This document shows, piece after piece, positions 1-64,000 of a DNA stretch of 64,000 nt. The translations under genes and the position numbers were made by a program. This DNA is from Anaerolineae bacterium (lineage in GTDB: Bacteria > Chloroflexota > Anaerolineae > Aggregatilineales > Phototrophicaceae), in the NCBI GenBank assembly GCA_026645945.1, contig JAPKMO010000007.1, positions 1 to 64,000 of the forward strand. Reading direction: 5' to 3'. The notes beneath the pieces were generated by a model. The model saw only the letters and a program-made list of their open reading frames with translations. It did no database searches and was not told the DNA's origin. Positions within the stretch are counted from its first letter, which is position 1. Every line of letters starts with the position of its first letter.

Positions 1-1
1 T

Positions 2-1738
2 GCGGAATCGTTCCGGCGCGATGTTCCGCACAAGTTTAATATGTTCAAAAAAGTCGGCAGCGATTTGCTTTCGCTGGCCGGGGTTTTTGCCGATAAAGAA
101 AGGCGGCTTAAGGCGCTGATCGGTCTGGCCTATCTGATTAACGGCAATCTGAAGCCGATTGAAAAGCTGCCGATTAACGGCAAAAACACAGGCAAAATCA
201 CCCTGGGGTGGGCGGAATTTTCGCTGGCGGAAGTGCGGGCAATTCGCTCCGGTCGCAGTGCGTCGGTGAACGATGTGATGCTGGCGGTATTGGCGGGGGC
301 GCTGGATCGGTACACTCAGCAGGTCGGCGAAAAAATCAGACAGGCATTCGTGCGCGTGCTTGTCCCGGTGAGTATGCGGGTGGAGGATGAAAAGGGGGAA
401 TTCGGCAACCGTATTTCGGTGCTGCCGATAGACATCCCATTCGGGATTGATGACCCGCTGGAGCGGCTGCGCGTGGTGAGTGAATATACCCGGGTGATGA
501 AAGAGTCATCTTTATCCAAAGGGCTTGACCTGGTGCTGACGATACCCTCACTGATGCCGTCGGTGGCGCAGCCGTTGATTTGGCAGGTCGCTCCTACGGC
601 CTTTTCGCTGCTGGCGCATACCTGGTGTACGAACGTGGCCGGGCCGCAAATCCCGATTTATCTGCTGGGACATCAAATGCTGCACACGTTTGGTTATTTT
701 CCACTCAACCCCTCAATGGGGCTGGCGTGCGTGGTGACGAGCTATAACCAGAAGATCAGCATGACGTTGGTGGCCGACGCGGGTATTGTGCCGGATGTGA
801 CCGAACTGGCTGGTTATCTCAAACTTTCTTTTCTGTCGCTGCGGCGCGCCGCCAACGTGCCAGAGATGGGGCCGGTCGTCATCGAGCGTCCGTATGCCGA
901 AGCTGCTTCACCGCCCGCGCCGCAGGCTGAAGCTGTGCCGCCGGCAGTGGTGATCGCCGCTGGGGCGCTGCCCCCGGCTGATGTCGTTCCCGATAAAACC
1001 GCCGCCGAAACCATAAATCCCGTAGAGGCGGCGGAAGCAGAAACCAGCCGGGTCGCTGCCCCGCCCGATGAGGCCGGGCCGGAAGCAAGTGCCGGCGAAC
1101 CTGAAAACGCGCCCATGATCGAGCGCGCTAACGGTTTTGAAGTCATCAGCCAGGCCGAGATGGCCGGCGCGCCGATGGTCGAAGTGCCGGTGGAAGTACC
1201 CCCTCCCAACGGCCACGTTTTGGTCGGCCAGGCTGAACCGGCGCTCCCGGCGGCAGACGCCGAGGCGCACCAGGCCGCTGCCCAACAGCCGGAAGCCATC
1301 GTTTATCCGCCAAAGGCCGAACTTCCGGCTAAACCTAAATTATTCTCCGAGGAATGGGCGTTGGCTTATCGGGAAGCGATCAACGGGAATCGGGATTATT
1401 ATAAAGCCTCGACCCGTTGGGAAGCCGGCGCGCTGGCATTTATTATGAAAGCTGCGCCCCAGCATGGATTTCAGCGTGATACGGCGGTGCTGATGGATTT
1501 GCACAAAGGGGTTTGCCGGGGGGCGCGCAGCCTGCCCCCGGCTGAGGCGAACGCGGCTGCCGCGTTTGTCATTGAAGGCGATTACCCAAGCTGGATGGAG
1601 GTTTTGAGCGGCAGAACCCCGCCGCTGGTGATGATTATGCGCGGCAAGCTGCGCCTGAAAAAAGGCTCGATTACCCGGCTGCTGCCATTTACGCAGTCCG
1701 CGCAAGAGTTGATTCGCAGCGCCCAGATGATTTCGTGA
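2..1738 (+). CDS. WS/DGAT acyltransferase C-terminal part fused to SCP2-like domain (5' truncated by window)
   Basis: The reading frame is open to the left edge, so the gene starts upstream. Numbering from the internal ATG at 41, residues 1-285 resemble the C-terminal half of bacterial wax ester synthase/diacylglycerol acyltransferases (VNDVMLAVLAGAL near 76-88, TNVAGPQIP near 215, a VPDVTELAG stretch near 260). The catalytic HHxxxDG would lie in the missing N-terminal half. Residues about 290-430 are an Ala/Pro/Glu-rich linker, and about 430-565 look like an SCP2 sterol-carrier lipid-binding fold. Likely role: acyl transfer from acyl-CoA to an alcohol or diacylglycerol for neutral lipid storage. 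The SCP2 call is from pattern only. Confidence 0.7.
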   Translation, partial: AESFRRDVPHKFNMFKKVGSDLLSLAGVFADKERRLKALIGLAYLINGNLKPIEKLPINGKNTGKITLGWAEFSLAEVRAIRSGRSASVNDVMLAVLAGALDRYTQQVGEKIRQAFVRVLVPVSMRVEDEKGEFGNRISVLPIDIPFGIDDPLERLRVVSEYTRVMKESSLSKGLDLVLTIPSLMPSVAQPLIWQVAPTAFSLLAHTWCTNVAGPQIPIYLLGHQMLHTFGYFPLNPSMGLACVVTSYNQKISMTLVADAGIVPDVTELAGYLKLSFLSLRRAANVPEMGPVVIERPYAEAASPPAPQAEAVPPAVVIAAGALPPADVVPDKTAAETINPVEAAEAETSRVAAPPDEAGPEASAGEPENAPMIERANGFEVISQAEMAGAPMVEVPVEVPPPNGHVLVGQAEPALPAADAEAHQAAAQQPEAIVYPPKAELPAKPKLFSEEWALAYREAINGNRDYYKASTRWEAGALAFIMKAAPQHGFQRDTAVLMDLHKGVCRGARSLPPAEANAAAAFVIEGDYPSWMEVLSGRTPPLVMIMRGKLRLKKGSITRLLPFTQSAQELIRSAQMIS

Positions 1739-1784
1739 GGCGAAACATCTGGGTCATAACGCAGACCACACTGGGGAGGTGTGA

Positions 1785-2330
1785 ATGCTCAGAAAGGATT
1801 TTCCGAAGAGCGTCTCGATCAACGAAACGAAGTATGTATTCCGGCTGATGGAGGCGAAAGATCGCCACGCCATTCTGAATTTTGCGCGCGGTTTATCTGA
1901 AGCCGACCTGTCATTTATGCGGCGGGACATCACGCAGCCAGAAGCGGTAGATGCCTGGATTAAAGATATTGAATGTAACCGCGCCATCAGCGTGATGGTG
2001 GAAGATGAAGGCCGGCTGATCGGCTACGGCACGCTGTACTATAATCAACTGTTCTGGAATCGCCACCTGGGGGAAATTCGCATTCTGGTCAGCTCGCCTT
2101 ATCGTAATCGGGGCGTGGGTAAGCGGCTGGTACGCGAGCTGATGGCGCTGGCGCGGGAGATGCCGCTCGATAAAGTGACGGTTTACCTCGCCATCGAGGA
2201 TAAAGGCGCGCAGCATATGGTTGAAGAAGCCGGCTTTAAGGCGGAGGCGCTGCTGACGGACTGGATTAAAACACGCGATGAACGCACCCACGATCTGCTC
2301 ATTATGGCGGCTTCGCTGACCGATGGTTAG
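1785..2330 (+). CDS. GNAT-family N-acetyltransferase
   Basis: 181 aa, the usual length for a single GNAT domain. The acetyl-CoA binding motif R-x-x-G-x-G/A is visible as YRNRGVGKRL (about residue 105), preceded by the strand EIRILVSS and followed by the helix LVRELMALA, which is the classic GNAT order. GGGGAGG sits a few bases before the ATG, which supports this start. It follows the acyltransferase by 46 bp on the same strand, so co-transcription is possible. The acceptor substrate cannot be predicted. Confidence 0.8.
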   Translation: MLRKDFPKSVSINETKYVFRLMEAKDRHAILNFARGLSEADLSFMRRDITQPEAVDAWIKDIECNRAISVMVEDEGRLIGYGTLYYNQLFWNRHLGEIRILVSSPYRNRGVGKRLVRELMALAREMPLDKVTVYLAIEDKGAQHMVEEAGFKAEALLTDWIKTRDERTHDLLIMAASLTDG

Positions 2331-2520
2331 GTAGTATGGTGTGTGAGAAAAATCATGGACAATCTCTCACATCCGGCACTTATGGAAAAAGCCGAAAGCG
2401 GGTTAAGGTGAAATCAACCCTTTAATATTTCCAGGGGTGTGTTGGTTTGCCAACATCCCCGGAAAGTCGAGTTCTGTCCGTTCGCGCAAAAAGTGTTCGG
2501 AACTAAGGAGGTTTTTAATC
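2331..2520 (+). other. Structured untranslated leader, function unknown
   Basis: This gap holds several inverted repeats in a row: TGTGAGA/TCTCACA (2342-2348 and 2365-2371), GGGTT/AACCC (2400-2404, 2416-2420) and a longer imperfect hairpin at 2434-2460 (GGGGTGTGTTGG, loop TTTG, CCAACATCCCC). It ends in AAGGAGG just before a GTG start. I do not recognise a known riboswitch class. It may be a regulatory 5' UTR for the small gene that follows. Confidence 0.3.
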
Positions 2521-2793
2521 GTGAAAGCCGAAGCAAAACCGGATGCGGAAGCTCTGACCCCCGAAGAAGAGGGCATGTTTGAAGAATTCGTTGACCATCA
2601 GAAGAAGGCGATTACCGAGGCAACCAAAGCGGTTGAAAGCCTGATCCCCGCCGAATTCAAAAAACACGGCGAAGCCGCGCTGAAAGAGATGGTGGAGGGG
2701 TATCGCAAGCTGTTTAATTCCGCCGTTGATGAAATCGTGGCTGCCATCGAGCGCGTCAAGCTGGAGGAAAAAGACGACGAAGGGAAGGCGTGA
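2521..2793 (+). CDS. Small highly charged helical protein, unknown function
   Basis: 90 aa from a GTG chosen because AAGGAGG lies 9 bp upstream; an earlier in-frame start at 2437 would run through the leader hairpins and lacks a good ribosome site. The sequence is rich in Glu, Lys and Ala and should be almost wholly alpha-helical (EFVDHQKKAITEATKAVESL, then a second amphipathic helix ending EEKDDEGKA). No cysteine, signal peptide or membrane segment. I do not recognise a family. A strong terminator follows at once, so it is probably the last gene of its transcript. Confidence 0.6.
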   Translation: MKAEAKPDAEALTPEEEGMFEEFVDHQKKAITEATKAVESLIPAEFKKHGEAALKEMVEGYRKLFNSAVDEIVAAIERVKLEEKDDEGKA

Positions 2794-2821
2794 TCGCCTG
2801 TGTTCTGCGGGCGAAAACGCG

Positions 2822-2853
2822 ACGCGCCGCGAAAGACCTCGCGGCGCGTTTTT
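2822..2853 (+). terminator. Rho-independent terminator
   Basis: An 11-bp perfect stem (ACGCGCCGCGA / TCGCGGCGCGT) with a 6-base loop is followed by a run of five T. It lies 28 bp after the small gene on the plus strand and between convergent genes. Confidence 0.85.
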
Positions 2854-2871
2854 ATCGTTTTACGGCTGACT

Positions 2872-3846
2872 TTACGCCAGCGCCGGGTAATTGACGAACC
2901 AGTCGGTGGTTGATGGAATCGGGGTATAAAATTCCGTCCAGGGGCGGGCATATTCATTCGTAATCGCGGTCAGCCGGCGCAGGCGGTCGGAGGCTGTCGT
3001 TTCGAGGAATCGCTGGCGGTCTTCTGGTGACATAACGACCGATTCTTTCCAGATGGCGCGCCCGGCCAGGAAGCCGCTGGCGCCCGCTTCGCAAGCGATG
3101 CGCGTCTGGCGCTCGAACATCTCAAAATCCACCCCGGCGCTGAGCAGCACCCAGGGAACGTCGGATGCCTGGCTGACGGCCTCACAGGCCGCGCGCCACG
3201 AGTTCTCATCTTTGTCGTAGCTGACATCCACCGGAAATTCGAGCTTTAAAACATCCGGCTGGAGCTTGCTGAGCCGGTCTGCCGTATCGCGCACAATCTG
3301 CGGGCGAAGCCGGGCAAAGGTTTCGCTGTCCTTCGGAACGTCAGTATCCAGGCTGTAGGATACCGGCTCAAGGAAAAGGGTAATGTCGTGCTGATGGCAT
3401 TCGTCGCGCACCCTGGCGATAACGTTTTCGACTTCCTCTGCCAGCGCGCCGGAATGAGGATGATAATAGGCCAGCAGTTTGATGGCCGACGCGCCGACCT
3501 GCTTAATTTTGGCGACCGTCCAGTTTGGATTAAAAACGATGCGGCGGTAGGTGGAATCGCCGCTGTAGCCGCTTTCTTCCAGCGCCATCAGCAGGCCGCT
3601 GCTGCCGCTTATGCTCAGGGCTGCTTGCAGTCCGTAATAGCTGTCCAGCAGGATGGCGCTCGATTCGTAAGAGAGCGCCGTAACGACCTCACATTTAATC
3701 TGCGCCGCCGTGTCATAATCTGTATTCGGGGGGAGCATTTTGCGATATGTGCCGCGCTGGTCGAAGGCCAGAATTGTAAAAACGTTGTGGCGCGTGCTGG
3801 TGGTTTTTAAACCACGCCAACGACCGGGGGAGAGGATTTGTTTCAC
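2872..3846 (-). CDS. LacD-type class I aldolase (tagatose-bisphosphate or related ketose-phosphate aldolase)
   Basis: 324 aa, matching the usual length of LacD tagatose-1,6-bisphosphate aldolases. Visible features are the N-terminal FDQRGTYRKM segment, IKLLAYYHP near residue 125, and VLKLEFPVD with Lys201 at the position of the family's Schiff-base lysine. The start is a GTG with AAGGAG 9 bp upstream. It is the last gene of a minus-strand operon with two PfkB kinases, a mutarotase-like protein and a ribose-type ABC importer, so it probably cleaves the phosphorylated sugar into two trioses. The same fold also includes sulfofructose-phosphate aldolase (YihT), so the substrate is not settled. 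Confidence 0.75.
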   Translation of the reverse strand: MKQILSPGRWRGLKTTSTRHNVFTILAFDQRGTYRKMLPPNTDYDTAAQIKCEVVTALSYESSAILLDSYYGLQAALSISGSSGLLMALEESGYSGDSTYRRIVFNPNWTVAKIKQVGASAIKLLAYYHPHSGALAEEVENVIARVRDECHQHDITLFLEPVSYSLDTDVPKDSETFARLRPQIVRDTADRLSKLQPDVLKLEFPVDVSYDKDENSWRAACEAVSQASDVPWVLLSAGVDFEMFERQTRIACEAGASGFLAGRAIWKESVVMSPEDRQRFLETTASDRLRRLTAITNEYARPWTEFYTPIPSTTDWFVNYPALA

Positions 3847-3894
3847 GTTGTTGAACTCCTTGTCAGAGGATTATCCCACAGGTTATAAACCGGC

Positions 3895-5004
3895 CTAAAA
3901 GCCGGGCGGGCGAGCCTGCCGCGTGGGCCAGCCGGCGCGCATCCGGGCGGCGGTGGCTTCCCAGGTACGGATGCCGCTGGCAGCGTCGGCAGCTTCGACA
4001 TTACACGCGCCGACGGCACAGGCCCATTGAGAGGCTTCGTCGGGGGTCATGCCGCGCAGCAGCGCCGCCAGGAAACCGGCATAAGCCGAATCGCCCGCCC
4101 CGGTCGTGCCGGCGACGGTTACTTCGTAAGCCGGCGTGTACAACTCCCGGTCAGCCCAGGCTTCGATAGGCAGGTTCAGCGGCGCAAGCTGCCGTAAACG
4201 GTCGGCGCCGGCGGTTTTTAAGTATAAGCCCAGATCACCCAGTTTGAAACCTGCAATGGCGACGCCCATGCTCAGCAGTTCGTCGGCCACCGCCCGCAAA
4301 TACTCTGCCGTCAGGTGCGGGCGCAGGTTATCTCGCCAGGCCATGTATTCCGTCCGGCGCAGCATGAACAGAATTTCTTCGACGCTGGGCAGGAAAATAT
4401 CGGTATGAGGCAAGGTGCGGCGCAGGATTTCCACCCAGTTGGCCTGGCCGCTGAGTCCGTTAGGGTCAGGTAAAGTCATATCTAGGGACGTAACCACGCC
4501 GGCAGCCTGCGCCTGCCGGTAGATCGCCTGTAATTCCGCGCCATCGTCGGCCATCAAACGCGGCAGCAAAGGGGGATAACCCAGGTGGAAGATTTTAGCC
4601 CCGGCCAGCAGCGAAAAATCTATGTTGGCAACGCCGAAGGCGCTGTTGGTGCCAGTGCAGTGGAGGAAGATGCGGTCAACCCGCTGCGGCGATAAAACGA
4701 TAGTGTATGACCCCGGCTGGCCGGACGCGACCGTTATGAGCTGGGTGAGCGCCGGGTCGCGGTCTTCGAGGATACGGGTAATAACCTGGCCGATCAGGTC
4801 TTCGCCAACGGTTGCCATCAGGCGCACATTTACACCCAGGCGGTGCAGCGCCAGGCCGGTATTCGATACCGCGCCGCCGGTAGCGAAATCCAGCGCCCCG
4901 ACCTCGGACAGCCGTCCCGGCGCGCCTAATACGCCCAACGGCACATATTCCATGCGCGGAATAAGATCGAGACAGAGATGCCCGCTGACGATCACATCGG
5001 CCAT
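3895..5004 (-). CDS. PfkB-family carbohydrate kinase
   Basis: 369 aa, longer than most PfkB kinases. The N-terminal glycine-rich motif FATGGAVSNTGLALHRLG (about 40-57) and the C-terminal GTTGAGDSAYAGF (ATP/anion hole with catalytic Asp) are both intact. Between them is an insertion near residues 210-230 (FMLRRTEYMAWRDNLRP). GGAGGG precedes the ATG. It lies between the aldolase and the DUF4432 protein in the same operon, which suggests phosphorylation of a sugar or sugar phosphate to be cleaved by the LacD-like enzyme. The exact sugar is unknown. Confidence 0.75.
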   Translation of the reverse strand: MADVIVSGHLCLDLIPRMEYVPLGVLGAPGRLSEVGALDFATGGAVSNTGLALHRLGVNVRLMATVGEDLIGQVITRILEDRDPALTQLITVASGQPGSYTIVLSPQRVDRIFLHCTGTNSAFGVANIDFSLLAGAKIFHLGYPPLLPRLMADDGAELQAIYRQAQAAGVVTSLDMTLPDPNGLSGQANWVEILRRTLPHTDIFLPSVEEILFMLRRTEYMAWRDNLRPHLTAEYLRAVADELLSMGVAIAGFKLGDLGLYLKTAGADRLRQLAPLNLPIEAWADRELYTPAYEVTVAGTTGAGDSAYAGFLAALLRGMTPDEASQWACAVGACNVEAADAASGIRTWEATAARMRAGWPTRQARPPGF

Positions 5005-5055
5005 ATACGCTGCCCTCCGGTAAAAGATCGCGCTTCATCCCCTGCCAGCAGTGCT

Positions 5056-6174
5056 TTATCCGGCGTAATCATCAAGTCTGCACCCTTCAGCCGGCGCGCC
5101 TTTCTGGCGCATTTCCTCGATGCGATTTTTGCAGTCCGCCACCGCTTCCGCGCCGTCAAGGATGCTCAACCGGCAGTGGAAGCGCTGGGCATTTTCGCGC
5201 CCCGGTTCGATCATCACCAGCCGGCCATTACGCCGCGCCGCCATCTGGCCTTCGGGGATGCAGTTACCCGGTTCGATGCCGGAGACATATATACCCTGCC
5301 GCGTGTTTTTCCACTGCGTTAAATAGGGCAGATTGAGCGTTTCCCAGGTGACGGAAAGGCCAAAATCATCATGCAAAAGGGCGGCTTCGGCAGTGCCGCC
5401 GCTGCTGATGGTTTTAACATGGTGGAAAAAAACCTGTTCGACGTAACCCGGTGTAGGGGCGTCGTAATCGGCCCAGCGATGCAGGCCGGCACGGGCGGTT
5501 TCGTTGCGCGCGTAAACGGCATGGTGCGGCGTGTATAGTTTAGCGCCCTCGGAAACCAGCGGAAAACCGACATTAAAATGATACAGCAGCATCAGGGGTG
5601 CCGGCTCGTCGCCGACGTTGGTTACTTTGTCGAAGATATCAATCTGCGGCTTGCCAAGCGTCATAAAGTAGGTGCGTTCGAGGCGCAGTTGTTCTCCGAA
5701 CAGGCGCGACTCGGCAATCAAACCGCTGAGTTCCAGGGTGTAATATTCCTGCTCGTTGACTTTATCTTTTAGCCAGACGGGCAGAATTTGCACATTTTCG
5801 GCGCGCAGGCGGTTAAAGCGCCCGTGCAGGTCGCGCTGCTCGCCGGTCTGATCGTCGGTTTCGGGCGGGCCGACATGAACCAGGCCGCAAGTGGTCAGCA
5901 GGCCGCCGTTGAACTGCTGGAGGAAATTCTGGCCGAAGTCGGGCAGGTAGGGCGATCCCTGGCTGATCCAGGTCAGTGGAATGCCCTTGTAATGCGCCGT
6001 CCAGATGTCCAGGCCGCGATCTAGCAGAATTGTAAAGGTCAGCCCGCTGCTGTTATGGGCTTCAACGATTCGCATCCCACTTGGCAGGGTTGCACGCTGA
6101 AAATGGATGAACTGGCGCATGTCCACACTGTGGCGTTCCAGGTCTTCCCGCGTTAGGGTTGTCAGGTCGAGCAT
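5056..6174 (-). CDS. DUF4432 / aldose 1-epimerase-like protein
   Basis: 372 aa. The opening LPSGMRIVEAHNSSGLTFTILLDRGLDI and the repeated FNGGLLTTCGLVHVG and LYHFNVGFPLV segments are typical of the DUF4432 branch of the galactose-mutarotase superfamily. Such proteins interconvert sugar anomers. The ATG at 6174 overlaps the upstream kinase stop (TGATG), which indicates translational coupling, and AGAGAGG precedes it; a TTG one codon earlier is possible. Its place among sugar kinases supports a mutarotase role before phosphorylation. No substrate can be read from the sequence. Confidence 0.7.
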   Translation of the reverse strand: MLDLTTLTREDLERHSVDMRQFIHFQRATLPSGMRIVEAHNSSGLTFTILLDRGLDIWTAHYKGIPLTWISQGSPYLPDFGQNFLQQFNGGLLTTCGLVHVGPPETDDQTGEQRDLHGRFNRLRAENVQILPVWLKDKVNEQEYYTLELSGLIAESRLFGEQLRLERTYFMTLGKPQIDIFDKVTNVGDEPAPLMLLYHFNVGFPLVSEGAKLYTPHHAVYARNETARAGLHRWADYDAPTPGYVEQVFFHHVKTISSGGTAEAALLHDDFGLSVTWETLNLPYLTQWKNTRQGIYVSGIEPGNCIPEGQMAARRNGRLVMIEPGRENAQRFHCRLSILDGAEAVADCKNRIEEMRQKGAPAEGCRLDDYAG

Positions 6175-7130
6175 CAACCGAGCCTCTCTTGAATGAATGC
6201 CTCTACAATGTCGAAAGTTTTTGCCCCTGCCATTGGCCCCTGGGCCGTGACGGCCAGCGCGCCGCAGGCATTGGCAAAACGCGCCGCCGCAGCCGGCGAA
6301 TCGCCTGCCAGCCAGCGCACGAGGAAACCGGCGTCGAAGCAGTCGCCCGCTCCGGTTGGGTCTGTTTCCTCGACGGGAAAACCGGGGACGGTCAGCGCGC
6401 CATCCTGAGTATACACAGTGCAGCCGGCTTTGCCCTGGGTGACGATCACAATGCGTTCTGGTTTTGCCGCCAGCAGTGTTTGAATGGCATCTTCGAGCGC
6501 GGCCTGGCCGGTGAGCAGCAGGGCTTCCTCCACCGTCGGCAGGATGACATCGGCAGCCTGAAGGAAAGGGGCGAACGCCCTGCGCGCCTGGTCAGGCGGC
6601 ATTAACTGCGGGCGCAGGTTGGGGTCGAAGCTGATTTTAGCCCCTGCCGCCTGCGCCATTTCCAGCGCCTTCAGGCCGGTTTGCAGCGCATCGTCGTGAA
6701 TGGACAGCGTTGAACCCATCAGATGCAGCGCCTTCAGGCCGTCAAACAGCCCTTCATCCAGCAGCGCCGGGGAAATCTGCCCGGCGGCGGCATAGCGCAG
6801 GTGAAACACAAAATCGCGCGCGCCATCGCTGGAATAGGCCACGAAGGCTACACCGGTGGTCTGGCCGGGCAGCGTTCGCACGCCCTGACAGTTCACACCG
6901 TCCTGCGTTAGCTGGTTGAGCAGACAGCGGCCAAAAGCATCGTCACCAACCGCGCCGATGGCAGCCGCTTTTGCACCCAGCCGGGCCGCCTGGACGGCGA
7001 AGATGAAAGGCGCGCCGCTGGGGTAGGGGCCGATGAACGGGCCGGGGCGTTCCAGGGGTTGATCGAGGCCGGTGCGCATCACTTCGACCAGGGCTTCTCC
7101 GAAAGTCAATACATCAAGCGGCATACACAC
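6174..7130 (-). CDS. PfkB-family sugar kinase (KdgK/fructokinase-like)
   Basis: 318 aa. It has the PfkB signatures PYPSGAPFIFAVQAARLG near residue 35 and ETDPTGAGDCFDAGF near 253. The opening LTFGEALVEVM resembles 2-keto-3-deoxygluconate and fructose kinases. The start is either the GTG at 7130, directly after the ATPase stop codon, or an ATG two codons later; neither has a strong ribosome site, in keeping with coupling to the ABC ATPase gene. It is the second PfkB kinase in the operon, so successive phosphorylations of one sugar, or use of two sugars, is likely. Confidence 0.75.
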   Translation of the reverse strand: MCMPLDVLTFGEALVEVMRTGLDQPLERPGPFIGPYPSGAPFIFAVQAARLGAKAAAIGAVGDDAFGRCLLNQLTQDGVNCQGVRTLPGQTTGVAFVAYSSDGARDFVFHLRYAAAGQISPALLDEGLFDGLKALHLMGSTLSIHDDALQTGLKALEMAQAAGAKISFDPNLRPQLMPPDQARRAFAPFLQAADVILPTVEEALLLTGQAALEDAIQTLLAAKPERIVIVTQGKAGCTVYTQDGALTVPGFPVEETDPTGAGDCFDAGFLVRWLAGDSPAAAARFANACGALAVTAQGPMAGAKTFDIVEAFIQERLG

Positions 7131-7889
7131 CTACGCAGCTTCGGTCGCGCCGACGATATGTTTGACCAGGACTTCCGCATCAGCTTCGCTGCGCGGCAGA
7201 TTCGCCACCACGCGGCCGCGCCGCATGACCACCATCCGGTCGGCTACCTCCAGCACATCCTGCATGGTGTGGCTGATGATAATAACCGGGATGTTATGCT
7301 CGCGCAGCGATTTGACCAGACCCAGCACTTTTCGCTGTTCCGGCACGCCGAGCGCTGCCGTCGGTTCGTCCATAATCAGTAGTTTAGCGTTCCAATAGAG
7401 GGCGCGGGCGATGGCGACCGCCTGCCGCTGGCCGCCGGACAGATTCACCAGTTTTTGTTTTAACGAGGGGATATGAATGTCCAGGCGTTCCAGCACTTTC
7501 TTAGCTTCGCCGCGCATGTAATCGTCATCCAGCACGCGCAGCAGCCCTAAAAAACGCCTTTTTTTCTCTTTGCCCAGGAACACATTTCCGCCAACATCCA
7601 GGTTTTCGGCCAGCGCCAGGTCTTGATAGATGGTTTCGATGCCTAAATCGCGGATGGCTGCCGGGCTGTGATAGGTGATGGTCTGGCCGTTAAAAACAAT
7701 TTCCCCGTGTTCGGGGCGGTAAACGCCGGAGACACACTTAATAAGGGTGGATTTGCCGGCGCCGTTATCGCCCAGCAGGGCCACAACTTCGCCCGGATAA
7801 ACCTCAAAATCCACTTTATCCAGCGCCGTCAAACCGCCGAAAAACTTGGAAACCTGTCTGGCCTGTAAAATCGGTATCTGACTATTCAT
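7131..7889 (-). CDS. Sugar ABC importer ATPase (single-domain, FrcA-like)
   Basis: 252 aa with Walker A GDNGAGKST, signature LSGGQ and Walker B LLIMDEPTAAL, and the H-loop IIISHTM. It has one nucleotide-binding domain rather than the tandem pair of RbsA, as in FrcA-type ATPases of carbohydrate uptake transporter family 2. It overlaps the permease gene by 8 bp. With the permease and binding protein it makes a complete importer that would act at the inner face of the membrane. Confidence 0.88.
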   Translation of the reverse strand: MNSQIPILQARQVSKFFGGLTALDKVDFEVYPGEVVALLGDNGAGKSTLIKCVSGVYRPEHGEIVFNGQTITYHSPAAIRDLGIETIYQDLALAENLDVGGNVFLGKEKKRRFLGLLRVLDDDYMRGEAKKVLERLDIHIPSLKQKLVNLSGGQRQAVAIARALYWNAKLLIMDEPTAALGVPEQRKVLGLVKSLREHNIPVIIISHTMQDVLEVADRMVVMRRGRVVANLPRSEADAEVLVKHIVGATEAA

Positions 7890-8997
7890 GAGCTTTCTGC
7901 CTCTCCAGGTAAGCCTGGAACTGGTTCACCAGGACGGCGATGATGATGATAATACCAACCACAACGAACTGCCACAGCGCATCTACCGCCAGGATGACCA
8001 AGCCGGTCTGCAAAACGGCGATGATGAGCGCGCCGATGACGCTGCCGCTGAGCCGGCCTTCGCCGCCGAACAGGTTTGTGCCGCCGATCACCACTGCCGC
8101 GACCGAATCGAGCAGCGCCTGTTCGCCGGCCAGCGGCGACCCCGCCGTGAAACGGAAGATGTGCATCACGCCCGCGATACCCGCCGTGAATGCGGCCAGG
8201 ACGTAGATGAGCAGCAGGTGGCGATCTACGTTGATGCCGGCGCGCAGCGCAGCGTCCTTGCTGCCGCCGATGGCGTAGGTATGCCGTCCGAACTGAGTTC
8301 GCCCCAGGATAAAGGCGAAAATGATGACAACTGCCGCCACGATCAGCACCGGGTAGGGGGCAAGTTTTTGCAGCGTCCGCAGTTGTTCTGCGGACAGGTC
8401 GGGAGGCTGGCTGAACCAGGTGAAACCGGCATCCGGGACATAAAACAGCAAACTACCGTTCCCGACGACGCGCAGCGAATCACGCACGACAGAGGGCAGA
8501 TTGCCGACGACGTTCTGGCCGTCTGTCAGCAAGAAAGCCGCGCCGCGAATCACGCCGAACATGCCGAGCGTGGCGATAAACGGCGGCACTTTAATTTTGG
8601 CGACCAGCACGCCGTTAACCAGACCGGGTATCAACGATACCGCCAGCCCGGCGATTACGCCGATGCCGATTGCTGAGACCGGTTCCATGCCGCCGTTTGC
8701 CAGATTACGCATGGTGGTTGCGCCGACGACCGACGCCAGGCCGACCGTCCAGCCCAGCGACAGGTCAATCCCGGCGGTGATGATGACGTAGGTTTGCCCG
8801 ATGGACATCAGCATCACGAGCGTGCTGGAAACCAGAATGTTAGAGATGTTGCGGACGGTCAAAAATCCTGGGCCGGTAGCCGAGAAGAAGATAATCATCC
8901 CCAGCAGAAAAACGAGCGACCACGTTCTTGCCAGGATGTTGATGATCTGGTCGCGGGTTTCGGCGCTTCGCCGGATGGGTATGGTTGTTGTTGTCAT
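7882..8997 (-). CDS. Ribose/fructose-type ABC transporter permease
   Basis: 371 aa, many hydrophobic segments. The motifs ITAGIDLSLGWTVGLASV (about residue 72) and RTQFGRHTYAIGGSKDAALRAG are hallmarks of the RbsC/FrcC/XylH permease family. It lies between its binding protein and ATPase. A conserved-looking hairpin (9057-9080) sits just upstream, between it and the binding-protein gene, and may lower permease expression relative to the binding protein. Confidence 0.88.
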   Translation of the reverse strand: MTTTTIPIRRSAETRDQIINILARTWSLVFLLGMIIFFSATGPGFLTVRNISNILVSSTLVMLMSIGQTYVIITAGIDLSLGWTVGLASVVGATTMRNLANGGMEPVSAIGIGVIAGLAVSLIPGLVNGVLVAKIKVPPFIATLGMFGVIRGAAFLLTDGQNVVGNLPSVVRDSLRVVGNGSLLFYVPDAGFTWFSQPPDLSAEQLRTLQKLAPYPVLIVAAVVIIFAFILGRTQFGRHTYAIGGSKDAALRAGINVDRHLLLIYVLAAFTAGIAGVMHIFRFTAGSPLAGEQALLDSVAAVVIGGTNLFGGEGRLSGSVIGALIIAVLQTGLVILAVDALWQFVVVGIIIIIAVLVNQFQAYLERQKAHE

Positions 8998-9056
8998 GGG
9001 GAATAGTCCAGATATAAAACCAGCATTGAGGAAAACGGGTTCGATATTCTTGTATT

Positions 9057-9080
9057 AGGGGCGCAGTATGCTGCGCCCCT
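9057..9080 (-). other. Intercistronic hairpin between binding protein and permease genes
   Basis: Perfect 10-bp inverted repeat AGGGGCGCAG / CTGCGCCCCT with a 4-base loop, 59 bp after the binding-protein stop. There is no T-run on the minus strand, so it is not a standard terminator. A similar hairpin occupies the same place in the other two importer operons of this window. Confidence 0.6.
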
Positions 9081-9138
9081 GTGTGTTGGTGATTATACCC
9101 CGAAACTCAGCGGTAGGGTGGTTATACCACGCGCCGTT

Positions 9139-10122
9139 TTACTGCTCCTTGTAAATGAAGCGAGCGATGTCGGGGTCATCAATGTTGTCCTGGCGCATCA
9201 CGGCGTAGCCGGTCGGGATGCGCTTCGGCATACTGGTCACGCCGCGCGTGTAGGCCATCGCCGTAATGACGCCCATATAACCCATATCGGCGGGTTTCTG
9301 GGCGATGACTTCGGTGACAGTGCCTTCGCGCAGCAGCTCGATGGCGAACTCGGAAGCGTCGAAGGCCACGACCTCCACCGCGCCGCCGAGACCGGCGTTC
9401 TGCACTGCCGCGCCAGCGCCCTGGGCGCTGAAGGTGTTGGCGCCGAAGACGCCCTTGATGTCAGGGTTGGCTTCGAGGACGGCAGCGGTCTGCTGCTGGG
9501 CGGTGTTCACATCATCCTCGTTGTAGTCCACGCCGACGACTTCAAGGCCGAGATCGGCGGCGGCGGCTTTGCAGCCTTCCTCGCGCTGGTCGGTGGTGGA
9601 GATGCCGGGACGGACGTTCTGGATGTAAATCTTGGCGCCCGCGCCGAGCTTTTCGGCCAGGGTGCTGCACGCGATGTAGCCGCCCTGGAAGTTGTCCGAG
9701 CCGATGTAGGTCAGCGGGAAGGTCACTTCGCCGTTTTCGTAATCACCGTCGCCGATGAAGGTATCCACCGTCAGCAGGGGGATGCCGGCATCGCGGACGC
9801 CTTCGAGGACGGGGATCATCTGCTCTTTGTCGGTGGGGGCGGTAATCAGGAAGTCAATGTCCCCGCGCGCGACCAGGGCTTCGATGATGGGGGTCTGCAC
9901 CGTCGGGTCGAAGGCCGCCGGGTCCTGCTGAATGATTTCCACGCCCAGGTCAATGGCTGCCTGCGTCACGCCCGCCGCCATCGTGACATAAAACGGGTCG
10001 GGGTTCACGCCCGGGACAAAAGCGAATTTATAGGTCTGGGGGGCATCCTGCGCCGCCGCAAACGGCACAACCGCTAACGCCAGCACAGCGAAAAGCGTGA
10101 ACAAAATGAGTCTCTTCGACAT
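9139..10122 (-). CDS. Periplasmic sugar-binding protein (ribose/LacI-type fold)
   Basis: 327 aa. A short basic start, a hydrophobic core and AQDAP at about residues 24-28 give a Sec signal peptide. The mature part shows the type I periplasmic binding fold: GVNPDPFYVTMAAGV, IDFLITAPTDKEQM, YIGSDNFQGGYIAC and VVAFDASEFAIELL. GAGGAG precedes the ATG. It is the substrate receptor for the permease and ATPase that follow. The sugar is not predictable from sequence, but the operon's kinases and aldolase suggest a ketose or a hexose that becomes one. Confidence 0.88.
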   Translation of the reverse strand: MSKRLILFTLFAVLALAVVPFAAAQDAPQTYKFAFVPGVNPDPFYVTMAAGVTQAAIDLGVEIIQQDPAAFDPTVQTPIIEALVARGDIDFLITAPTDKEQMIPVLEGVRDAGIPLLTVDTFIGDGDYENGEVTFPLTYIGSDNFQGGYIACSTLAEKLGAGAKIYIQNVRPGISTTDQREEGCKAAAADLGLEVVGVDYNEDDVNTAQQQTAAVLEANPDIKGVFGANTFSAQGAGAAVQNAGLGGAVEVVAFDASEFAIELLREGTVTEVIAQKPADMGYMGVITAMAYTRGVTSMPKRIPTGYAVMRQDNIDDPDIARFIYKEQ

Positions 10123-10223
10123 GATTATTTCTCCTCGAATTCAAAACCCTTAAATGCTGCTCATTTTGGATGGGATACATCTTAAAATCGGCTTGCCGGT
10201 GAACCTCCTTTCGCTAAACGATG

Positions 10224-11018
10224 TTAAACCCGTATCACTTCGATGCCGCATTCCGCTATACGGGCGGCGTCGGTGTCACCGAGGCCGGTATCGGTAATCA
10301 GCACGTCCAGTTCGTGCAGGGGAGCGACGGTAAGGCTGCGTGTCTGGTTAAATTTGCTGCTGTCGGCCAGCAGCGCCACCCGCGCCGCGCGTTTAAGCAT
10401 GGTGTATTTAATTTCGACCTCCAGCATGTTTGAGGTTGTCATCCCCTGCTCCATGTTGAAGCCGCCGCAGGCCAGAAAAGCCCAGTCGGCATTGATGATG
10501 TCTAGGGCGCGCACGACCTGCGGGCCGATCAGCGACCAGGTGAGATGGCGCAAAATACCGCCGGTCATGACCAGTTCGATGCTGGGGAAGTGCGCTGCCG
10601 CCGCCGCCACGTTAAGCGCCGGGGTGACAACGCGCAGATATTCCAGATCGCGCGGCAGATGCCGGATGAGTTCGACGGTGGTGCTGCCGGCATCCACGAT
10701 GATCGTCTGGCCGACTTCGACCAGTTGAGCAGCGCGTTTGCCGATGCGGCGTTTGTGTTCGGGATTCAGTTTGCTGCGCTCGAACAGAAAACGCTCGCTG
10801 CCGGCCATATGGGGGCGTTTGGAAACCGCGCCGCCCCAGATGATTTCGCAGTAGCCGGCGTTTTCCAGTTCGCGTAGGTCGGAACGAATCGTGGCGGCAG
10901 TGACGCTGAGCAGCTCTTTGAGTTCAGCGTTACGCACCACCCCTTCGCGGTCGAGAATTTCCAGGATGATCCGCTGACGTTCGACAGCCAGTAAAGAACT
11001 TTCTTCAGGTTTCATCAT
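10224..11018 (-). CDS. DeoR-family transcriptional regulator
   Basis: 264 aa. An N-terminal winged helix (ERQRIILEILDREGVVRNAELKELLSVTAATIRSDLRELENAG pattern, about 13-56) is followed by the sugar-phosphate sensor domain with IIVDAGSTTVELIRHL (about 111) and LLADSSKFNQ (about 212). DeoR proteins usually repress sugar operons and are released by a phosphorylated intermediate. It is the first gene of the minus-strand operon that runs to the LacD-like aldolase and probably controls it and itself. Confidence 0.85.
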   Translation of the reverse strand: MMKPEESSLLAVERQRIILEILDREGVVRNAELKELLSVTAATIRSDLRELENAGYCEIIWGGAVSKRPHMAGSERFLFERSKLNPEHKRRIGKRAAQLVEVGQTIIVDAGSTTVELIRHLPRDLEYLRVVTPALNVAAAAAHFPSIELVMTGGILRHLTWSLIGPQVVRALDIINADWAFLACGGFNMEQGMTTSNMLEVEIKYTMLKRAARVALLADSSKFNQTRSLTVAPLHELDVLITDTGLGDTDAARIAECGIEVIRV

Positions 11019-11048
11019 GAATATGAATGGCGAATAATTTTAGTATTT

Positions 11049-11077
11049 AACTTACCAAGTTTTTCCAAAATTGTCAA
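11049..11077 (-). promoter_or_regulatory. Probable sigma-70-type promoter for the DeoR-led sugar operon
   Basis: On the minus strand a perfect TTGACA (-35, 11072-11077) is separated by 17 bp from TAAGTT (-10, 11049-11054). It lies in an AT-rich gap 31 bp before the DeoR start. The -10 is weak, so the call is tentative. Confidence 0.4.
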
Positions 11078-11151
11078 ATTTTTGCTTTTTAGGCGAATTG
11101 AGCGAAAATATCTGGGCAAATGGTAAATAAGTAAAATCAGGATAAATAGAA

Positions 11152-12129
11152 TTGAACACGTTGATGCTTGTGAGCGGGGGTGATGCGCCAGGGATTAATG
11201 CGGCATTTTATCATTACGCGCGGGCGGCGGCGCGGGATGGTAATGCGGTTTATGGCGCGCGCGGGGGTTTTGCCGGGCTGCTGAACGGCGAGGTATCCCT
11301 TTTAAAACCGGAGGCGGCAGCGCCCTGGGCGGGTGTCGGCGGGTCGCTGCTGGAGTCCAGCCGCGAGCCGGTGTTATCGAGCCAGGATGCCGAGCAGCGG
11401 CTCAAAGTGCGGCTGGACGAGCGGGGTATAAAAGGGCTGGTGCTGTTCGGCGGCGATGGTTCGCTGCGCCACATTCCGCCGCTGCTGGAGGCCTGGGGGG
11501 TTCCCTGCATCGGGATTCCGACCACCATAGATAATGACGTGGCCGGAACGGAGCTAACGTTGGGTTTTGATTCGGCCTGCAACTTCGCTTACCATGTCAT
11601 AGATGGAATGCGGGCGACGGCGCACGCGCTGCCGGGGCGGATTTTTACGCTGGAGACGCTGGGGGGCGATACGGGTTTTCTGGCGCTGGCGGTGGCCGAC
11701 GGCGCAGGGGCGGACGTGGTGCTGCTGCCGGAATATGATTATGATGAAAACTGGCTGGCGGAACGCCTGCGGGAAGCGGTGTGGTCGCGCGGCCATGCCC
11801 TGCTGGTGATGTCTGAGGGCGTAAAGACTAAAGAAACAGTAGTGGCGAACATTCCGCAGTGGACGGGTATTCGCGTCCGGGATACGCGCCTGGGACATGC
11901 CCAGCGCGGCGGCCCGCCGTCTCATCGAGACCGCGTGCTGGCAGCGGAGATGGCGCGCGTTGCTTATGCTTCGCTGTGTGATGGGGTGCGCGCCGGCGTG
12001 GTGGTGGTCCGCGGCGGGCGAACGATGCTGCATGAAGGTGTGCTGGCCGGCGCGCCGCAAGCCGCCCCCGACCACGTTTTGTACGATTTCATCAATGGAT
12101 TGAGCAGCGATGGGCATTCTGGCAATTGA
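11152..12129 (+). CDS. 6-phosphofructokinase-family protein, divergent
   Basis: 325 aa. It carries the PFK-A signatures SGGDAPGIN (8-16), GGDGS (100-104), TIDND (125-129, catalytic Asp127) and RDTRLGHAQRGGPP. The glycine after the GGD aspartate is the ATP-type residue, not the pyrophosphate type. The segment that is MGRYCG in classic enzymes reads LGGDTG here (170-175), so the active-site arginine of that loop is absent. This points to altered substrate use, for example another ketose phosphate. The start is a TTG at 11152 after AGGA; an in-frame ATG at 11164 would cut into the first strand. Confidence 0.75.
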   Translation: MNTLMLVSGGDAPGINAAFYHYARAAARDGNAVYGARGGFAGLLNGEVSLLKPEAAAPWAGVGGSLLESSREPVLSSQDAEQRLKVRLDERGIKGLVLFGGDGSLRHIPPLLEAWGVPCIGIPTTIDNDVAGTELTLGFDSACNFAYHVIDGMRATAHALPGRIFTLETLGGDTGFLALAVADGAGADVVLLPEYDYDENWLAERLREAVWSRGHALLVMSEGVKTKETVVANIPQWTGIRVRDTRLGHAQRGGPPSHRDRVLAAEMARVAYASLCDGVRAGVVVVRGGRTMLHEGVLAGAPQAAPDHVLYDFINGLSSDGHSGN

Positions 12130-13030
12130 TTTTGGCGGCACGCGCACGCGCACGGCCTGGTATGATGCCAACCTAGAACAGCAGGTGCGGGACGAAACGC
12201 CGTCGCTGGTGAGCCAGTCCGCCGAATCGGTCATTGGGCGTATCATCGAGACTGCTCGGCGGGTTGTGCCGCCCGGCGCGGTGATTGAGGCGGTTGGCAT
12301 TTCCGCGCCGGGGCCGCTGGACTCCCGCACCGGGGTGATTCGCCATGCCAAAACGCTGCCGGGGTGGCGAGACGTGCCGCTAGCGGCCATTGTTGGCGAG
12401 GCATTTGGCGCGCCAGCCTGGATGGAAAACGACGCCAATCTGGCCGCGCTGGCGGAGTATCGTCTGGGAGCAGGGCGCGGCTGCGACCCGATGGTTTACC
12501 TGACCATCAGCACCGGCATCGGCGGCGGCGCGGTGATCGGCGGGCGGCTGTTCACGGGATGGAGCGGGCTGGCGGTCGAACCGGGGCATATGCGTTTTAC
12601 CCTGCCGGATGGTTCGGTGCGGCGGCTGGAGGAGCTGGCGTCCGGTACGGCTGTTGGGCTGCGGGCGCAGGAGCGACTGACGCGAGATGCCGCGCCGTCG
12701 TCGCTGCGAGGTGCGCCGGAAATCAACGGCCAGATAGTCGGTCAGGCGGCGCAGGCCGGCGACCCCCTGGCGCTGGAAGTCGTGCGGGAGGCGGGTTTCT
12801 GGCTGGGATTGGGGATAGTCAACCTGCTGCACCTGCTCAGCCCGCAGGTGATTGTCGTGGGCGGCAGCGCCAGCTTGCTGGGCGATCTGCTGTTTGACCC
12901 GGCGCGTGCGGCCATCGAGGCGCACGTGCTGGACCCGGCTTTTATTCCGCCGGCGCTGATTCGACCGGCGGCGCTGGGTGATGATGTATGTCTGGTAGGG
13001 GCGGCGGCTTTTGCGCTACAAACCCTGTAG
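12110..13030 (+). CDS. ROK-family sugar kinase
   Basis: 306 aa. ATP-binding LAIDFGGTRTR opens the protein, ENDAN holds the probable catalytic Asp108, and STGIGGGAVIGG and EPGH (His160) are present. The usual ROK zinc motif CxCGxxGCxE is missing; after EPGH the chain reads MRFTLPDG and continues without cysteines. The gene overlaps the phosphofructokinase by 20 bp, so the two are translationally linked and may phosphorylate one sugar in turn. Glucose, allose, mannose or N-acetyl sugars are all possible substrates. Confidence 0.8.
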   Translation: MGILAIDFGGTRTRTAWYDANLEQQVRDETPSLVSQSAESVIGRIIETARRVVPPGAVIEAVGISAPGPLDSRTGVIRHAKTLPGWRDVPLAAIVGEAFGAPAWMENDANLAALAEYRLGAGRGCDPMVYLTISTGIGGGAVIGGRLFTGWSGLAVEPGHMRFTLPDGSVRRLEELASGTAVGLRAQERLTRDAAPSSLRGAPEINGQIVGQAAQAGDPLALEVVREAGFWLGLGIVNLLHLLSPQVIVVGGSASLLGDLLFDPARAAIEAHVLDPAFIPPALIRPAALGDDVCLVGAAAFALQTL

Positions 13031-14524
13031 CCGGTGCATATCGTCTTTCAAGCGGGCATACAGGCCGCGATAGTGTTCGCGCCGGGACAGATAGATTTCG
13101 GCGGTGGCCGGGTCTGGCTCGACCCGAGCGGAAGCCTGGGGCAGCCGGGCGCAGGCTTCCTCGAACGAAGCATATACCCCGCTGCCGACTCCGGCCAGCA
13201 GCGCCGCGCCGACGCTGCCATGATTTGCGCCGCCCGCCAGCGCCAGCGGACGGCGATAGATGTCGGCCTGAATCTGCCGCCAGACCGGCGAACCTGCTGC
13301 ACCGCCGGTAATGGTGATCGCCAGATTCGGGTCGTTGGCGGCCTCGATAACCAGCGACAGGCATTCGTCTATCGCAAAGGTGACTCCTTCCATGACGGCG
13401 CGGGCTAAATGGCCGACCGTATGGTGCAGGCGCAGCCCCAGGAAAACCCCGGTCGCTGCCGGGTCCATGTGCGGCGTGCGTTCCCCGGCCAGATAGGGCA
13501 GGAAGGCCAGCCCATCCGCGCCGGGTGGAACCTGGCTTGCCAGATGAGACAGATATTCGTAGGCGTCCGGGCGTGCGGTCAATCCCAGGATGTCGCGCAG
13601 CCAGCGCAGCGACAGCCCGGCGGAGAGGATGGCCGTCTGGACGTACCAGCGGTCCGGGATGGGGTAGTTAAAAATGTAATAACGAAGCTGTGGGTCGGTG
13701 CGTGGGTTCGTCAGCAGGGCAAAAACCTGGCCGCCCGTGCCGATGACCGACAGCGCCCGCCCCGGCGCGTACAGGCCGTGTCCTAAACCCTGGGCCGGCA
13801 GGTCGGCGCTGCCGACCACAACCGGTATCCCCGGCGGCAGACCAAGCGTCTCTGCTGTTGATGGCAGAAGCTCGCCCGCCACAGCCGCCGACGGCCAGAC
13901 CGGAGGCAGGTAGCGGCGCTCGGCGCGGCACTGTTCGATAAGCCAGTCCGACCAGTCGTTGGCGGCTATGTCGAATAACCAAGTGGCGGCAGCATCGCTG
14001 GGGTCGGTGGCTGGGATGCCGGTCATCCTCAGGCGCACGGTGTCTTTGGGCATCAGAACTACGTGGGTTCGGGACAGCGTTTCCGGCTCGTGGCCGGCCA
14101 GCCACATCAGGGTCGGTCCCATAAACCCGGCGGCGGGCAGCCCTGGCGCGTGCTGCGCCATGTCATGGTCGCTCAGGCGCGCCCGGAGCGTGTCAACCTG
14201 CGGTTTGCTGCGCGCATCCGCCCAAATGATGGCAGGGCGAAGCGGACGTAAACTGGCGTCTAGGCAGGCGAAACCGTGCATATGCCCATCCAGGCCGATG
14301 CCCCGCACCGCCGATGGATCAATGCCGGACTGCTGCACCGCCTGGCGCACAGTCTGGGCGGCTGCCGACCACCAATCATCGGGATTTTGTTCGGCATAAC
14401 CGGGCTGTGGGTGAAAAATGGGGTACTCGTAGGAAGCGCCGGCGAGTGTTTGCCCGCTTTCCGCTTCAAAAACGATTGTTTTAACGCTGGATGTTCCGAG
14501 ATCAATGCCGAGCAGGTAAACCAT
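13016..14524 (-). CDS. FGGY-family carbohydrate kinase, xylulokinase-like
   Basis: 502 aa. LLGIDLGTSSVKTIVFE at the start, DGHMHGFACLD near residue 78 and IIWADARS near 97 match xylulokinases (XylB), and ITGGAAGSPVWRQIQADI near 408 is the C-terminal FGGY signature. Its 3' end overlaps the convergent ROK gene by 15 bp, with no terminator between them. Upstream is the 14-bp tandem repeat and then the SorC regulator on the same strand. D-xylulose or another 2-ketopentose or pentitol is the likely substrate. Confidence 0.75.
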   Translation of the reverse strand: MVYLLGIDLGTSSVKTIVFEAESGQTLAGASYEYPIFHPQPGYAEQNPDDWWSAAAQTVRQAVQQSGIDPSAVRGIGLDGHMHGFACLDASLRPLRPAIIWADARSKPQVDTLRARLSDHDMAQHAPGLPAAGFMGPTLMWLAGHEPETLSRTHVVLMPKDTVRLRMTGIPATDPSDAAATWLFDIAANDWSDWLIEQCRAERRYLPPVWPSAAVAGELLPSTAETLGLPPGIPVVVGSADLPAQGLGHGLYAPGRALSVIGTGGQVFALLTNPRTDPQLRYYIFNYPIPDRWYVQTAILSAGLSLRWLRDILGLTARPDAYEYLSHLASQVPPGADGLAFLPYLAGERTPHMDPAATGVFLGLRLHHTVGHLARAVMEGVTFAIDECLSLVIEAANDPNLAITITGGAAGSPVWRQIQADIYRRPLALAGGANHGSVGAALLAGVGSGVYASFEEACARLPQASARVEPDPATAEIYLSRREHYRGLYARLKDDMHRLQGL

Positions 14525-14854
14525 GGTTGTAGCACTCTTGTGGGCGCAGGGGCCCTTGCATTTTTAGGGTCAATATGGTGACAGACTGCTGAAATTATCA
14601 CGATAAGGGCAGGCTGACAACAGCCCTCCCTGTGCTTTATCACAATTACCGGTATTCGACCAAAGCTTTCGTTTGCAACCCGGTACATCAACAAGATGAG
14701 AGTGCCTACCTCGGACAGTGGGCTTAAGCCCACTGTCCTAAGCCCACTGTCCTAAGCCCACTGTCCTAAGCTCACTGTCCTAAGCTCACTGTCCTAAGCC
14801 CACTGCCCTAAGCCCACTGTTTAGTATGCAGATTGAGCTGATTCATGTACCGGC
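14525..14854. other. Intergenic region without a gene (330 bp)
   Basis: No open frame of note. It holds the 14-bp tandem repeat (14723-14820) with its flanking palindrome. The part next to the FGGY kinase start (14525-14714) shows no strong ribosome site or promoter that I can point to. Confidence 0.6.
14715..14820. repeat. 14-bp tandem repeat (7 units) headed by a 22-bp palindrome
   Basis: The unit CCTAAGCCCACTGT is repeated head to tail seven times from 14723 to 14820, in exact 14-bp phase. The first unit begins CT instead of CC, two units carry a T in the CCC, and one ends in C. The array begins inside a perfect palindrome whose core is CAGTGGGCTTAAGCCCACTG (palindrome 14715-14736). The same core is the centre of the dispersed 88-bp elements at 45.3 and 54.8 kb. 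Confidence 0.95.
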
Positions 14855-15817
14855 CTACCGGCTTAACTCCAGGATGCCTGCTGCCGCCTGATCGTCGGTG
14901 ACGAGTACATCTACGTATCCACCCCGCAGCGCGCCCAAAATAGCGCTGGCTTTTTCCCGTGTGCCGGCCACCGCGATCACAGTTTTAACGTCGTGAAGCG
15001 CCGACAGCCCGATGCTGATCGCGCGCTGGTTGAGGTCTATATCCAACACCTGTCCGCGGTCGTCGAAAAACTGCGCGCACATATGGCCGACCGCGCCCTT
15101 GTTCCGAAGCCCTTCCAGTTCGTTTTCATTGAGGTAGCCCGTCCAGATCAGACTGGATGAATCCGGCTCCAGCGCGCCGATGCCGATAATTACGCAATCC
15201 GCCTTTGCGCCTTCGGCCAGCACGTCGCGGACAGACGGTTCCTGCACAAGTAAATCGCGCGTGCGCGGGTCTTCCACCAGCAGGGGCGCGTGCAGGTAGC
15301 GGTAGCGCGCGCCGAATTTCATTGCCAGTTCGCGCGCCAGATCAATACCTTCGATCAGCGGGTTATTCGAACCCAGTGCACCGATGATGGGAATAACCGT
15401 GACGTTAAAATGATGCGCCGGGTTAACCTGGGCGATGGTATCGGCGATTGACAGCCCATAAGAAACGCCGACCACACATTCATCGGTCACGTATTGTTCC
15501 AGCAAACGCGCCGCAAGCTGCCCCATGCCGCGCCGGACAACCTCCTTCGGGCGTCCCAGGCTGCGTAAAACGCGCACGTGTTGAAGGCTAAAAGCCGTTC
15601 GCAGTCTATCCTCCAGGTCGGCGTCGCGTGCGATGCTGTAGTTGATGGTGATGGTGACGATGCCGCTGGTGCGCGCTTCCTGTAAAAGGCGCGAAACGGT
15701 AGAGCGCGAAACATTGATGCGCCGCCCAATTTCCGCCTGCGTCAGCTCCTGCTCGTAGTACAGCCAGGCTACTTCGACCAGGAGATTAAGATCATCCTGA
15801 GTGAGTGTGTCCAACAT
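14855..15817 (-). CDS. SorC-family sugar-binding transcriptional regulator
   Basis: 320 aa. N-terminal helix-turn-helix LTQAEIGRRINVSRSTVSRLLQEA (about 25-48) is followed by the large SorC effector domain with VVGVSYGLSIADTI near 116, VIGIGALEP near 210 and a C-terminal GALRGGYVDVLVTDD. Members bind phosphorylated sugars. It is divergent from the UlaG operon, with a perfect inverted repeat over the opposite promoter, so it very likely controls that operon. Confidence 0.85.
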   Translation of the reverse strand: MLDTLTQDDLNLLVEVAWLYYEQELTQAEIGRRINVSRSTVSRLLQEARTSGIVTITINYSIARDADLEDRLRTAFSLQHVRVLRSLGRPKEVVRRGMGQLAARLLEQYVTDECVVGVSYGLSIADTIAQVNPAHHFNVTVIPIIGALGSNNPLIEGIDLARELAMKFGARYRYLHAPLLVEDPRTRDLLVQEPSVRDVLAEGAKADCVIIGIGALEPDSSSLIWTGYLNENELEGLRNKGAVGHMCAQFFDDRGQVLDIDLNQRAISIGLSALHDVKTVIAVAGTREKASAILGALRGGYVDVLVTDDQAAAGILELSR

Positions 15818-15970
15818 CGCCGATACCTTTATTCAACCTGCACAACCGCGCCGGTGTTTGAGAAAATTCTCACTATCCCTAACAGTACCGTACATCATGC
15901 CTCAAATTCAAGTCGTTTTTCCGCTGCTGCCAGCCCAAAAGTCTCTCCAACACCGATTATATGCTGATTT

Positions 15971-16006
15971 CTGCACATATTCTCATTTTATTTGACATAT
16001 GTGCAG
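15971..16006 (+). promoter_or_regulatory. Operator palindrome overlapping a promoter -35 (likely SorC site)
   Basis: Perfect 10-bp arms CTGCACATAT (15971-15980) and ATATGTGCAG (15997-16006), 16 bp apart. A perfect TTGACA (15992-15997) touches the right arm, and 17 bp later lies a weak -10, TACGCT (16015-16020). The site is 72 bp before the UlaG start and in the gap between it and the divergent SorC gene. Confidence 0.6.
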
Positions 16007-16077
16007 GATGCGAATACGCTGAAGATAGATATTTTTCATCGCAGCACGGAGCGTACCCCTGGCAAGGAGGCGCATAA

Positions 16078-17142
16078 ATGGCGAAAGTTAACGAAATTAC
16101 ACGTGAATCCTGGATTTTAAAAACCTTCCCGGAATGGGGAACCTGGTTAAATGAAGAAATCGAACAGGAAGTTGTCGCGCCCGGCACTTTTGTGATGTGG
16201 TGGCTGGGCTGCACCGGCATCTGGCTGAAGTCAGAAGGCGGCGCGAACATCTGTATTGACCTGTGGGTAGGAACCGGGAAAAAGACGAAAGCGAACCCCT
16301 GGATGCGCGACCAGCACCAGCACCAGCGGGCTATCGGCGTCAGAAAACTCCAGCCCAACTTAAGAAACTCGGTCTGCGTGCTTGACCCCTTCGCCATTCG
16401 GCAGGTTGATGCCGTGGTAGCGACCCACGACCACGACGACCATATTGATCCGAACGTGGCCGCTGCCATCATGCAGAACCACGATGCCTCTGTGCCGTTC
16501 ATCGGGCCAAAAACCTGTGTTGACCTGTGGGTAAGCTGGGGCGTGCCGAAAGACCGCTGCATCGTGGTCAAACCCGGCGATGTGGTTGAGATTAAGGATA
16601 CCCAGCTTATTACGCTCGATTCGTTCGACCGCACCGAACTGGTCACAGCGCCGCCCGGCGTCACGCTTAAGGGTAAAATGCCGCAGGAGATGGACGAACG
16701 CGCCGTTAACTATCTCATCAAAACGCCCGGCGGCAGTGTTTATCACAGCGGGGATTCACATTATTCCAACTATTACGCCAAACACGGCAACGATCATATC
16801 ATCAACGTCGCGCTGGGGTCGTTTGGCGAAAACCCGCGCGGCATGACCGATAAAATGACCTCGATAGACCTGCTTAAAATGGCCGAATGCCTCAATGCCG
16901 AGGTCATTATTCCCATTCATCACGACATCTGGACGAACTTCCAAGCCGACCCTAACGAGATATTGGTTTTATGGAATATGCGTAAAGACCGGCTGCAATA
17001 CTGTTTCAAGCCGTTTATTTGGCAGGTCGGCGGCAAATACGTATACCCCAACGACAAAAACAAAATCATCTACCAGTATCCGCGAGGTTTTGATGATGCG
17101 TTCACGCTCGAACCGGATTTGCCCTTCAAATCCATGTTATGA
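16078..17142 (+). CDS. ulaG: UlaG-like L-ascorbate-6-phosphate lactonase
   Basis: 354 aa, the normal UlaG length. The metallo-beta-lactamase-fold metal site HDHDDHID is at residues 117-124, and further UlaG-like stretches are [28 protein letters not shown] and [16 protein letters not shown]. In enteric bacteria UlaG opens the lactone of L-ascorbate 6-phosphate to 3-keto-L-gulonate 6-phosphate in the cytoplasm. AAGGAGG precedes the ATG. It heads an operon with an ABC importer, UlaD and a PfkB kinase; no PTS genes are present. Confidence 0.85.
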
Positions 17143-17270
17143 GCGTCGGCGTGGGCCTTAAATTTTACGAATAACGCCATCAGGCAGGACATTCAGCAAG
17201 GAGGCGCGCGGCAGCAGAAGAACATTCACAGGCAATTCTAAAGATCAACCAGTTATCAGGAGTTTGTGAA

Positions 17271-18629
17271 ATGCTAAAAAAAACTTTTCTCTTGGCGATA
17301 GCGGTACTGCTGTCACTCGGCGTAGTATCTGCGCAGGATGCGCCGAATCCCTGGCGACAGTTTGAGGGTACGACCATCGTTGTAAGCTGGCCGTCGCTGT
17401 ATCATTTCCAGGTCGCCCAGACGCTCATCCCTGAATTTGAGGAACTGACCGGGATCACGGTGGAAGTGGACTCGGTTCAATATGAAAGTATGCACGACAA
17501 ACAGGTTCTGGAGATGAGTAAACCGGGCGGCGGTGATTACGACGTGGTGTCGTGGGTGATCTTCTGGAAGACCGAATATGTCAACAAGGGCTTCCTGAAA
17601 CCGATGGCGGAGTTTTTCACCAATCCCGACCTGGTTATGCCCGACTACGATGCCGCCGACCTGATTCCGGCTTATCTTGAATCGGGCAGCGTCGTCGGTG
17701 GCCGCCGCGCCTACCTGCCCGGCGTGACCGCCGCGCTGTATGGTGTGCCGTTTAGCGGTGAAACCAGCGTGCTGGTGTACCGCAAGGACATTTTCGATGA
17801 GTATGATCTGAAAGTGCCGGAAACTTACGATGAGATGCTGGAAACTGCCGAGTGGATTACGGCCAATGTGCCGAATATGTACGGCATCACCAGCCGGGGC
17901 GCTGCCGGCCACCAGATCGTCCATGCCTGGCTGCTGCACCTCAGCCCCTACGGCGGCAGCGTGCTGGATGATAACTGGAATCCGGTGGTGAACAGCGAAG
18001 CAGGCGTGGCAGCGGCGGAAGCCCTCAAACGCATTCTGGACGCTTCGCCGCCCGGCGTCACCAGCTATGGCATCGGCGAAGCCTCGAACTCGTTCCTCCA
18101 GGGCGAGGTAGCGATGTTCCTTGATAACGACCGCATCATCAACCAGACCCGCGACCCCAACCAGTCGCGTATTGACGGCAAGATCGGTGTGGCGCTGCAC
18201 CCAACCGCCGTTACCTGCGGCGCGGAAACCGGGGGTTTTGCGATAGGTATTCCCACCAATGCCCGCAACCCGGAAGCGGCCTTCATGTTTATCCAGTGGA
18301 TGACCAGCAAGGAAACCGACCGCAAGCTGGCGAAACTGGGCGGGCAGCCAGGCCGGATGTCCACGCTGCTCGACCCTGAGATGCAGGCGATGTACCCTGA
18401 ATATCCAGTCATCGCCAAACAGCTTGAGTGCGCCAACGTGGACTGGCGTCCGCTGATTGCAGAATGGGGCGCACTGAATGCGCCGATTCTGGGCGTGCAG
18501 CTTTCGGAGTTTGTGACGGGGCAGAAGACCGCGCAGGAAGCGCTCGACGAGGCGGCGCGCCTGATCCGCGAGGAACTGACTCGCGCTGGTTACTATAACT
18601 GGATGAATTTGCCCGGTATGTCGCAGTAG
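17271..18629 (+). CDS. Extracellular solute-binding protein, family 1 (carbohydrate)
   Basis: 452 aa. A signal peptide with cleavage near SAQDA at about residue 22-25 is followed by a type 1 solute-binding fold: IPEFEELTGITVEVDSV, DVVSWVIFWKTEYVNKGFLKP, VLVYRKDIFDEYDLKVPETYDEM and AAFMFIQWMTSKETDRKLA. It is the receptor for the two MalF/MalG-type permeases that follow. The gene sits between UlaG and UlaD, so its ligand is probably the sugar acid, lactone or an oligomer that feeds that pathway. Confidence 0.85.
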   Translation: MLKKTFLLAIAVLLSLGVVSAQDAPNPWRQFEGTTIVVSWPSLYHFQVAQTLIPEFEELTGITVEVDSVQYESMHDKQVLEMSKPGGGDYDVVSWVIFWKTEYVNKGFLKPMAEFFTNPDLVMPDYDAADLIPAYLESGSVVGGRRAYLPGVTAALYGVPFSGETSVLVYRKDIFDEYDLKVPETYDEMLETAEWITANVPNMYGITSRGAAGHQIVHAWLLHLSPYGGSVLDDNWNPVVNSEAGVAAAEALKRILDASPPGVTSYGIGEASNSFLQGEVAMFLDNDRIINQTRDPNQSRIDGKIGVALHPTAVTCGAETGGFAIGIPTNARNPEAAFMFIQWMTSKETDRKLAKLGGQPGRMSTLLDPEMQAMYPEYPVIAKQLECANVDWRPLIAEWGALNAPILGVQLSEFVTGQKTAQEALDEAARLIREELTRAGYYNWMNLPGMSQ

Positions 18630-18656
18630 GCGGTGTGAACGAGGGCACGCCGCATA

Positions 18657-18680
18657 GGTGGGGGCAAAATCGCCCCCACC
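18657..18680 (+). other. Intercistronic hairpin between binding protein and permease genes
   Basis: Perfect 9-bp stem GGTGGGGGC / GCCCCCACC around a 6-base loop, between the binding-protein stop (18629) and the permease start (18715). No T-run follows directly. Its place matches the hairpins at 9057 and 62521. Confidence 0.65.
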
Positions 18681-18714
18681 ATCTCGCCTGTAATAAAAAA
18701 ATGGCGAAAAGAAA

Positions 18715-19641
18715 ATGGCAAAGTTTTTAAATAACCGACGTAACTTGGTTCCCTTTATTTTTTTGCTGCCAGCGGTGTTTATCCTGGTCGTTGGGTTAGT
18801 GGTGCCACTGGTCAATGCCTTCCGGCTCAGTTTTTACGAATGGTCTATGGGTACGCCGCTGGCAAGCGCGCGGTATATCGGTCTGGCCTCGTATGAGCGC
18901 CTGTTGGGGGATGCCGGGGTAGGCGAATCGTTGGGTGTGACCCTGCGTTTCGGCTTTTGGGTTATCCTTATTGAGATGGCGCTGGGCATCACGCTGGCGC
19001 TGCTGCTGGAACGGCAGATTCGCGGCGCGGCGCTTTTCCGCACTATTTTTGTGCTGCCGCTGATGGTATCGCCGGTGGTGGTCGGGCTGATCTGGCGCTA
19101 CCTGTTCGACGCGCGCAGCGGCCTGGTCAACTTCTACCTGGAAGAAATCGGCGAAGCCATCCCGTTTTTGCAGCAGTTTGGTTTTACCACTCAGCTCTGG
19201 CTGGCCGACCGCAACCTGGCTTTCACTTCGATCATCGTCACCGATATATGGCAGTGGACGCCATTTGTGTTCATCATCATCCTGGCAGGTTTGCAGGCTG
19301 TACCGCGCGAAGTTCTGGAGTCGGCCTACATTGACGGCGCGAACTGGCTGCAAATGACGTGGTTCGTCAAACTGCCGATGATCCGTTCGGTCATCCTTAT
19401 TACGCTGCTGCTGCGTCTGGTGGATGTTTTCCGTGCGCTGGAGGTGATCTATATCCTAACCTTCGGCGGGCCGGGGCGCAGCACTGAACTGCTGTCGCTG
19501 CATATTTACAAAACGGCTTTTACCTCGCAGCAGCTTGGTTATGCTTCGGCTATCTCGACTCTGTTGATCGGCATTATCTTCGTTCTCAGCCTGGGGATTC
19601 TGGTATTCAACAATCCTCTGAAGGAAAGGGCGGATTTTTAA
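18715..19641 (+). CDS. Sugar ABC transporter permease (MalF/UgpA-like)
   Basis: 308 aa, about six membrane helices. FIFLLPAVFILVVGLVVPL opens the protein. The conserved EAA-loop region reads REVLESAYIDGANWLQMTWFVKLPMIR (about 200-226), which couples to the ATPase. It is two bases upstream of the partner permease. No ATPase gene is in the operon, so a shared MsmK/MsmX-type ATPase from elsewhere must energise the transporter. Confidence 0.87.
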   Translation: MAKFLNNRRNLVPFIFLLPAVFILVVGLVVPLVNAFRLSFYEWSMGTPLASARYIGLASYERLLGDAGVGESLGVTLRFGFWVILIEMALGITLALLLERQIRGAALFRTIFVLPLMVSPVVVGLIWRYLFDARSGLVNFYLEEIGEAIPFLQQFGFTTQLWLADRNLAFTSIIVTDIWQWTPFVFIIILAGLQAVPREVLESAYIDGANWLQMTWFVKLPMIRSVILITLLLRLVDVFRALEVIYILTFGGPGRSTELLSLHIYKTAFTSQQLGYASAISTLLIGIIFVLSLGILVFNNPLKERADF

Positions 19642-19642
19642 G

Positions 19643-20524
19643 ATGAGCGTGTCGAGTGAATACGCCTCCCCAACGCTGGCCGCTGCCCCCCGCGCCGAAG
19701 GTATTCGCCTTCGCTGGTCGGTCGTACTGCATTATCTGGTGCTGCTCATCATGTCGGTGGTGATTTTGATGCCCCTGTACGTGATGGTTTCGACATCGTT
19801 CAAAACCCAGATTGACATCACTGCCAGCGAGCCGGTGTGGATATTCCAGCCGACGATGGCGAACTACGAGGACATTCTTACTCGCCAGCGGTTCGACCGC
19901 TTCCTGGTAAATTCGGTGCTGACGGCTTTATTTTCGACAGCGGCGACGCTGGCAGCAGGCAGCATGGCCGCTTTTGCCATCGCCCGGATGCAGTTTCCCG
20001 GTCGCGGCCTACTGGCGCAAACGACGCTGCTGATCCGCATGGTGCCGGCGGCGGTGCTGGCGATTCCGATTTTTGCGTTGTGGCTGGAGTGGGGAATTGA
20101 GGATGGGCGCGTTGGGTTGGTGCTGTTTTATACGGCGCTTAACCTGCCGTTCGCCATCTGGCTGTTGATCGGTTTCATCAAACAGGTGCCGGTGGAACTG
20201 GAAGAGGCCGCCATCGTGGACGGCGCGGGCGCTTTCCAGGTATTTTTCCGCATCCTGTTCCCGATTCTGCGTCCCGGCTTGGCGGTAGCTTCTATTTTCA
20301 CTTTTCGCATCGCCTGGAATGAGTTCATCCTGGCGCTGATTCTCACCAACCGGATGACGCGCACGCTGCCGGTTGCGACCACGCTCTATATCACCGATCA
20401 GGGTGTGGAATGGGGGCGCATCATGGCGATGGGTACGCTGATGGTTGTTCCGCCGCTGTTATTAACTTTCGTGGCCGCCCGGCAGATTATTGCCGGTTTG
20501 ACGGCCGGCGCTGTGAAAGGATAG
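19643..20524 (+). CDS. Sugar ABC transporter permease (MalG/UgpE-like)
   Basis: 293 aa with about six membrane helices. The EAA loop is VELEEAAIVDGAGAFQVFFRILFPILRPG (about 190-218), followed by FRIAWNEFILALILTN, typical of MalG-type permeases. It starts 1 bp after the stop of the first permease, and its stop is 2 bp before the UlaD start. It forms the second half of the membrane channel. Confidence 0.87.
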   Translation: MSVSSEYASPTLAAAPRAEGIRLRWSVVLHYLVLLIMSVVILMPLYVMVSTSFKTQIDITASEPVWIFQPTMANYEDILTRQRFDRFLVNSVLTALFSTAATLAAGSMAAFAIARMQFPGRGLLAQTTLLIRMVPAAVLAIPIFALWLEWGIEDGRVGLVLFYTALNLPFAIWLLIGFIKQVPVELEEAAIVDGAGAFQVFFRILFPILRPGLAVASIFTFRIAWNEFILALILTNRMTRTLPVATTLYITDQGVEWGRIMAMGTLMVVPPLLLTFVAARQIIAGLTAGAVKG

Positions 20525-20526
20525 AT

Positions 20527-21192
20527 ATGGCGCTGCCTAAACTTCAGATTGCGCTGGATACATTTGACCTGCCTTCGGCGCTGTCGCCGCTGCAAAAAGC
20601 CCAGGCATTTATTGACATTATCGAAGCCGGGACTATTCTCTGTCTGGCCGAGGGGATGCACGCCATCCGCGTGTTACGCAGCCTGTACCCCGAAAAGCCG
20701 ATTCTGGCAGACGTGCGAATTGCGGAGGCGGGCAGCATCATCTCTCGCATGGCTTTCGAGGCCGGCGCTAGTTGGGTCAGTGTCGTCAGCGGCGCAACGC
20801 TGACCACTGTCGAGGCTGTTATGAATCAGGCGGCCAACTATGGCGGTGAGGTGCAGATCGAGCTGATTGACCCCTGGACTTATGAGCAGGCGCAGCAGTG
20901 GCGGGCGATGGGCGTTCCGCAAGTTATCGCCCACCGCAGCCGCGATGCCGAAACCAAAGGCCAGCTAAGCTGGAGCGCGCAAGACCTCGATCATATCCGG
21001 CGGCTGGCCGATATGGGCTTTCTGGTTACTGTGACCGGCGGGGTGACGCTGGACGACATCCCGCGTTTTGCGGGCGTGCCGGTGGGTATCTTCATCGCCG
21101 GACGGGCGATCCGGGATGCAGCCGACCCAGCAGCGGCAGCGGCGCAGTTCCAGGAAACCATCCAGCGCACTTACGCTGCGGCGCTCACCTGA
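20527..21192 (+). CDS. ulaD: 3-keto-L-gulonate-6-phosphate decarboxylase (UlaD/SgbH-like)
   Basis: 221 aa from the ATG at 20527, which has AAGGAT 6 bp upstream; this start gives the family's usual LQIALD opening. Motifs of the orotidine-phosphate-decarboxylase suprafamily are visible: IEAGTILCLAEGMHAIRVLR, ILADVRIAEAG (metal/substrate Asp and Lys-region, here with Arg-Ile in place of Lys-Ile), VTVTGGVTLDDI and IFIAGRAIRDA. UlaD converts the UlaG product to L-xylulose 5-phosphate and CO2. The nearby lactonase makes this reading more likely than hexulose-phosphate synthase. Confidence 0.78.
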   Translation: MALPKLQIALDTFDLPSALSPLQKAQAFIDIIEAGTILCLAEGMHAIRVLRSLYPEKPILADVRIAEAGSIISRMAFEAGASWVSVVSGATLTTVEAVMNQAANYGGEVQIELIDPWTYEQAQQWRAMGVPQVIAHRSRDAETKGQLSWSAQDLDHIRRLADMGFLVTVTGGVTLDDIPRFAGVPVGIFIAGRAIRDAADPAAAAAQFQETIQRTYAAALT

Positions 21193-21213
21193 GAGGGGAA
21201 CGGCCGGGGCATT

Positions 21214-22173
21214 ATGACACGCTTCGATGTCACCACTATCGGTGAAGGTCAGCTTCGCTACTGCGTGCCTGCCGGCACCCGGTTGGAGCAGGCTCGCCAG
21301 TTTGACGTCTATGTAACCGGGACGGAAGCCAATGTCGCCTGCCTGCTGTCCCGCTTGGGCTGGCGCGCTGGCTGGGTGAGCGCGCTGCCGGATAATCCGC
21401 TGGGACGCCGGGTTATCAACGAATACCGGCTGGCCGGGCTAGACACATCGGCGGTGCGGTGGATGGAGGGCGGGCGGCTGGCGACGTACTACGTCGAGTT
21501 CGCCGTGCCGCCGCGTTCGACTCAGGTCTTTTTCGACCGGCAGAATACTTGTTTCACTATGCTCACCCCGGCGGATATTGATTGGGATTACCTGCTGGAT
21601 ACCCGGCTGCTGCATCTGTCCGGGCTGACGGTGCCGCTTTCGCCTTCCATCGGCGCGGTGGTTCGAGAGGCTTTGCAGCGCGCCAAAGCGGCGGGCATCC
21701 CTGTCAGCTTCGATGTCAACTATCGGGAGCGGCTGTGGACGCCGGAGCAGGCGTCAGATGCGCTTGCCCCGCTCATCCGCCAGGTAGACCTGTTGTTTTG
21801 CAGTCGCGGCGACGCGCAGCGGCTTTTTGGCTGCTCCGGCAGCCCGGAGGAAATCGTTCAGGGATTGGCGCGGTGGACAGATGCGGCGCAGATCGTCACC
21901 ACACTGTCCGCCGACGGCGTGATCGGGTGGGATCGGCAGCAGTTTACTTACGTTCCGGCGCGAGAAGTAGTCATTTTAGATCGCGTTGGGGCGGGGGATG
22001 CGCTGGTAGGTGGGGTGCTGCACGGCTGGCTGGGCGGCGACTTCGCGCGCGGGCTGCGCTGCGGCGCGCTGACGGCGGCGATGGCCTTAAGCGTGTACGG
22101 CGACCAGGTGTACACCAGCGCCATCGAACTGGAAACGCTGCTGGACACCCCCTGGAGCGACATCCGGCGTTAA
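21214..22173 (+). CDS. PfkB-family kinase (2-keto-3-deoxygluconate-kinase-like)
   Basis: 319 aa. The opening VTTIGEGQLRYCVPAGTRL, the VTGTEANVACLLSRLGW substrate loop (about 35-51), SFDVNYRERLW near 168 and the catalytic DRVGAGDALVGG near 252 identify a KdgK-type PfkB kinase. It is the last gene of the UlaG/UlaD operon, before a strong terminator. As the importer does not phosphorylate its cargo, this kinase may supply the 6-phosphate that UlaG needs. That assignment is an inference from context. Confidence 0.75.
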   Translation: MTRFDVTTIGEGQLRYCVPAGTRLEQARQFDVYVTGTEANVACLLSRLGWRAGWVSALPDNPLGRRVINEYRLAGLDTSAVRWMEGGRLATYYVEFAVPPRSTQVFFDRQNTCFTMLTPADIDWDYLLDTRLLHLSGLTVPLSPSIGAVVREALQRAKAAGIPVSFDVNYRERLWTPEQASDALAPLIRQVDLLFCSRGDAQRLFGCSGSPEEIVQGLARWTDAAQIVTTLSADGVIGWDRQQFTYVPAREVVILDRVGAGDALVGGVLHGWLGGDFARGLRCGALTAAMALSVYGDQVYTSAIELETLLDTPWSDIRR

Positions 22174-22207
22174 AACTCCTTGATATGCAGACGGTGTGAG
22201 GGCAGCG

Positions 22208-22240
22208 GCCCGGCGGATGTTACCCGCCGGGCTGTTTTTT
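22208..22240 (+). terminator. Rho-independent terminator of the UlaG operon
   Basis: A 9-bp GC-rich stem (GCCCGGCGG / CCGCCGGGC), a short loop, then TG and six T, 34 bp after the PfkB kinase stop. Confidence 0.85.
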
Positions 22241-22274
22241 CGATCCCATGAGCGGGAGTAATATCACGCAATTT

Positions 22275-22292
22275 TTGTGATGTTTCTCACAA
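22275..22292 (+). promoter_or_regulatory. CRP-type palindrome upstream of the sulfur operon
   Basis: Perfect inverted repeat TTGTGA-N6-TCACAA, identical in both half-sites to the CRP consensus. A candidate -10 (AATAAT, 22314-22319) would put the start of transcription near 22326 and the site centre near -42, the class II activator position. A further inverted pair, TTCGCA (22301-22306) and TGCGAA (22319-22324), may be the ArsR operator. Confidence 0.6.
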
Positions 22293-22356
22293 GTCAAATG
22301 TTCGCACTTATTCAATAATGCGAATATGCGAAGATAGGCAGGTTCCAGGGGGTGTT

Positions 22357-22704
22357 ATGGAACCACAGCTTCTAAAAGAAATCCAGATGCTGCACGATCA
22401 GGTGTGTTATGCCCTGGGTGATCCCAAACGCCTGATGATCCTCTACGTTTTGTCGAACCAGGCGCAAAGCGTCAACGACATCGCGGAGGAACTGGATATT
22501 CCCCAACCCACCGTTTCCCGTCATCTCAAAATTCTGCGCGAGCGGGCGCTGGTCGAAGCGACCCGCCAGGGGCAGTCGGTGTATTATGCGCTGGCCGATG
22601 ACCGGCTGATTCAGGCGCTTGAACTGCTGCGCGGCATATTGCGCGACCGCATTTTAATGCAGGCCCAGGTTGTCCAGGTCGACCCTAAAACTGATTTTTC
22701 CTGA
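22357..22704 (+). CDS. ArsR-family transcriptional regulator
   Basis: 115 aa. YALGDPKRLMILYVLSNQAQSVNDIAEELDIPQPTVSRHLKILRERALV is a full ArsR winged helix, with TRQGQSVYYALAD as the wing. The usual metal-binding cysteines (ELCVCDL) are replaced by SVNDIAE, so it probably does not sense arsenic; related regulators sense persulfides or redox state through other cysteines, and none is evident here. The ATG at 22357 follows AGGGGG; an ATG at 22318 would lie too close to the promoter. It heads the respiratory sulfur operon. Confidence 0.82.
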   Translation: MEPQLLKEIQMLHDQVCYALGDPKRLMILYVLSNQAQSVNDIAEELDIPQPTVSRHLKILRERALVEATRQGQSVYYALADDRLIQALELLRGILRDRILMQAQVVQVDPKTDFS

Positions 22705-22720
22705 TTTTAAGGAGAAAGTG

Positions 22721-23494
22721 ATGAAAAAAGGCGCTTTGTTTCTGGTTTTAAGCATGGCGCTGCTGCCGGTGCTGGCGCTGGTGATGGTGACGCCGGTGGA
22801 CGCCCAATGCGGGTCTTCGGCGTCGTCGTGCAAAAACTGCCACGAAGTGAATGCAGAATATCCTGTAAACGCTTCGGGCGAGTGGCACGTGAGCCATGCC
22901 TTTGGCGATTTTTGTTCTTTCTGCCATGCCGGGAACGTCCAGGCTATCGAAAAAGATGCCGCACACGAGGGCATGATTTACCCGCTGTCCGATGTGGCGG
23001 GGTCATGCCAGACCTGCCACCCGAACGATTATATGGAACAGGCCGGAGTGTATGCGGTGGCGCTGGGCGTTGATTTAAGCGCGGCGGACGGCGGCGGGCC
23101 GGGCTCCGGCGGCGGCGCGCAAGACCTCGCCGACATCGTATCCAAACCGATTTCCGCCCCCGGCGAACGCCATGCCAGCGGCGCGCTGATTGACTTCAAC
23201 CGGCGTTACGAAATTGAAGTTCTGGGCTTGACCGATACCTCGCAGCTTGGCAACCTGATTGTGGCGCTGGCGGGGATGGCGCTGCTGGCTGTAGGCGGGG
23301 CGCTGGTGTGGAAGTTTGAGAACCTGGGCGAAGCGTGGCGCAAAGCGCGGGCCGTGCCGGATGAAGATTGGCGACGGCTGGCCTACAGCGGCGCTTATGA
23401 AACGCGCGGCTCGGTCGTGCCGGGGCGGCCTCACCCCGCCAGCGGTTCGGACGTGGGTGAAAAGCCTGTTTCGAGAGGAGAGAAAAACGTATGA
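22721..23494 (+). CDS. Membrane-anchored triheme c-type cytochrome
   Basis: 257 aa from the ATG at 22721 (AAGGAG 7 bp upstream). A signal peptide ends near VDAQ (residue 29). Three CxxCH haem sites lie at 37-41, 65-69 and 96-100, a Gly-rich stretch at 124-133 follows, and one membrane helix at about 176-197 leaves the C-terminus in the cytoplasm. It should pass electrons at the outer face of the membrane. It overlaps the next gene by 4 bp and belongs with the molybdopterin enzyme and the other cytochromes downstream. Confidence 0.82.
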   Translation: MKKGALFLVLSMALLPVLALVMVTPVDAQCGSSASSCKNCHEVNAEYPVNASGEWHVSHAFGDFCSFCHAGNVQAIEKDAAHEGMIYPLSDVAGSCQTCHPNDYMEQAGVYAVALGVDLSAADGGGPGSGGGAQDLADIVSKPISAPGERHASGALIDFNRRYEIEVLGLTDTSQLGNLIVALAGMALLAVGGALVWKFENLGEAWRKARAVPDEDWRRLAYSGAYETRGSVVPGRPHPASGSDVGEKPVSRGEKNV

Positions 23495-24033
23495 GATGGC
23501 TGCTGCGACAGCTTGAAAAAGATTTGTGGTCGCCGGAAGTCGCCGGCATCGGTCTGGGGTTGGTCTATGTGCTGGCGCTGTGGCTGGCGAACCGTTCGCC
23601 GGGCGCGTCCGGCACGTTTTTTAACGTGGCGGCGGTAGTCGGCAAGCCGCTGACCGCCGGCGACCCGGCCAATCAATTTTTTGTTTCTATGTTTCCGCCG
23701 GTGACGGAAGGATTGGGCTGGCAGTTCTGGATGGTAGCCGGGATTTTCTTCGGCGCGCTGGCTTCGGTTTTGATCGGTCGGCACTTTAAGCTGACATGGA
23801 TGCCGGTGGAACAGTGGAAGGATGTTTTTGGCGGCGCGGTGTGGAAGCGGTGGGTGATCGCTTTTATCGGAGGCGTGATTCTGCAAATCGGCGCGGGGAT
23901 CGCAGGGGGCTGCACGAGCGGCCTGGCGCTGGCGGGCGGCGTGCAGCTCAGCCCGGCAGCGTTTCTGTTCATCCCCGGCATTTTTATCAGCGGCGCAGTC
24001 GTACAACTGCTGGTTTACCGGAATAAATATTAG
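23491..24033 (+). CDS. YeeE/YedE-family sulfur-compound transport protein, first half
   Basis: 180 aa with about four hydrophobic segments. The signature GAGIAGGCTSGLALAGGVQLSP with its central cysteine matches the YeeE/YedE (thiosulfate transporter, PmpA/PmpB) family. Full-length YeeE has two such halves; here the halves are separate genes. It likely moves thiosulfate or a sulfane sulfur carrier across the membrane next to the Psr-type enzyme. Confidence 0.8.
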   Translation: MRWLLRQLEKDLWSPEVAGIGLGLVYVLALWLANRSPGASGTFFNVAAVVGKPLTAGDPANQFFVSMFPPVTEGLGWQFWMVAGIFFGALASVLIGRHFKLTWMPVEQWKDVFGGAVWKRWVIAFIGGVILQIGAGIAGGCTSGLALAGGVQLSPAAFLFIPGIFISGAVVQLLVYRNKY

Positions 24034-24077
24034 GCCGCCGTCGGGCATTTAACAGACGGCTGAAAGGGGATTTAAAG

Positions 24078-24719
24078 ATGACCCTCACAATACCGGACAT
24101 CCTCATCGCGCTGGGCGTGGGGTTTATTTTTGGCTGGGTGCTGGATAAGGGCGGCCTGAACCGCTACTACAAAATCGCCAATGTGTTTCGTTTTACCGAC
24201 CTGACGGTGCTGCGTTTTATGATGACCGGGATGCTGGTCGGCATGGTGGGCATCTATACACTGCGGCACTTCGGGCTGTTAAACCTGACGGCAGTGACGG
24301 CCACTGCACTGGCCGGGAACTTCATCGGCGGCGCAGTGTTCGGGGTGGGCATGGCCCTGTCCGGCTTCTGCCCCGGCACGTGTATCGCCGGCATTGCTCG
24401 CGGTCAGCTGGACTATCTCATCCCCGGTTTGCTGGGTTTTTTGACGGGCGGCCTCATCTTCGGCGCGCTGTATCGCACCGATCTTATCCAATGGCTCATC
24501 ACCGCCGGGCGGCCTGAGCTGGCCTATGCCAAACTGCCGGAAATCCTGGGCGTTGAACCGCTGCTGCTGGCGTTTGTGTTTTCTGAGGCTATTTTGATCT
24601 TCCTGTACGTGCTGGCGAGAACCCAAGCCCGCCGCCCGGACGGTTTGGAAAAGGTCGTCGAGCAGGAGCGGGTGCTGGCAGGTCTGGAAGAGTCGCAGCC
24701 GCAGGCGGTTGGGGATTAA
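24078..24719 (+). CDS. YeeE/YedE-family sulfur-compound transport protein, second half
   Basis: 213 aa, about five hydrophobic segments. The family motif appears as GVGMALSGFCPGTCIAGIARGQ, with two cysteines. AAAGGGG lies ahead of the ATG. It is the partner of the preceding half-size gene; the pair would form one channel with inverted halves. The C-terminal 30 residues are charged and cytoplasmic. Confidence 0.8.
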   Translation: MTLTIPDILIALGVGFIFGWVLDKGGLNRYYKIANVFRFTDLTVLRFMMTGMLVGMVGIYTLRHFGLLNLTAVTATALAGNFIGGAVFGVGMALSGFCPGTCIAGIARGQLDYLIPGLLGFLTGGLIFGALYRTDLIQWLITAGRPELAYAKLPEILGVEPLLLAFVFSEAILIFLYVLARTQARRPDGLEKVVEQERVLAGLEESQPQAVGD

Positions 24720-24773
24720 ACGAGATTTTCCGTAAGGGCAGCCGGCAGGCTGCTTTTGCAGGAAGGGAAAAAG

Positions 24774-26981
24774 ATGACCGAAGAAATTACGCGCGAAAAA
24801 TGGCTTTTGTCCCGACGGCAGTTTTTAAAAGGGGCGGCGCTGGCAGGTACGGGCGCGGCGCTGGCGAAAGCCGGCATCTTTGACCTGACACCGGCGCGGG
24901 CGCAGGGGACGACACACTTTTTGCCCGGCCCGACCGCCGATTATCAGGTGTATACGATGTGCGAAATGTGCGTCTGGCGCTGCGGCGTGGTGGCTAAGGT
25001 GCGGAACGGCGTCGTCGAAAAGCTGGACGGAAACCCGAATCACCCGCACTCATTGGGCAACCTATGCGCGCGCGGGCAAAGTGGTTTGATGATGACTTAT
25101 GACCCCGACCGCGTGTTGGCTCCGCTGATGCGCGTGGGCGAGCGCGGCAGCGGGCGTTTTCGCCAGGCGACCTGGGATGAGGCGCTCGATTTCACCGCCG
25201 AGCAGATGCTCCGCATCAAAGATACCTACGGGCCGCAGGCGATGGTGTTTTCCTCCACGCATAACCTCAGCCAGCCGTTGTTTGAAAACCTGCTGAATGC
25301 TTACGGCAGCCCGAATTACGGGACGCAGCGCAGCCTGTGTTTTAACGCGATGGTCACGGCGCACCTGCTCACCTATGGCATTCAGGAGCCGGCGCGCCGT
25401 TATGATGGCATGAAATATATCATCCTGACCGGGCGCAACCTGATGGAGGGCATCAGCACCAGCGAAACGCGCCAGTTGATGGAGGTCATCAGCGAGGGCG
25501 CGCACGTCGTCGTACTCGACCCGCGCTTCACCAAAACGGCAGCGAAAGCCGGTGAGTGGCTGCCGATCAAACCGGGTATGGACTTGGCGTTCCACCTGGC
25601 GCTGATTAACGTCATCGTCAGCGAAAACCTGTACGATAGAAACTTTGTAAACAACTATACGGTCGGTTTTGATGAACTGGCCGAATCCGTCAAGCCATAC
25701 ACGCCGCGCTGGGCGGCTGAACTGACCGAAATCCCCGAAGCGACCATTTACCGAATCGCTCACGAATTCGCGGCTGCCGCGCCGTTTGCTTTCGCGCATC
25801 CCAACTGGCGCACCAGCAACTTTGTGAACAGCTTCCAGACGGAGCGGGCTGTCGCTGTTCTTAATGCGCTTATCGGTATCTGCCCGGAGCAGGGGGACTG
25901 CATCTTTCCTGAAGAAGATCACGTCGGGTTAGGTTCGCCGCCGCAGCCGGCTTATCCCCGTATCAGCGCGCAGCGGCTTGACGGCGTACCCTGGAAATAC
26001 CCGCTCGTGCCGCTCAAACTGGGCGTGTTCCAGGAAATCCGCGATAACATCCTGACCGGACAGCCCTACCAGGCGCGCGGCTGGTTCTTCAGCCGCCAGA
26101 ATCCGATCATGAGCCTGCCTGACCAGGCTAAAACTATCCAGGCGTTTGAGAAACTGGAATTTATCGTCTCGGTGGACATCATCCTGAACGACTCGTCGTG
26201 GTATGCCGATGTGATTCTGCCGGAGGCGACCTATCTCGAACGTTACGACCCGGTTCATGCGGTCGGCAACCGCGTTTTCATCCGCCAGCCAGTTGTCGAA
26301 CCGCTTGGCGAGGCGCGGTCGGCGCTGTGGATTTACCGCGAACTGGGCCGGCGGTTGGGACTGCAAGACTTTTTCCAGTACGTTGATGAGGAAGATTATA
26401 TCCGCCAGCAGATTGCGCCGTTCGGCGTCACGCTGGAGCATCTGAAGCAGGTTGGTTATTTTGACGTGCCGCGCGAGAAAAAGAGCGGCGAGCGCATCTG
26501 GGATACTCCCAGCGGTAAGGTCGAAATCGCCTCGGAAACGCTGCGCCGGGCGGGTTTTCCCGCCGTGCCGGTATGGGAAGCGCCGCCTGAACCGCCAGCG
26601 GGGCGCTTCTATCTGCTCACCGGCAAGGTTGGGCAGCATACGCAGTTCGCTACCCAGAACAACGCCTATTTAACCGAAGTGGATTATCACACCCATGACC
26701 TGTGGATGCACCCGTTGGCGGCGGCAGAGCGCGGCATTCGGGACGGCGATCTGGTGCGGGTGGCGAGCGATGTGGGAGAAGTCGAAATCACGGTTTGGGT
26801 GACGGAAGGCATTCGCCCGGACTGCGTTTATATGGCGCCGGGGTTCGGCCATACCAGCAAGGGGTTGAAAAAGGCATACGGGCGGGGCGCGAATGCCAGC
26901 CGCGTACACGTGACCTATACCGACCCGGTAAGCGGCGGCCAGGCCCTGACGCAGACCTTTGTGACGGTAGAAAAGGCGTAG
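24774..26981 (+). CDS. Psr/Phs-type molybdopterin oxidoreductase catalytic subunit (Tat-exported)
   Basis: 735 aa. The start at 24774 has AGGAAGGG upstream. SRRQFLK at 13-19 is a clear Tat signal, so the enzyme folds in the cytoplasm and acts outside. A [4Fe-4S] site uses Cys63, Cys66, Cys70 and Cys98. RSLCFNAM places Cys189 as the probable Mo ligand, as in polysulfide and thiosulfate reductases. The C-terminal molybdopterin-dinucleotide domain contains TGKVGQHTQFATQNN. With the sulfur transporters, polysulfide, thiosulfate or tetrathionate is the likely substrate; direction (reduction or oxidation) is not fixed by sequence. Confidence 0.82.
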   Translation: MTEEITREKWLLSRRQFLKGAALAGTGAALAKAGIFDLTPARAQGTTHFLPGPTADYQVYTMCEMCVWRCGVVAKVRNGVVEKLDGNPNHPHSLGNLCARGQSGLMMTYDPDRVLAPLMRVGERGSGRFRQATWDEALDFTAEQMLRIKDTYGPQAMVFSSTHNLSQPLFENLLNAYGSPNYGTQRSLCFNAMVTAHLLTYGIQEPARRYDGMKYIILTGRNLMEGISTSETRQLMEVISEGAHVVVLDPRFTKTAAKAGEWLPIKPGMDLAFHLALINVIVSENLYDRNFVNNYTVGFDELAESVKPYTPRWAAELTEIPEATIYRIAHEFAAAAPFAFAHPNWRTSNFVNSFQTERAVAVLNALIGICPEQGDCIFPEEDHVGLGSPPQPAYPRISAQRLDGVPWKYPLVPLKLGVFQEIRDNILTGQPYQARGWFFSRQNPIMSLPDQAKTIQAFEKLEFIVSVDIILNDSSWYADVILPEATYLERYDPVHAVGNRVFIRQPVVEPLGEARSALWIYRELGRRLGLQDFFQYVDEEDYIRQQIAPFGVTLEHLKQVGYFDVPREKKSGERIWDTPSGKVEIASETLRRAGFPAVPVWEAPPEPPAGRFYLLTGKVGQHTQFATQNNAYLTEVDYHTHDLWMHPLAAAERGIRDGDLVRVASDVGEVEITVWVTEGIRPDCVYMAPGFGHTSKGLKKAYGRGANASRVHVTYTDPVSGGQALTQTFVTVEKA

Positions 26982-26984
26982 GTC

Positions 26985-27719
26985 ATGGCTGAGAAAAAAC
27001 GATACGCATTCGTAATTGACCCCGCGCGCTGTATTGACTGCCGCGCGTGCCTGGTGGCCTGCCGCGCCGAGTGGAACACGCCCGCTGGGCAAACGCGCAT
27101 CTGGGTTCACAGCGACGGGCCGCAGGGTGTTTTCCCGAACTTGTCGCAGACGTTTATCCCGGCGCAGTGCCATCACTGCGAAGACCCCTGGTGCGTGGAT
27201 GCCTGTCCCACCGGGGCGACCTTCAAGCGCGAGGATGGGCTGGTGTTGATTGATGAAGAAGCCTGCATCGGCTGTGGTCTGTGCGTGAACGCCTGCCCGT
27301 ATCAGGCGCGTTTTCGTAACACTGTAACCGGCAAGGCCGATAAGTGTTCGGCCTGCTTCCACCGCGTTGAAGCGGGGGAAATGCCGGCCTGCGTGGCGAC
27401 CTGCATCGGGGGGGCGCGGCTGTTTGGCGACCTGAACGACCCCGAAAGCACCGTCAGCCGGGCCATTGCAGGCCGCGCTGTCTACCGCCCGATCACCAAC
27501 GAGGTGAATACGCAGCCGATGACGCTGTACCTATCATCTCCAGCAGCTGCGGCGGTGCAGGTCAGCCCGCAGCCGCGCGAACCCGTCCCGGCGGAAACGT
27601 TCTGGCACACCGTCGCGCTGCCGGTGGTTAAAGCGGCGGTGGCATTGGCCTTCGGCGGGCAGGCGCTGGCTTTTATCTTCCAACTGTTTAAGGGCGAAAA
27701 CGAGTACGAAGAGGCATAG
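26985..27719 (+). CDS. Four-cluster ferredoxin subunit with C-terminal membrane anchor (PsrB/FdnH-like)
   Basis: 244 aa. Cysteine groups CIDCRACLVAC, CHHCEDPWCVDAC, CIGCGLCVNAC and CSACFHRVEAGEMPACVATC give four [4Fe-4S] clusters, the wire between catalytic and membrane subunits. Residues about 205-230 (TVALPVVKAAVALAFGGQALAF) form a single membrane helix, which PsrB lacks but formate dehydrogenase FdnH has. It starts 3 bp after the catalytic gene. There is no Tat signal, so it would travel with the catalytic subunit. Confidence 0.85.
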   Translation: MAEKKRYAFVIDPARCIDCRACLVACRAEWNTPAGQTRIWVHSDGPQGVFPNLSQTFIPAQCHHCEDPWCVDACPTGATFKREDGLVLIDEEACIGCGLCVNACPYQARFRNTVTGKADKCSACFHRVEAGEMPACVATCIGGARLFGDLNDPESTVSRAIAGRAVYRPITNEVNTQPMTLYLSSPAAAAVQVSPQPREPVPAETFWHTVALPVVKAAVALAFGGQALAFIFQLFKGENEYEEA

Positions 27720-27723
27720 GCTG

Positions 27724-28563
27724 ATGTCCCACGAAAAATTGACCTTAGAGGAGCGCGAAGCCCTGCGCCAGCAAACGCTGGTGAAACACTATACCGCCAA
27801 CATCCTGACTCACTGGTTTAATGTCGCCATGTGGCTGTTCCTGCTGCCAACAGGGCTGGGGATTTTGCTGGGCAAGATATATCCTTTTGTGCCGGAAGCC
27901 TGGAATAATCTGATGAATCAGATTTTCGGCGGGTTAGCGCCGTTAATTCACTGGCATTCCATTTTTGGGCAAGTCTGGTTCTTCGTGCTGATTTTTAACG
28001 TGCTTTTCGGCTTTCGGAAGTACTTCATCCCCTTCGCAGCGCAGCGTATGTTCATGGATAGGGATGATTGGAAGTGGCTGATGATTCGCCCCTTCCAGAT
28101 GTTTGGGTTCAAGAAAAATCAGGAACTGCCGCCGCAGGACGCCTACAACGGCGGCCAGAAGCTGTACAGCTATCTGGTGGTGGTCGGCACGGTGGGTATC
28201 GGCGTCACGGGGTTGATTCTGACCTACAGCGAGGCCATCCCGACATCGCTCCAGTGGATTATCCAGTGGGCGATGCCGCTGCATTTTCTGGCCGTTGGCA
28301 CGACGTTCGCGGGGGTGATTATCCACGTGTACATGGGCGCGATCATGCCGGAGGAACGGCAGGCGTTTTTCAGCATGTTCACCGGCAAGGTGAACGGCCT
28401 GTACGCTTACCTGCACCATCGTAAATGGTACGAGCGTAAAATGGCCGAAAAGGCCGCCTGGGAAGATTTTTATAACCGACAGCTTGAGGCTGTGGGTGTG
28501 GAAACCCCTGCCGAGGGCGGGCTGGAAGCTCCGCCTGCACCCGAACCAGCGGGAGGGGATTAA
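27724..28563 (+). CDS. Cytochrome b subunit of the molybdopterin enzyme (FdnI-like)
   Basis: 279 aa. An N-terminal TANILTHWFNVAMWLFLLPTG helix with His is followed by LIHWHSIFGQVWFFVLIFNVLF and later MPLHFLAVGTTFAGVIIHVYMG; these histidines suit two b haems as in the FdnI family. It would exchange electrons between the FeS subunit and quinone. The C-terminal 40 residues are charged and Pro-rich. The enzyme thus has a formate-dehydrogenase-type membrane arm rather than the NrfD-type arm usual for Psr. Confidence 0.8.
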   Translation: MSHEKLTLEEREALRQQTLVKHYTANILTHWFNVAMWLFLLPTGLGILLGKIYPFVPEAWNNLMNQIFGGLAPLIHWHSIFGQVWFFVLIFNVLFGFRKYFIPFAAQRMFMDRDDWKWLMIRPFQMFGFKKNQELPPQDAYNGGQKLYSYLVVVGTVGIGVTGLILTYSEAIPTSLQWIIQWAMPLHFLAVGTTFAGVIIHVYMGAIMPEERQAFFSMFTGKVNGLYAYLHHRKWYERKMAEKAAWEDFYNRQLEAVGVETPAEGGLEAPPAPEPAGGD

Positions 28564-28564
28564 C

Positions 28565-29203
28565 ATGCGGCGACTTGCGATTATACTGCTGCTGGCTTCG
28601 ACCCTGGCCGCGTGCGCCGAAGCGGCCCCAACGCCGCGACCGACCGAAGTTGTGCCGACGATTGCGCCGGAACCGACGTTTGACCCGGCGGGCGATGTCC
28701 GGCATGGCGCGGTTTTATTTACCACCTGGCGCTGCGATAACTGTCACGGCGGGCTGGCCGAGGGGCGCATCGGCCCGCCGCTGGCGCAAACGCGGCTGTC
28801 CCCAGCGGATTTCACCGAAGCGATCCGCGAAACGCGACCGCCTAAACCGGCTTTCAGCGAAAGCGAATTGAGCGAAGCCGATGTGCGCGACCTCTACGCC
28901 TGGGTGTTGTCGCTGGACGCCGGAGTCCAGGCGGCTGCCGCGCCCACGCTGGGGGAGGGGGAAATCCTGGGGATGCAGCTGTACACCGAAAGCGGCTGCG
29001 ACCGGTGTCATGGCGCGTTTGCCCAGGGCGGCAGCGCGGCGGCGCTGGTGGGGTATCCCGAAGACGCGGCGGCCTTCCTGCTGGCGATGTCGTCCAGCAC
29101 AGCTGATGTGCCGGAGCATGACCTGGAGGAACTTGACGCGGGACTCATGCGGCGCTTGCATGGCTGGCTGCAAGCTGGGGCCGACCCGAACAGCGGGTGT
29201 TAA
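28565..29203 (+). CDS. Diheme c-type cytochrome lipoprotein
   Basis: 212 aa from the ATG at 28565, with GGGAGGGG upstream. Residues 1-17 form a lipoprotein signal (lipobox LAAC, Cys17), so it is anchored at the outer face of the membrane. A Thr/Pro-rich linker leads to two cytochrome c domains with haem sites at 57-61 (CDNCH) and 145-149 (CDRCH). It starts 1 bp after the cytochrome b stop. Likely role: electron carrier between the membrane and the multiheme partner. Confidence 0.83.
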   Translation: MRRLAIILLLASTLAACAEAAPTPRPTEVVPTIAPEPTFDPAGDVRHGAVLFTTWRCDNCHGGLAEGRIGPPLAQTRLSPADFTEAIRETRPPKPAFSESELSEADVRDLYAWVLSLDAGVQAAAAPTLGEGEILGMQLYTESGCDRCHGAFAQGGSAAALVGYPEDAAAFLLAMSSSTADVPEHDLEELDAGLMRRLHGWLQAGADPNSGC

Positions 29204-29232
29204 AAACGCCGGCAGTGGTGGAGCGATAGACT

Positions 29233-30510
29233 TTGCCCGAACCCTCGGTCAAGCCGGCTCGCATTATCCTTCCGCTGGTGGCGCTGGTCGGCCTGGTGCT
29301 GGCGCTGGCGGCGTCGCTGATGGCGGTGCAGCGGCCTGTGCTGGAACTGACGCCGGCGCGAACCGGCCAGCCGGAACGCTGCCTGACCTGCCACAACGGG
29401 ATTGAGGAAATCAGCCCGTCCCATCCGCTAGAGGACTTTGGCTGCGTGTCCTGTCATGGCGGGGGGGCGTTGGCGCTGGAAAAAGAGGCCGCCCATGATG
29501 GTTTGACGGCGAACCCGTCCGCGCTGGATGTAGCGCAGCAGTTTTGCGGAGAATGCCATGCCGGGCAGATCGTCCTGACGCAGCGCAGCCTGATGGCGAC
29601 CTATGCTGGGGCGATTAGCCTGGTGCGGCGGGCATTCGGCTTGCAGCCGGACGAAACAGCCTTGTTCGCCGTCCAGCCGGTAGATCATTTGCAGGCGTTC
29701 GCGCCGGATGAAAATGCGCCGCCGCCGGTGCGTAGTTTTGCCACCAACTGTCTGGGCTGCCACCTGTACGCCGAGCCGCGCGAGGCCGATTATTATCACC
29801 GCAGCACCGGCTGCGCAAGCTGCCATATGCTGGCGGAAACGGACGGCCTCTACCAGGGCGGCGACCCATCCATCCCGAAAGATCAACCCGGATACGCCGC
29901 GCGCCACGAATTTACCCTGGCGATTCCCTATACACAGTGTAACCACTGCCACAACCGGGGCAACTACGATCTGCGGACGATGACGTTTTTGGAACGTGAT
30001 GATCTGCCGCCGCCGCAAAATACATCCGAGCGTGAAAAGCGGCTGCGCGAGTATTACCAGCCTATCGGCCAATTCACACTTTGCGAATGGGAACTGGACT
30101 GTATAGACTGTCACACATCGTTAGAGGTAATGGGCGACGCGCAGTTATACAGCAGCCGCAGCCAGGCGCAGTATGTCCAATGTTCGACCTGTCATGGGAC
30201 ACTGGATGCGCCGCCCGACGAGATGGTGATCGCGGCTGAGGATGACCCGGCGCTTAAGCGGGCGCGGCTCAACCCAAATGTTGATTTGGAGATCGGAATG
30301 ACAGTGATTGCCACTTCGCGCGGGGAGGCTTTTTGGCACGCGCAGAAACACGATGGACGCTGGACGCTGACGGGCAAAGCAGCCGGCCAGCAGTACGATA
30401 TTCCCCTGGTGATGGGGTCGGGCTGCCAGCAAAAACCTGACCAGCAGGCCAGCCACTACTGCCACGAATGCCATGCTTATGATCGTGATTCCGCGCTGGC
30501 TGCGCCGTAG
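29233..30510 (+). CDS. Membrane-anchored nonaheme c-type cytochrome
   Basis: 425 aa, start TTG with GGAG 9 bp upstream. One N-terminal membrane helix (about 11-31) without an obvious cleavage site anchors it. Nine CxxCH sites are visible at 50, 71, 105, 173, 194, 236, 290, 317 and 410. The spacing of the last (near the C-terminus after a 90-residue haem-free stretch) is unusual. I do not recognise it as a hydroxylamine-oxidoreductase or tetrathionate-reductase homologue. It may store or relay electrons for the sulfur enzyme, or catalyse a reaction itself. Confidence 0.82.
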   Translation: MPEPSVKPARIILPLVALVGLVLALAASLMAVQRPVLELTPARTGQPERCLTCHNGIEEISPSHPLEDFGCVSCHGGGALALEKEAAHDGLTANPSALDVAQQFCGECHAGQIVLTQRSLMATYAGAISLVRRAFGLQPDETALFAVQPVDHLQAFAPDENAPPPVRSFATNCLGCHLYAEPREADYYHRSTGCASCHMLAETDGLYQGGDPSIPKDQPGYAARHEFTLAIPYTQCNHCHNRGNYDLRTMTFLERDDLPPPQNTSEREKRLREYYQPIGQFTLCEWELDCIDCHTSLEVMGDAQLYSSRSQAQYVQCSTCHGTLDAPPDEMVIAAEDDPALKRARLNPNVDLEIGMTVIATSRGEAFWHAQKHDGRWTLTGKAAGQQYDIPLVMGSGCQQKPDQQASHYCHECHAYDRDSALAAP

Positions 30511-30516
30511 GCCTGT

Positions 30517-31098
30517 ATGCTGACGACGGCGATTCTGGTGGGTGGGCGTTCCAGCCGCATGGGGAGCGATAAGGCGCTGCTGGTTTTGAAAGGCAAGCCG
30601 GTTCTCCAGCATGTGATCGAACGGGCAGCCCTGCCTGGCGCGGCGATTTTTTTGATCGCCAACGAACCGGAAAAATATGCTGCGTTTGGACTGCCGATTT
30701 TCTCGGATGTGAAACCGGGTGCGGGGTCGTTGGGTGGACTATATACCGCTTTGGCGCACAGCCCAACCGATTATACGCTGTGTGTGGCCTGCGACATGCC
30801 GCTTTTGAATACAAATTTGCTGATTTATATGGCGGGGCTGCGGCAGGAGTATGATGCAGTTGTGCCGCGCATCGAGGGTAAGCCGGAGCCGTTCCACGCG
30901 GTTTACCGCAAGACGTGTTTAGAGCCGATTCGGGCGCGATTGGAACGCGGCCAACTGCGCGTCTCGGACTTTTATCAGGATGTCAGCACCCGGTACGTTG
31001 AGGAGGCTGATCTCCAGCAGATTGACCCGGAGCTGCATTCGTTTCTGAACATCAATACGCCGGATGATTTGGCGCGGGTTCAGGCGCTTGTGGGGTAA
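30517..31098 (+). CDS. mobA: Molybdenum cofactor guanylyltransferase MobA
   Basis: 193 aa. The nucleotide-binding opening TAILVGGRSSRMGSDKALL matches the MobA signature LxGGxSxRMGxDK, and VACDMPLLN holds the metal-binding Asp. The enzyme joins GMP to molybdopterin to make the bis-MGD cofactor needed by the Psr-type catalytic subunit encoded upstream. It starts 6 bp after the nonaheme gene and ends the operon. Confidence 0.88.
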   Translation: MLTTAILVGGRSSRMGSDKALLVLKGKPVLQHVIERAALPGAAIFLIANEPEKYAAFGLPIFSDVKPGAGSLGGLYTALAHSPTDYTLCVACDMPLLNTNLLIYMAGLRQEYDAVVPRIEGKPEPFHAVYRKTCLEPIRARLERGQLRVSDFYQDVSTRYVEEADLQQIDPELHSFLNINTPDDLARVQALVG

Positions 31099-31119
31099 AA
31101 CGGGCCGCCGCGCCGCAGT

Positions 31120-31470
31120 TTATGTTGGCACGTCCTCCGTCTCCACTTCGATGGATTCGATGTAAAACTCCTCGCCCGATTCGACAGCCACAATGTCGCT
31201 GCCGCAGTTGGGGCAGGTGAAATCGCCGCCCAGGTAATAACGATAGCCGCAGTCGTAACAGAGCATCACCGCCGGCTCACGCCGGAAGTGCAGCCGCGCG
31301 CCTTCGGCAATGGTTCCCTGGCTGATGATGTCCCAATAAAACTGTACCGACTCGTCCACAAATGAAGCCAACTGGCCGATAACCAGATGGATGTCGGTGA
31401 TGCGCCGGGCTTCGCCGGCATGATTCAATATGATTTCAAGGACGCTCTGGGTGACAGGGAGTTCGTGCAT
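31120..31470 (-). CDS. hypA: Hydrogenase nickel-insertion protein HypA
   Basis: 116 aa. The invariant N-terminal MHE (Ni-binding His2) and the zinc pairs CYDC and CPNC (about 71-74 and 87-90) are intact. HypA delivers Ni to the hydrogenase large subunit. It is the last gene of the minus-strand group 3b operon, converging on mobA with only about 20 bp between. HypBCDEF are not in this window. Confidence 0.9.
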   Translation of the reverse strand: MHELPVTQSVLEIILNHAGEARRITDIHLVIGQLASFVDESVQFYWDIISQGTIAEGARLHFRREPAVMLCYDCGYRYYLGGDFTCPNCGSDIVAVESGEEFYIESIEVETEDVPT

Positions 31471-31546
31471 CAGGCTCAGTCAGTTGTTTTTGGTTTATTG
31501 TACCCGCCACAGCCAAGGACAACAATGGGGTGTCACCGACGGAATG

Positions 31547-32005
31547 TTATGAGTATAATATTTCCGCTGCCATTTGTTCAACCAGTGCCGGGAGAACTGC
31601 TTCGACTGCCGGTGATAAACTGATGCCCAGGTCGAAGTTCGCGCCCTCGATGCCATAAATGACCAGGCGGGGCGGCAGTTCATCCAGCGCCCGCGCCATC
31701 TCCACCGCTTCGGCCACGCTGAAGGCATGGGTCGAGTAGTGGAAAAATTCGGCAGGGATGGGTGAAAACCCGGCGTCCAGTCGGTAAATCGTGCCGGGGG
31801 CAGCGCCGGATGAAACGGCATCTACCAGAAAAACGGCTGCCGCGCCGCCCCAGGCCGCCATCAGCGCTGCGCCTTCGCCGCTTTGCTCGATGACACGCAG
31901 GCCGGGCAGCTGCCTGGCTTGCAACATGCGCGCCGCGATCAGCCCAACGGCATCATCACCGCGAAACTCGTTACCGATGCCAACGCATAAAACTGAACTG
32001 CTCAT
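31547..32005 (-). CDS. Hydrogenase maturation protease (for the group 3b large subunit)
   Basis: 152 aa from the ATG at 32005, which puts the conserved CVGIGNEFRGDDAVG right after the start; Glu and Asp here bind the Ni of the precursor. VFLVDAVSSG and STHAFSVAEA are further family motifs. It follows the group 3b large-subunit gene by 69 bp and should remove that subunit's short C-terminal peptide after Ni insertion. A separate protease gene serves the group 4 enzyme. Confidence 0.87.
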   Translation of the reverse strand: MSSSVLCVGIGNEFRGDDAVGLIAARMLQARQLPGLRVIEQSGEGAALMAAWGGAAAVFLVDAVSSGAAPGTIYRLDAGFSPIPAEFFHYSTHAFSVAEAVEMARALDELPPRLVIYGIEGANFDLGISLSPAVEAVLPALVEQMAAEILYS

Positions 32006-32074
32006 AGGGTTTGCAGTCACCGGCTTAAAACTCTTCCAGGGGCATGAATAGGCCATGCCCCTTATATGAGTAGG

Positions 32075-33364
32075 CTACTCGCGCTCGATATTGACCTTCA
32101 AAAAGTGTACCGAACAGGAGATGCACGGATCGTAATTTCGGACGGCCTGCTCGCACTGCCAGGTCAGGCGGTCGTCCGGCAGGTCTGCCGCCCGTTCGAC
32201 GAAATGCCACAGATCATTTTCAATCGTTTTCTGGTTTTGCGATGTCGGGGGGATGATCTTGGCATCGAGAATCAGCCCGTTGGCATCAAGCGTGTAACGG
32301 TGGTACAGGATGCCGCGCGGCGCTTCGGTGCAGCCCCAGCCTGTGCCGGCGCGGGGCCGCACGTCTACGACCGGCTGCTCTGGCATTTCGTAGGCTTCGA
32401 TGATCCGCAGCGCCTCGTGGCAGGCGTAGAGCGTTTCCAGGCTGCGGACGACGATGCTCTTGAAGGGGTTCAGCACCGGCGGTTTGGCGCCGACCTCGTG
32501 GGCAAGGGCCTGAATGTCTGTGGGCAGTTTGTCGAAGTTGAGGTTGAAACGCGCCAGCGGCCCGACGAAATACGAGCCTTTGCCCTTGATGACCGAGTGA
32601 AGCGCCGTCGAGTGCGCGACGTGTTCTTCGGCAAAGGTGTTTTCGTAGTCTGAGATGTCAATGTCCACACCTTTGTTGGAAACCAGCCGACCCTCGTTGT
32701 AGGGATATTCATTGGGGTGGCGCAGCGCGACAAATTCGTAATCCTGCTCGAACTCCGGGAAGGGCAGCCCCGCCGTGAAACGCACCATGTCTTCCGCCAG
32801 CTTTCGGGCGAGCGTTAATTTTTCGCCCAGTTCAAGAAGCTGGCGTTTGTTCGGCACTTTGTAGAAACCGCCGACGCGAACGTTAATGGGGTGAATTTCG
32901 CGCCCGCCGACCAGCGTGACGATTTCGTTGCCGATTTTTTTCAGCAGCAGACCATTTTTGACAACTTCGGGGTACACTTTCGCCATCTGGATGGCATCCG
33001 GGTAGCCCAAAAAGTCCGGCGTGTGCAGCATGTAGGCATGCAGGACGTGGCTTTCAATCCACTCACCGCAGTAAAGCAGCCGGCGCAGCTCGCGGAGCTG
33101 GCCGCCGACCGTCACGCCGAGGGCGCGCTCCATCGCATGGACGGAACTCATCTGGTAGGCCACCGGGCAGATGCCGCAAATGCGGGCGGTGATGTCCGGC
33201 GCTTCGGTGAAGCTGCGCCCCCGCAGGAAAGCCTCGAAAAAACGAGGCGGCTCGAAAATCTTCAGCTTGACATCCACCACGCGGTCGTTTTTGACCTTAA
33301 CGTGCAGGCCGCCTTCACCTTCAACGCGGGCGAGATAATCAACCTTGATAGTTCGGGTGTTCAT
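32075..33364 (-). CDS. NiFe hydrogenase group 3b (sulfhydrogenase) large subunit
   Basis: 429 aa from the ATG at 33364, after AGGAGAG; longer readings upstream lie inside the small-subunit gene. The Ni-Fe ligands are RICGICP (Cys63, Cys66) and DPCISCSVH (Cys414, Cys417). After His420 only nine residues remain as the peptide to be cleaved. Gene order (FeS subunit, FAD subunit, small, large) matches soluble NADP-linked group 3b enzymes, which interconvert H2 and NAD(P)H and can reduce sulfur in vitro. Confidence 0.9.
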
Positions 33365-34133
33365 AGACCTCGCTCTCCTTTCTGAATGCGTCGGCGTAAG
33401 CGTTAAAGCTGCGGAATGCCCGCACGATGTCCGGCGCGCTGACGCCCAGTTTGCGCCACCACTCGCCCAGAGCTGCGGTGTTGGGCGTTTCCATTGGCCC
33501 GAAGCAGCCATAACAGCCCCGGTTGTAAGCCGGGCAGAGCGCACCGCAGCCGGCATGTGTTACCGGCCCCAGACAGGGCGTGCCGTGCGCGACCATCACG
33601 CAGACTGTGCCGCGCTGCTTGCATTCCACGCATACGCTGTACGAGGGGGTGTTGGGTTTGCGCCCGTTCAGGTAGGCGCTGAGTACCTCGACCAACTGGT
33701 ATTTGTTGACGGGGCAGCCGCGCAGTTGAAAGTCTACGAACACGTGATCGGCAATGGGGGTGGATTTTTCCAGCGTTTCGATATAGGCCGGCGTAGCATA
33801 AACCGCTTTAACGTAGCTGTTAACATCTTTGAAGTTTCGCAGCGCCTGGATACCCCCGGCGGTGGCGCAGGCGCCAATCGTCACCAGGAATTTAGAGCTT
33901 TTGCGAATTTGATGAATACGCTCGGCATCATGCGGGGTCGTGATCGAACCCTCGACCAGCGACACATCATAGGGGCCGCGCACAACCGAGCGCGTGGCCT
34001 CCGGGAAATAGGCGATTTCGATTGCTCCGGCGACGGCCAGGAGTTCGTCCTCGCAGTCCAGTAAGCTCAACTGACAGCCATCGCAGGAGGCAAATTTCCA
34101 GACGGCGAGTTTGGGTTTATGGTCACGCGGCAT
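33339..34133 (-). CDS. NiFe hydrogenase group 3b small subunit
   Basis: 264 aa. [15 protein letters not shown] carries the proximal-cluster CxxC. Further cysteines in IGACATAGG and RGCPVNK complete that cluster, and a C-terminal Cys-rich stretch ([22 protein letters not shown], then [17 protein letters not shown]) binds two more. The ATG at 34133 is chosen for the GGGAG upstream. It overlaps the large-subunit gene by 26 bp. No signal peptide, so the enzyme is cytoplasmic. Confidence 0.9.
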
Positions 34134-34135
34134 GG

Positions 34136-34996
34136 TTATATCTCCCACATGGTAAGCCAGTTTTGCATCTGGCTGTATGGATAAACGGGGCCGTTTTTAC
34201 AGATGAAGGTCGGCCCAAACTGACAATGGCCGCAAAAGCCGACGGCGCATTTCATGTTCCGCTCCATCGAGATGTAGATATTATCGGGATTGACGCCGCG
34301 CTTCTGTAGTTCGATGGCGGTGAAACGCATCATCACCTCCGGGCCGCACACCATTGCGATGGTGTTCAGCGGGTCGAAGGGCGCTTTGGGGATGAGTTTG
34401 GTGACGACGCCGACGTTGCCGTGCCAGCGGGTATTGGCGTAGTCTACCGTGACGTAAATTTCCAGGTCGAAGCGCGCGCGCCATTTCTCCAGTTCCTTGC
34501 GGAAGAGGATGTCTTCCGGGCTGCGACAGCCATACAGCAGCACAATTTTGCCGTAGCGGTCGCGCTGGGCGAGTATCTGATAAAGCGCGGGGCGCAGCGG
34601 GGCCAGACCGATGCCGCCCGCCACGAATACCAGGTCGTTACCTTTCGCCGCCTGAACCGGCCAGGCGCTGCCGAAAGGCCCGCGCACGCCGATGACATCG
34701 CCGATTTTGAGTTCCCGCATCGCGCGTGTGACCGTGCCGACGACGCGCGTGGTATGCACCAGCGTTTCGGGGTGCAGGGGGTCGCCGCTGATCGAAACGG
34801 GAATCTCGCCAACGCCGTAGACGTAGAGCATGTTAAACTGACCGGCTTCAAAGGGAAATGTCTGATACCCCTCCAGAGAGACTAACTCGACGGTGAAGGT
34901 ATCATAAGACTCTTTGAGGATACGATGGATGCGGAACAATCCCGGTAGCATTGGGTCGGCAGCGGTCAGTTTTTCGGTGAGCAGATTTTCAACCAT
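34136..34996 (-). CDS. Group 3b hydrogenase FAD/NAD(P)-binding subunit (HydG/HyhG-like)
   Basis: 286 aa. A ferredoxin-reductase FAD domain ([22 protein letters not shown]) precedes the NAD domain ([16 protein letters not shown]), and a C-terminal [2Fe-2S] site uses the cysteines of [17 protein letters not shown]. It resembles dihydroorotate-dehydrogenase electron-transfer subunits and passes electrons between NAD(P)H and the FeS chain. The ATG at 34996 overlaps the upstream cyclic-nucleotide-binding gene by 8 bp. Confidence 0.88.
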
Positions 34997-35441
34997 AGAT
35001 GTCCAACACCTGTAGTCTAGTCGCGTGCAGGCGATCAATGACAATGGCGGCGAAGCGTTTCATCAGTTCGTAACCAAGATCGGTATCCGCGTCGCATTTG
35101 CCGCGCAGGCAGGCGCCATCCAGGGCGATGGCGCGCGTCAGGCTGACTGCTCGCGCGCTGAAGTGCCATTTGTAAGGCGGGAACAGCCAAGACCAGCCGA
35201 GAATATCATCTTCGTGGACGGTGTAAATCGGAATCTGTCCCCGGCGGGGGTCGTGCAGTTCAATGACGACTTGGCCGTGCCGGATGAGGTAAAACGTGTT
35301 GGCCGGTTCGCCTTCGCGGAAGATGTAATCGCCGGGGTCGAAGCGCGCGTTGCTGCCGCACCCAGCGATTATATCAATATATTCGGGCTTGAGGTCCTGG
35401 AAAAATTTGGTTTCTTTGAGAATAGCGTCAAACGTTTTCAT
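34989..35441 (-). CDS. Stand-alone cyclic-nucleotide-binding-domain protein in the hydrogenase operon
   Basis: 150 aa, one cNMP-binding beta-roll: [29 protein letters not shown] (about 34-62), then the phosphate-binding cassette region and a C-helix. There is no DNA-binding domain. The cassette reads [10 protein letters not shown]...FSARAVS: the acidic residue normally contacting the ribose is not in place, though an arginine is, so the ligand may not be cAMP. It overlaps both neighbours (14 bp and 8 bp), which ties its translation to the hydrogenase. A regulatory or structural subunit is more likely than a transcription factor. Confidence 0.82.
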
Positions 35442-36597
35442 GTTTTGCCCCTTTTTTAGAAGTTTTGCCTCCGCCTGCGCGGACAGCCTGGACTTCCTCG
35501 GTGATGTCTATGCCCACCGGGCACCAGGTGATGCAGCGCCCGCAGCCGACACAGCCCGATGTGCCGAACTGGTCAATCCAGGTTGCCAGTTTGTGGGTCA
35601 GCCACTGGCGATAACGTGATTTGGTGGAATAACGCACACTGCCGCCGTGAATGTAGGAAAAGTCCATCGTAAAACAGGAGTCCCATTTTCGTACCCGTTG
35701 GGCCTGTTCGCCGGTCAGGTCGGTTACATCCTCGACGGTGGTGCAAAAACAGGTGGGGCAGACCAGCGTGCAGTTGCCACAGGTCAGGCAGCGCCGGGCG
35801 ACATCGTCCCAGCGAGGGCTTTCGTAGCTGCGGTACAGCAGTTCCTTCAGGTCATCGGTCTTTAATTCGCGCCCCATACTGGCGGCGGTTTGCGCCAAGA
35901 TGCGCTCGGCTGCCTCGATTTCGCCTTCACCGGCGGGGCGGTGGGGCAGCTCTCGCATTATTTCAGCGCCGGCCTCCGAGCCGATTTCGACCACAAAATA
36001 ATGGCGTTCGTCTTCCAGAATTTCGGTCAAAGCCAGGTCAAAGCCGGAAGACGCCTTTGGCCCGGTATTCATCGAGACACAGAAGCAGGTGCCGCCGGCG
36101 CGGCCACAGTTCACGGCGACGATGAAGGTATTCTCACGGCGAGCCTTGTAGTGCGGGTCCATAAACTCGCTGTAGAGGAAAACCTTATCCTGAATGGCGA
36201 TGGCCTGAAGCTCGCACGCCCGCACGCCGACAAAGGCGTAACGCGGGGACGCATCTTCCGCTGTGATCTGGAATGTACCGTTGCTACGGTGGGCTTCCCA
36301 CAGGGTCAGGGCAGGGGGATGTAAAAAACGCTTCCAGGACTGCGGGCTGGCGGTGTAGGCAAAGAGGGCTTTGCTATCGCTCTTTTCAAGACGATACGTC
36401 CCGGCAGACTGTGAGTCCGTCCATCCGACGGGAAATTCGTGGTCGGACTGAACTTCATCGTAGATTACCGCGCCATCGCGCACAGTTGGGCCGATGACGC
36501 GATAACCCTGAGCGTTTAAAACTTCGAGCAGCTTTTGCAAGTCTTTACGCTCAAAAATCAGAGGGGGTGAAACCGGAAAAGATGATGGTAGTGCCAT
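35428..36597 (-). CDS. Group 3b hydrogenase iron-sulfur subunit (HydB / AsrA-like)
   Basis: 389 aa from the ATG at 36597, with AGGAGG 10 bp upstream. The C-terminal half has two [4Fe-4S] motifs, [12 protein letters not shown] (about 270) and [16 protein letters not shown] (about 350), as in the beta subunits of sulfhydrogenase and anaerobic sulfite reductase A. The N-terminal part contains [19 protein letters not shown], a family hallmark. It is the first gene of the minus-strand hydrogenase operon and carries electrons between the FAD subunit and the small subunit. Confidence 0.87.
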
Positions 36598-36621
36598 AGG
36601 GTATAGTCCTCCTAATAATGA

Positions 36622-36690
36622 ATTGTATGGATCACCGCATTTTTTACGCATATGCCGAAAATACATGTTTAATTGTGCAAAAAGTCACAA
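36622..36690 (-). promoter_or_regulatory. CRP-type palindrome and possible promoter of the group 3b operon
   Basis: TTGTG (36673-36677) and CACAA (36686-36690) with an 8-bp spacer repeat the layout of the site at 22275. On the minus strand a good -10, TACAAT (36622-36627), has no matching -35. The site centre would lie about 66 bp upstream of the start point, near the class I activator position. It could equally act on the divergent group 4 operon. Confidence 0.5.
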
Positions 36691-36729
36691 ATGAAGGATA
36701 AAGATCATCATTGGATGTGCCGTTCTACA

Positions 36730-36758
36730 CTGTCAGCGCGACTGCCTGCCGTTATAAA
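36730..36758 (+). promoter_or_regulatory. Possible promoter of the group 4 hydrogenase operon
   Basis: CTGTCA (36730-36735), 17 bp, then TATAAA (36753-36758), 34 bp before the first ATG. AAAAGGAG lies downstream of it. The -35 matches the consensus only partly. Confidence 0.4.
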
Positions 36759-36791
36759 CTTATTAGGACAAAAAGGAGTCAATCCCTTACA

Positions 36792-37349
36792 ATGTTGCAA
36801 GTAAGCCTGCTGATTGCTGCGGTGTTCTGCGCCATCCAGGCGATTCGCGCACCGCGTCTGTTAGTTGCGGCCATCTGGCTGGCGGGCGTCAGCGCGTTGG
36901 TGGCCGTTTTGCTGTATCTGCTGGGCGCTCATGAAGTTGCCGTCATCGAGTTAAGCGTGGGCGCGGGCCTGGTAACTGTTTTGTTTGTGTTTGCCATCAG
37001 CCTGGCGGGTGAAGAAACGACCCGTCTGCCGGCGATTATTCCGCGTCCGCTGGCGATAGGACTGGTCGCTGCTTCCGTCCTGCTGCTGGCCTGGATGCTG
37101 GCGCCGACGGACAACCCACCAGCAGCCGACGACGAATCCTCGTTTACGGTCGTGGTATGGCAGGAACGGGGTGCCGATGCTCTGGCGCAGATTGTGTTGA
37201 TTTTCGCGGGGGTGCTAGGCGTGCTGGGAATTTTGGCCGAAGAACGTCCTGTCGAAAAAACCAGCGCGGAAGCCGTGCAGCCGGGCGATGAACTGCCGGA
37301 GCAAGTGGGTTTTGAGGTCGAGTCAAGCCTGGAAAGGGAGCGCGTATGA
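36792..37349 (+). CDS. NuoJ/MbhD-like membrane subunit of the group 4 hydrogenase
   Basis: 185 aa, about five hydrophobic helices. VAVIELSVGAGLVTVLFVFAISLAGEE combines the NuoJ end (VLFVFA) with the acidic VGAGL helix of MbhD/DUF4040 proteins, so it looks intermediate between the two. A charged C-terminal tail follows. The ATG at 36792 was chosen because it directly begins the first helix; the GGAG is somewhat far (13 bp). It is the first of ten overlapping or closely spaced complex I-like genes. Confidence 0.72.
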   Translation: MLQVSLLIAAVFCAIQAIRAPRLLVAAIWLAGVSALVAVLLYLLGAHEVAVIELSVGAGLVTVLFVFAISLAGEETTRLPAIIPRPLAIGLVAASVLLLAWMLAPTDNPPAADDESSFTVVVWQERGADALAQIVLIFAGVLGVLGILAEERPVEKTSAEAVQPGDELPEQVGFEVESSLERERV

Positions 37350-37651
37350 CCATATTACAAGTGGCGGCTGCCGGGGCTTTGATTTTGCTGGGCATCGGAT
37401 TGTACGGCCTGCTGGCGCTGCGGAACCTGATTAAGGTTGTCATCGCGCTGCAAATCATGGTTAAGGGTGTGGTGCTGGCGCTGGTGGCCGCCGGCAGCCT
37501 GAGCGGCCAGATTAACCTGGGGCAGAGCCTGGCCGTGACGCTGATCGTTGCCGATACGGTGGTGGCGGTAGTGGGGCTGGCGCTGGCGGTTCAGGTGCGG
37601 CGGCGCTTCGGTTCGCTGGATGTTCGGGAACTTTCGACCCTACGGGGTTGA
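37346..37651 (+). CDS. NuoK/MrpC-like membrane subunit
   Basis: 101 aa with three helices, the size of NuoK. LLALRNLIKVVIALQIMVKGVVLALVAAG and LAVTLIVADTVVAVVGLALAVQVRRRFGSLD match the NuoK/MrpC family, with an Asp rather than the usual Glu in the third helix. It overlaps the preceding gene by 4 bp and belongs to the proton- or sodium-translocating arm. Confidence 0.82.
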   Translation: MTILQVAAAGALILLGIGLYGLLALRNLIKVVIALQIMVKGVVLALVAAGSLSGQINLGQSLAVTLIVADTVVAVVGLALAVQVRRRFGSLDVRELSTLRG

Positions 37652-37678
37652 GCGGTTTTTCTGTAAGAAGGGGCATGT

Positions 37679-39592
37679 ATGTTCAATCTGGTTCCGCTCG
37701 TTATCGCCTTCCCGGTGGCCGGGGTGCTGCTGAACCTGGCCTTTGGGATGCGGATACGCGAACCTATCACCGGGATTATCGCCAGTGTGATGTCTGGACT
37801 GGCTTTTGCTGTGTCTGTTCTCCAGTTGTTGGCGCTTATATCGCAGCCGGAAGGCGCGATTGTTTCGCTGGGGGAATGGATACAGGTCGGCAGCCTGAGT
37901 ATATCATGGTCGTTTCGGGTGGATACACTTTCGGCGACGATGATGCTGGTGGTGACAGGCGTGGGAACGCTCATCCACATATACTCAATCGGGTATATGC
38001 ATGGGGATGCACGTTTCACGCGCTTTTTTGTCTACTTAAATCTGTTTCTGGCGGCGATGCTGCTGCTGGTGAGCGCCGATAATTTTTTGCTGTTGTTCGT
38101 CGGCTGGGAGGGGGTGGGGCTGTGTTCCTATCTGCTGATCGGCTTCTGGTTCGATAAACCCGGCGGCGAGGGCTGGCGAAACAGCAGTGCCGCGCGTAAG
38201 GCTTTTCTGGCGAACCGTGTCGGGGATGCCGGGCTGCTGCTGGCGATGTTCGCCATGTTTTGGGCGTTCGGCTCGCTAAATTTTGCCGATGTGTTCGGCC
38301 AGGCCGAGGAAACCCTGGCGGTCGGCACGCCGCTGGCGACCCTGATCGCGCTGCTGCTGCTTTTGGGCGTGACCGGCAAAAGCGCTCAGATTCCGCTGTT
38401 CGTATGGCTGCCGGACGCAATGGCCGGCCCGACTCCGGCCTCGGCGCTCATCCACGCCGCGACGATGGTCACAGCCGGCGTTTATCTGATCGCCCGCACA
38501 GGGGTTTTGTTCGCGCTGTCGCCGGTCGCGCAGGGTATGGTGGTGCTGGTGGGGACGTGTACGGCGCTGCTGGCGGCCAGTATTGCCGTCGGGCAGAATG
38601 ACATCAAGCGCGTACTAGCCTATTCGACCATCAGCCAGCTTGGGTTTATGGTCGCGGCGGTGGGGATGGGCGCGTATACAGCGGGGCTGTTTCACCTCGT
38701 CACTCATGCGTTTTTTAAGGCGCTGCTGTTTATGGCTGCCGGCTCGGTGATTCACGGCGTCGCGCATGGTTTCGGCCATGTTGAGCGCGGCGAGGCGTTC
38801 GACCCGCAGGATATGCGGGTGATGGGCGGCTTGCGGTCGAAGATGCCGGTTACATTCTGGACGTATATCGCGGGCGCGCTGGCGCTGGCGGGGCTGCCGC
38901 CGCTGGCCGGTTTCTTTTCAAAAGATGAAATTCTGCTGGCGGCGTTCGAGCATTACCCGCTGGCTTATGTCGCGCTGACGGCAGCGGCTTTTCTGACCGC
39001 GTTTTACATCGCGCGGCAGATGTTGATGGTATTTTTCGGCAAAGGGCGGACTCAGGCCGCCGCGCACGCCGTCGAAAGCGGGCGTTTTATGTTAATCCCG
39101 CTCATCATTCTGGCCGGGCTGTCGGTGATTGGCGGGGCGCTAAACCTGCCTGGCGTTCACACATTGGGCGGCTGGCTGGAACACACCACCCATGAGGCTG
39201 AAGCCGGGGCATTTAACGCCGGCGTGGCCGGGGTTTCGACGGCGCTGGCACTGCTGGGTTTTGGGCTGGCGTATCTGCTGTATGGCCGCCGACCGGTCGG
39301 TGAACGCGACCCGTTGGAAGGCGCGCTCTTTAACGCGCTGCGAAACAAGTGGTGGGTGGACGAGTTGTACGATCAGATTGCGGTGCGCCCGTACAACAGC
39401 CTGTCACGGCTGGCTGCCGGGTTCGACCGTGCGGCAATAGACGGCGCGGGGCTGCGGCTGGCGCGGCTGATGACCTGGTTGGGCGAGACGGCGCGTATCG
39501 CGCAGACCGGGCAGTTGAACTGGAATGTGGCCGGGATTGTCGGCGGGCTGTTGATCGTCCTGATTATCGTGGTATTGGGGAGGGGCGCATGA
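37679..39592 (+). CDS. NuoL/MrpA-like antiporter subunit
   Basis: 637 aa, NuoL length. Family motifs: LLLFVGWEGVGLCSYLLIGFW (essential Glu), KSAQIPLFVWLPDAMAGPTPASALIHAATMVTAGVYL (Lys and His of the pumping centre), and YSTISQLGFM. The long C-terminal part should give the lateral helix. AGAAGGGG precedes the ATG. It is one of two antiporter-type pumps in the complex. Confidence 0.88.
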   Translation: MFNLVPLVIAFPVAGVLLNLAFGMRIREPITGIIASVMSGLAFAVSVLQLLALISQPEGAIVSLGEWIQVGSLSISWSFRVDTLSATMMLVVTGVGTLIHIYSIGYMHGDARFTRFFVYLNLFLAAMLLLVSADNFLLLFVGWEGVGLCSYLLIGFWFDKPGGEGWRNSSAARKAFLANRVGDAGLLLAMFAMFWAFGSLNFADVFGQAEETLAVGTPLATLIALLLLLGVTGKSAQIPLFVWLPDAMAGPTPASALIHAATMVTAGVYLIARTGVLFALSPVAQGMVVLVGTCTALLAASIAVGQNDIKRVLAYSTISQLGFMVAAVGMGAYTAGLFHLVTHAFFKALLFMAAGSVIHGVAHGFGHVERGEAFDPQDMRVMGGLRSKMPVTFWTYIAGALALAGLPPLAGFFSKDEILLAAFEHYPLAYVALTAAAFLTAFYIARQMLMVFFGKGRTQAAAHAVESGRFMLIPLIILAGLSVIGGALNLPGVHTLGGWLEHTTHEAEAGAFNAGVAGVSTALALLGFGLAYLLYGRRPVGERDPLEGALFNALRNKWWVDELYDQIAVRPYNSLSRLAAGFDRAAIDGAGLRLARLMTWLGETARIAQTGQLNWNVAGIVGGLLIVLIIVVLGRGA

Positions 39593-41076
39593 ACGCAGCT
39601 GTGCCTGTCAGTCTGATTATCGTGCCGCTGGCTGCTTCCCCCCTTCCTTATCTGGTGGGGCGTTGGTCGCGCCTGATTCCGCTGTCTCCTAGGATGGTCG
39701 CGCTGACGGCGTTGGCTGTTGTGTGGGCGGTCTTTGCGCTGATGATGCGGGATTATGTCGCGCCGGTGACGCTGCAATTCGAGGTGGTCGCTTTTCAGGT
39801 GGACGGTCTTAGCCTGCTGCTGGCGGCGCTGGTACTGGCGCTAGGCACACTGGCGGTGATTTATTCCGGGCCGTACATGGCCGGGCAAACCGGCGAAGAA
39901 AAATATTACGCCCTGCTGCTGGCGCTTACCGGGGCGATGATCGGCCTGGCCTGCGCCGCCGATCTGTTTAACCTGTGGGTGTGGTTTGAGGCGATGGTGA
40001 TCTGCACCTATCTGCTGGTCGCTTTTTATCGCCGGCGGCCAACTTCGCTGGAAGCGGGGGTGAAATATCTCGTTCAGAGTGCGGTTGGGTCGGCGCTGGT
40101 GGTGCTGGGTATCGCGCTGGTGCTGGCGCAGACCGGCACGCTTGATCTGGCCGCCATCCGGCAGGCCGCCGGCGATGCGACGTTGATGCCGGCGGCCGGG
40201 GCGCTGTTTTTGATCGGTTTTGGCGTCAAACTCGCCATCGTGCCGCTGCATACCTGGCTGCCGGACGCTTACGCCGAGTCGCCCAGCGGCATCAGCGCGG
40301 TGTTATCCGGCGTGGTGACCAAAGCCGGTCTGGTGGCGCTGCTGCGGGTGGCGGCGGCATTGGCGGGCATAACGCTGTCCTGGGGCATGCTGCTGATGGC
40401 CTTTGGGACGCTGAACATTTTCGTCGGCAACCTGCTGGCGCTGCGGCAGACGCAGATCAAACGGCTGCTGGCGTATTCCAGCATGAGCCAGATCGGTTAC
40501 ATGCTGCTGGGCCTGGGCATCGGCATTTATACCGGCGAAAGTTCGGGTATTCAGGGTGGGCTGTTCCACGCGCTGAATCATGGGCTGATGAAAGGTCTGG
40601 CATTTTTCGCGGTCGGTGCGGTGTTATATGCCCTGGGGCGGCTCTCCGGCGGCGAACATACGCTGGGCATCGGCGATCTGCGCGGCACGGCGCGGCGTTA
40701 TCCCCTGATCGGGCTTGCTTTGACGCTGGCACTGTTGAGCCTGGGCGGTGTGCCGCCGCTGGCCGGGTTTATGTCAAAATGGCAGATTTTCGTCGCCGGC
40801 GTCGGGACCGGCACGGGTTGGATTGACGCGCTGGTCATCTTCGCCGCGCTGAACAGCGTGCTTTCGCTGGCTTATTATCTGCCGGTGATTAACGCGCTCT
40901 TTCAGGACGCTTCATCCACTGCCGGCCAGCCGGCGCGGCGTTTGCCGGTCGCTATTGTGCTGCCGGTGGTTTTACTGGCGGCAGCGATGCTGGTGGTCGG
41001 CCTATGGCCGGGTGCGCTGACGTGGCTGACACAGCCCGCGACATCCGCGCTGATGGCGGCCTTTGGTGGTTTGTGA
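39589..41076 (+). CDS. NuoM/NuoN/MrpD-like antiporter subunit
   Basis: 495 aa from the ATG at 39589 (overlaps NuoL stop as ATGA, with GGGGAGGGG upstream). LFNLWVWFEAMVICTYLLVAF holds the conserved Glu; GFGVKLAIVPLHTWLPDAYAESPSGISAVLSGVVTKAG and LLAYSSMSQIGYMLLGLG are signature helices. It is the second ion pump of the complex. Complex I has three such subunits; only two are found here. Confidence 0.87.
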   Translation: MNAAVPVSLIIVPLAASPLPYLVGRWSRLIPLSPRMVALTALAVVWAVFALMMRDYVAPVTLQFEVVAFQVDGLSLLLAALVLALGTLAVIYSGPYMAGQTGEEKYYALLLALTGAMIGLACAADLFNLWVWFEAMVICTYLLVAFYRRRPTSLEAGVKYLVQSAVGSALVVLGIALVLAQTGTLDLAAIRQAAGDATLMPAAGALFLIGFGVKLAIVPLHTWLPDAYAESPSGISAVLSGVVTKAGLVALLRVAAALAGITLSWGMLLMAFGTLNIFVGNLLALRQTQIKRLLAYSSMSQIGYMLLGLGIGIYTGESSGIQGGLFHALNHGLMKGLAFFAVGAVLYALGRLSGGEHTLGIGDLRGTARRYPLIGLALTLALLSLGGVPPLAGFMSKWQIFVAGVGTGTGWIDALVIFAALNSVLSLAYYLPVINALFQDASSTAGQPARRLPVAIVLPVVLLAAAMLVVGLWPGALTWLTQPATSALMAAFGGL

Positions 41077-41083
41077 GGTGTGT

Positions 41084-41392
41084 ATGGACTTATTGTCGCC
41101 CCCTGCTGCGTTTCTGATTTATGTTGTGCTGGCCGGTTTGCTGGCGCTGTTCGGGAGAAACCTGGCGCCGAATCGGTCTGACTCGCCTTTAAAGAACAGC
41201 ACGTATGCCAGCGGCGAGGCCGAACCGGAACACCTGGCCGCGCCAGGCTACAGGCCGTTTTTCCGCATCGCGCTGTTTTTCGCGGTGTTGCACCTGGGCG
41301 TGCTGGTGCTGGGCAGCGGTAATCTTTCGCCCATTGAGGGTGTTTATCTGGCAGGACTGGGTTTGGCGCTGGTGGCGCTCATCCTAGGATAA
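41084..41392 (+). CDS. NuoA-like membrane subunit
   Basis: 102 aa with three predicted helices. KNSTYASGEAEPEHLAAPGYRPFF matches the NuoA loop pattern K-x(3)-Y-x-S-G-x-E, and FRIALFFAVLHLGVLVL follows. GAGG stands before the ATG at 41084. NuoA is usual in complex I but rare in classic group 4 hydrogenases, where this piece is absent. Confidence 0.75.
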   Translation: MDLLSPPAAFLIYVVLAGLLALFGRNLAPNRSDSPLKNSTYASGEAEPEHLAAPGYRPFFRIALFFAVLHLGVLVLGSGNLSPIEGVYLAGLGLALVALILG

Positions 41393-41406
41393 CGAGGGCA
41401 GAAAAT

Positions 41407-41895
41407 ATGGAACTGGGCAAGGTCTGGAATGATGTTTTCGATCGGGTTAAGACCTGGGCGCGGGTGAATTCGCCCTGGGTGCTTCACTTCAACAGCGGCT
41501 CGTGTAATGGGTGCGACATCGAAATCTTGGCGACCCTGACGCCGCGTTATGATGTGGAGCGTTTCGGCGTTAAGCTGGAAGGCAGCCCGCGCCATGCCGA
41601 TGTTTTGATCTGCACCGGGCCGGTTACGCTGCAAGCGCGCGACCGGCTGCTGCGCGTTTACGAACAGATGCCGGAGCCCAAATTTGTCATTGCGGTCGGC
41701 TCGTGCGCAATTTCCGGTGGAGCCTTCCAGGGGTGTTATAACGTCGTCGGGCATGTTGATGAGGTGATTCCGGTAGATATTTACGTGCCGGGATGCCCGC
41801 CGCGACCGGAGGCGATCATTGACGGTGTGGCGAAACTGCTGGGCAAACTGCAAACTCCCGCGGCCGCCCGTCCAGTCGAGGAGACGGTTATATGA
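41407..41895 (+). CDS. Group 4 hydrogenase small subunit (NuoB-like)
   Basis: 162 aa. The proximal [4Fe-4S] ligands are SCNGCDIE (Cys33, Cys36), Cys100 (VGSCAISGG) and Cys130 (PGCPPRP). Complex I NuoB has adjacent cysteines (CCAxE) at the first site; the spaced CxxC seen here is the hydrogenase form. No signal peptide. It passes electrons between the ferredoxin-like NuoI subunit and the Ni-Fe site. It overlaps the next gene by 4 bp. Confidence 0.87.
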   Translation: MELGKVWNDVFDRVKTWARVNSPWVLHFNSGSCNGCDIEILATLTPRYDVERFGVKLEGSPRHADVLICTGPVTLQARDRLLRVYEQMPEPKFVIAVGSCAISGGAFQGCYNVVGHVDEVIPVDIYVPGCPPRPEAIIDGVAKLLGKLQTPAAARPVEETVI

Positions 41896-42365
41896 GCGGC
41901 GCCCAGGAGCGGCTGGCCGCCGCGCGGGATGTTCTGGCGGCCTGGGTGAACGATTTTCAAGAGCCGGAACCGGAGCGCCTGGATGCAGTCATCGCCTCGG
42001 CGGACTTAACAGCGGCGGTTCGCGCCCTGCAAACGGCACATTGGGGTTATTTGGCAGCCATCACCGGCCTTGATCTGGGTGCGGAAGCCGGACAGCTTGA
42101 AGTGCTGTATCACTTCTGTTCCGGCTCGGCGGTGATGACGCTGCGCGTACCGATTCCACGACAAGAATCGTCCGTGCCGAGTATCTGCGAGATCATTCCA
42201 TCGGCCAGCGTATTCGAGCGCGAGCTGGCCGAAATGTTAGGGGTGGTTGTCGTAAACACGCCGAATACCGACCGACTGTTCCTGGCCGATGACTGGCCTT
42301 CGGATATTTATCCGCTGCGTAAGGATGCGTTTGTGGACAGCGCGGAGAAAGAGCAGGGCGCATGA
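41892..42365 (+). CDS. NuoC-like subunit (30-kDa family)
   Basis: 157 aa. GYLAAITGLDLGAEAGQLEVLYHFCS and IIPSASVFERELAEMLGVVV match the NuoC/HycE N-terminal-domain pattern, and FLADDWPSDIYPLRKDAF is the typical end. In formate hydrogenlyase this domain is fused to the large subunit; here it is separate, as in complex I and Mbh. It overlaps both neighbours by 4 bp. Confidence 0.83.
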   Translation: MSGAQERLAAARDVLAAWVNDFQEPEPERLDAVIASADLTAAVRALQTAHWGYLAAITGLDLGAEAGQLEVLYHFCSGSAVMTLRVPIPRQESSVPSICEIIPSASVFERELAEMLGVVVVNTPNTDRLFLADDWPSDIYPLRKDAFVDSAEKEQGA

Positions 42366-43552
42366 GTACAGACGGGAGCTTGAGCGGAAAACGCTTTATC
42401 GTGCCGATTGGCCCGCAGCACCCGGCGTTAAAAGAACCGGGACATTTCAGCTTTACGGTGGATGGTGAAGTCGTCACGGATGCGTCGGTTCGGCTGGGAT
42501 ACGCGCACCGGGGAATCGAAAAAGCCACCGAAAGTCGCAACTGGACGCAAAGCCTGTATCTTCTGGAGCGTATCTGCGGCATCTGCTCTCACGTTCATGC
42601 GCTGGCGTACTGCCTGGGTGTCGAGAAACTGGCGGGGGTCGAAGTGCCGCCGCGCGCGCAGGCTATTCGTGTGCTGGTGGCAGAGCTGGAGCGCATCCAC
42701 AGTCATTTTCTGTGGCTGGGCGTGGCGGCGCACGAAGCCGGTTTTGATACCCTGTTTATGTACACCTGGCGCGACCGGGAAACGGTCATGGATATTCTGG
42801 AGACGCTGACCGGCAACCGTGTCAATTATTCCGCGAACGTGCTGGGCGGCGTCAAGTTCGATGTGATGCCGGAGATCGGCGATACGATCCGGCGCGGGCT
42901 GGAATTTCTGGAGGGGCGCACCCATCATTATCTGGAAGTGGTGACGACCGACCAAGTATTTTTGCAGCGCACGCGCGGCGTTGGTGTGATGTCACTGGAA
43001 CAAGCCGAAACGCTGGGTGTGGTCGGCCCGACCGCGCGGGCATCCGGTGTGATACGCGACATCCGGGTAGAAGCGCCGTATGCGGCTTACGCCGATTATC
43101 CCGTTCAGCCCGTGCTGGCCGAAGCCGGCGACCTGGAAGCGCGTTTTATCGTGCGTATCAAAGAGCTGTTCGAGAGCTACCGGATTATCCGGCAAATTCT
43201 CGATACCCTGCCGGTTGGCGAGCTTCAGACCCGGATGCCGCGCCGCGTGAAGGCTGGCGAAACGGTCAGCCGGGTGGAAGCGCCGCGCGGCGAACTGTTC
43301 TATTTCATCAAAAGTAACGGGACGGATAACCCGGAGCGCGTTAAAGTACGCACGCCGACACTGTGTAATATGGCTTCGGTGCTGGTGACGGCGGTCGGCC
43401 ATCAACTGGCCGATATGCCGATGATCCTGGCCGGGATTGACCCCTGTTTTTCGTGCAATGATCGCACTGTCGTCGTGGCCGATGCTGGCGGGGCTGCTTA
43501 TAACTGGGAGCAGATTCGCCATTACGGCATCGCGTTTTATCAAGGGAAATGA
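42362..43552 (+). CDS. Group 4 NiFe hydrogenase large subunit (NuoD/HycE-like), catalytically complete
   Basis: 396 aa. Both Ni-Fe ligand pairs are present: ERICGICSHVH (Cys72, Cys75) and DPCFSCNDR (Cys362, Cys365). True NuoD has lost these cysteines, so this is a hydrogenase rather than complex I. A 28-residue tail follows Arg368, the place where HycI-type proteases cut group 4 large subunits. The enzyme should form or split H2 on the cytoplasmic side, coupled to ion pumping by the membrane subunits. Confidence 0.88.
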   Translation: MSTDGSLSGKRFIVPIGPQHPALKEPGHFSFTVDGEVVTDASVRLGYAHRGIEKATESRNWTQSLYLLERICGICSHVHALAYCLGVEKLAGVEVPPRAQAIRVLVAELERIHSHFLWLGVAAHEAGFDTLFMYTWRDRETVMDILETLTGNRVNYSANVLGGVKFDVMPEIGDTIRRGLEFLEGRTHHYLEVVTTDQVFLQRTRGVGVMSLEQAETLGVVGPTARASGVIRDIRVEAPYAAYADYPVQPVLAEAGDLEARFIVRIKELFESYRIIRQILDTLPVGELQTRMPRRVKAGETVSRVEAPRGELFYFIKSNGTDNPERVKVRTPTLCNMASVLVTAVGHQLADMPMILAGIDPCFSCNDRTVVVADAGGAAYNWEQIRHYGIAFYQGK

Positions 43553-43555
43553 CGC

Positions 43556-44470
43556 ATGGATGTTCTGCGGACGCTGTTTACGCTGATGATTTTTCCCGGC
43601 GGCCTGTTCATCCTGTTTAACGGCATGGTTTACGAGTGGGCCGACCGTAAGCTGGTCGCCCGGCTGCAAAACCGGGTCGGGCCGCGCTGGTTTCAACCGC
43701 TGGCCGATATGCTCAAGCTGCTGGCAAAAGAAGAAGTGGTGCCGGCCAGCGTTGATGCGCGCCTGTTCATCGGGCTGCCGGTGATTGCGCTGGCGGGGGT
43801 GCTTACCGCCGCTCTGTACCTGCCCATCGCCGGGCTGCCGCCGGCCTACAGCTTCCCAGGTGATCTGATCGTGACAGTTTACATGCTCAGCCTGCTGACG
43901 CTGTGTACCGGCATTGCGGGCGCGAATACCAATAACCGCTTTTCGCTGGTGGGCGCGACCCGCACATTGACACAGTTGTTTTCGTATGAAGCGCCCTTTA
44001 TGCTGGCAATGCTGGGGCCGGCGGTAGCCGCCGGAAGCTGGCAGATCGATGAGGTGATGGGGTATGCTGCCGAACACCCGGTTATTTTAATGCAGCCGGT
44101 TGGATTCGTGATCGCGCTGATCGGGCTGATGGGCAAGCTGGAGATGCGCCCCTTCGACGCGCCGGAGGCAGAAACAGAAATCGTGGCCGGGGCGATGACC
44201 GAATACAGCGGTCGGGGATTGGCGCTGTTTTACCTGGGGCGTTATGTGGAATTAATCGCCGGGCTGACGCTGGTAGCGGCGTTTTACCTGGGCGGCATCC
44301 AGAACCCGCTGGATTATTTCGTCAAGACTCTGGCGCTGCTGCTGGTGCTGGTGGGGCTGCAAACGCTGATGACGCGCCTGCGAATAGATCAGACGGTTGG
44401 TTTGTGGTGGCGTTATGGCACGCTGCTGGTTTTGCTGCAATGGTTCGTGACGTTATTGTTGAGGAGCTGA
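43556..44470 (+). CDS. NuoH/HycD-like membrane subunit
   Basis: 304 aa, about eight helices. EWADRKLVARLQNRVGPRWFQPLADMLKLLAKEE is the conserved loop that contacts the quinone or its replacement, and MRPFDAPEAETEIVAGAMTEYSGRGLALFYLGRY is the second hallmark. It anchors the hydrogenase module to the pump module. It begins 3 bp after the large-subunit stop. Confidence 0.88.
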   Translation: MDVLRTLFTLMIFPGGLFILFNGMVYEWADRKLVARLQNRVGPRWFQPLADMLKLLAKEEVVPASVDARLFIGLPVIALAGVLTAALYLPIAGLPPAYSFPGDLIVTVYMLSLLTLCTGIAGANTNNRFSLVGATRTLTQLFSYEAPFMLAMLGPAVAAGSWQIDEVMGYAAEHPVILMQPVGFVIALIGLMGKLEMRPFDAPEAETEIVAGAMTEYSGRGLALFYLGRYVELIAGLTLVAAFYLGGIQNPLDYFVKTLALLLVLVGLQTLMTRLRIDQTVGLWWRYGTLLVLLQWFVTLLLRS

Positions 44471-44474
44471 CGAC

Positions 44475-44885
44475 GTGAAAATCGGTTCAATGCTGGTAGA
44501 TACGCTGCGTTCGTTTTTCCAGAAGCCTGTAACACAACTGTATCCCTTCGAGCGCCAAAAAACGCCCGAACGCCTGCGCGGCAAGCTGCACTGGGACTCG
44601 TCGAATTGCAGCGGGTGCTGCCTGTGTGTGAAGGATTGTCCATCCGAGGCGATTGAGATCATCACCATTGATAAACAGGCCAAAAAGTTCGTCATGCGTT
44701 ATCATGCCGACCGCTGCACATACTGCGGCCAGTGTGTGAAGAACTGCCGGTTTGCCTGCATTGGTATGTCGAGCGAAGATTGGGAATTGGCCGCTCAGAC
44801 GACCGCGCCGTTTACGATCTATTATGGCGAGGAAACCGATCTTGAGCATCTCCTGGAGCGAGTGCCTGAGCCAGCGGCTGGATAA
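44475..44885 (+). CDS. NuoI/HycF-like two-cluster ferredoxin subunit
   Basis: 136 aa, GTG start with GAGGAG upstream. CSGCCLCVKDCP and CTYCGQCVKNCR each give a [4Fe-4S] cluster; in the second, the usual Pro after the last Cys is Arg. It probably accepts electrons from a soluble ferredoxin, as no NuoEFG genes for NADH use are present. Its last 62 bp overlap the protease gene. Confidence 0.86.
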   Translation: MKIGSMLVDTLRSFFQKPVTQLYPFERQKTPERLRGKLHWDSSNCSGCCLCVKDCPSEAIEIITIDKQAKKFVMRYHADRCTYCGQCVKNCRFACIGMSSEDWELAAQTTAPFTIYYGEETDLEHLLERVPEPAAG

Positions 44886-45339
44886 GTCGGAGGGCTGTCC
44901 TCGTTTAGCCATCCTGGGCATTGGGAACGAACTGCACGGCGATGATGCCGCCGGTATTATAGTCGCGCGCGGGCTGCAAACGGCGCTGGCAGGGCGGGGG
45001 GATGTGCTGGTGCTGGAAGCGGGTTTAACCCCGGAAAACTGCACCGGGGTGCTGCGCCGTTTTGGCCCCGAACTGGTGCTGCTGGTGGATGCCGCGCAGA
45101 TGGACGCCGAGCCGGGGGACATTCGGTGGCTGGTGATGGAGCAGATCGCGGGCCTCAGCGCTAGCACACACAGCCTGCCGCTTTCAATGTTGGCCCACTA
45201 CCTTCACCTTGAGTTGGGCAGCCCCGTTTATCTGCTTGGCATTCAGCCGGGGGATCTGTCTTTTGCGGTAGGTTTGACCCCTGGTGTGCAGTTAGCCGTA
45301 GATACCCTCATCCAAGCGCTGATCTGCCTGTTGTATTAA
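44824..45339 (+). CDS. HycI-type hydrogenase maturation protease (for the group 4 enzyme)
   Basis: 171 aa. LAILGIGNELHGDDAAGIIVARGL carries the metal-binding Glu and Asp; LVLLVDAAQMDAEPG and STHSLPLSMLAHYL are further family motifs. It should trim the 28-residue tail of the large subunit. The ATG at 44824 overlaps NuoI by 62 bp; a TTG at 44842 with GAGG 9 bp upstream is an alternative start. Its stop codon lies inside the first copy of the 88-bp dispersed element. Confidence 0.85.
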   Translation: MARKPILSISWSECLSQRLDKSEGCPRLAILGIGNELHGDDAAGIIVARGLQTALAGRGDVLVLEAGLTPENCTGVLRRFGPELVLLVDAAQMDAEPGDIRWLVMEQIAGLSASTHSLPLSMLAHYLHLELGSPVYLLGIQPGDLSFAVGLTPGVQLAVDTLIQALICLLY

Positions 45340-45422
45340 GAGTTTATCCGTAAACCCACCAGACAGTGGGCTTAAGCCCACTGTTCTGCTACCAGATCAA
45401 TCGGTTTACGGATAGATACTAA
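45335..45422. repeat. 88-bp dispersed palindromic element, copy 1
   Basis: A 70-bp core (45345-45414) is bounded by 12-bp inverted ends TATCCGTAAACC / GGTTTACGGATA and has the palindrome CAGTGGGCTTAAGCCCACTG in the middle. Copy 2 at 54812-54899 matches at 84 of 88 positions; the four differences are all C here and T there. The left end supplies the stop codon of the HycI-type gene. It encodes no protein. Confidence 0.9.
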
Positions 45423-45438
45423 ATATCAAGCTGATTAC

Positions 45439-45467
45439 TTGACAGAACCCACAAAAAATACCATACT
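45439..45467 (+). promoter_or_regulatory. Promoter of the FadR-like gene
   Basis: A perfect TTGACA (45439-45444), 17 bp, then CATACT (45462-45467). The operator palindrome begins 6 bp after the -10, over the expected start point. Confidence 0.6.
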
Positions 45468-45473
45468 GAGGTA

Positions 45474-45497
45474 AACTGGTCAGACCACTTACCAGTT
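45474..45497 (+). promoter_or_regulatory. FadR-type operator
   Basis: TGGTCAGACCA (45477-45487) is a perfect 11-bp palindrome equal to the core of the FadR consensus (TGGTC-N-GACCA). It lies within a wider pair AACTGGT (45474-45480) and ACCAGTT (45491-45497). Placed just after the promoter -10 and 31 bp before the regulator's ATG, it suits autorepression. Confidence 0.7.
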
Positions 45498-45527
45498 TTG
45501 ATTGGACTTTAAAGACAGGCGCGTAGC

Positions 45528-46223
45528 ATGAATTGGACGAAACCCCAACGCCCGGTAGATCACGCCGAGCGAGCGTTAATTACCGCTATCCTGGAAGGGC
45601 ATTTTCCGCCCGGTTCTACACTGCCCGGCGAGCGTGAGCTGGCTGCTCAATTAGGCGTGACACGGCCTACACTGCGCGAAGTGCTGCGGCGGGTAGAGCG
45701 TGACGGCTGGGTGACAATTCACCAGGGCAAAGCAACAAAAGTCAATGACTTCTGGTGGGATGGCGGGCTGAATATCCTCAGCGGCATCGTTCGTCACAGC
45801 CGGACGCTGCCGCCGGATTTTGTGCCGAATTTACTGCGCGTTCGGCTGGATATGGCCCCCTCCTATACTCGGCTGGCGGTCGAGCAGTCTGCCGAGGCGG
45901 CTGCCGCGCTGCTGGCCGCTCATGAAAAACTTGAGGATGCGCCGGATGCTTTCGCCAACTTTGATTGGATGCTCCAGAGGCGGCTGGCGATTGCTTCTGG
46001 CAATCCGGTTTATGCCATGATTTTGAACAGTTTTACCGGTTTTTATGAACCGCTGGCACTGATTTATTTCGCGCTGCCGGAAGCGCGGCAGACTTCGCGC
46101 ATTTTCTATATGGCGCTGCTGGAGGCTGCCCGGCGGGAGGACGCGGACACCGCCGAGCAGTTGACCCGCGCCGTGATGCTGGAAAGTTTGACTTTGTGGC
46201 GGAAGGCCAACCCGGCTCCGTAA
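45528..46223 (+). CDS. FadR-like acyl-CoA-responsive GntR regulator
   Basis: 231 aa. The winged helix FPPGSTLPGERELAAQLGVTRPTLREVLRRVERDGWVTIHQGKATKVNDFW is close, residue by residue, to enterobacterial FadR, and the effector domain keeps GLNIL, DAFANFDWMLQRRLAIASGNPVYAMILNSF and YFALPEAR. FadR switches fatty acid breakdown and synthesis by releasing DNA when it binds long-chain acyl-CoA. The matching operator lies upstream. FadR is best known from gammaproteobacteria, so its presence here is notable. It leads a lipid and glycerol-phosphate operon. Confidence 0.83.
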   Translation: MNWTKPQRPVDHAERALITAILEGHFPPGSTLPGERELAAQLGVTRPTLREVLRRVERDGWVTIHQGKATKVNDFWWDGGLNILSGIVRHSRTLPPDFVPNLLRVRLDMAPSYTRLAVEQSAEAAAALLAAHEKLEDAPDAFANFDWMLQRRLAIASGNPVYAMILNSFTGFYEPLALIYFALPEARQTSRIFYMALLEAARREDADTAEQLTRAVMLESLTLWRKANPAP

Positions 46224-46254
46224 AGACGCCGTATTAACCGGCAGGGGAGGAAAA

Positions 46255-47850
46255 ATGAGGCGATGGAATGGATGGGGAGATGATGCGACGGGTTATCCCT
46301 TATCGGAGGGCGCGTCTCGTTTTCTAGCGGCGCGGCTTGGCGAAAGCACGCCGCCAGGAGAAGCCTCGTTTGAAGATGTGCTAAAAACCGTCCCTGACTC
46401 CCGACTGCGGCCACATCCATTGCTGAACCATGACCCGGCGGAGCGCGTTCGCCATGCTAGGGGACAAAGTATGCCGGATTGGGTGGCGCTGCGGAGCGGG
46501 CATATCGGCGTGTTTCCCGATGGCGTTGCTTACCCGATGAGCGTCGAGGATGTGCGCGCATTAATTCGCTACGCGGCGGAAACCGGCGTGCGGCTGATTC
46601 CATACGGCGGGGGTACGAGCGTGGTCGGCCATATCAACCCCCTGCCGGGCGACAGGCCGGTATTGACGGTGAACATGAGCCGGATGAACCGCCTAGAGCG
46701 GCTGGATGAAACCACCCTGCTGGCGACTTTTGGCGCAGGGGTGAGCGGCCCAGACCTGGAAGCGCAGCTTCGGGCGCGCGGGTATACGCTGGGGCATTAT
46801 CCACAGTCGTTTGAATGCTCTACGCTGGGGGGCTGGATTGCGGCGCGTTCCAGCGGGCAGCAGTCATTGTATTACGGGCGCATCGAGAGTTTGTTCGTTG
46901 GTGGGCGGGTCGAAACGCCCGGCGGGCATCTGGTGCTGCCGAATGTTCCGGCTTCGGCAGCCGGGCCGAACCTGCGCGAAATCGTGCTTGGCTCGGAAGG
47001 CCGGCTGGGAATCATCACCGAGGCGACCGTGCGCGTTTCGCCGCTGCCGGAACGCGAAGAATTTAGCGCGGTATTTTTTCCGCATTTTGAAAACGGCCTG
47101 ACTGCCGTCCGCGAAATCGTCCAGGCGCGGCTGCCGCTGTCTATGCTGCGCCTCAGTACGGCGGTGGAAACCGAAACCATGCTGGCGCTGGCCGGGCATG
47201 AGCGGTTAATCGGCGCGCTGGAGCGATACCTGAGCCTGCGCGGCGCGAAAAATGATAAATGCCTGCTGGTGTTCGCTTTCACCGGGGGGCGCGCGCTGGG
47301 CGGCGTGACGATTAAAGAAACGCTGCGAATAGCCGGGGCGCGCGGTGGCATGCATGTTGGAGATGCTTTTGGACGGCAGTGGCAAAAATCGCGCTTTCGC
47401 ACGCCGTACCTGCGCAATACGCTGTGGGAGCGCGGATACGCCGTAGACACCCTGGAAACCGCCACAACCTGGACGAACACCCCGACCATGATTACGGCGA
47501 TTGAAACAGCGCTGCGCGGCGCGCTGGCCGATCTGGGCGAGCGAATCCATGTGTTCACGCATCTGTCGCATGTCTACCCGCATGGCACGAGCGTTTACAC
47601 GACCTATGTCTTCCGGCTGGCGTCCGATGCAGACGAGACGCTGCGTCGCTGGCTGAGGCTTAAAAAGGCCGCCAGCGAAGCGGTCATCGCCAACGGCGGC
47701 ACGATCAGCCACCAGCATGGCGTGGGGATAGATCATGCGCCGTATCTGGCCGCCGAAAAGGGGGAGGCCGGTATGAAGGCGCTCCGGGATGTGCTGGCGT
47801 CGTTCGATCCTGAAGGGGTGATGAACCCCGGCAAGTTAATCGTACCGTAG
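46255..47850 (+). CDS. FAD-dependent oxidoreductase, alkyl-dihydroxyacetonephosphate synthase-like
   Basis: 531 aa. RRWNGWGD at the start, the FAD loop IPYGGGTSVVGH, PQSFECSTLGGWIAARSSGQQSLYYGRIESL and GSEGRLGIITEATVRVSPLPE follow the AGPS family closely. Near the end GGTISHQHGVGIDH matches the His-rich active loop (SHHHGVG in animals), with Gln for the middle His. AGPS makes the ether bond of ether lipids from acyl-DHAP and a fatty alcohol. GGGGAGG precedes the ATG. A FadR-like regulator upstream and G3P dehydrogenase downstream fit a lipid role. A hydroxyacid oxidase function remains possible. Confidence 0.72.
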   Translation: MRRWNGWGDDATGYPLSEGASRFLAARLGESTPPGEASFEDVLKTVPDSRLRPHPLLNHDPAERVRHARGQSMPDWVALRSGHIGVFPDGVAYPMSVEDVRALIRYAAETGVRLIPYGGGTSVVGHINPLPGDRPVLTVNMSRMNRLERLDETTLLATFGAGVSGPDLEAQLRARGYTLGHYPQSFECSTLGGWIAARSSGQQSLYYGRIESLFVGGRVETPGGHLVLPNVPASAAGPNLREIVLGSEGRLGIITEATVRVSPLPEREEFSAVFFPHFENGLTAVREIVQARLPLSMLRLSTAVETETMLALAGHERLIGALERYLSLRGAKNDKCLLVFAFTGGRALGGVTIKETLRIAGARGGMHVGDAFGRQWQKSRFRTPYLRNTLWERGYAVDTLETATTWTNTPTMITAIETALRGALADLGERIHVFTHLSHVYPHGTSVYTTYVFRLASDADETLRRWLRLKKAASEAVIANGGTISHQHGVGIDHAPYLAAEKGEAGMKALRDVLASFDPEGVMNPGKLIVP

Positions 47851-47892
47851 CGCGCGGCCTGCAAGGCCGCCGGTTTATTGCGGGATGGATTT

Positions 47893-49617
47893 ATGTGGGC
47901 AAAAGATTGGCGCGAAAAAATCTGGTCGCAGATCGGCCAGCCCTGGGACGTGCTGGTCATCGGCGGTGGCATCACCGGGGCGGGCATTTTGCGGGAAGCG
48001 GCACGGGCCGGTTTGCGGGTCTTGCTGGTCGAACAGCGTGATTTCGCCTGGGGTACATCCAGCCGTTCCTCAAAACTGGTGCATGGCGGGCTGCGTTATC
48101 TGGCAACCGGGCAGGTGGGCATCACGCTGACATCGGTGCGGGAGCGCGAAAATTTGCTGGAAGATGGGCCGGGTCTGATAGATCCGCTCGGTTTCCTGAT
48201 GGCGACACACCGGGGCGCTAAACCGGGGCGGCTGGCCTACGGCGCGGGACTGGCGGTGTACGACCTGATGGCGCTGCAATGGTCACATCGTTATTACAGC
48301 GCCGAGGAATTTCGGATGCTCGTGCCGCATATCGCCGGCGAGGATTTGCAGGGCGGTTTTCGTTACGAGGACGCCCAGACCGACGACTCACGGTTGGTTC
48401 TGCGCGTGATTCAAGAGGCGGCTGCCGATGGCGGCGCGGCGCTGAACTACGTTGCTGCCGACGAACTGCTGTTTAAAGATGGCGAGGTGGTCGGCGCGCG
48501 GCTGCGCGATCACATCACCGGAGAAACAGCCGAGGTTTTGGCAAAGGCCGTCATCAACGCGACCGGCGCGTTTGCCGACCAGCTGCGGCTGCAAGTGGGC
48601 GCAGAGGCGCGCATCCGCCCGCTGCGCGGCAGCCATCTGGTTTTTGCCGCCTGGCGGCTGCCGATGGCCCAGGCGGTTACTTTTGTGCATCCGTTGGATG
48701 GCCGCCCGGTTTTTGCGTTTCCCTGGGAAGGAGTGACACTGGTCGGCACGACCGACCTCGACCATGAAGCGCCTTTGACAGATGAACCCGGCATCTCGCC
48801 TTACGAGGTGGCCTACCTGATGGCTGCCGTCGCGCAGCAGTTCCCGGCGCGCGGCCTGACGCTGGATGATGTTGTGGCAACCTATGCCGGGGTGCGCCCC
48901 GTCATCGGCACAGGCAGAGACGACCCCTCGAAGGAGTCCCGCGAGCATGTTGTCTGGCAGGAGAACGGCCTGTTGACTGTGACCGGCGGTAAGCTGACGA
49001 CTTTTCGCGCCGTCGCTGTGGATGCGCTGCGGATGATTCACGAGCGGCTGCCGGATATGCCCTCTGTAAAAACAGATGTGCCGGTTTTGAATCCGGTGAA
49101 TATCGAACTGCCGGGCAGTTTGAGCGAAACTGTCCGCCGCCGTTTGCTGGGACGGTACGGCGCCGATGCTCCTGATCTGGTTAATGCCGCGCAGCCGGGC
49201 GAACTGGAATGTATTCCCGGTACGCTGACGCTGTGGGCAGAACTGCGCTGGGCGGCGCGCGCTGAGGGGGTGGTTCACCTGGATGACCTGCTGCTGCGCC
49301 GCGTGCGATTGGGGTTAATTTTGCCAAACGGCGGCGCGGCGCTGATGCCGCGCTTCCGGCAGATTTGTCAGCCGGAGCTTGGATGGGATGATAGGCGGTG
49401 GGATGCCGAGGAAGCGGCTTATCTGCGATTGTGGGAAAGCTGTTACAGCCTGCCACCGCGCAGTGATATTCCCGACTGGACAGCGATGCTGGCGGCGGCT
49501 CGCGCAGCCGTAAAACCCAAAAAGCGCCGCTTCACACACGCATTTGTGTTACTTGTTATACTGGCAGGAGTCGTGCTGCTGGCGCGCGCCCGGCGGCGGG
49601 CAGCGTCGAATCAATAA
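47893..49617 (+). CDS. glpD: Glycerol-3-phosphate dehydrogenase (GlpD-like) with C-terminal membrane anchor
   Basis: 574 aa from the ATG at 47893, preceded by GGGATGGA. VLVIGGGITGAGILREAARAGLRVLLVEQRDFAWGTSSRSSKLVHGGLRYL is the GlpD FAD site; VGTTDLDHEAPL, YAGVRPVIG and VTGGKLTTFR are family motifs. It oxidises glycerol 3-phosphate to DHAP and reduces quinone. After a charged stretch (KPKKRR) the last 25 residues hold one hydrophobic helix, FVLLVILAGVVLLA, ended by Arg residues: a tail anchor not usual for GlpD, which is a peripheral membrane protein. Confidence 0.83.
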   Translation: MWAKDWREKIWSQIGQPWDVLVIGGGITGAGILREAARAGLRVLLVEQRDFAWGTSSRSSKLVHGGLRYLATGQVGITLTSVRERENLLEDGPGLIDPLGFLMATHRGAKPGRLAYGAGLAVYDLMALQWSHRYYSAEEFRMLVPHIAGEDLQGGFRYEDAQTDDSRLVLRVIQEAAADGGAALNYVAADELLFKDGEVVGARLRDHITGETAEVLAKAVINATGAFADQLRLQVGAEARIRPLRGSHLVFAAWRLPMAQAVTFVHPLDGRPVFAFPWEGVTLVGTTDLDHEAPLTDEPGISPYEVAYLMAAVAQQFPARGLTLDDVVATYAGVRPVIGTGRDDPSKESREHVVWQENGLLTVTGGKLTTFRAVAVDALRMIHERLPDMPSVKTDVPVLNPVNIELPGSLSETVRRRLLGRYGADAPDLVNAAQPGELECIPGTLTLWAELRWAARAEGVVHLDDLLLRRVRLGLILPNGGAALMPRFRQICQPELGWDDRRWDAEEAAYLRLWESCYSLPPRSDIPDWTAMLAAARAAVKPKKRRFTHAFVLLVILAGVVLLARARRRAASNQ

Positions 49618-49703
49618 CTTCAAACTCAAGAGAATACTGATGGTATGGGAGAGGGTCGCAGACCCTCTCTTTCGACCGGGGTTAGCGTTATTAAGGATGT
49701 TTT

Positions 49704-51269
49704 ATGGAATATATTTTGGCGATTGATAATGGCACGCAAAGCGTGCGCGCGCTGCTGTTTGACCTGAAGGGAAATCTGGCTGCGAAGGCGCGTGTGCCGA
49801 TTGAAGCATACTTTTCTCAGCATCCAGGTTGGGCGGAACAGGAGCCAGCTGTTTTCTGGGATGCGACCTGCCAGGCCTGCCGGCAGCTGTGGCAGACTAC
49901 CGATATTCCAAAATCGGCAGTTGCCGGGGTGGCGCTGACGACCCAACGTGGAACGGTTATCAATGTGGATGCCAATGGGAAACCGCTCCGCCCGGCGATT
50001 GTGTGGCTGGACCAGCGCCGGACGGAAGGGCTGCCGCCGGTGGGCGGGTTCTGGGGGGGGGCCTTCAAGCTGGTCGGCATGTCGGAGACGGTCGCTTACG
50101 TGCAGGCTGAAGCCGAGGGGAACTGGATTCGCACATATCAGCCGGACATCTGGGCAAAAACGCACAAATATTTGCTGCTGTCCGGCTATCTGACCTACCG
50201 GCTCACCGGTCGGCTGGCCGACTCGGTGGGCTGCCAGGTGGCTTATATCCCCTTTGATTACAAGGGTCTGACCTGGGCATCGCCCCGCGATTGGAAGTGG
50301 AAGGCACTGCCGATGGACAAGGCGCTCCTGCCCGACCTCGTGCCGCCTGCCGGCGTGCTGGGGCAGATCATGCCGGAAGCCGCTGAGGCGACCGGCATAC
50401 CCGCCGGGCTGCCGCTGATCGCGGCGGCGGCGGACAAAGCCTGCGAGGTGATCGGGTCGGGCTGCCTGGAGCCGCATGTCGGCTGTTTGAGCTACGGCAC
50501 ATCGGCAACGATTAACACCACCCACCGGCGTTATATCGAGGTGATTCCGTTAATTCCTCCTTATCCGGCGGCCATTCCCGGCGCGTACAGCCTGGAAATC
50601 CAGATTTATCGCGGTTACTGGATGGTGAATTGGTTCAAGCGGGAGTTTGGCCTGCGAGAGATGCATATTGCCGAGCAGCGCGGCATCGAGCCGGAAGCCC
50701 TGTTTGACGAACTGGTGAACCAAGTTCCGCCCGGCTCTGAGGGGTTGGTTTTACAGCCGTACTGGTCGCCCGGTATCCGCGTGCCGGGGCCAGAAGCGCG
50801 CGGCGCGGTCATCGGCTTTAGCGATGTGCATACGCGGGCGCACCTGTACCGCGCGATTCTGGAAGGGCTGGCTTATGCCCTGCGCGAGGGCAAGGAACGC
50901 ACCGAACAGCGCAGCCGCGTGCCGATCACCGAACTGCGTGTTTCCGGCGGCGGCTCGCAAAGCGATGCGGCTATGCAGCTAACTGCCGACATTTTTGGCC
51001 TGCCGACGGCGCGCCCGCATATGTATGAAACTTCGGGTTTGGGGGCGGCGATTGACGCGGCGGTTGGACTCAAACTGCACCCGGATTTTGATACCGCTGT
51101 GCGCGATATGACGCATATCGGACGAGTTTTTGAGCCGGACGCGCGGACGCACGCCATCTATGAAGACCTGTACCAGGGGGTCTATAAACGTATGTACGGG
51201 CAGCTTCGGCCTCTGTACGAACGCATCCGGGACATTACCGGCGTTCGCAAAATGAGGGCGCGCCGGTAG
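49704..51269 (+). CDS. FGGY-family carbohydrate kinase
   Basis: 521 aa. [19 protein letters not shown] (about 5-23) and [15 protein letters not shown] (about 93) resemble glycerol and erythritol kinases; [27 protein letters not shown] is the C-terminal FGGY signature. AAGGATG precedes the ATG. It follows GlpD by 86 bp. Glycerol is a tempting substrate from context, but the [12 protein letters not shown]-like region and length are equally close to uncharacterised FGGY kinases, so the substrate is left open. Confidence 0.75.
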
Positions 51270-51378
51270 GCCATTTTCCCCAGCGATATGGGCGAAAGTT
51301 TTGAGAATCGCTCAGGACAGGCTCTCGATTGCGTGTAGAATAAGGGGGATTGTGTCGTTTGTGTGAGGTAGCTGCTGC

Positions 51379-52590
51379 ATGATTGTACTCGGACACTGGG
51401 GCAGCCGCCCGGTGACGATCAGCATCAAACCCAACTGTCTGACGGTGAGTATTGACGGCCCGAAAGAGGCCGTTGTTTACAGCTTCGATTATGCCGGGCG
51501 GCTGTGGACGGCTTTTCTGGACGGTATTGCCTACCGGCGCGGACTGGACGGCAAGATGGTCGCTAAATGGCGGCTGCCGGGCAGCGAGCGCGAGCGGCAG
51601 TGGTTGATGCCAGAAGCGGCCAATGCCTTGATTGAACGGATTCGGGAAGAAATATCCGGGTTGTATGCGGCCATCCAGAGCGGCGCTGTCGGCCTGAACG
51701 CCCCCCTGCCGCCGGCGGCAGAACTCGTTTTTGAACGGGCGATTCGGTTCGATGCGGCGCATTCACGAGCCGACGCCGCGCGGTATGACGCGGTGTATAA
51801 GCCAGTTGGTATTCTGCCGCCGGATCAGTATATGGCCGTTGTGCTGCAAGCCACCGAAGGCTGTTCGTTTAATACCTGCTCGTTTTGCAGCTTTTATAAA
51901 GACCGCCCGTTTCGCATCAAAAAGCCGGATGAGTTCCGGCGACATGCCCAGGGTGTGCGGGATTTCTTGGGCGACGGCCTCAGCCTGCGGCGGACGATCT
52001 TTCTGGGAGATGCTAACGCGCTGGTTGTGCCGATGCCCCGACTGCTGCCGCTGCTGGATGTTGTTCACGAAGTATACGACGTGGCGGCGCTGGGCGGATT
52101 GTATGCCTTCCTGGACGGTTTCAGCGCCGAAAAGAAGACGGCGCGCGATTACGAACTGCTGGCGCGGCGCGGGCTGGCGCGTGTGTATATCGGCCTGGAG
52201 AGCGGTAATGCCGATTTGCTGGATTTCCTGAAAAAGCCCGGCAGACCGGAAGACAGCGTGGAAGCGGTGCGGGCGATGAAAGCGGGTGGGGCAGCCGTCG
52301 GCGTGATCGTGCTGCTGGGAGCAGGGGGGCATACCTATGCCGAAGCGCATGTCCGGGACACCATCCAGGTCATTAACGCGATGGATTTGTCCGAGGATGA
52401 TATTTTATACTTCTCGGAACTGGTGGTTGACGAAAGCCTGCCTTACGCGCGTGATGCTTACCAGGCCGGGTTGAAACCGCTGACGCGGGACGAACGCATC
52501 GCGCAGGGTGAGCGAATAGAAGATGGGCTGCGCTTTAGCGGCAGGACGCCGCAGATCAGCCGTTATGACATCCGGGAGTTTATTTACTGA
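51379..52590 (+). CDS. Radical SAM protein of unknown function
   Basis: 403 aa. The cluster motif is CSFNTCSFC (Cys162, Cys167, Cys170), CX4CX2C rather than the common CX3CX2C. LGDANALVVP, ARVYIGLESGNADLLDFLKKPG and VGVIVLLGAGG are strands of a radical SAM barrel, close in style to HemN/Elp3-like proteins. The first 140 residues, ahead of the barrel, are not recognised. Its stop overlaps the AlaX start (TGATG), so the two proteins are made together; a link to tRNA or amino acid repair is possible but unproven. Confidence 0.72.
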   Translation: MIVLGHWGSRPVTISIKPNCLTVSIDGPKEAVVYSFDYAGRLWTAFLDGIAYRRGLDGKMVAKWRLPGSERERQWLMPEAANALIERIREEISGLYAAIQSGAVGLNAPLPPAAELVFERAIRFDAAHSRADAARYDAVYKPVGILPPDQYMAVVLQATEGCSFNTCSFCSFYKDRPFRIKKPDEFRRHAQGVRDFLGDGLSLRRTIFLGDANALVVPMPRLLPLLDVVHEVYDVAALGGLYAFLDGFSAEKKTARDYELLARRGLARVYIGLESGNADLLDFLKKPGRPEDSVEAVRAMKAGGAAVGVIVLLGAGGHTYAEAHVRDTIQVINAMDLSEDDILYFSELVVDESLPYARDAYQAGLKPLTRDERIAQGERIEDGLRFSGRTPQISRYDIREFIY

Positions 52591-53801
52591 TGACTCGACG
52601 ATTGTATTATGACGATTCGTATGCAACACGGTTTTCGGCGGTTGTGGTGGAGCGATTGGCTGTTGATGACCGCCCTGCTATCATACTCGACCAGACTTAT
52701 TTTTATCCGGCCAGCGGCGGGCAGCCCGCCGATAAGGGCTGGATCAATGATGTTCCCGTCCTGGATGTGTTCGCGCGGGAGGGTGACGCGGCGGTTGTTC
52801 ACGTGCTAGCGAACGATATGCCGGGGGATGCTGCCGCGTGCTGGGTGGATTGGGAGCGCCGGTTTGACCACATGCAGCACCACACCGGCCAGCATATTCT
52901 GACGCAGGCGTTTGTGCAGGTGGCCGGCGCGAACACGGTGGGGTTTCACCTCAGCCCGGACAGTGTGACGATTGATCTGGATAAAATCAATATTCCGGCG
53001 GAAGCGGTTGAGCAGGTGGAAGAGCTGGCGAACCGCGTGGTGTGGGAAAACCGCCCGGTCACGGCGCGGTTGATGAAGGCTGATGAAGCCGAGGGCATTC
53101 GGATGCGGAAGATGCCCGGCCACCTGCTGACCGACGGCCTGCGCGTGATCGAGGTGGCCGATTTTGACCTGACGGCCTGCGGCGGAACGCATGTTGCCTG
53201 TACTGGCGAAATCGGCATCATCAAAGTGTTAAAGCTGGAGCGGCGCGGTGATAAAACGCGGGTCGAGTTTCGCTGTGGCAGGCGGGCGCTGCGGGATTAT
53301 CGCCAGAAAAATGCCGCCGTCGGCGCGGCGGTCACCGCCTTAACCTGCGGCGCGGAAGAAATCGAAGGGGCAATCCTGGCACTGCAAGAGGATGTTCGGG
53401 GTTTGACACGCAGTCTGAAAGCTGCCAGCGGGCAGCTTATCGCCTACGAAGCCGAGCGTTTGTTGGGGGAAACGGTCGAAACAAACGGCATTCGCATAGT
53501 CAAAAAAGACTTTAACGATCGAGAGCCGTCCGAGCTCAAACATCTGGCGATGCAGTTGACCGCAGTGCCGAGTGTAATCGCGCTGTTAGGCACTTCCGGC
53601 GAAAAAGCGCATCTCGTTTTTGCCCGCAGCGCGGATTTACCACACGATATGAACGCGCTCATCAAACAGGCATTCACGCAGCTTGGCGCGGGGCGCGGCG
53701 GCGGGCAGCCAGCACTCGCCCAGGGCGGGGGAGTCCTGGCGGACAGCACACAAATTCAAACCGCGCTGTCCGCCGTAGAACAGTCTATCCTCAATGGCTG
53801 A
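52590..53801 (+). CDS. Alanyl-tRNA editing protein AlaX (long form, with DHHA1 domain)
   Basis: 403 aa. The editing-site zinc ligands are HHTGQH (His98, His102) and CGGTH (Cys197, His201); YPASGGQPADKG is the AlaRS/AlaX second-domain motif. The C-terminal 150 residues, ending in GRGGGQPALAQGGG, form a DHHA1 domain as in AlaX-L. It hydrolyses Ser or Gly wrongly attached to tRNA-Ala. It overlaps the radical SAM gene by 1 bp. Confidence 0.88.
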   Translation: MTRRLYYDDSYATRFSAVVVERLAVDDRPAIILDQTYFYPASGGQPADKGWINDVPVLDVFAREGDAAVVHVLANDMPGDAAACWVDWERRFDHMQHHTGQHILTQAFVQVAGANTVGFHLSPDSVTIDLDKINIPAEAVEQVEELANRVVWENRPVTARLMKADEAEGIRMRKMPGHLLTDGLRVIEVADFDLTACGGTHVACTGEIGIIKVLKLERRGDKTRVEFRCGRRALRDYRQKNAAVGAAVTALTCGAEEIEGAILALQEDVRGLTRSLKAASGQLIAYEAERLLGETVETNGIRIVKKDFNDREPSELKHLAMQLTAVPSVIALLGTSGEKAHLVFARSADLPHDMNALIKQAFTQLGAGRGGGQPALAQGGGVLADSTQIQTALSAVEQSILNG

Positions 53802-53831
53802 GTAGAGGAGGGTTTCCAAACCCGTCCCTAC
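53802..53831. terminator. Hairpin between convergent genes, possible bidirectional terminator
   Basis: Arms GTAGAGGAGGGTTT (53802-53815) and AAACCCGTCCCTAC (53818-53831) pair with two mismatches. It follows the AlaX stop directly and lies 31 bp from the end of the convergent ribokinase gene. No T-run follows. Confidence 0.35.
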
Positions 53832-53862
53832 TGCCGCTTGCGAAAAGCGAAAGCATGATGAT

Positions 53863-54777
53863 CTACTTCGCGGAAGCCAGCAGCGCCTCGACTTCATCCC
53901 GGCGCGGCATACTGGGCGCCGTCCCCGGTCGGGTCACACACAGGGCCGCCGTCGCATTGGCAAAAGCGATAGCCTCCGTCAGCGGTTTACCCTCTGCCAG
54001 CGCCACCGCCAGCCCACCGTTAAAAGCGTCACCCGCGCCAGTGGTGTCCACCACATTCACCTTAAAAGTCGGTATCACGCCGGTAGAATCCTTACGAACG
54101 TACTGCGCGCCCTGTGCGCCCAGGGTGACGATGACCGTCTGCTCGTCGTGTGTCAGCAAGGAATGTGCGGCCTGTTCAGCCGTCAGCCCGGTTTTCCCCG
54201 ACAGAACTTCGAGTTCTGTCTCGTTTGGGGTGATAAAATCTGCCAATGCCACCACTTCGGCGGGCAGGTGGCCGGCAGGCGCAGGGTTGAGGATCGTCTT
54301 TACCCCCCTTTGTTTAGCAGCTTGCAGGGCATAAGCGACTATATTGTAGTTGATTTCCAACTGCGTCAGTATGATGTCGGCCTGCGCGATCAGATCGGCG
54401 GCTGCATCAACATCGGCAGCCTGAATGTTCAAATTCGCACCCAGAACGACGACAATGCTGTTTTCGCCGGTGTCATCTACAAAAATCGGCGCGACGCCGG
54501 TAGCGTGTTCGGGGTCACGCACGACGTAGCGGGTGTTGATGCCTTCCTGCTCCCACGTTTTCAGCGCCAGATCGCCAAAAACGTCCTGCCCGACGCGCCC
54601 GATGAACGTCACGTCCGCTCCCAGACGCGCCGCTGCAACGGCCTGGTTCGAGCCTTTGCCGCCGGGGCCGGTTACAAACTTGCGCCCGCTAACCGTTTCG
54701 CCAGGGCGCGGCATCCGCTCCATATAGGACGTTAGATCGGTGTTAAAGCTGCCAACGATAACAATTTTTGCGGTCAT
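53863..54777 (-). CDS. rbsK: Ribokinase
   Basis: 304 aa, RbsK length. IVIVGSFNTDLTSYMERMPRPGET, TGPGGKGSNQAVAAARLGA (about 37-55), ILNPAPAGHLP, PNETELEVLSG and VVDTTGAGDAFNGGLA (catalytic Asp, about 252) all match ribokinase. It phosphorylates D-ribose at O5, or a similar sugar. Copy 2 of the 88-bp element lies just before its start, separating it from the lactonase and FGGY genes upstream on the same strand. Confidence 0.87.
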   Translation of the reverse strand: MTAKIVIVGSFNTDLTSYMERMPRPGETVSGRKFVTGPGGKGSNQAVAAARLGADVTFIGRVGQDVFGDLALKTWEQEGINTRYVVRDPEHATGVAPIFVDDTGENSIVVVLGANLNIQAADVDAAADLIAQADIILTQLEINYNIVAYALQAAKQRGVKTILNPAPAGHLPAEVVALADFITPNETELEVLSGKTGLTAEQAAHSLLTHDEQTVIVTLGAQGAQYVRKDSTGVIPTFKVNVVDTTGAGDAFNGGLAVALAEGKPLTEAIAFANATAALCVTRPGTAPSMPRRDEVEALLASAK

Positions 54778-54811
54778 GAAAAATCCTCTGTGAAAAGCGC
54801 AGGATAGATAG

Positions 54812-54899
54812 ATTAAGAGTTTATCCGTAAATCCACTAGACAGTGGGCTTAAGCCTACTGTTCTGCTATCAGATCAATCGGTTTACGGATAGATACTAA
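54812..54899. repeat. 88-bp dispersed palindromic element, copy 2
   Basis: Same structure as copy 1 at 45335, with 84 of 88 bases equal. The 70-bp core is 54822-54891. The central palindrome has one C-to-T change. Its right end supplies the stop codon of the minus-strand phosphotriesterase-like gene, so both copies sit exactly at a gene's 3' end, in mirror-image fashion. Confidence 0.9.
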
Positions 54900-55831
54900 T
54901 GGTTTGTCGTGTCCCAGACAAGACGGCGGGCTACATTTTGCCCGGCCAGCCGCGTGATAGTCGCTTCATCCATGCCGGCAGCCCGGAGGCGCGGCAGGAT
55001 AAGCTGTGGCAGCGCCAGCAGCCCCCATTCCCCACCCTGATGCGCCCACAAACCGGGCGCTGCCATGTCTAACCCCAGCGCCACCAAATCGGCCAACCCA
55101 TCTTTAACCATTGTTTCGATCAGCGGCCAGACATTTTCTTCCGGGTTATACTTCGGGCGCAGGAACGTATCGTATCCCAGCAGCGCCCCGGCCTTCGCCA
55201 ACTCCCGGTGCAGACCGCTGTCAGGTCGTTTGTCCATGTGGCACAGGTACAAGCGGCCCGCGCCAACGCCCAGATCGGCAAAAAAAGACAGCAGCGCCTC
55301 AACATTCTGCCCTTTTTCAGTATGGACAAGGATGGCTGCACCGGTCTGAAGCGACGCTTCAGCAGCCGCTTCCATTAACGTGCGCGTCTGCCCTTCGATC
55401 AGCCCGTCGTAGCCGATTTTGATGGTGGCTGCGCGCACAGTGCCGCTGGTTTCGGTCGTGCCGACCGTCAGCTCTTCGATAAAAAAGGCGGCGGCCTGCT
55501 TCTGAGTCGCCGTCCACAGCCAGCTTTCCATCGGGTAATAACGTTTGAGGTGGAAGCCGGTGGCAGCCGTAATGTACAGCCCGGAGGTTTCTGACAGGTG
55601 ACTCAGCATTCTGGCATCGCGCCCGCACCCCCCTGGCTGGCAGTCAACCAGCGCAGCGCCGCCTGCCTGCTTAAAATCCTCCAGTTCCGCCAGGATAGAG
55701 TCGTAATCGTCCAGTATCGGCGCGTTTTCGTCCATCACATTCGGCGGCGGTTTAATCCAGGCGTGAGCGTGTCCATCGGCCAGCGTAACCGCCTCAACAG
55801 GGATTTCGCCGGTCACGGTTCGTAGATTCAT
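54896..55831 (-). CDS. Phosphotriesterase-family hydrolase (possible sugar lactonase)
   Basis: 311 aa amidohydrolase of the PTE branch. Metal ligands can be placed: DGHAHAW (His21, His23), the bridging Lys in RAATIKIGYDG, His in AILVHTEKG, His in LYLCHMDKRPDSG and Asp in VALGLDMA. PTE-family members include lactonases and sugar-lactone hydrolases. The ATG overlaps the stop of the FGGY kinase (ATGA), so the two likely act on one sugar acid or lactone. Confidence 0.75.
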   Translation of the reverse strand: MNLRTVTGEIPVEAVTLADGHAHAWIKPPPNVMDENAPILDDYDSILAELEDFKQAGGAALVDCQPGGCGRDARMLSHLSETSGLYITAATGFHLKRYYPMESWLWTATQKQAAAFFIEELTVGTTETSGTVRAATIKIGYDGLIEGQTRTLMEAAAEASLQTGAAILVHTEKGQNVEALLSFFADLGVGAGRLYLCHMDKRPDSGLHRELAKAGALLGYDTFLRPKYNPEENVWPLIETMVKDGLADLVALGLDMAAPGLWAHQGGEWGLLALPQLILPRLRAAGMDEATITRLAGQNVARRLVWDTTNH

Positions 55832-57363
55832 CGCAGCTCCTCGGCAATCAGGTCATAAACCGGCTCCAGCGCCGTATAGGATGCTTCAAAGACACGGCAT
55901 AATGCCTCATAAATCGGTCGGACTGCCGGGTTCGGTTCGATGGTTTCGACGATTGGATTCATCTGCTCGCTCATTGAAAAATCCGGGTAGAGGCCAACAC
56001 CGATGCCGCCTACCAGCGCCGCGCCCATCGAGGTTGCTTCTTCCAGGACTGCCAGCCGGTGTACGGGGATGCCATATACGTCGGCCAAGATACGATTCCA
56101 GAAGCGCCCGCGCGCGCCGCCGCCGATGAGCCGCATGGCTTCAACCCGCGCGCCCTGCTCGGTAAAGGTGTTCAGAATCAGGCCGAGGTTCAGGCTGCAC
56201 CCCTCTAATACGGCGCGCACGATATCGGCGCGGGTGTGGCGAATCGTCAGCCCGATAAACGCCCCGCGCGCGCGTGGGTTCCAGCGCGGGCTGCGTTCGC
56301 CCATCAGATAGGGCAGGTAAATCAGGCCGTTCGCACCGGGCGGCGACTGCTCGGCGGTGAGGTTCATCAGGTCATAGGGGCTGATATCGAGTGACCGCGC
56401 GGCCTGGGCTTCTGGCAGGCAAAGCTGGTCGCGCGCCCACTGGTAGGATGCTCCGGCAGCCTGCATCGTGCCGGTCGGCATAAACATACCCGGCACGACA
56501 TGAGCAAAACTGACCACGCGCTGCGCCGGGTCAAAGATGGGGCGCGCGGTCGCCAGGGCAATCCAGGATGAGGAGCCGATGTAGTTGTAGGCCGAGCCTT
56601 CCCGCGTGACACCCGCGCCGACCGAAGCGCAGGGGCCGTCACCGCCGCCGATCACCACCGGCGTGCCGGCGGCCAAACCGATTTCTTCGGCTGCATCCGG
56701 CAGCAGCGCCCCGACGACATCAATGGAGCGGCGGACTTCGGGCAGTTTTGCCGGGCTGATCTGCGCGGCTTCGAGTATGTCACCCGACCAGGTTCCGCTT
56801 TCCAGGTCGAGTAAATTCATACCTGACCCGTCCGACAGGTCGGTGACGAAATTTCCGGTCAGGCGGGCGACTATCGAATCTTTGGCGTGGACGAACTTGT
56901 GCGCGGCGTGATAAATATCCGGCTGGTTATCGCGCAGCCAGAGAATTTTAGCGAGCGAATATGAAACGCTCAGTCGGTGGCCGGTGATGGTATAAATCCG
57001 CTCCGGCGAAATACGTTCCGCCAGCCCGTTCACCTGCGCGACGGAACGCTGGTCAGCCCAGATGATTGCATTCCGCAAGGGACGGGCGTTTGCATCCAGC
57101 AGGACACAGCCCTGCATCTGGCCGCTGAAGGTAATACAGGCGATTTCATCCGGGCGCAGGCCGGCGACTTCCTGAACCAGCTTGCGTGTGGACTGGCAGA
57201 TGGCCTGCCACCAGTCCTCCGGGTTTTGCTCCGCCCAGCCGGTGTGGGCGAATTCTGTTTTATAGCCGTAAAAGGCGCTGCCAACGAGCTTCCCTTCACG
57301 ATCGTACAGGGTGGCCTTGTTGCCGGTTGTGCCGAGGTCATGGGCGAGGATGTAATTTTTCAT
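55828..57363 (-). CDS. FGGY-family carbohydrate kinase (xylulokinase-like)
   Basis: 511 aa. ILAHDLGTTGNKATLYDREG opens the protein with His in place of the more common Ile/Gly before DxGTT. CITFSGQMQGCVLLD and AIIWADQRS resemble xylulokinase and gluconokinase-type enzymes, and MRLIGGGARGRFWNRILADVYGIPV is the C-terminal signature. It heads a minus-strand group with the PTE-like hydrolase and, beyond the repeat, ribokinase. Substrate undetermined. Confidence 0.75.
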   Translation of the reverse strand: MKNYILAHDLGTTGNKATLYDREGKLVGSAFYGYKTEFAHTGWAEQNPEDWWQAICQSTRKLVQEVAGLRPDEIACITFSGQMQGCVLLDANARPLRNAIIWADQRSVAQVNGLAERISPERIYTITGHRLSVSYSLAKILWLRDNQPDIYHAAHKFVHAKDSIVARLTGNFVTDLSDGSGMNLLDLESGTWSGDILEAAQISPAKLPEVRRSIDVVGALLPDAAEEIGLAAGTPVVIGGGDGPCASVGAGVTREGSAYNYIGSSSWIALATARPIFDPAQRVVSFAHVVPGMFMPTGTMQAAGASYQWARDQLCLPEAQAARSLDISPYDLMNLTAEQSPPGANGLIYLPYLMGERSPRWNPRARGAFIGLTIRHTRADIVRAVLEGCSLNLGLILNTFTEQGARVEAMRLIGGGARGRFWNRILADVYGIPVHRLAVLEEATSMGAALVGGIGVGLYPDFSMSEQMNPIVETIEPNPAVRPIYEALCRVFEASYTALEPVYDLIAEELR

Positions 57364-57575
57364 GGTTTACCGAACTTGAGCCAGCTTGATGTAAAAAGGC
57401 GAAACAACTATAGGGCGAATTGTTGGTTCGCCCTGATAAAAAATAGTCCAAACGTTGACCGCCGGTCTCGATTACAGCGAAAAATGACCGCCATCCAACC
57501 GATGTACAGCCTTTCCCCCATAGGTGAAATTTCTCATCAGCCTTTAACCTGATCGCTCACTAACCGGCAAAAAAC
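57364..57575. other. Intergenic region with a perfect hairpin
   Basis: An 8-bp perfect stem AGGGCGAA / TTCGCCCT (57412-57419, 57427-57434) lies 49 bp before the FGGY kinase start. It has no T-run on the 3' side in either direction. The region should hold the FGGY promoter, but I see no clear -35/-10 pair. Confidence 0.4.
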
Positions 57576-58034
57576 TTATAGACCATCTGTCTCATGATGC
57601 CGGTCTGCCGCTTTCTGAAGCAGGCTGCCGCCCGGTTCTGCATCGTCCTGGCGCGTTTTGGCGCGATGTTCGGCGATCAACACATACGCTTCTTCAATGG
57701 TTGAGACATAAATCAGGTCCGTCACATCACTGCCGGCGGTTACGTTAATCAGGTCTATCAGCGTTTTTACAGATCGGTCGCTGCCGACCACGAACTTCAT
57801 TTCTTCAATGGCGGGCGCTTTCCGCGCCGCGTATTTAATCGCCGAGCCGATGCCGGCGGGGATTGGCCCAGACTGGCGCAGATCGTTGATGACGGCAACA
57901 GGGTGTTTTAGTTCGGCCAGTTGTTTTTGGTGTTCGCTGATAAGGTTATAATAGTCCTCAATCGTCCAGTTCCCTTCAAAAACATGGCGGATGATGGTTT
58001 TCGCGGCATCATCCCAGACAATTCGTATTCCCAT
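57576..58034 (-). CDS. Small soluble protein, possibly SpoIIAA/STAS-like
   Basis: 152 aa. The strand-helix pattern (IRIVWDDAAKTIIRHVFEGNWTIEDYYNLISEHQKQL, HPVAVINDLRQSG, MKFVVGSDRSVKTLIDLINV) suggests an alpha/beta fold like the SpoIIAA-like family, but no motif is diagnostic. No signal peptide or membrane helix. The C-terminal 30 residues are polar and probably disordered. It stands alone between the FGGY operon and the GH3 gene. Function unknown. Confidence 0.5.
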   Translation of the reverse strand: MGIRIVWDDAAKTIIRHVFEGNWTIEDYYNLISEHQKQLAELKHPVAVINDLRQSGPIPAGIGSAIKYAARKAPAIEEMKFVVGSDRSVKTLIDLINVTAGSDVTDLIYVSTIEEAYVLIAEHRAKTRQDDAEPGGSLLQKAADRHHETDGL

Positions 58035-58132
58035 TTACGGACTTTTAACCTCACTCTGGCTTGCTAAATTTTATTGTACCGCAGAATTCCATTTGCCGCT
58101 GAAAAGGTTAAGACGTATAACCCGGCGCAGCT

Positions 58133-60271
58133 TCAATCAATCGGCTGCGATTCACCGCTTATTTCGATGGTGGCGCTAAGCGAACTGCGCTGCTGCGCAT
58201 CCGGTTGGCCGCCGCCGATGTGGATGACTCGCGCGCCGGGTTGGTTGATGCGCCGCCCAGTATCATCTACCTGTGAAAACGCCCAGGGCGTTAGTTCAAA
58301 CGATACCGTTTTACTTTCTCTGGGTGTTAAATGGATGCGCTGGAAACCACGCAGCGAGCGTATGGGCGCTGTATCAGAGGTCGGTGAGTGGCTGATGTAC
58401 ACCTGCACGACTTCATCGCCGGCCCGCGTGCCGGTATTCTGCACGTCGGCACTGACTACCAGCGTATCACCTGTGCTGATCGGGTTGGCGCTGACGCGCA
58501 AGTTGGTGTAGGCGAAAGTGGTATAACTGAGGCCAAAGCCGAACGGATACAAAGGCTGCCCCTGAAAGTAGCGGTAGGTGCGCCCAGCCATGCTGTAATC
58601 ATCAAACAGGGGCAGGTCAGCCTCCGATTTGTAGAAGGTGACAGGCAGGCGACCGGCAGGGTTATACTGACCGAACAGCACATCGGCAATCGCTGTGCCG
58701 CCGTCCTGGCCGGGATACCAGGCGCATAGGATTGCGGGCAGGTTGTCATTCGCCCAGTTCACGGCCACCGCGCTGCCACCGACCAGCACCAGCACAATAG
58801 GCTTGCCCAGGGCGTGAATCGCTTTGAGTAGATTTTCCTGTACGGCGGGCAGATTGAGGTCGTTCCGGTCGCCCTGGCTCGTACCCTCGATGACGCCTTC
58901 TTCCTGGCCTTCTTCGCCTTCGACAGCTTGTGACAGACCGCCCACAAAAATCACAACACTGGCCTGGGCGGCGGCGGCAATCGCTTCGGCGTAACCACCG
59001 GTGTTGGGGTTGAGAACCGAACAGCCGCGCGCGTAAAGCACGTAGGTCTGCGCTGAAACAGCGGCGCGGATTCCAGCCAGCGGCGTGATCGTCCGGGACG
59101 GGGTGCCGTTATAGTTGCCCCACAACACTTTTTCATCATCCGCGTTTGGCCCAATGACGGCGATGGTCTTCAGGTCGGGGGATAGCGGCAGCAGGCCATT
59201 AGCGTTTTTCAGCAGCACGATAGACTCGCGGGCGGCGCGCAGCGCAATTTCCCGGTGTTTGTCGCAGTCGTTAATGGTGATAGGTATCTGAGCATGGGGA
59301 ACTTGTTCGGGCGGGTCAAACATACCCAGGCGGAAGCGTGCCAGGAACAGCCGTTTTACAGCCTGGGTGAGGGCCGCTTCATCAATCAAACCCTGCTGCA
59401 CAGCCTGGGACAGCGCCTCGTAAGTGCAGCCGCAGTTCAGGTCGCAGCCGGCTTTTACGGCCAGCGCCGCCGCTTCTTCCTTCGTTTCCACCAGCTGGTG
59501 ATCGCGGTAAATGTCGTCAATCGCGCCGCAGTCGGAGACGACAAACCCCATAAAACCCCATCGTTCCCGCAGGATATTTTGCAGCAGAGTCGGGCTGGCG
59601 CAGCAGGCTTCGCCATTGGTGCGATTGTATGCCCCCATAATCGAGGCTGCGCCGGCTTCGCGGATGGCGGCTTCAAAGGCGGGCAGATAGGTTTCCCATA
59701 AATCGCGCGCTGTTACTTTGGCATTGAAGCGATGGCGCTCGGCTTCCGGGCCGCTGTGGACGGCAAAATGTTTGGGTGTGGCGACCAGCTTCAGATAACG
59801 CGGGTGGTCGCCCTGCAAGCCTCGGATGAAAACCACAGCCAGGCGGGCGGTCAGGTAAGGGTCTTCGCCATAGGTTTCCTGGCCGCGTCCCCAGCGCGGG
59901 TCGCGGAAAATATTGATATTGGGTGTCCAGAACGTCAGGCCATAATAGATGTCACGCACGCCCTGCCGCAGCGCATCGTGGTGTTTGGCGCGGGCTTCGT
60001 CGGCAATCGCCGCCGATACGTCGGCCATCAGGTCTGTATTCCAGGTGGCGGCCAGGCCGATAGCCTGGGGGAAAACCGTCGCTGTCCCGGCACGGCCCAC
60101 GCCGTGCAGACATTCGTTCCACCAGTTGTAGCGGGGGATGCCCAGTCGTTCGATGGCCGGAGCGTCGTGAACCATCTGCGACACTTTTTCGTCCAGTGTC
60201 ATACGGGAAACCAAATCATCCGCGCGGTCCTCGAATGAGCGGCTTGTATCCTGGTAGATCGGGTCGGTCAT
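58133..60271 (-). CDS. Glycoside hydrolase family 3 (beta-glucosidase/beta-xylosidase)
   Basis: 712 aa. The GH3 nucleophile motif VVSDCGAIDD puts Asp247 as nucleophile; ATPKHFAVHSGPEAERHRFNA (about 164-184) holds the KH(F) substrate site, and NIFRDPRWGRGQETYGEDPYL is typical. A second alpha/beta domain (VIGPNADDEKVLWGNYNG, FVGGLSQAVEGEEGQ with likely acid/base Glu) and a C-terminal fibronectin III-like domain complete the family layout. The pattern is closest to xylosidase-type GH3. No signal peptide, so it probably acts in the cytoplasm on imported oligosaccharides. Confidence 0.85.
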   Translation of the reverse strand: MTDPIYQDTSRSFEDRADDLVSRMTLDEKVSQMVHDAPAIERLGIPRYNWWNECLHGVGRAGTATVFPQAIGLAATWNTDLMADVSAAIADEARAKHHDALRQGVRDIYYGLTFWTPNINIFRDPRWGRGQETYGEDPYLTARLAVVFIRGLQGDHPRYLKLVATPKHFAVHSGPEAERHRFNAKVTARDLWETYLPAFEAAIREAGAASIMGAYNRTNGEACCASPTLLQNILRERWGFMGFVVSDCGAIDDIYRDHQLVETKEEAAALAVKAGCDLNCGCTYEALSQAVQQGLIDEAALTQAVKRLFLARFRLGMFDPPEQVPHAQIPITINDCDKHREIALRAARESIVLLKNANGLLPLSPDLKTIAVIGPNADDEKVLWGNYNGTPSRTITPLAGIRAAVSAQTYVLYARGCSVLNPNTGGYAEAIAAAAQASVVIFVGGLSQAVEGEEGQEEGVIEGTSQGDRNDLNLPAVQENLLKAIHALGKPIVLVLVGGSAVAVNWANDNLPAILCAWYPGQDGGTAIADVLFGQYNPAGRLPVTFYKSEADLPLFDDYSMAGRTYRYFQGQPLYPFGFGLSYTTFAYTNLRVSANPISTGDTLVVSADVQNTGTRAGDEVVQVYISHSPTSDTAPIRSLRGFQRIHLTPRESKTVSFELTPWAFSQVDDTGRRINQPGARVIHIGGGQPDAQQRSSLSATIEISGESQPID

Positions 60272-60371
60272 GGTTGGTGCAATCCTCGTGGAAGAATAGC
60301 GTTAGTGTTGATTATACCCTGTGGGTTGATAAGGATGTGACCTCCCGGCTGCAAGCTGCAAGCCGGATTTC

Positions 60372-60400
60372 TTGACATTTATGATGAACCGGTTTAAGAT
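60372..60400 (+). promoter_or_regulatory. Promoter of the second SorC gene
   Basis: A perfect TTGACA (60372-60377), 17 bp, then TAAGAT (60395-60400). Just after the -10, an 11-bp direct repeat ACAAATGTGAA occurs at 60410-60420 and 60424-60434, over the expected start point, and may be the operator. Confidence 0.65.
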
Positions 60401-60429
60401 AAACTATGCACAAATGTGAAGAGACAAAT

Positions 60430-61392
60430 GTGAACGAAGCTGATCCTTATATCACCCGGTTGATCGAAGTCGCCCGCGCGTATTATCTGGATAATCGAAC
60501 GCAGGCTGAAATCGCGCGCAGCCTGGGTATTTCTCGCAGTCTTGTGTCTCGCCACCTCACGGCAGCTCGTAAGATGGGCATTGTCGAAATCCGCATCATC
60601 GCTCCTGAAGAAAGCACCAGCATCATCGGTCAGGCCCTCCAGCAGCGGTTTCCACACCTTAAAGATGTGGTTGTTGCCCCAACCTTCAGCGACGACCCCG
60701 AATCGCTGCGGGCGATGATTAGCCGGTTCGCCGCGAATTACCTGATGGGAATTCTGGAGCCGGGGCATAAACTGTCGTTGGGCTGCGGGCGTACCCTGCG
60801 GGCGATGGTCGAGGCGCTCCAGAACAAGACCTTGCCGGACATCTTGGTGGTGCAGGCGATGGGGAACATCGGTCACGAGGCGCACCGCATTGATTATAAC
60901 GAGATCGCCCGCCATGCTGCCGACAGCCTGGGCGGCCAGGTGGTTTATGTCAGCGCGCCGGCGATTTTAGGGGAAGGCTCCGGCAAGGCAACCGATCTGA
61001 TTGCGGCCAACCCCACGCTGTCTTACGCGCTGGCGTTAGCGCGGCAGGCCGATGTTTATGTTGTGGGCGTCGGTTCGATGGAAAGCGACCAGCTTTATGT
61101 CCGCAGCGGTTTGATTAAACAAAGCGAGCTGGACGACCTGCGCGCGCGCGCAGTGGGGGACATCTGTGGGCGTTTTTTTGACATCGAAGGAGGAGAGCAG
61201 GCGTCGGCTTTTACCAGCCGTATCGTCGGCATTGAACTGGACGATTTGCGCGGCGCGGCTTATGCCATTGGCGTGGCCGGCGGGGCGGATAAGGTCGCGC
61301 CTCTGCTTGGCGCGCTGCGGGGTGGGTTCATCAATGTCCTCGTCAGCGACGAACGCACCATTCAAAAAATGCTGGAACTGGATGATTTATAA
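60430..61392 (+). CDS. SorC-family sugar-binding transcriptional regulator
   Basis: 320 aa from the GTG at 60430; an ATG at 60406 in the same frame would sit at the transcription start point, so the GTG is preferred. Helix-turn-helix: NRTQAEIARSLGISRSLVSRHLTAARKMGIV. Effector domain: LSLGCGRTLRAMVEAL, VVGVGSMESDQLYV and LLGALRGGFINVLVSDE. It stands just ahead of the ribose-type importer genes on the same strand, which it likely controls along with itself. Confidence 0.83.
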   Translation: MNEADPYITRLIEVARAYYLDNRTQAEIARSLGISRSLVSRHLTAARKMGIVEIRIIAPEESTSIIGQALQQRFPHLKDVVVAPTFSDDPESLRAMISRFAANYLMGILEPGHKLSLGCGRTLRAMVEALQNKTLPDILVVQAMGNIGHEAHRIDYNEIARHAADSLGGQVVYVSAPAILGEGSGKATDLIAANPTLSYALALARQADVYVVGVGSMESDQLYVRSGLIKQSELDDLRARAVGDICGRFFDIEGGEQASAFTSRIVGIELDDLRGAAYAIGVAGGADKVAPLLGALRGGFINVLVSDERTIQKMLELDDL

Positions 61393-61473
61393 AAGGAGGC
61401 AGCAGTTTGATAGAACTGATAGATGGATACAGCTTTCGTATTTGTCGTTTATGAAGATTAAGGAGCGCGAGTC

Positions 61474-62505
61474 ATGAAAAAGTTTTGGTTATACGGTTTG
61501 CTGCTTTTGATAATCGCGCTGTCCGGCGTGGTGACGCTGGCGCAGGAAGAAATGGAACTTGGCACGGCGGAAGACCTGGAAGTGACCGACGCGGAAATTG
61601 AAGCCGCTGCCGAGGTGCTGGGCGAAGACGGTTTTATCGGCATTGTCGCCTGCACTTTTTCAACGGAGTATCACTTCACCGTTGCCGACAGCGCACGGCA
61701 GCGGGCGGAAGACCTGGGGCTGCGGGTGACGATGGTGGATTCCGAAATTAACGTCGAAAAGCAGATCAACGCGATTGAAAACCTGACGGCCAGCGGCGCC
61801 GATGTGATCGTGATCTGCCTGTTCGATCCACCGAGCGTGCTGTCGGCGCTGCAAGAAGCGGCTGACGCGGGCGTGAAGATCGTGCAGTATGCCGGTCGGC
61901 AGTTGGCCGACATCGGTGGCGTGACGATCAGTATCGAAGATGCTGACCTGGGACGCGCGGCGGGTGAATATGCGGCGCAGTTGATCGTCGAAGAACTGGA
62001 TGGTCAGGCCAATGTGGCCGTTTTGGACTACCCGGACGTTGCGAATGTGGTGGTGCGGGCGGATGCAATCCGCGCCGCGATTGCTGAAGGTGCGCCGGAT
62101 GCGGTTATCGTCGGCAGCTACCTGGGCGGCACGACCGAAAACGGCCTGACTTCGATGGAAACGGCGCTGGTCGAACACCCCGATATTAATGTGGTGGTGA
62201 GCATCAATGACGCGGGCGCTTATGGGGCGATGCAGGCGCTCCAGAACGCCGGTAATGAGGATGCTTTCATCGTGGGTATTGATGCTGAAAAACAGGCTAT
62301 TGAGCTGATCGCGGCAGGAGGCATGTATAAAGGTACGGTGGACACCTCGCCCGCCAAAACCGGCGAAATGACCATCAACGCCGCCATTAAACTGCTGGCC
62401 GGCAGCGAATTTCCGCAGAATATCGCCGTGCCGGTGACGCTGGTCACGGCGGACAATGTGGCCGACTTCCTGACGGCAGAGCCGACTCCTGAGGTGACGC
62501 CTTAG
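61474..62505 (+). CDS. Periplasmic sugar-binding protein (ribose-type)
   Basis: 343 aa. A signal peptide with probable cleavage after TLAQ (about residue 24) is followed by an acidic stretch and a type I binding fold: IGIVACTFSTEYHFTVADSAR, ASGADVIVICLFDPPSVLSAL, VVVSINDAGAYGAMQAL and IVGIDAEKQAIELI. AAGGAGCG precedes the ATG. It delivers its sugar to the permease and ATPase that follow. Confidence 0.87.
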   Translation: MKKFWLYGLLLLIIALSGVVTLAQEEMELGTAEDLEVTDAEIEAAAEVLGEDGFIGIVACTFSTEYHFTVADSARQRAEDLGLRVTMVDSEINVEKQINAIENLTASGADVIVICLFDPPSVLSALQEAADAGVKIVQYAGRQLADIGGVTISIEDADLGRAAGEYAAQLIVEELDGQANVAVLDYPDVANVVVRADAIRAAIAEGAPDAVIVGSYLGGTTENGLTSMETALVEHPDINVVVSINDAGAYGAMQALQNAGNEDAFIVGIDAEKQAIELIAAGGMYKGTVDTSPAKTGEMTINAAIKLLAGSEFPQNIAVPVTLVTADNVADFLTAEPTPEVTP

Positions 62506-62520
62506 CCGAGTGTAAAGCAG

Positions 62521-62555
62521 GTAGGGGCATATTCAACTTCAACATATGCCCCTAC
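62521..62555 (+). other. Intercistronic hairpin between binding protein and permease genes
   Basis: Perfect 12-bp arms GTAGGGGCATAT (62521-62532) and ATATGCCCCTAC (62544-62555), 15 bp after the binding-protein stop and 43 bp before the permease. There is no T-run. It is the third example of such a hairpin at this place in an importer operon in this window. Confidence 0.7.
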
Positions 62556-62598
62556 AAGAATATTTGTTATTGTTGGACAGCTTTTGCGAGGCCGTTTT

Positions 62599-63594
62599 AT
62601 GGCTACTCCAGATCATACACCTCTGCTTCCCGGTCAGCAGCAGGGTACGCCGCGCCGTATCATCAACTTCATCGGCGAACAGGGGTTCATTGTCATTTTC
62701 ATTTTGTGGGCGCTTTATTTAAGCGTCAGCACCAACAACTTCGCTACGGCGCAGAATGTTTTCACGATTCTCCGGCAGGCGACCATCATCGGTATTGTCG
62801 CCATCGGCGCGCATTTTATCATCCTGCTGGGTGATATTGATCTGTCGCTGGCGTCCAATTTGACGCTTTCCGGCGTGGTGATGGCCTCTTTGATGGTCAA
62901 CCAGGAACTGCCGCCGCTTCTGGCGGTGTTGTGCGCGCTCGGCCTAGGGGGGCTGATCGGGCTGGTTAACGGCATGGTCATCACCCGGCTAAAAATCAAT
63001 GCCATCATCACAACGCTGGGTATGTTGAGCATCCTGGAAGGCATCGCGTTTATCATCACCCAGGGCAAGACGATTTTTGGCGATGCGATTGAGGCGATCA
63101 AGTTTCTCTCGCGCGGGACGCTGTTCGATGCGATTCCGCTGCCGGTTATCGTGTTGTTCGTTTTTTATGCAGCGGCTTTCGTCGTGCTGGCACGCACGAC
63201 CTACGGCGCGCGGGTGTTCGCCGTCGGCAACAATTCCAAAGCTGCATGGCTCTCCGGCATCAACGTAGACCGGATTAAAGTGCTGACCTACGTGCTGGCC
63301 GGCATGCTGGCGGCCTTCGGCGGGGTGATGCAGGTGGCGCGGCAGGGTACGGCCACCGGCGGCATGGGGTCAGATTTTCTGTTCCCGGTGCTGACGGCGG
63401 TGGTATTGGGCGGTGCCAGCCTGACCGGCGGGCGCGGCAAGATCGTGAATACGCTGATTGCGGCGGTTTTCCTGACGACCATCACCAACGGCATGGTGCT
63501 GCTTGGCATCAGCATTTATACCCAGCGAGTGGTATCCGGCGCGATCCTCATCATCGCGCTTTCGTTAGACCGGCTGCGGACGGTGCGCGTATGA
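62599..63594 (+). CDS. Ribose-type ABC transporter permease
   Basis: 331 aa from the ATG at 62599 with GAGG 8 bp upstream; a TTG five codons earlier lacks support. ILLGDIDLSLASNLTLSGVV and RTTYGARVFAVGNNSKAAWLSGINVDR are hallmarks of the RbsC family, and GGASLTGGRGKIVNTLIAAVFLTTI follows. About nine hydrophobic helices. The stop overlaps the ATPase start (ATGA). Confidence 0.87.
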   Translation: MATPDHTPLLPGQQQGTPRRIINFIGEQGFIVIFILWALYLSVSTNNFATAQNVFTILRQATIIGIVAIGAHFIILLGDIDLSLASNLTLSGVVMASLMVNQELPPLLAVLCALGLGGLIGLVNGMVITRLKINAIITTLGMLSILEGIAFIITQGKTIFGDAIEAIKFLSRGTLFDAIPLPVIVLFVFYAAAFVVLARTTYGARVFAVGNNSKAAWLSGINVDRIKVLTYVLAGMLAAFGGVMQVARQGTATGGMGSDFLFPVLTAVVLGGASLTGGRGKIVNTLIAAVFLTTITNGMVLLGISIYTQRVVSGAILIIALSLDRLRTVRV

Positions 63595-64000
63595 GCTTTT
63601 TACGCATCGAAAAGATCGGCAAAGCCTATCCCGGTGTGCAGGCACTTCAGGATGTTTCGTTCGAGGTGCAGGCAGGGCAGGTTCATGCCCTGGTTGGGGA
63701 AAACGGCGCGGGCAAGTCCACGCTCATCAAAATTCTGTCGGGTGCGGAACAGCCCGACTCCGGCCATATCTGGCTGGACAACCGGCCTTACGCGCCGCAC
63801 ACGCCAAAAGACGCGCTGGCCGCTAACGTCGCTACGATTTACCAGACCTTTAACCTCCTGCCCGACCGCACGGTTGCCTATAATGTCCTGCTGGGTAAGG
63901 AAGCGCGCGGGCGCTGGGGACTGCTTGATTTGGAAGCGATGCGGACGCAGGCGCGCGAAATCCTGGCGCGGTTGGGCGCTTCGCACTTGGAGCCGGATAT
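63591..64000 (+). CDS. Sugar ABC transporter ATPase (RbsA-like), cut by the window's right edge
   Basis: 136 residues are visible. FLRIEKIGKAYPGVQALQDV opens the first nucleotide-binding domain, Walker A is GENGAGKST and the Q-loop is IYQTFNLL. The rest, probably including a second domain as in RbsA/XylG, lies beyond the window. It overlaps the permease gene by 4 bp. Confidence 0.85.
   Translation, partial: MSFLRIEKIGKAYPGVQALQDVSFEVQAGQVHALVGENGAGKSTLIKILSGAEQPDSGHIWLDNRPYAPHTPKDALAANVATIYQTFNLLPDRTVAYNVLLGKEARGRWGLLDLEAMRTQAREILARLGASHLEPD

Follow-up and report, generated by a model that had tools for sequence, protein, structure and literature searches.

A Psr/Phs-type molybdoenzyme operon with multihaem cytochromes in an Anaerolineae bacterium, a derived member of a Chloroflexota cassette

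Results

Gene organization of the psr operon

We analyzed a window of 64,000 nucleotides (positions 1 to 64,000 of contig JAPKMO010000007.1, assembly GCA_026645945.1) from an Anaerolineae bacterium. As listed in Table 1, ten open reading frames lie on the same strand between positions 22357 and 31098, with intergenic gaps of −4 to +54 bp, in one operon. Pfam and NCBIfam matches along the operon were ArsR, Sulf_transp (twice), Molybdopterin with a TAT signal, Fer4_11, Ni_hydr_CYTB, Cytochrome_CBB3, cytochrome c3-type, and MobA. CXXCH counts gave three, two, and nine haems for the trihaem, dihaem, and nonahaem cytochromes, respectively. The first-pass annotation had described the same gene set, from ArsR to MobA with 3 + 2 + 9 haems, Tat export, Cys189, and split YedE, and the open reading frames, motif counts, and family matches agreed with it throughout. 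The strong terminator upstream sets the psr operon apart from the preceding sugar operon. The inverted repeat is a candidate operator for the ArsR regulator; no common palindrome that would represent a shared ArsR operator was seen in the relatives.

Table 1. Coordinates of the psr operon and its upstream elements
Feature	Position	Strand	Evidence and remarks
Intrinsic terminator	22204..22236	+	13-bp stem, 10 G-C pairs, T run; ends upstream sugar operon
Inverted repeat TTCGCAcTTATTcAATAAtGCGAA	22301..22324		8 pairs; candidate ArsR operator, role suggested by location alone
ArsR-family regulator	22357..22704	+	PF01022 1.8e-16; NF033788 above cut-off
Trihaem c-type cytochrome	22721..23494	+	Signal peptide and C-terminal membrane helix
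YeeE/YedE half-transporter, GGCTSG Cys141	23491..24033	+	PF04143 6.3e-13
YeeE/YedE half-transporter, GFCPG Cys98	24078..24719	+	PF04143 4.6e-19
Psr/Phs-type molybdopterin subunit	24774..26981	+	Tat signal, 4Fe-4S, Mo ligand Cys189; alternative start TTG 24756
PsrB-type subunit	26985..27719	+	PF13247 1e-28; 16 Cys, four 4Fe-4S clusters
FdnI/PhsC-type cytochrome b, quinone-active membrane arm	27724..28563	+	PF01292 2.7e-21; TIGR01583 73 bits, under cut-off
Dihaem class-I c-type lipoprotein, lipobox LAAC	28565..29203	+	PF13442 7.6e-15; lipobox at N-terminus
Nonahaem c-type cytochrome, ExtM-like	29233..30510	+	NF040943 E 5e-51, residues 42-414; N-terminal membrane helix; TTG start likely
MobA-like molybdenum cofactor guanylyltransferase	30517..31098	+	PF12804 6e-35

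Catalytic subunit and membrane arm

The catalytic subunit contained all of the Tat signal, the 4Fe-4S motif, and the Cys ligand to Mo. This ligand, numbered from the ATG at 24774, was kept in 52 of 53 homologues, and His163 and Arg346 were also conserved. NCBIfam scores were 591 bits for PhsA, compared to 263 for DmsA, 255 for Fdh, 159 for ArrA, and 76 for TtrA. The score with the PhsA equivalog NF012032 (591.5 bits) was below the cut-off of 694, so that the subunit is not filed as PhsA. Thermus PsrA was the top PDB match, and in the tree, the catalytic subunits of the cassette adjoined PhsA (94/89). The subunit belongs to the Psr/Phs clade and is not a formate dehydrogenase. The sulfur-linked Psr/Phs-like enzyme that had been proposed beforehand was thus borne out by the score, the PDB match, and the tree, which grouped it with PhsA and not with Fdh or another non-sulfur clade.

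The operon shares with enterobacterial PhsABC the catalytic clade, the four-cluster subunit, a PF01292 cytochrome b arm, and the order A-B-C. It differs by an identity of only ~34%, by a longer B subunit than E. coli PhsB, by an active-site His163 where PhsA has Ser, and by the addition of three c-type cytochromes, YedE1/E2, ArsR, and MobA. The PsrB-type subunit ends in a membrane helix (residues 210-228), and the cytochrome b contained invariant His at positions 22, 30, 78, 187, 201, 231, and 232. An FdnI-type arm had been considered odd for a Psr enzyme, but PhsC of thiosulfate reductase is also a PF01292 protein, so the arm is not unusual in this respect. Catalytic and Fe-S subunits are also shared with PsrABC of Thermus and Wolinella; most relatives of the window operon have the NrfD arm of Psr, whereas the window has the FdnI-type arm instead, plus cytochromes and a transporter. 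On the tree of this one catalytic clade, the arm type was swapped between NrfD and FdnI at least four times, and the two types are interchangeable.

Sulfur importer and regulator

Cys141 of the first YeeE/YedE half was invariant (46/46), and Cys98 of the second was present in all 24 rows with a letter at that position. Split YedE1E2 imports zero-valent sulfur, for which the conserved Cys is essential (PMC10812762). The two PF04143 halves, each with a conserved Cys, are accordingly predicted to form a zero-valent sulfur importer of the YedE1E2 type. An ArsR regulator with split YedE1/E2 is also found in BigR-type sulfide-response operons. In contrast to those operons, the regulator here has one conserved Cys, and the dioxygenase gene is located elsewhere in the window genome. 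The regulator scored 55 of 155 bits with BigR and 71 of 115 with TsoR, and its sole invariant Cys was Cys17 (from the ATG at 22357; 39/39 relatives). A SqrR/BigR persulfide sensor needs two Cys for its di- to tetrasulfide, and this identity was rejected.

The multihaem cytochromes and the cassette in relatives

All three c-type cytochromes are membrane-tethered, by helix or lipobox. The nonahaem protein matched the ExtM model NF040943 with 173.6 bits over 373 residues against a cut-off of 800, indicating a homologue and not an equivalog, and is a distant relative of Geobacter ExtM. Its invariant residues were the nine haem His, His64, His88, His225, His411, and Met300, and Met250 was found in 75 of 76 sequences. 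The trihaem protein showed three additional invariant His and one invariant non-haem Cys (Cys30). Bis-His ligation is predicted for the haems of both proteins, with Met250 and Met300 of the nonahaem cytochrome as candidate ligands of two His-Met haems. A PDB sequence search with the nonahaem protein gave no significant match. Its AlphaFold model was weak (pLDDT 71, pTM 0.54) and had no Foldseek match in the PDB, as is expected when a cytochrome is folded without its haems; the trihaem model was poor (pLDDT 61).

The nonahaem gene had 106 homologous places in GTDB genomes. Eighty loci were fetched, of which 35 were well-flanked, with 9 kb or more of sequence to each side. The psrA operon lay within ~10 kb of the nonahaem gene in 34 of these 35, all titled Chloroflexota, and the companions were trihaem (33), YeeE (30), ArsR (30), Rieske (29), and bc-type cytochrome b (27) genes. 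Conversely, a reverse search from psrA found the nonahaem gene in 5/5 untruncated loci of the same family. The linkage of the Psr operon and the nonahaem gene is not chance. The conserved linkage that the first-pass annotation had asked for was found in 34/35 loci and not absent from relatives.

In most relatives, the nonahaem gene is flanked by b6-type cytochrome b and Rieske genes. This set is a bc-type module whose c subunit is multihaem, and it resembles a quinol:cytochrome c oxidoreductase. ExtM, ExtO (Rieske), and ExtP (cyt b) also occur together in Geobacter (PMC5877670). The cassette shares with that ext cluster the ExtM-like protein and, in relatives, the adjacent Rieske and b6-type cytochrome b; it differs by nine haems against 12 in ExtM, by an operon without a porin, and by the tie to Psr. 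The ExtM likeness and the relatives' Rieske/cytochrome b module had been overlooked in the first-pass annotation. The relatives' cytochrome b matched ExtP, a match rejected as a specific marker since ordinary b6-type cytochromes of the window genome scored equally well. Beside the nonahaem gene in the window, the b6-type cytochrome b and Rieske genes are absent, and a close relative (L019) has a Rieske remnant without cluster ligands. The window's lineage has lost the bc-type module and retained the nonahaem cytochrome, and the window operon is a derived member of a Chloroflexota cassette.

The first-pass annotation had also proposed an extracytoplasmic electron conduit for sulfur compounds; read as an extracellular route, it would carry their electrons outwards to minerals or to partner cells. 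The 14 c haems, all on membrane-tethered, extracytoplasmic carriers, and the membership of the ExtM family in a Geobacter electron-transfer cluster would suit this proposal. Against it, the cassette has no porin or surface cytochrome gene, and the relatives' module resembles a quinol:cytochrome c oxidoreductase. Moreover, no Omp85 was found in the window genome (92.6% complete) and no barrel gene in the operon, so a conduit across an outer membrane by these helix- or lipobox-bearing proteins is unlikely, and we consider the proposal as a whole improbable.

Rhodanese, persulfide dioxygenase, and TauE genes adjoin the cassette in close relatives, and the window genome encodes a dioxygenase-rhodanese, 75% identical, outside the operon. 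The sulfur-oxidation neighbours in relatives speak against selenium or tellurium oxyanion reduction, the role proposed for the Geobacter ext cluster, in which case YedE would be a selenium transporter. Selenate reductases exist among PsrA-like enzymes, the nonahaem protein is ExtM-like, and weak matches to YedE/FdhT selenium transporter models were seen. Nevertheless, the PhsA score is far over those of selenate reductase models, the transporter halves fit the YedE1/E2 arrangement, and the ExtM score (174 of 800 bits) is far under the equivalog cut-off, leaving this role very improbable.

Discussion

We propose, with a probability of roughly one half, that the operon is ArsR-regulated and encodes a membrane-bound sulfur:menaquinone oxidoreductase with an electron link to c-type cytochromes. 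Most likely, the operon connects sulfide/polysulfide chemistry outside the cytoplasm with menaquinone and these cytochromes, both substrate and direction being predicted. PsrA would act on sulfide/polysulfide (sulfane sulfur) at the outer face of the cytoplasmic membrane, and PsrB would relay electrons to the FdnI-type cytochrome b, which would exchange them with menaquinone. Sulfane sulfur imported by YedE1/E2 could then be oxidised by the cell's persulfide dioxygenase-rhodanese. In most relatives, quinol would be re-oxidised by the cassette's own b6-type cytochrome b/Rieske/nonahaem module. In the window's lineage, the nonahaem cytochrome would have to be fed or drained by another cellular bc complex or by the dihaem lipoprotein; the window genome contains two further Rieske/cyt b loci plus a haem-copper oxidase.

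As for direction, we lean slightly towards net oxidation of sulfide/polysulfide. The midpoint potentials are near −260 mV for polysulfide/sulfide and near −75 mV for menaquinone, so that oxidation is favoured with an ordinary menaquinone pool. To our knowledge, the Psr and Phs enzymes characterised so far are reductases, which counts against oxidation. No TorD-type chaperone was found in the window genome, and the window has no bc-type module gene beside the nonahaem gene; both points count against the proposed reading overall. Oxidase co-occurrence was dropped as a pointer to direction because haem-copper oxidase occurred in 27/32 cassette carriers and 16/20 non-carriers, showing no enrichment.

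Polysulfide or thiosulfate respiration ranks second and is doubtful. Here, a Phs-like reductase would oxidise menaquinol at the FdnI-type cytochrome b and reduce the sulfur compound outside the membrane, while the haem proteins would serve other branches of the chain. PhsA and Thermus PsrA are the nearest characterised relatives, PF01292 is also the family of PhsC, and a sulfhydrogenase-type NiFe hydrogenase operon adjoins the psr operon. Yet, among relatives, this hydrogenase adjoins only in the near-identical L018 and not in L019, and such a reductase, itself a rather unlikely reading, leaves both the conserved bc-type module with the nonahaem cytochrome and the dioxygenase/rhodanese neighbours unexplained.

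Extending the oxidoreductase reading, we tentatively suggest that the whole cassette could function as one sulfide (or polysulfide):cytochrome c oxidoreductase, with the Psr-type enzyme passing quinol locally to the ExtM-type Rieske/cytochrome b/multihaem module. The window's lineage would then have dropped the bc core, taken the haem-b arm, and fed the multihaem protein otherwise. If true, Anaerolineae would possess sulfur lithotrophy of a new type.

No published description of this gene combination was found in the literature searched, which covered few subscription journals. The presence of the cassette in dozens of uncultured relatives, usually with parts of a cytochrome bc complex, suggests an undescribed coupling of sulfur chemistry to respiration. 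Routine annotation reads such cassettes as plain thiosulfate or polysulfide reductase. The exchanges between NrfD and FdnI within one catalytic clade also make the energetics of both arms directly comparable. Anaerolineae, an abundant group in sludge, sediment, and groundwater, are commonly regarded as fermenters; a widely conserved cassette of a sulfur molybdoenzyme and a multihaem bc-type module would mean sulfur-linked respiration in many uncultured lineages.

Organization of the operon and probable location of the haem proteins

Every open reading frame listed in the first-pass annotation was present in the window, and its counts of CXXCH haem motifs (3, 2 and 9 in the trihaem, dihaem and nonahaem proteins) were confirmed. 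The ten genes share a single strand with intergenic gaps of −4 to +54 bp and are preceded by a strong terminator.

Features of the operon and the adjoining genes
Feature	Position (strand)	Assignment	Basis
Terminator	22204-22236	strong terminator	
Whole operon	22357-31098 (+)	ArsR to MobA	
arsR		ArsR regulator	Pfam + NCBIfam
Trihaem	22721-23494 (+)	membrane cytochrome	
yeeE1, yeeE2		two half-transporters, PF04143	Pfam + NCBIfam
psrA	24774-26981 (+)	Tat-exported molybdopterin subunit	Pfam + NCBIfam
psrB	26985-27719 (+)	four-cluster subunit	Pfam + NCBIfam
Membrane arm	27724-28563 (+)	cytochrome b, PF01292	Pfam + NCBIfam
Dihaem	28565-29203 (+)	class-I cytochrome, lipoprotein	Pfam + NCBIfam
Nonahaem	29233-30510 (+)	multihaem protein, cytochrome c3-like	Pfam + NCBIfam
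mobA		MobA	Pfam + NCBIfam
Hydrogenase set	31120-36666 (−)	HypA, hydrogenase maturation protease, cNMP-binding protein, NiFe hydrogenase	

The hydrogenase set lies end-to-end with the operon and encodes a sulfhydrogenase-type enzyme that resembles group 3b (Hyd/Shy subunits alpha to delta). It also adjoins the gene set, hereafter the cassette, in the near-identical locus L018, and not in the relative L019. An FmdE-domain protein, absent from the window operon, is encoded near the nonahaem gene in L019-L021, L023, L024 and L026 (with a zinc finger in L019), as is MobA in several of these. No TorD-type chaperone (PF02613) was found in the window's genome, despite the encoded Tat-exported molybdoenzyme.

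The nonahaem protein has a helix at its N-terminus, the trihaem protein a helix at its C-terminus, and the dihaem protein a lipobox. Together with the lack of any Omp85 found in this genome, an absence that is not proof at 92.6% completeness, these features make a haem chain on the outer face of just one membrane the most likely arrangement. A free Cys30 directly follows the predicted signal cleavage site of the trihaem protein; it is invariant in 49/49 sequences and could ligate a haem or bind sulfur.

Catalytic subunit and membrane arm

The top NCBIfam model for the catalytic subunit was PhsA, with DmsA, Fdh, ArrA and TtrA far lower, although its score fell short of the PhsA cut-off (591 vs 694 bits). 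The closest solved structure was Thermus polysulfide reductase (447 bits), followed by acetylene hydratase (219 bits). In the alignment with Thermus polysulfide reductase, Cys189 falls at the Mo-ligand position; it was conserved in 52/53 homologues. A phylogenetic tree that included plasmid-borne references placed the cassette proteins in a single, fully supported clade next to PhsA (94/89) and apart from formate dehydrogenase and DmsA. His163 is conserved in this clade, whereas E. coli PhsA has Ser at this position. A grouping with formate dehydrogenases, named beforehand as the contrary outcome, was seen in neither scores nor tree, and the proposed sulfur-linked Psr/Phs identity therefore stands.

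The FdnI-type arm had been regarded as a departure for such enzymes; it is not new, because PhsC of the enterobacterial thiosulfate reductase belongs to the same Pfam family. Relatives carry either an NrfD or an FdnI-type arm, and at least four changes were required on the psrA tree. Seven His residues are invariant in the FdnI-type cytochromes of the cassette, and the base of the arm tree was too poorly resolved to order the two arms.

Conservation of the cassette and its bc-type module

A scan of GTDB genomes with the nonahaem alignment, which relied on two short peptide motifs and would miss more distant relatives, gave 106 places; the 80 retrieved were all titled Chloroflexota, mainly Anaerolineae. 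Flanks of 9 kb or more on both sides were available for 35 loci; in these, similarity searches of mechanical, uncurated ORFs detected psrA in 34, the trihaem gene in 33, YeeE and ArsR in 30 each, the Rieske protein in 29 and a bc-type cytochrome b in 27. Conversely, close psrA homologues occurred in 8/61 genomes of the window's family, and the nonahaem gene was present in all five untruncated psrA loci (window not counted). Thus, the predicted linkage in relatives is conserved from both sides. In one genome (G081), a nonahaem homologue (50% identity) stands by itself on a 17-kb contig that lacks psrA, a case of cytochrome use independent of Psr. This contig also bears cation-efflux-like, NifX-like and Nbp35-like genes, named from the sequence start only.

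The commonest order in relatives was arsR, trihaem, yeeE1, yeeE2, psrA, psrB, membrane arm, cytochrome b, nonahaem and Rieske, where the extra cytochrome b is a b6-type protein. The window nonahaem protein matched Geobacter ExtM (E 5e-51), and those of relatives matched similarly. In Geobacter, the genes for ExtM, ExtO (Rieske protein) and ExtP (cytochrome b) occur together, and their products have been compared with a bc-complex core (PMC5877670). For anaerobic bc complexes, too, a multihaem protein has been proposed to accept electrons from the Rieske protein (cited in PMC5317091). The ExtP match was dropped as a specific marker, since ordinary bc complexes of the same genome also match the ExtP model.

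The bc link escaped the first-pass annotation because the window represents a reduced state. Its lineage (L018-L026 and L040) has no bc-type cytochrome b adjoining the nonahaem gene, and its nonahaem proteins contain nine CXXCH motifs; most relatives have eight and one CX4CH. In L019, whose PsrA is 86% identical to that of the window, a small Rieske-derived gene persists without cluster ligands; the window lacks even this. The window's genome retains two further Rieske/cytochrome b loci. In L020, L021 and L023, the genes for the nonahaem and a Rieske-like protein make up a transcription unit separate from the Psr operon, and some of these units include an ArsR gene of their own. L021 and L023 retain intact Rieske ligands, which are altered in L020.

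Direction of the reaction and novelty

In Cupriavidus, the split transporter YedE1E2 brings zero-valent sulfur into the cell and needs one conserved Cys per half (PMC10812762). Both transporter halves of the window retain a conserved motif Cys. Rhodanese, persulfide dioxygenase-rhodanese and TauE genes lie beside the cassette in close relatives, and a 75% identical dioxygenase-rhodanese is encoded outside the operon in the window's genome. Where a bc-type module shares the operon, it would draw quinol off to cytochrome c, and the redox potential of an ordinary menaquinone pool also counts towards oxidation. Taken together, these points favour sulfide or polysulfide oxidation. Two points speak against this direction: the characterised homologues work as reductases, and oxidases were not enriched among cassette carriers. 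Oxidation is nevertheless the inferred direction that we favour.

No description of this cassette was found in the papers searched. Every part comes from a known family; the novelty lies in how these parts are combined, in the conservation of that combination and in the swapping of membrane arms.
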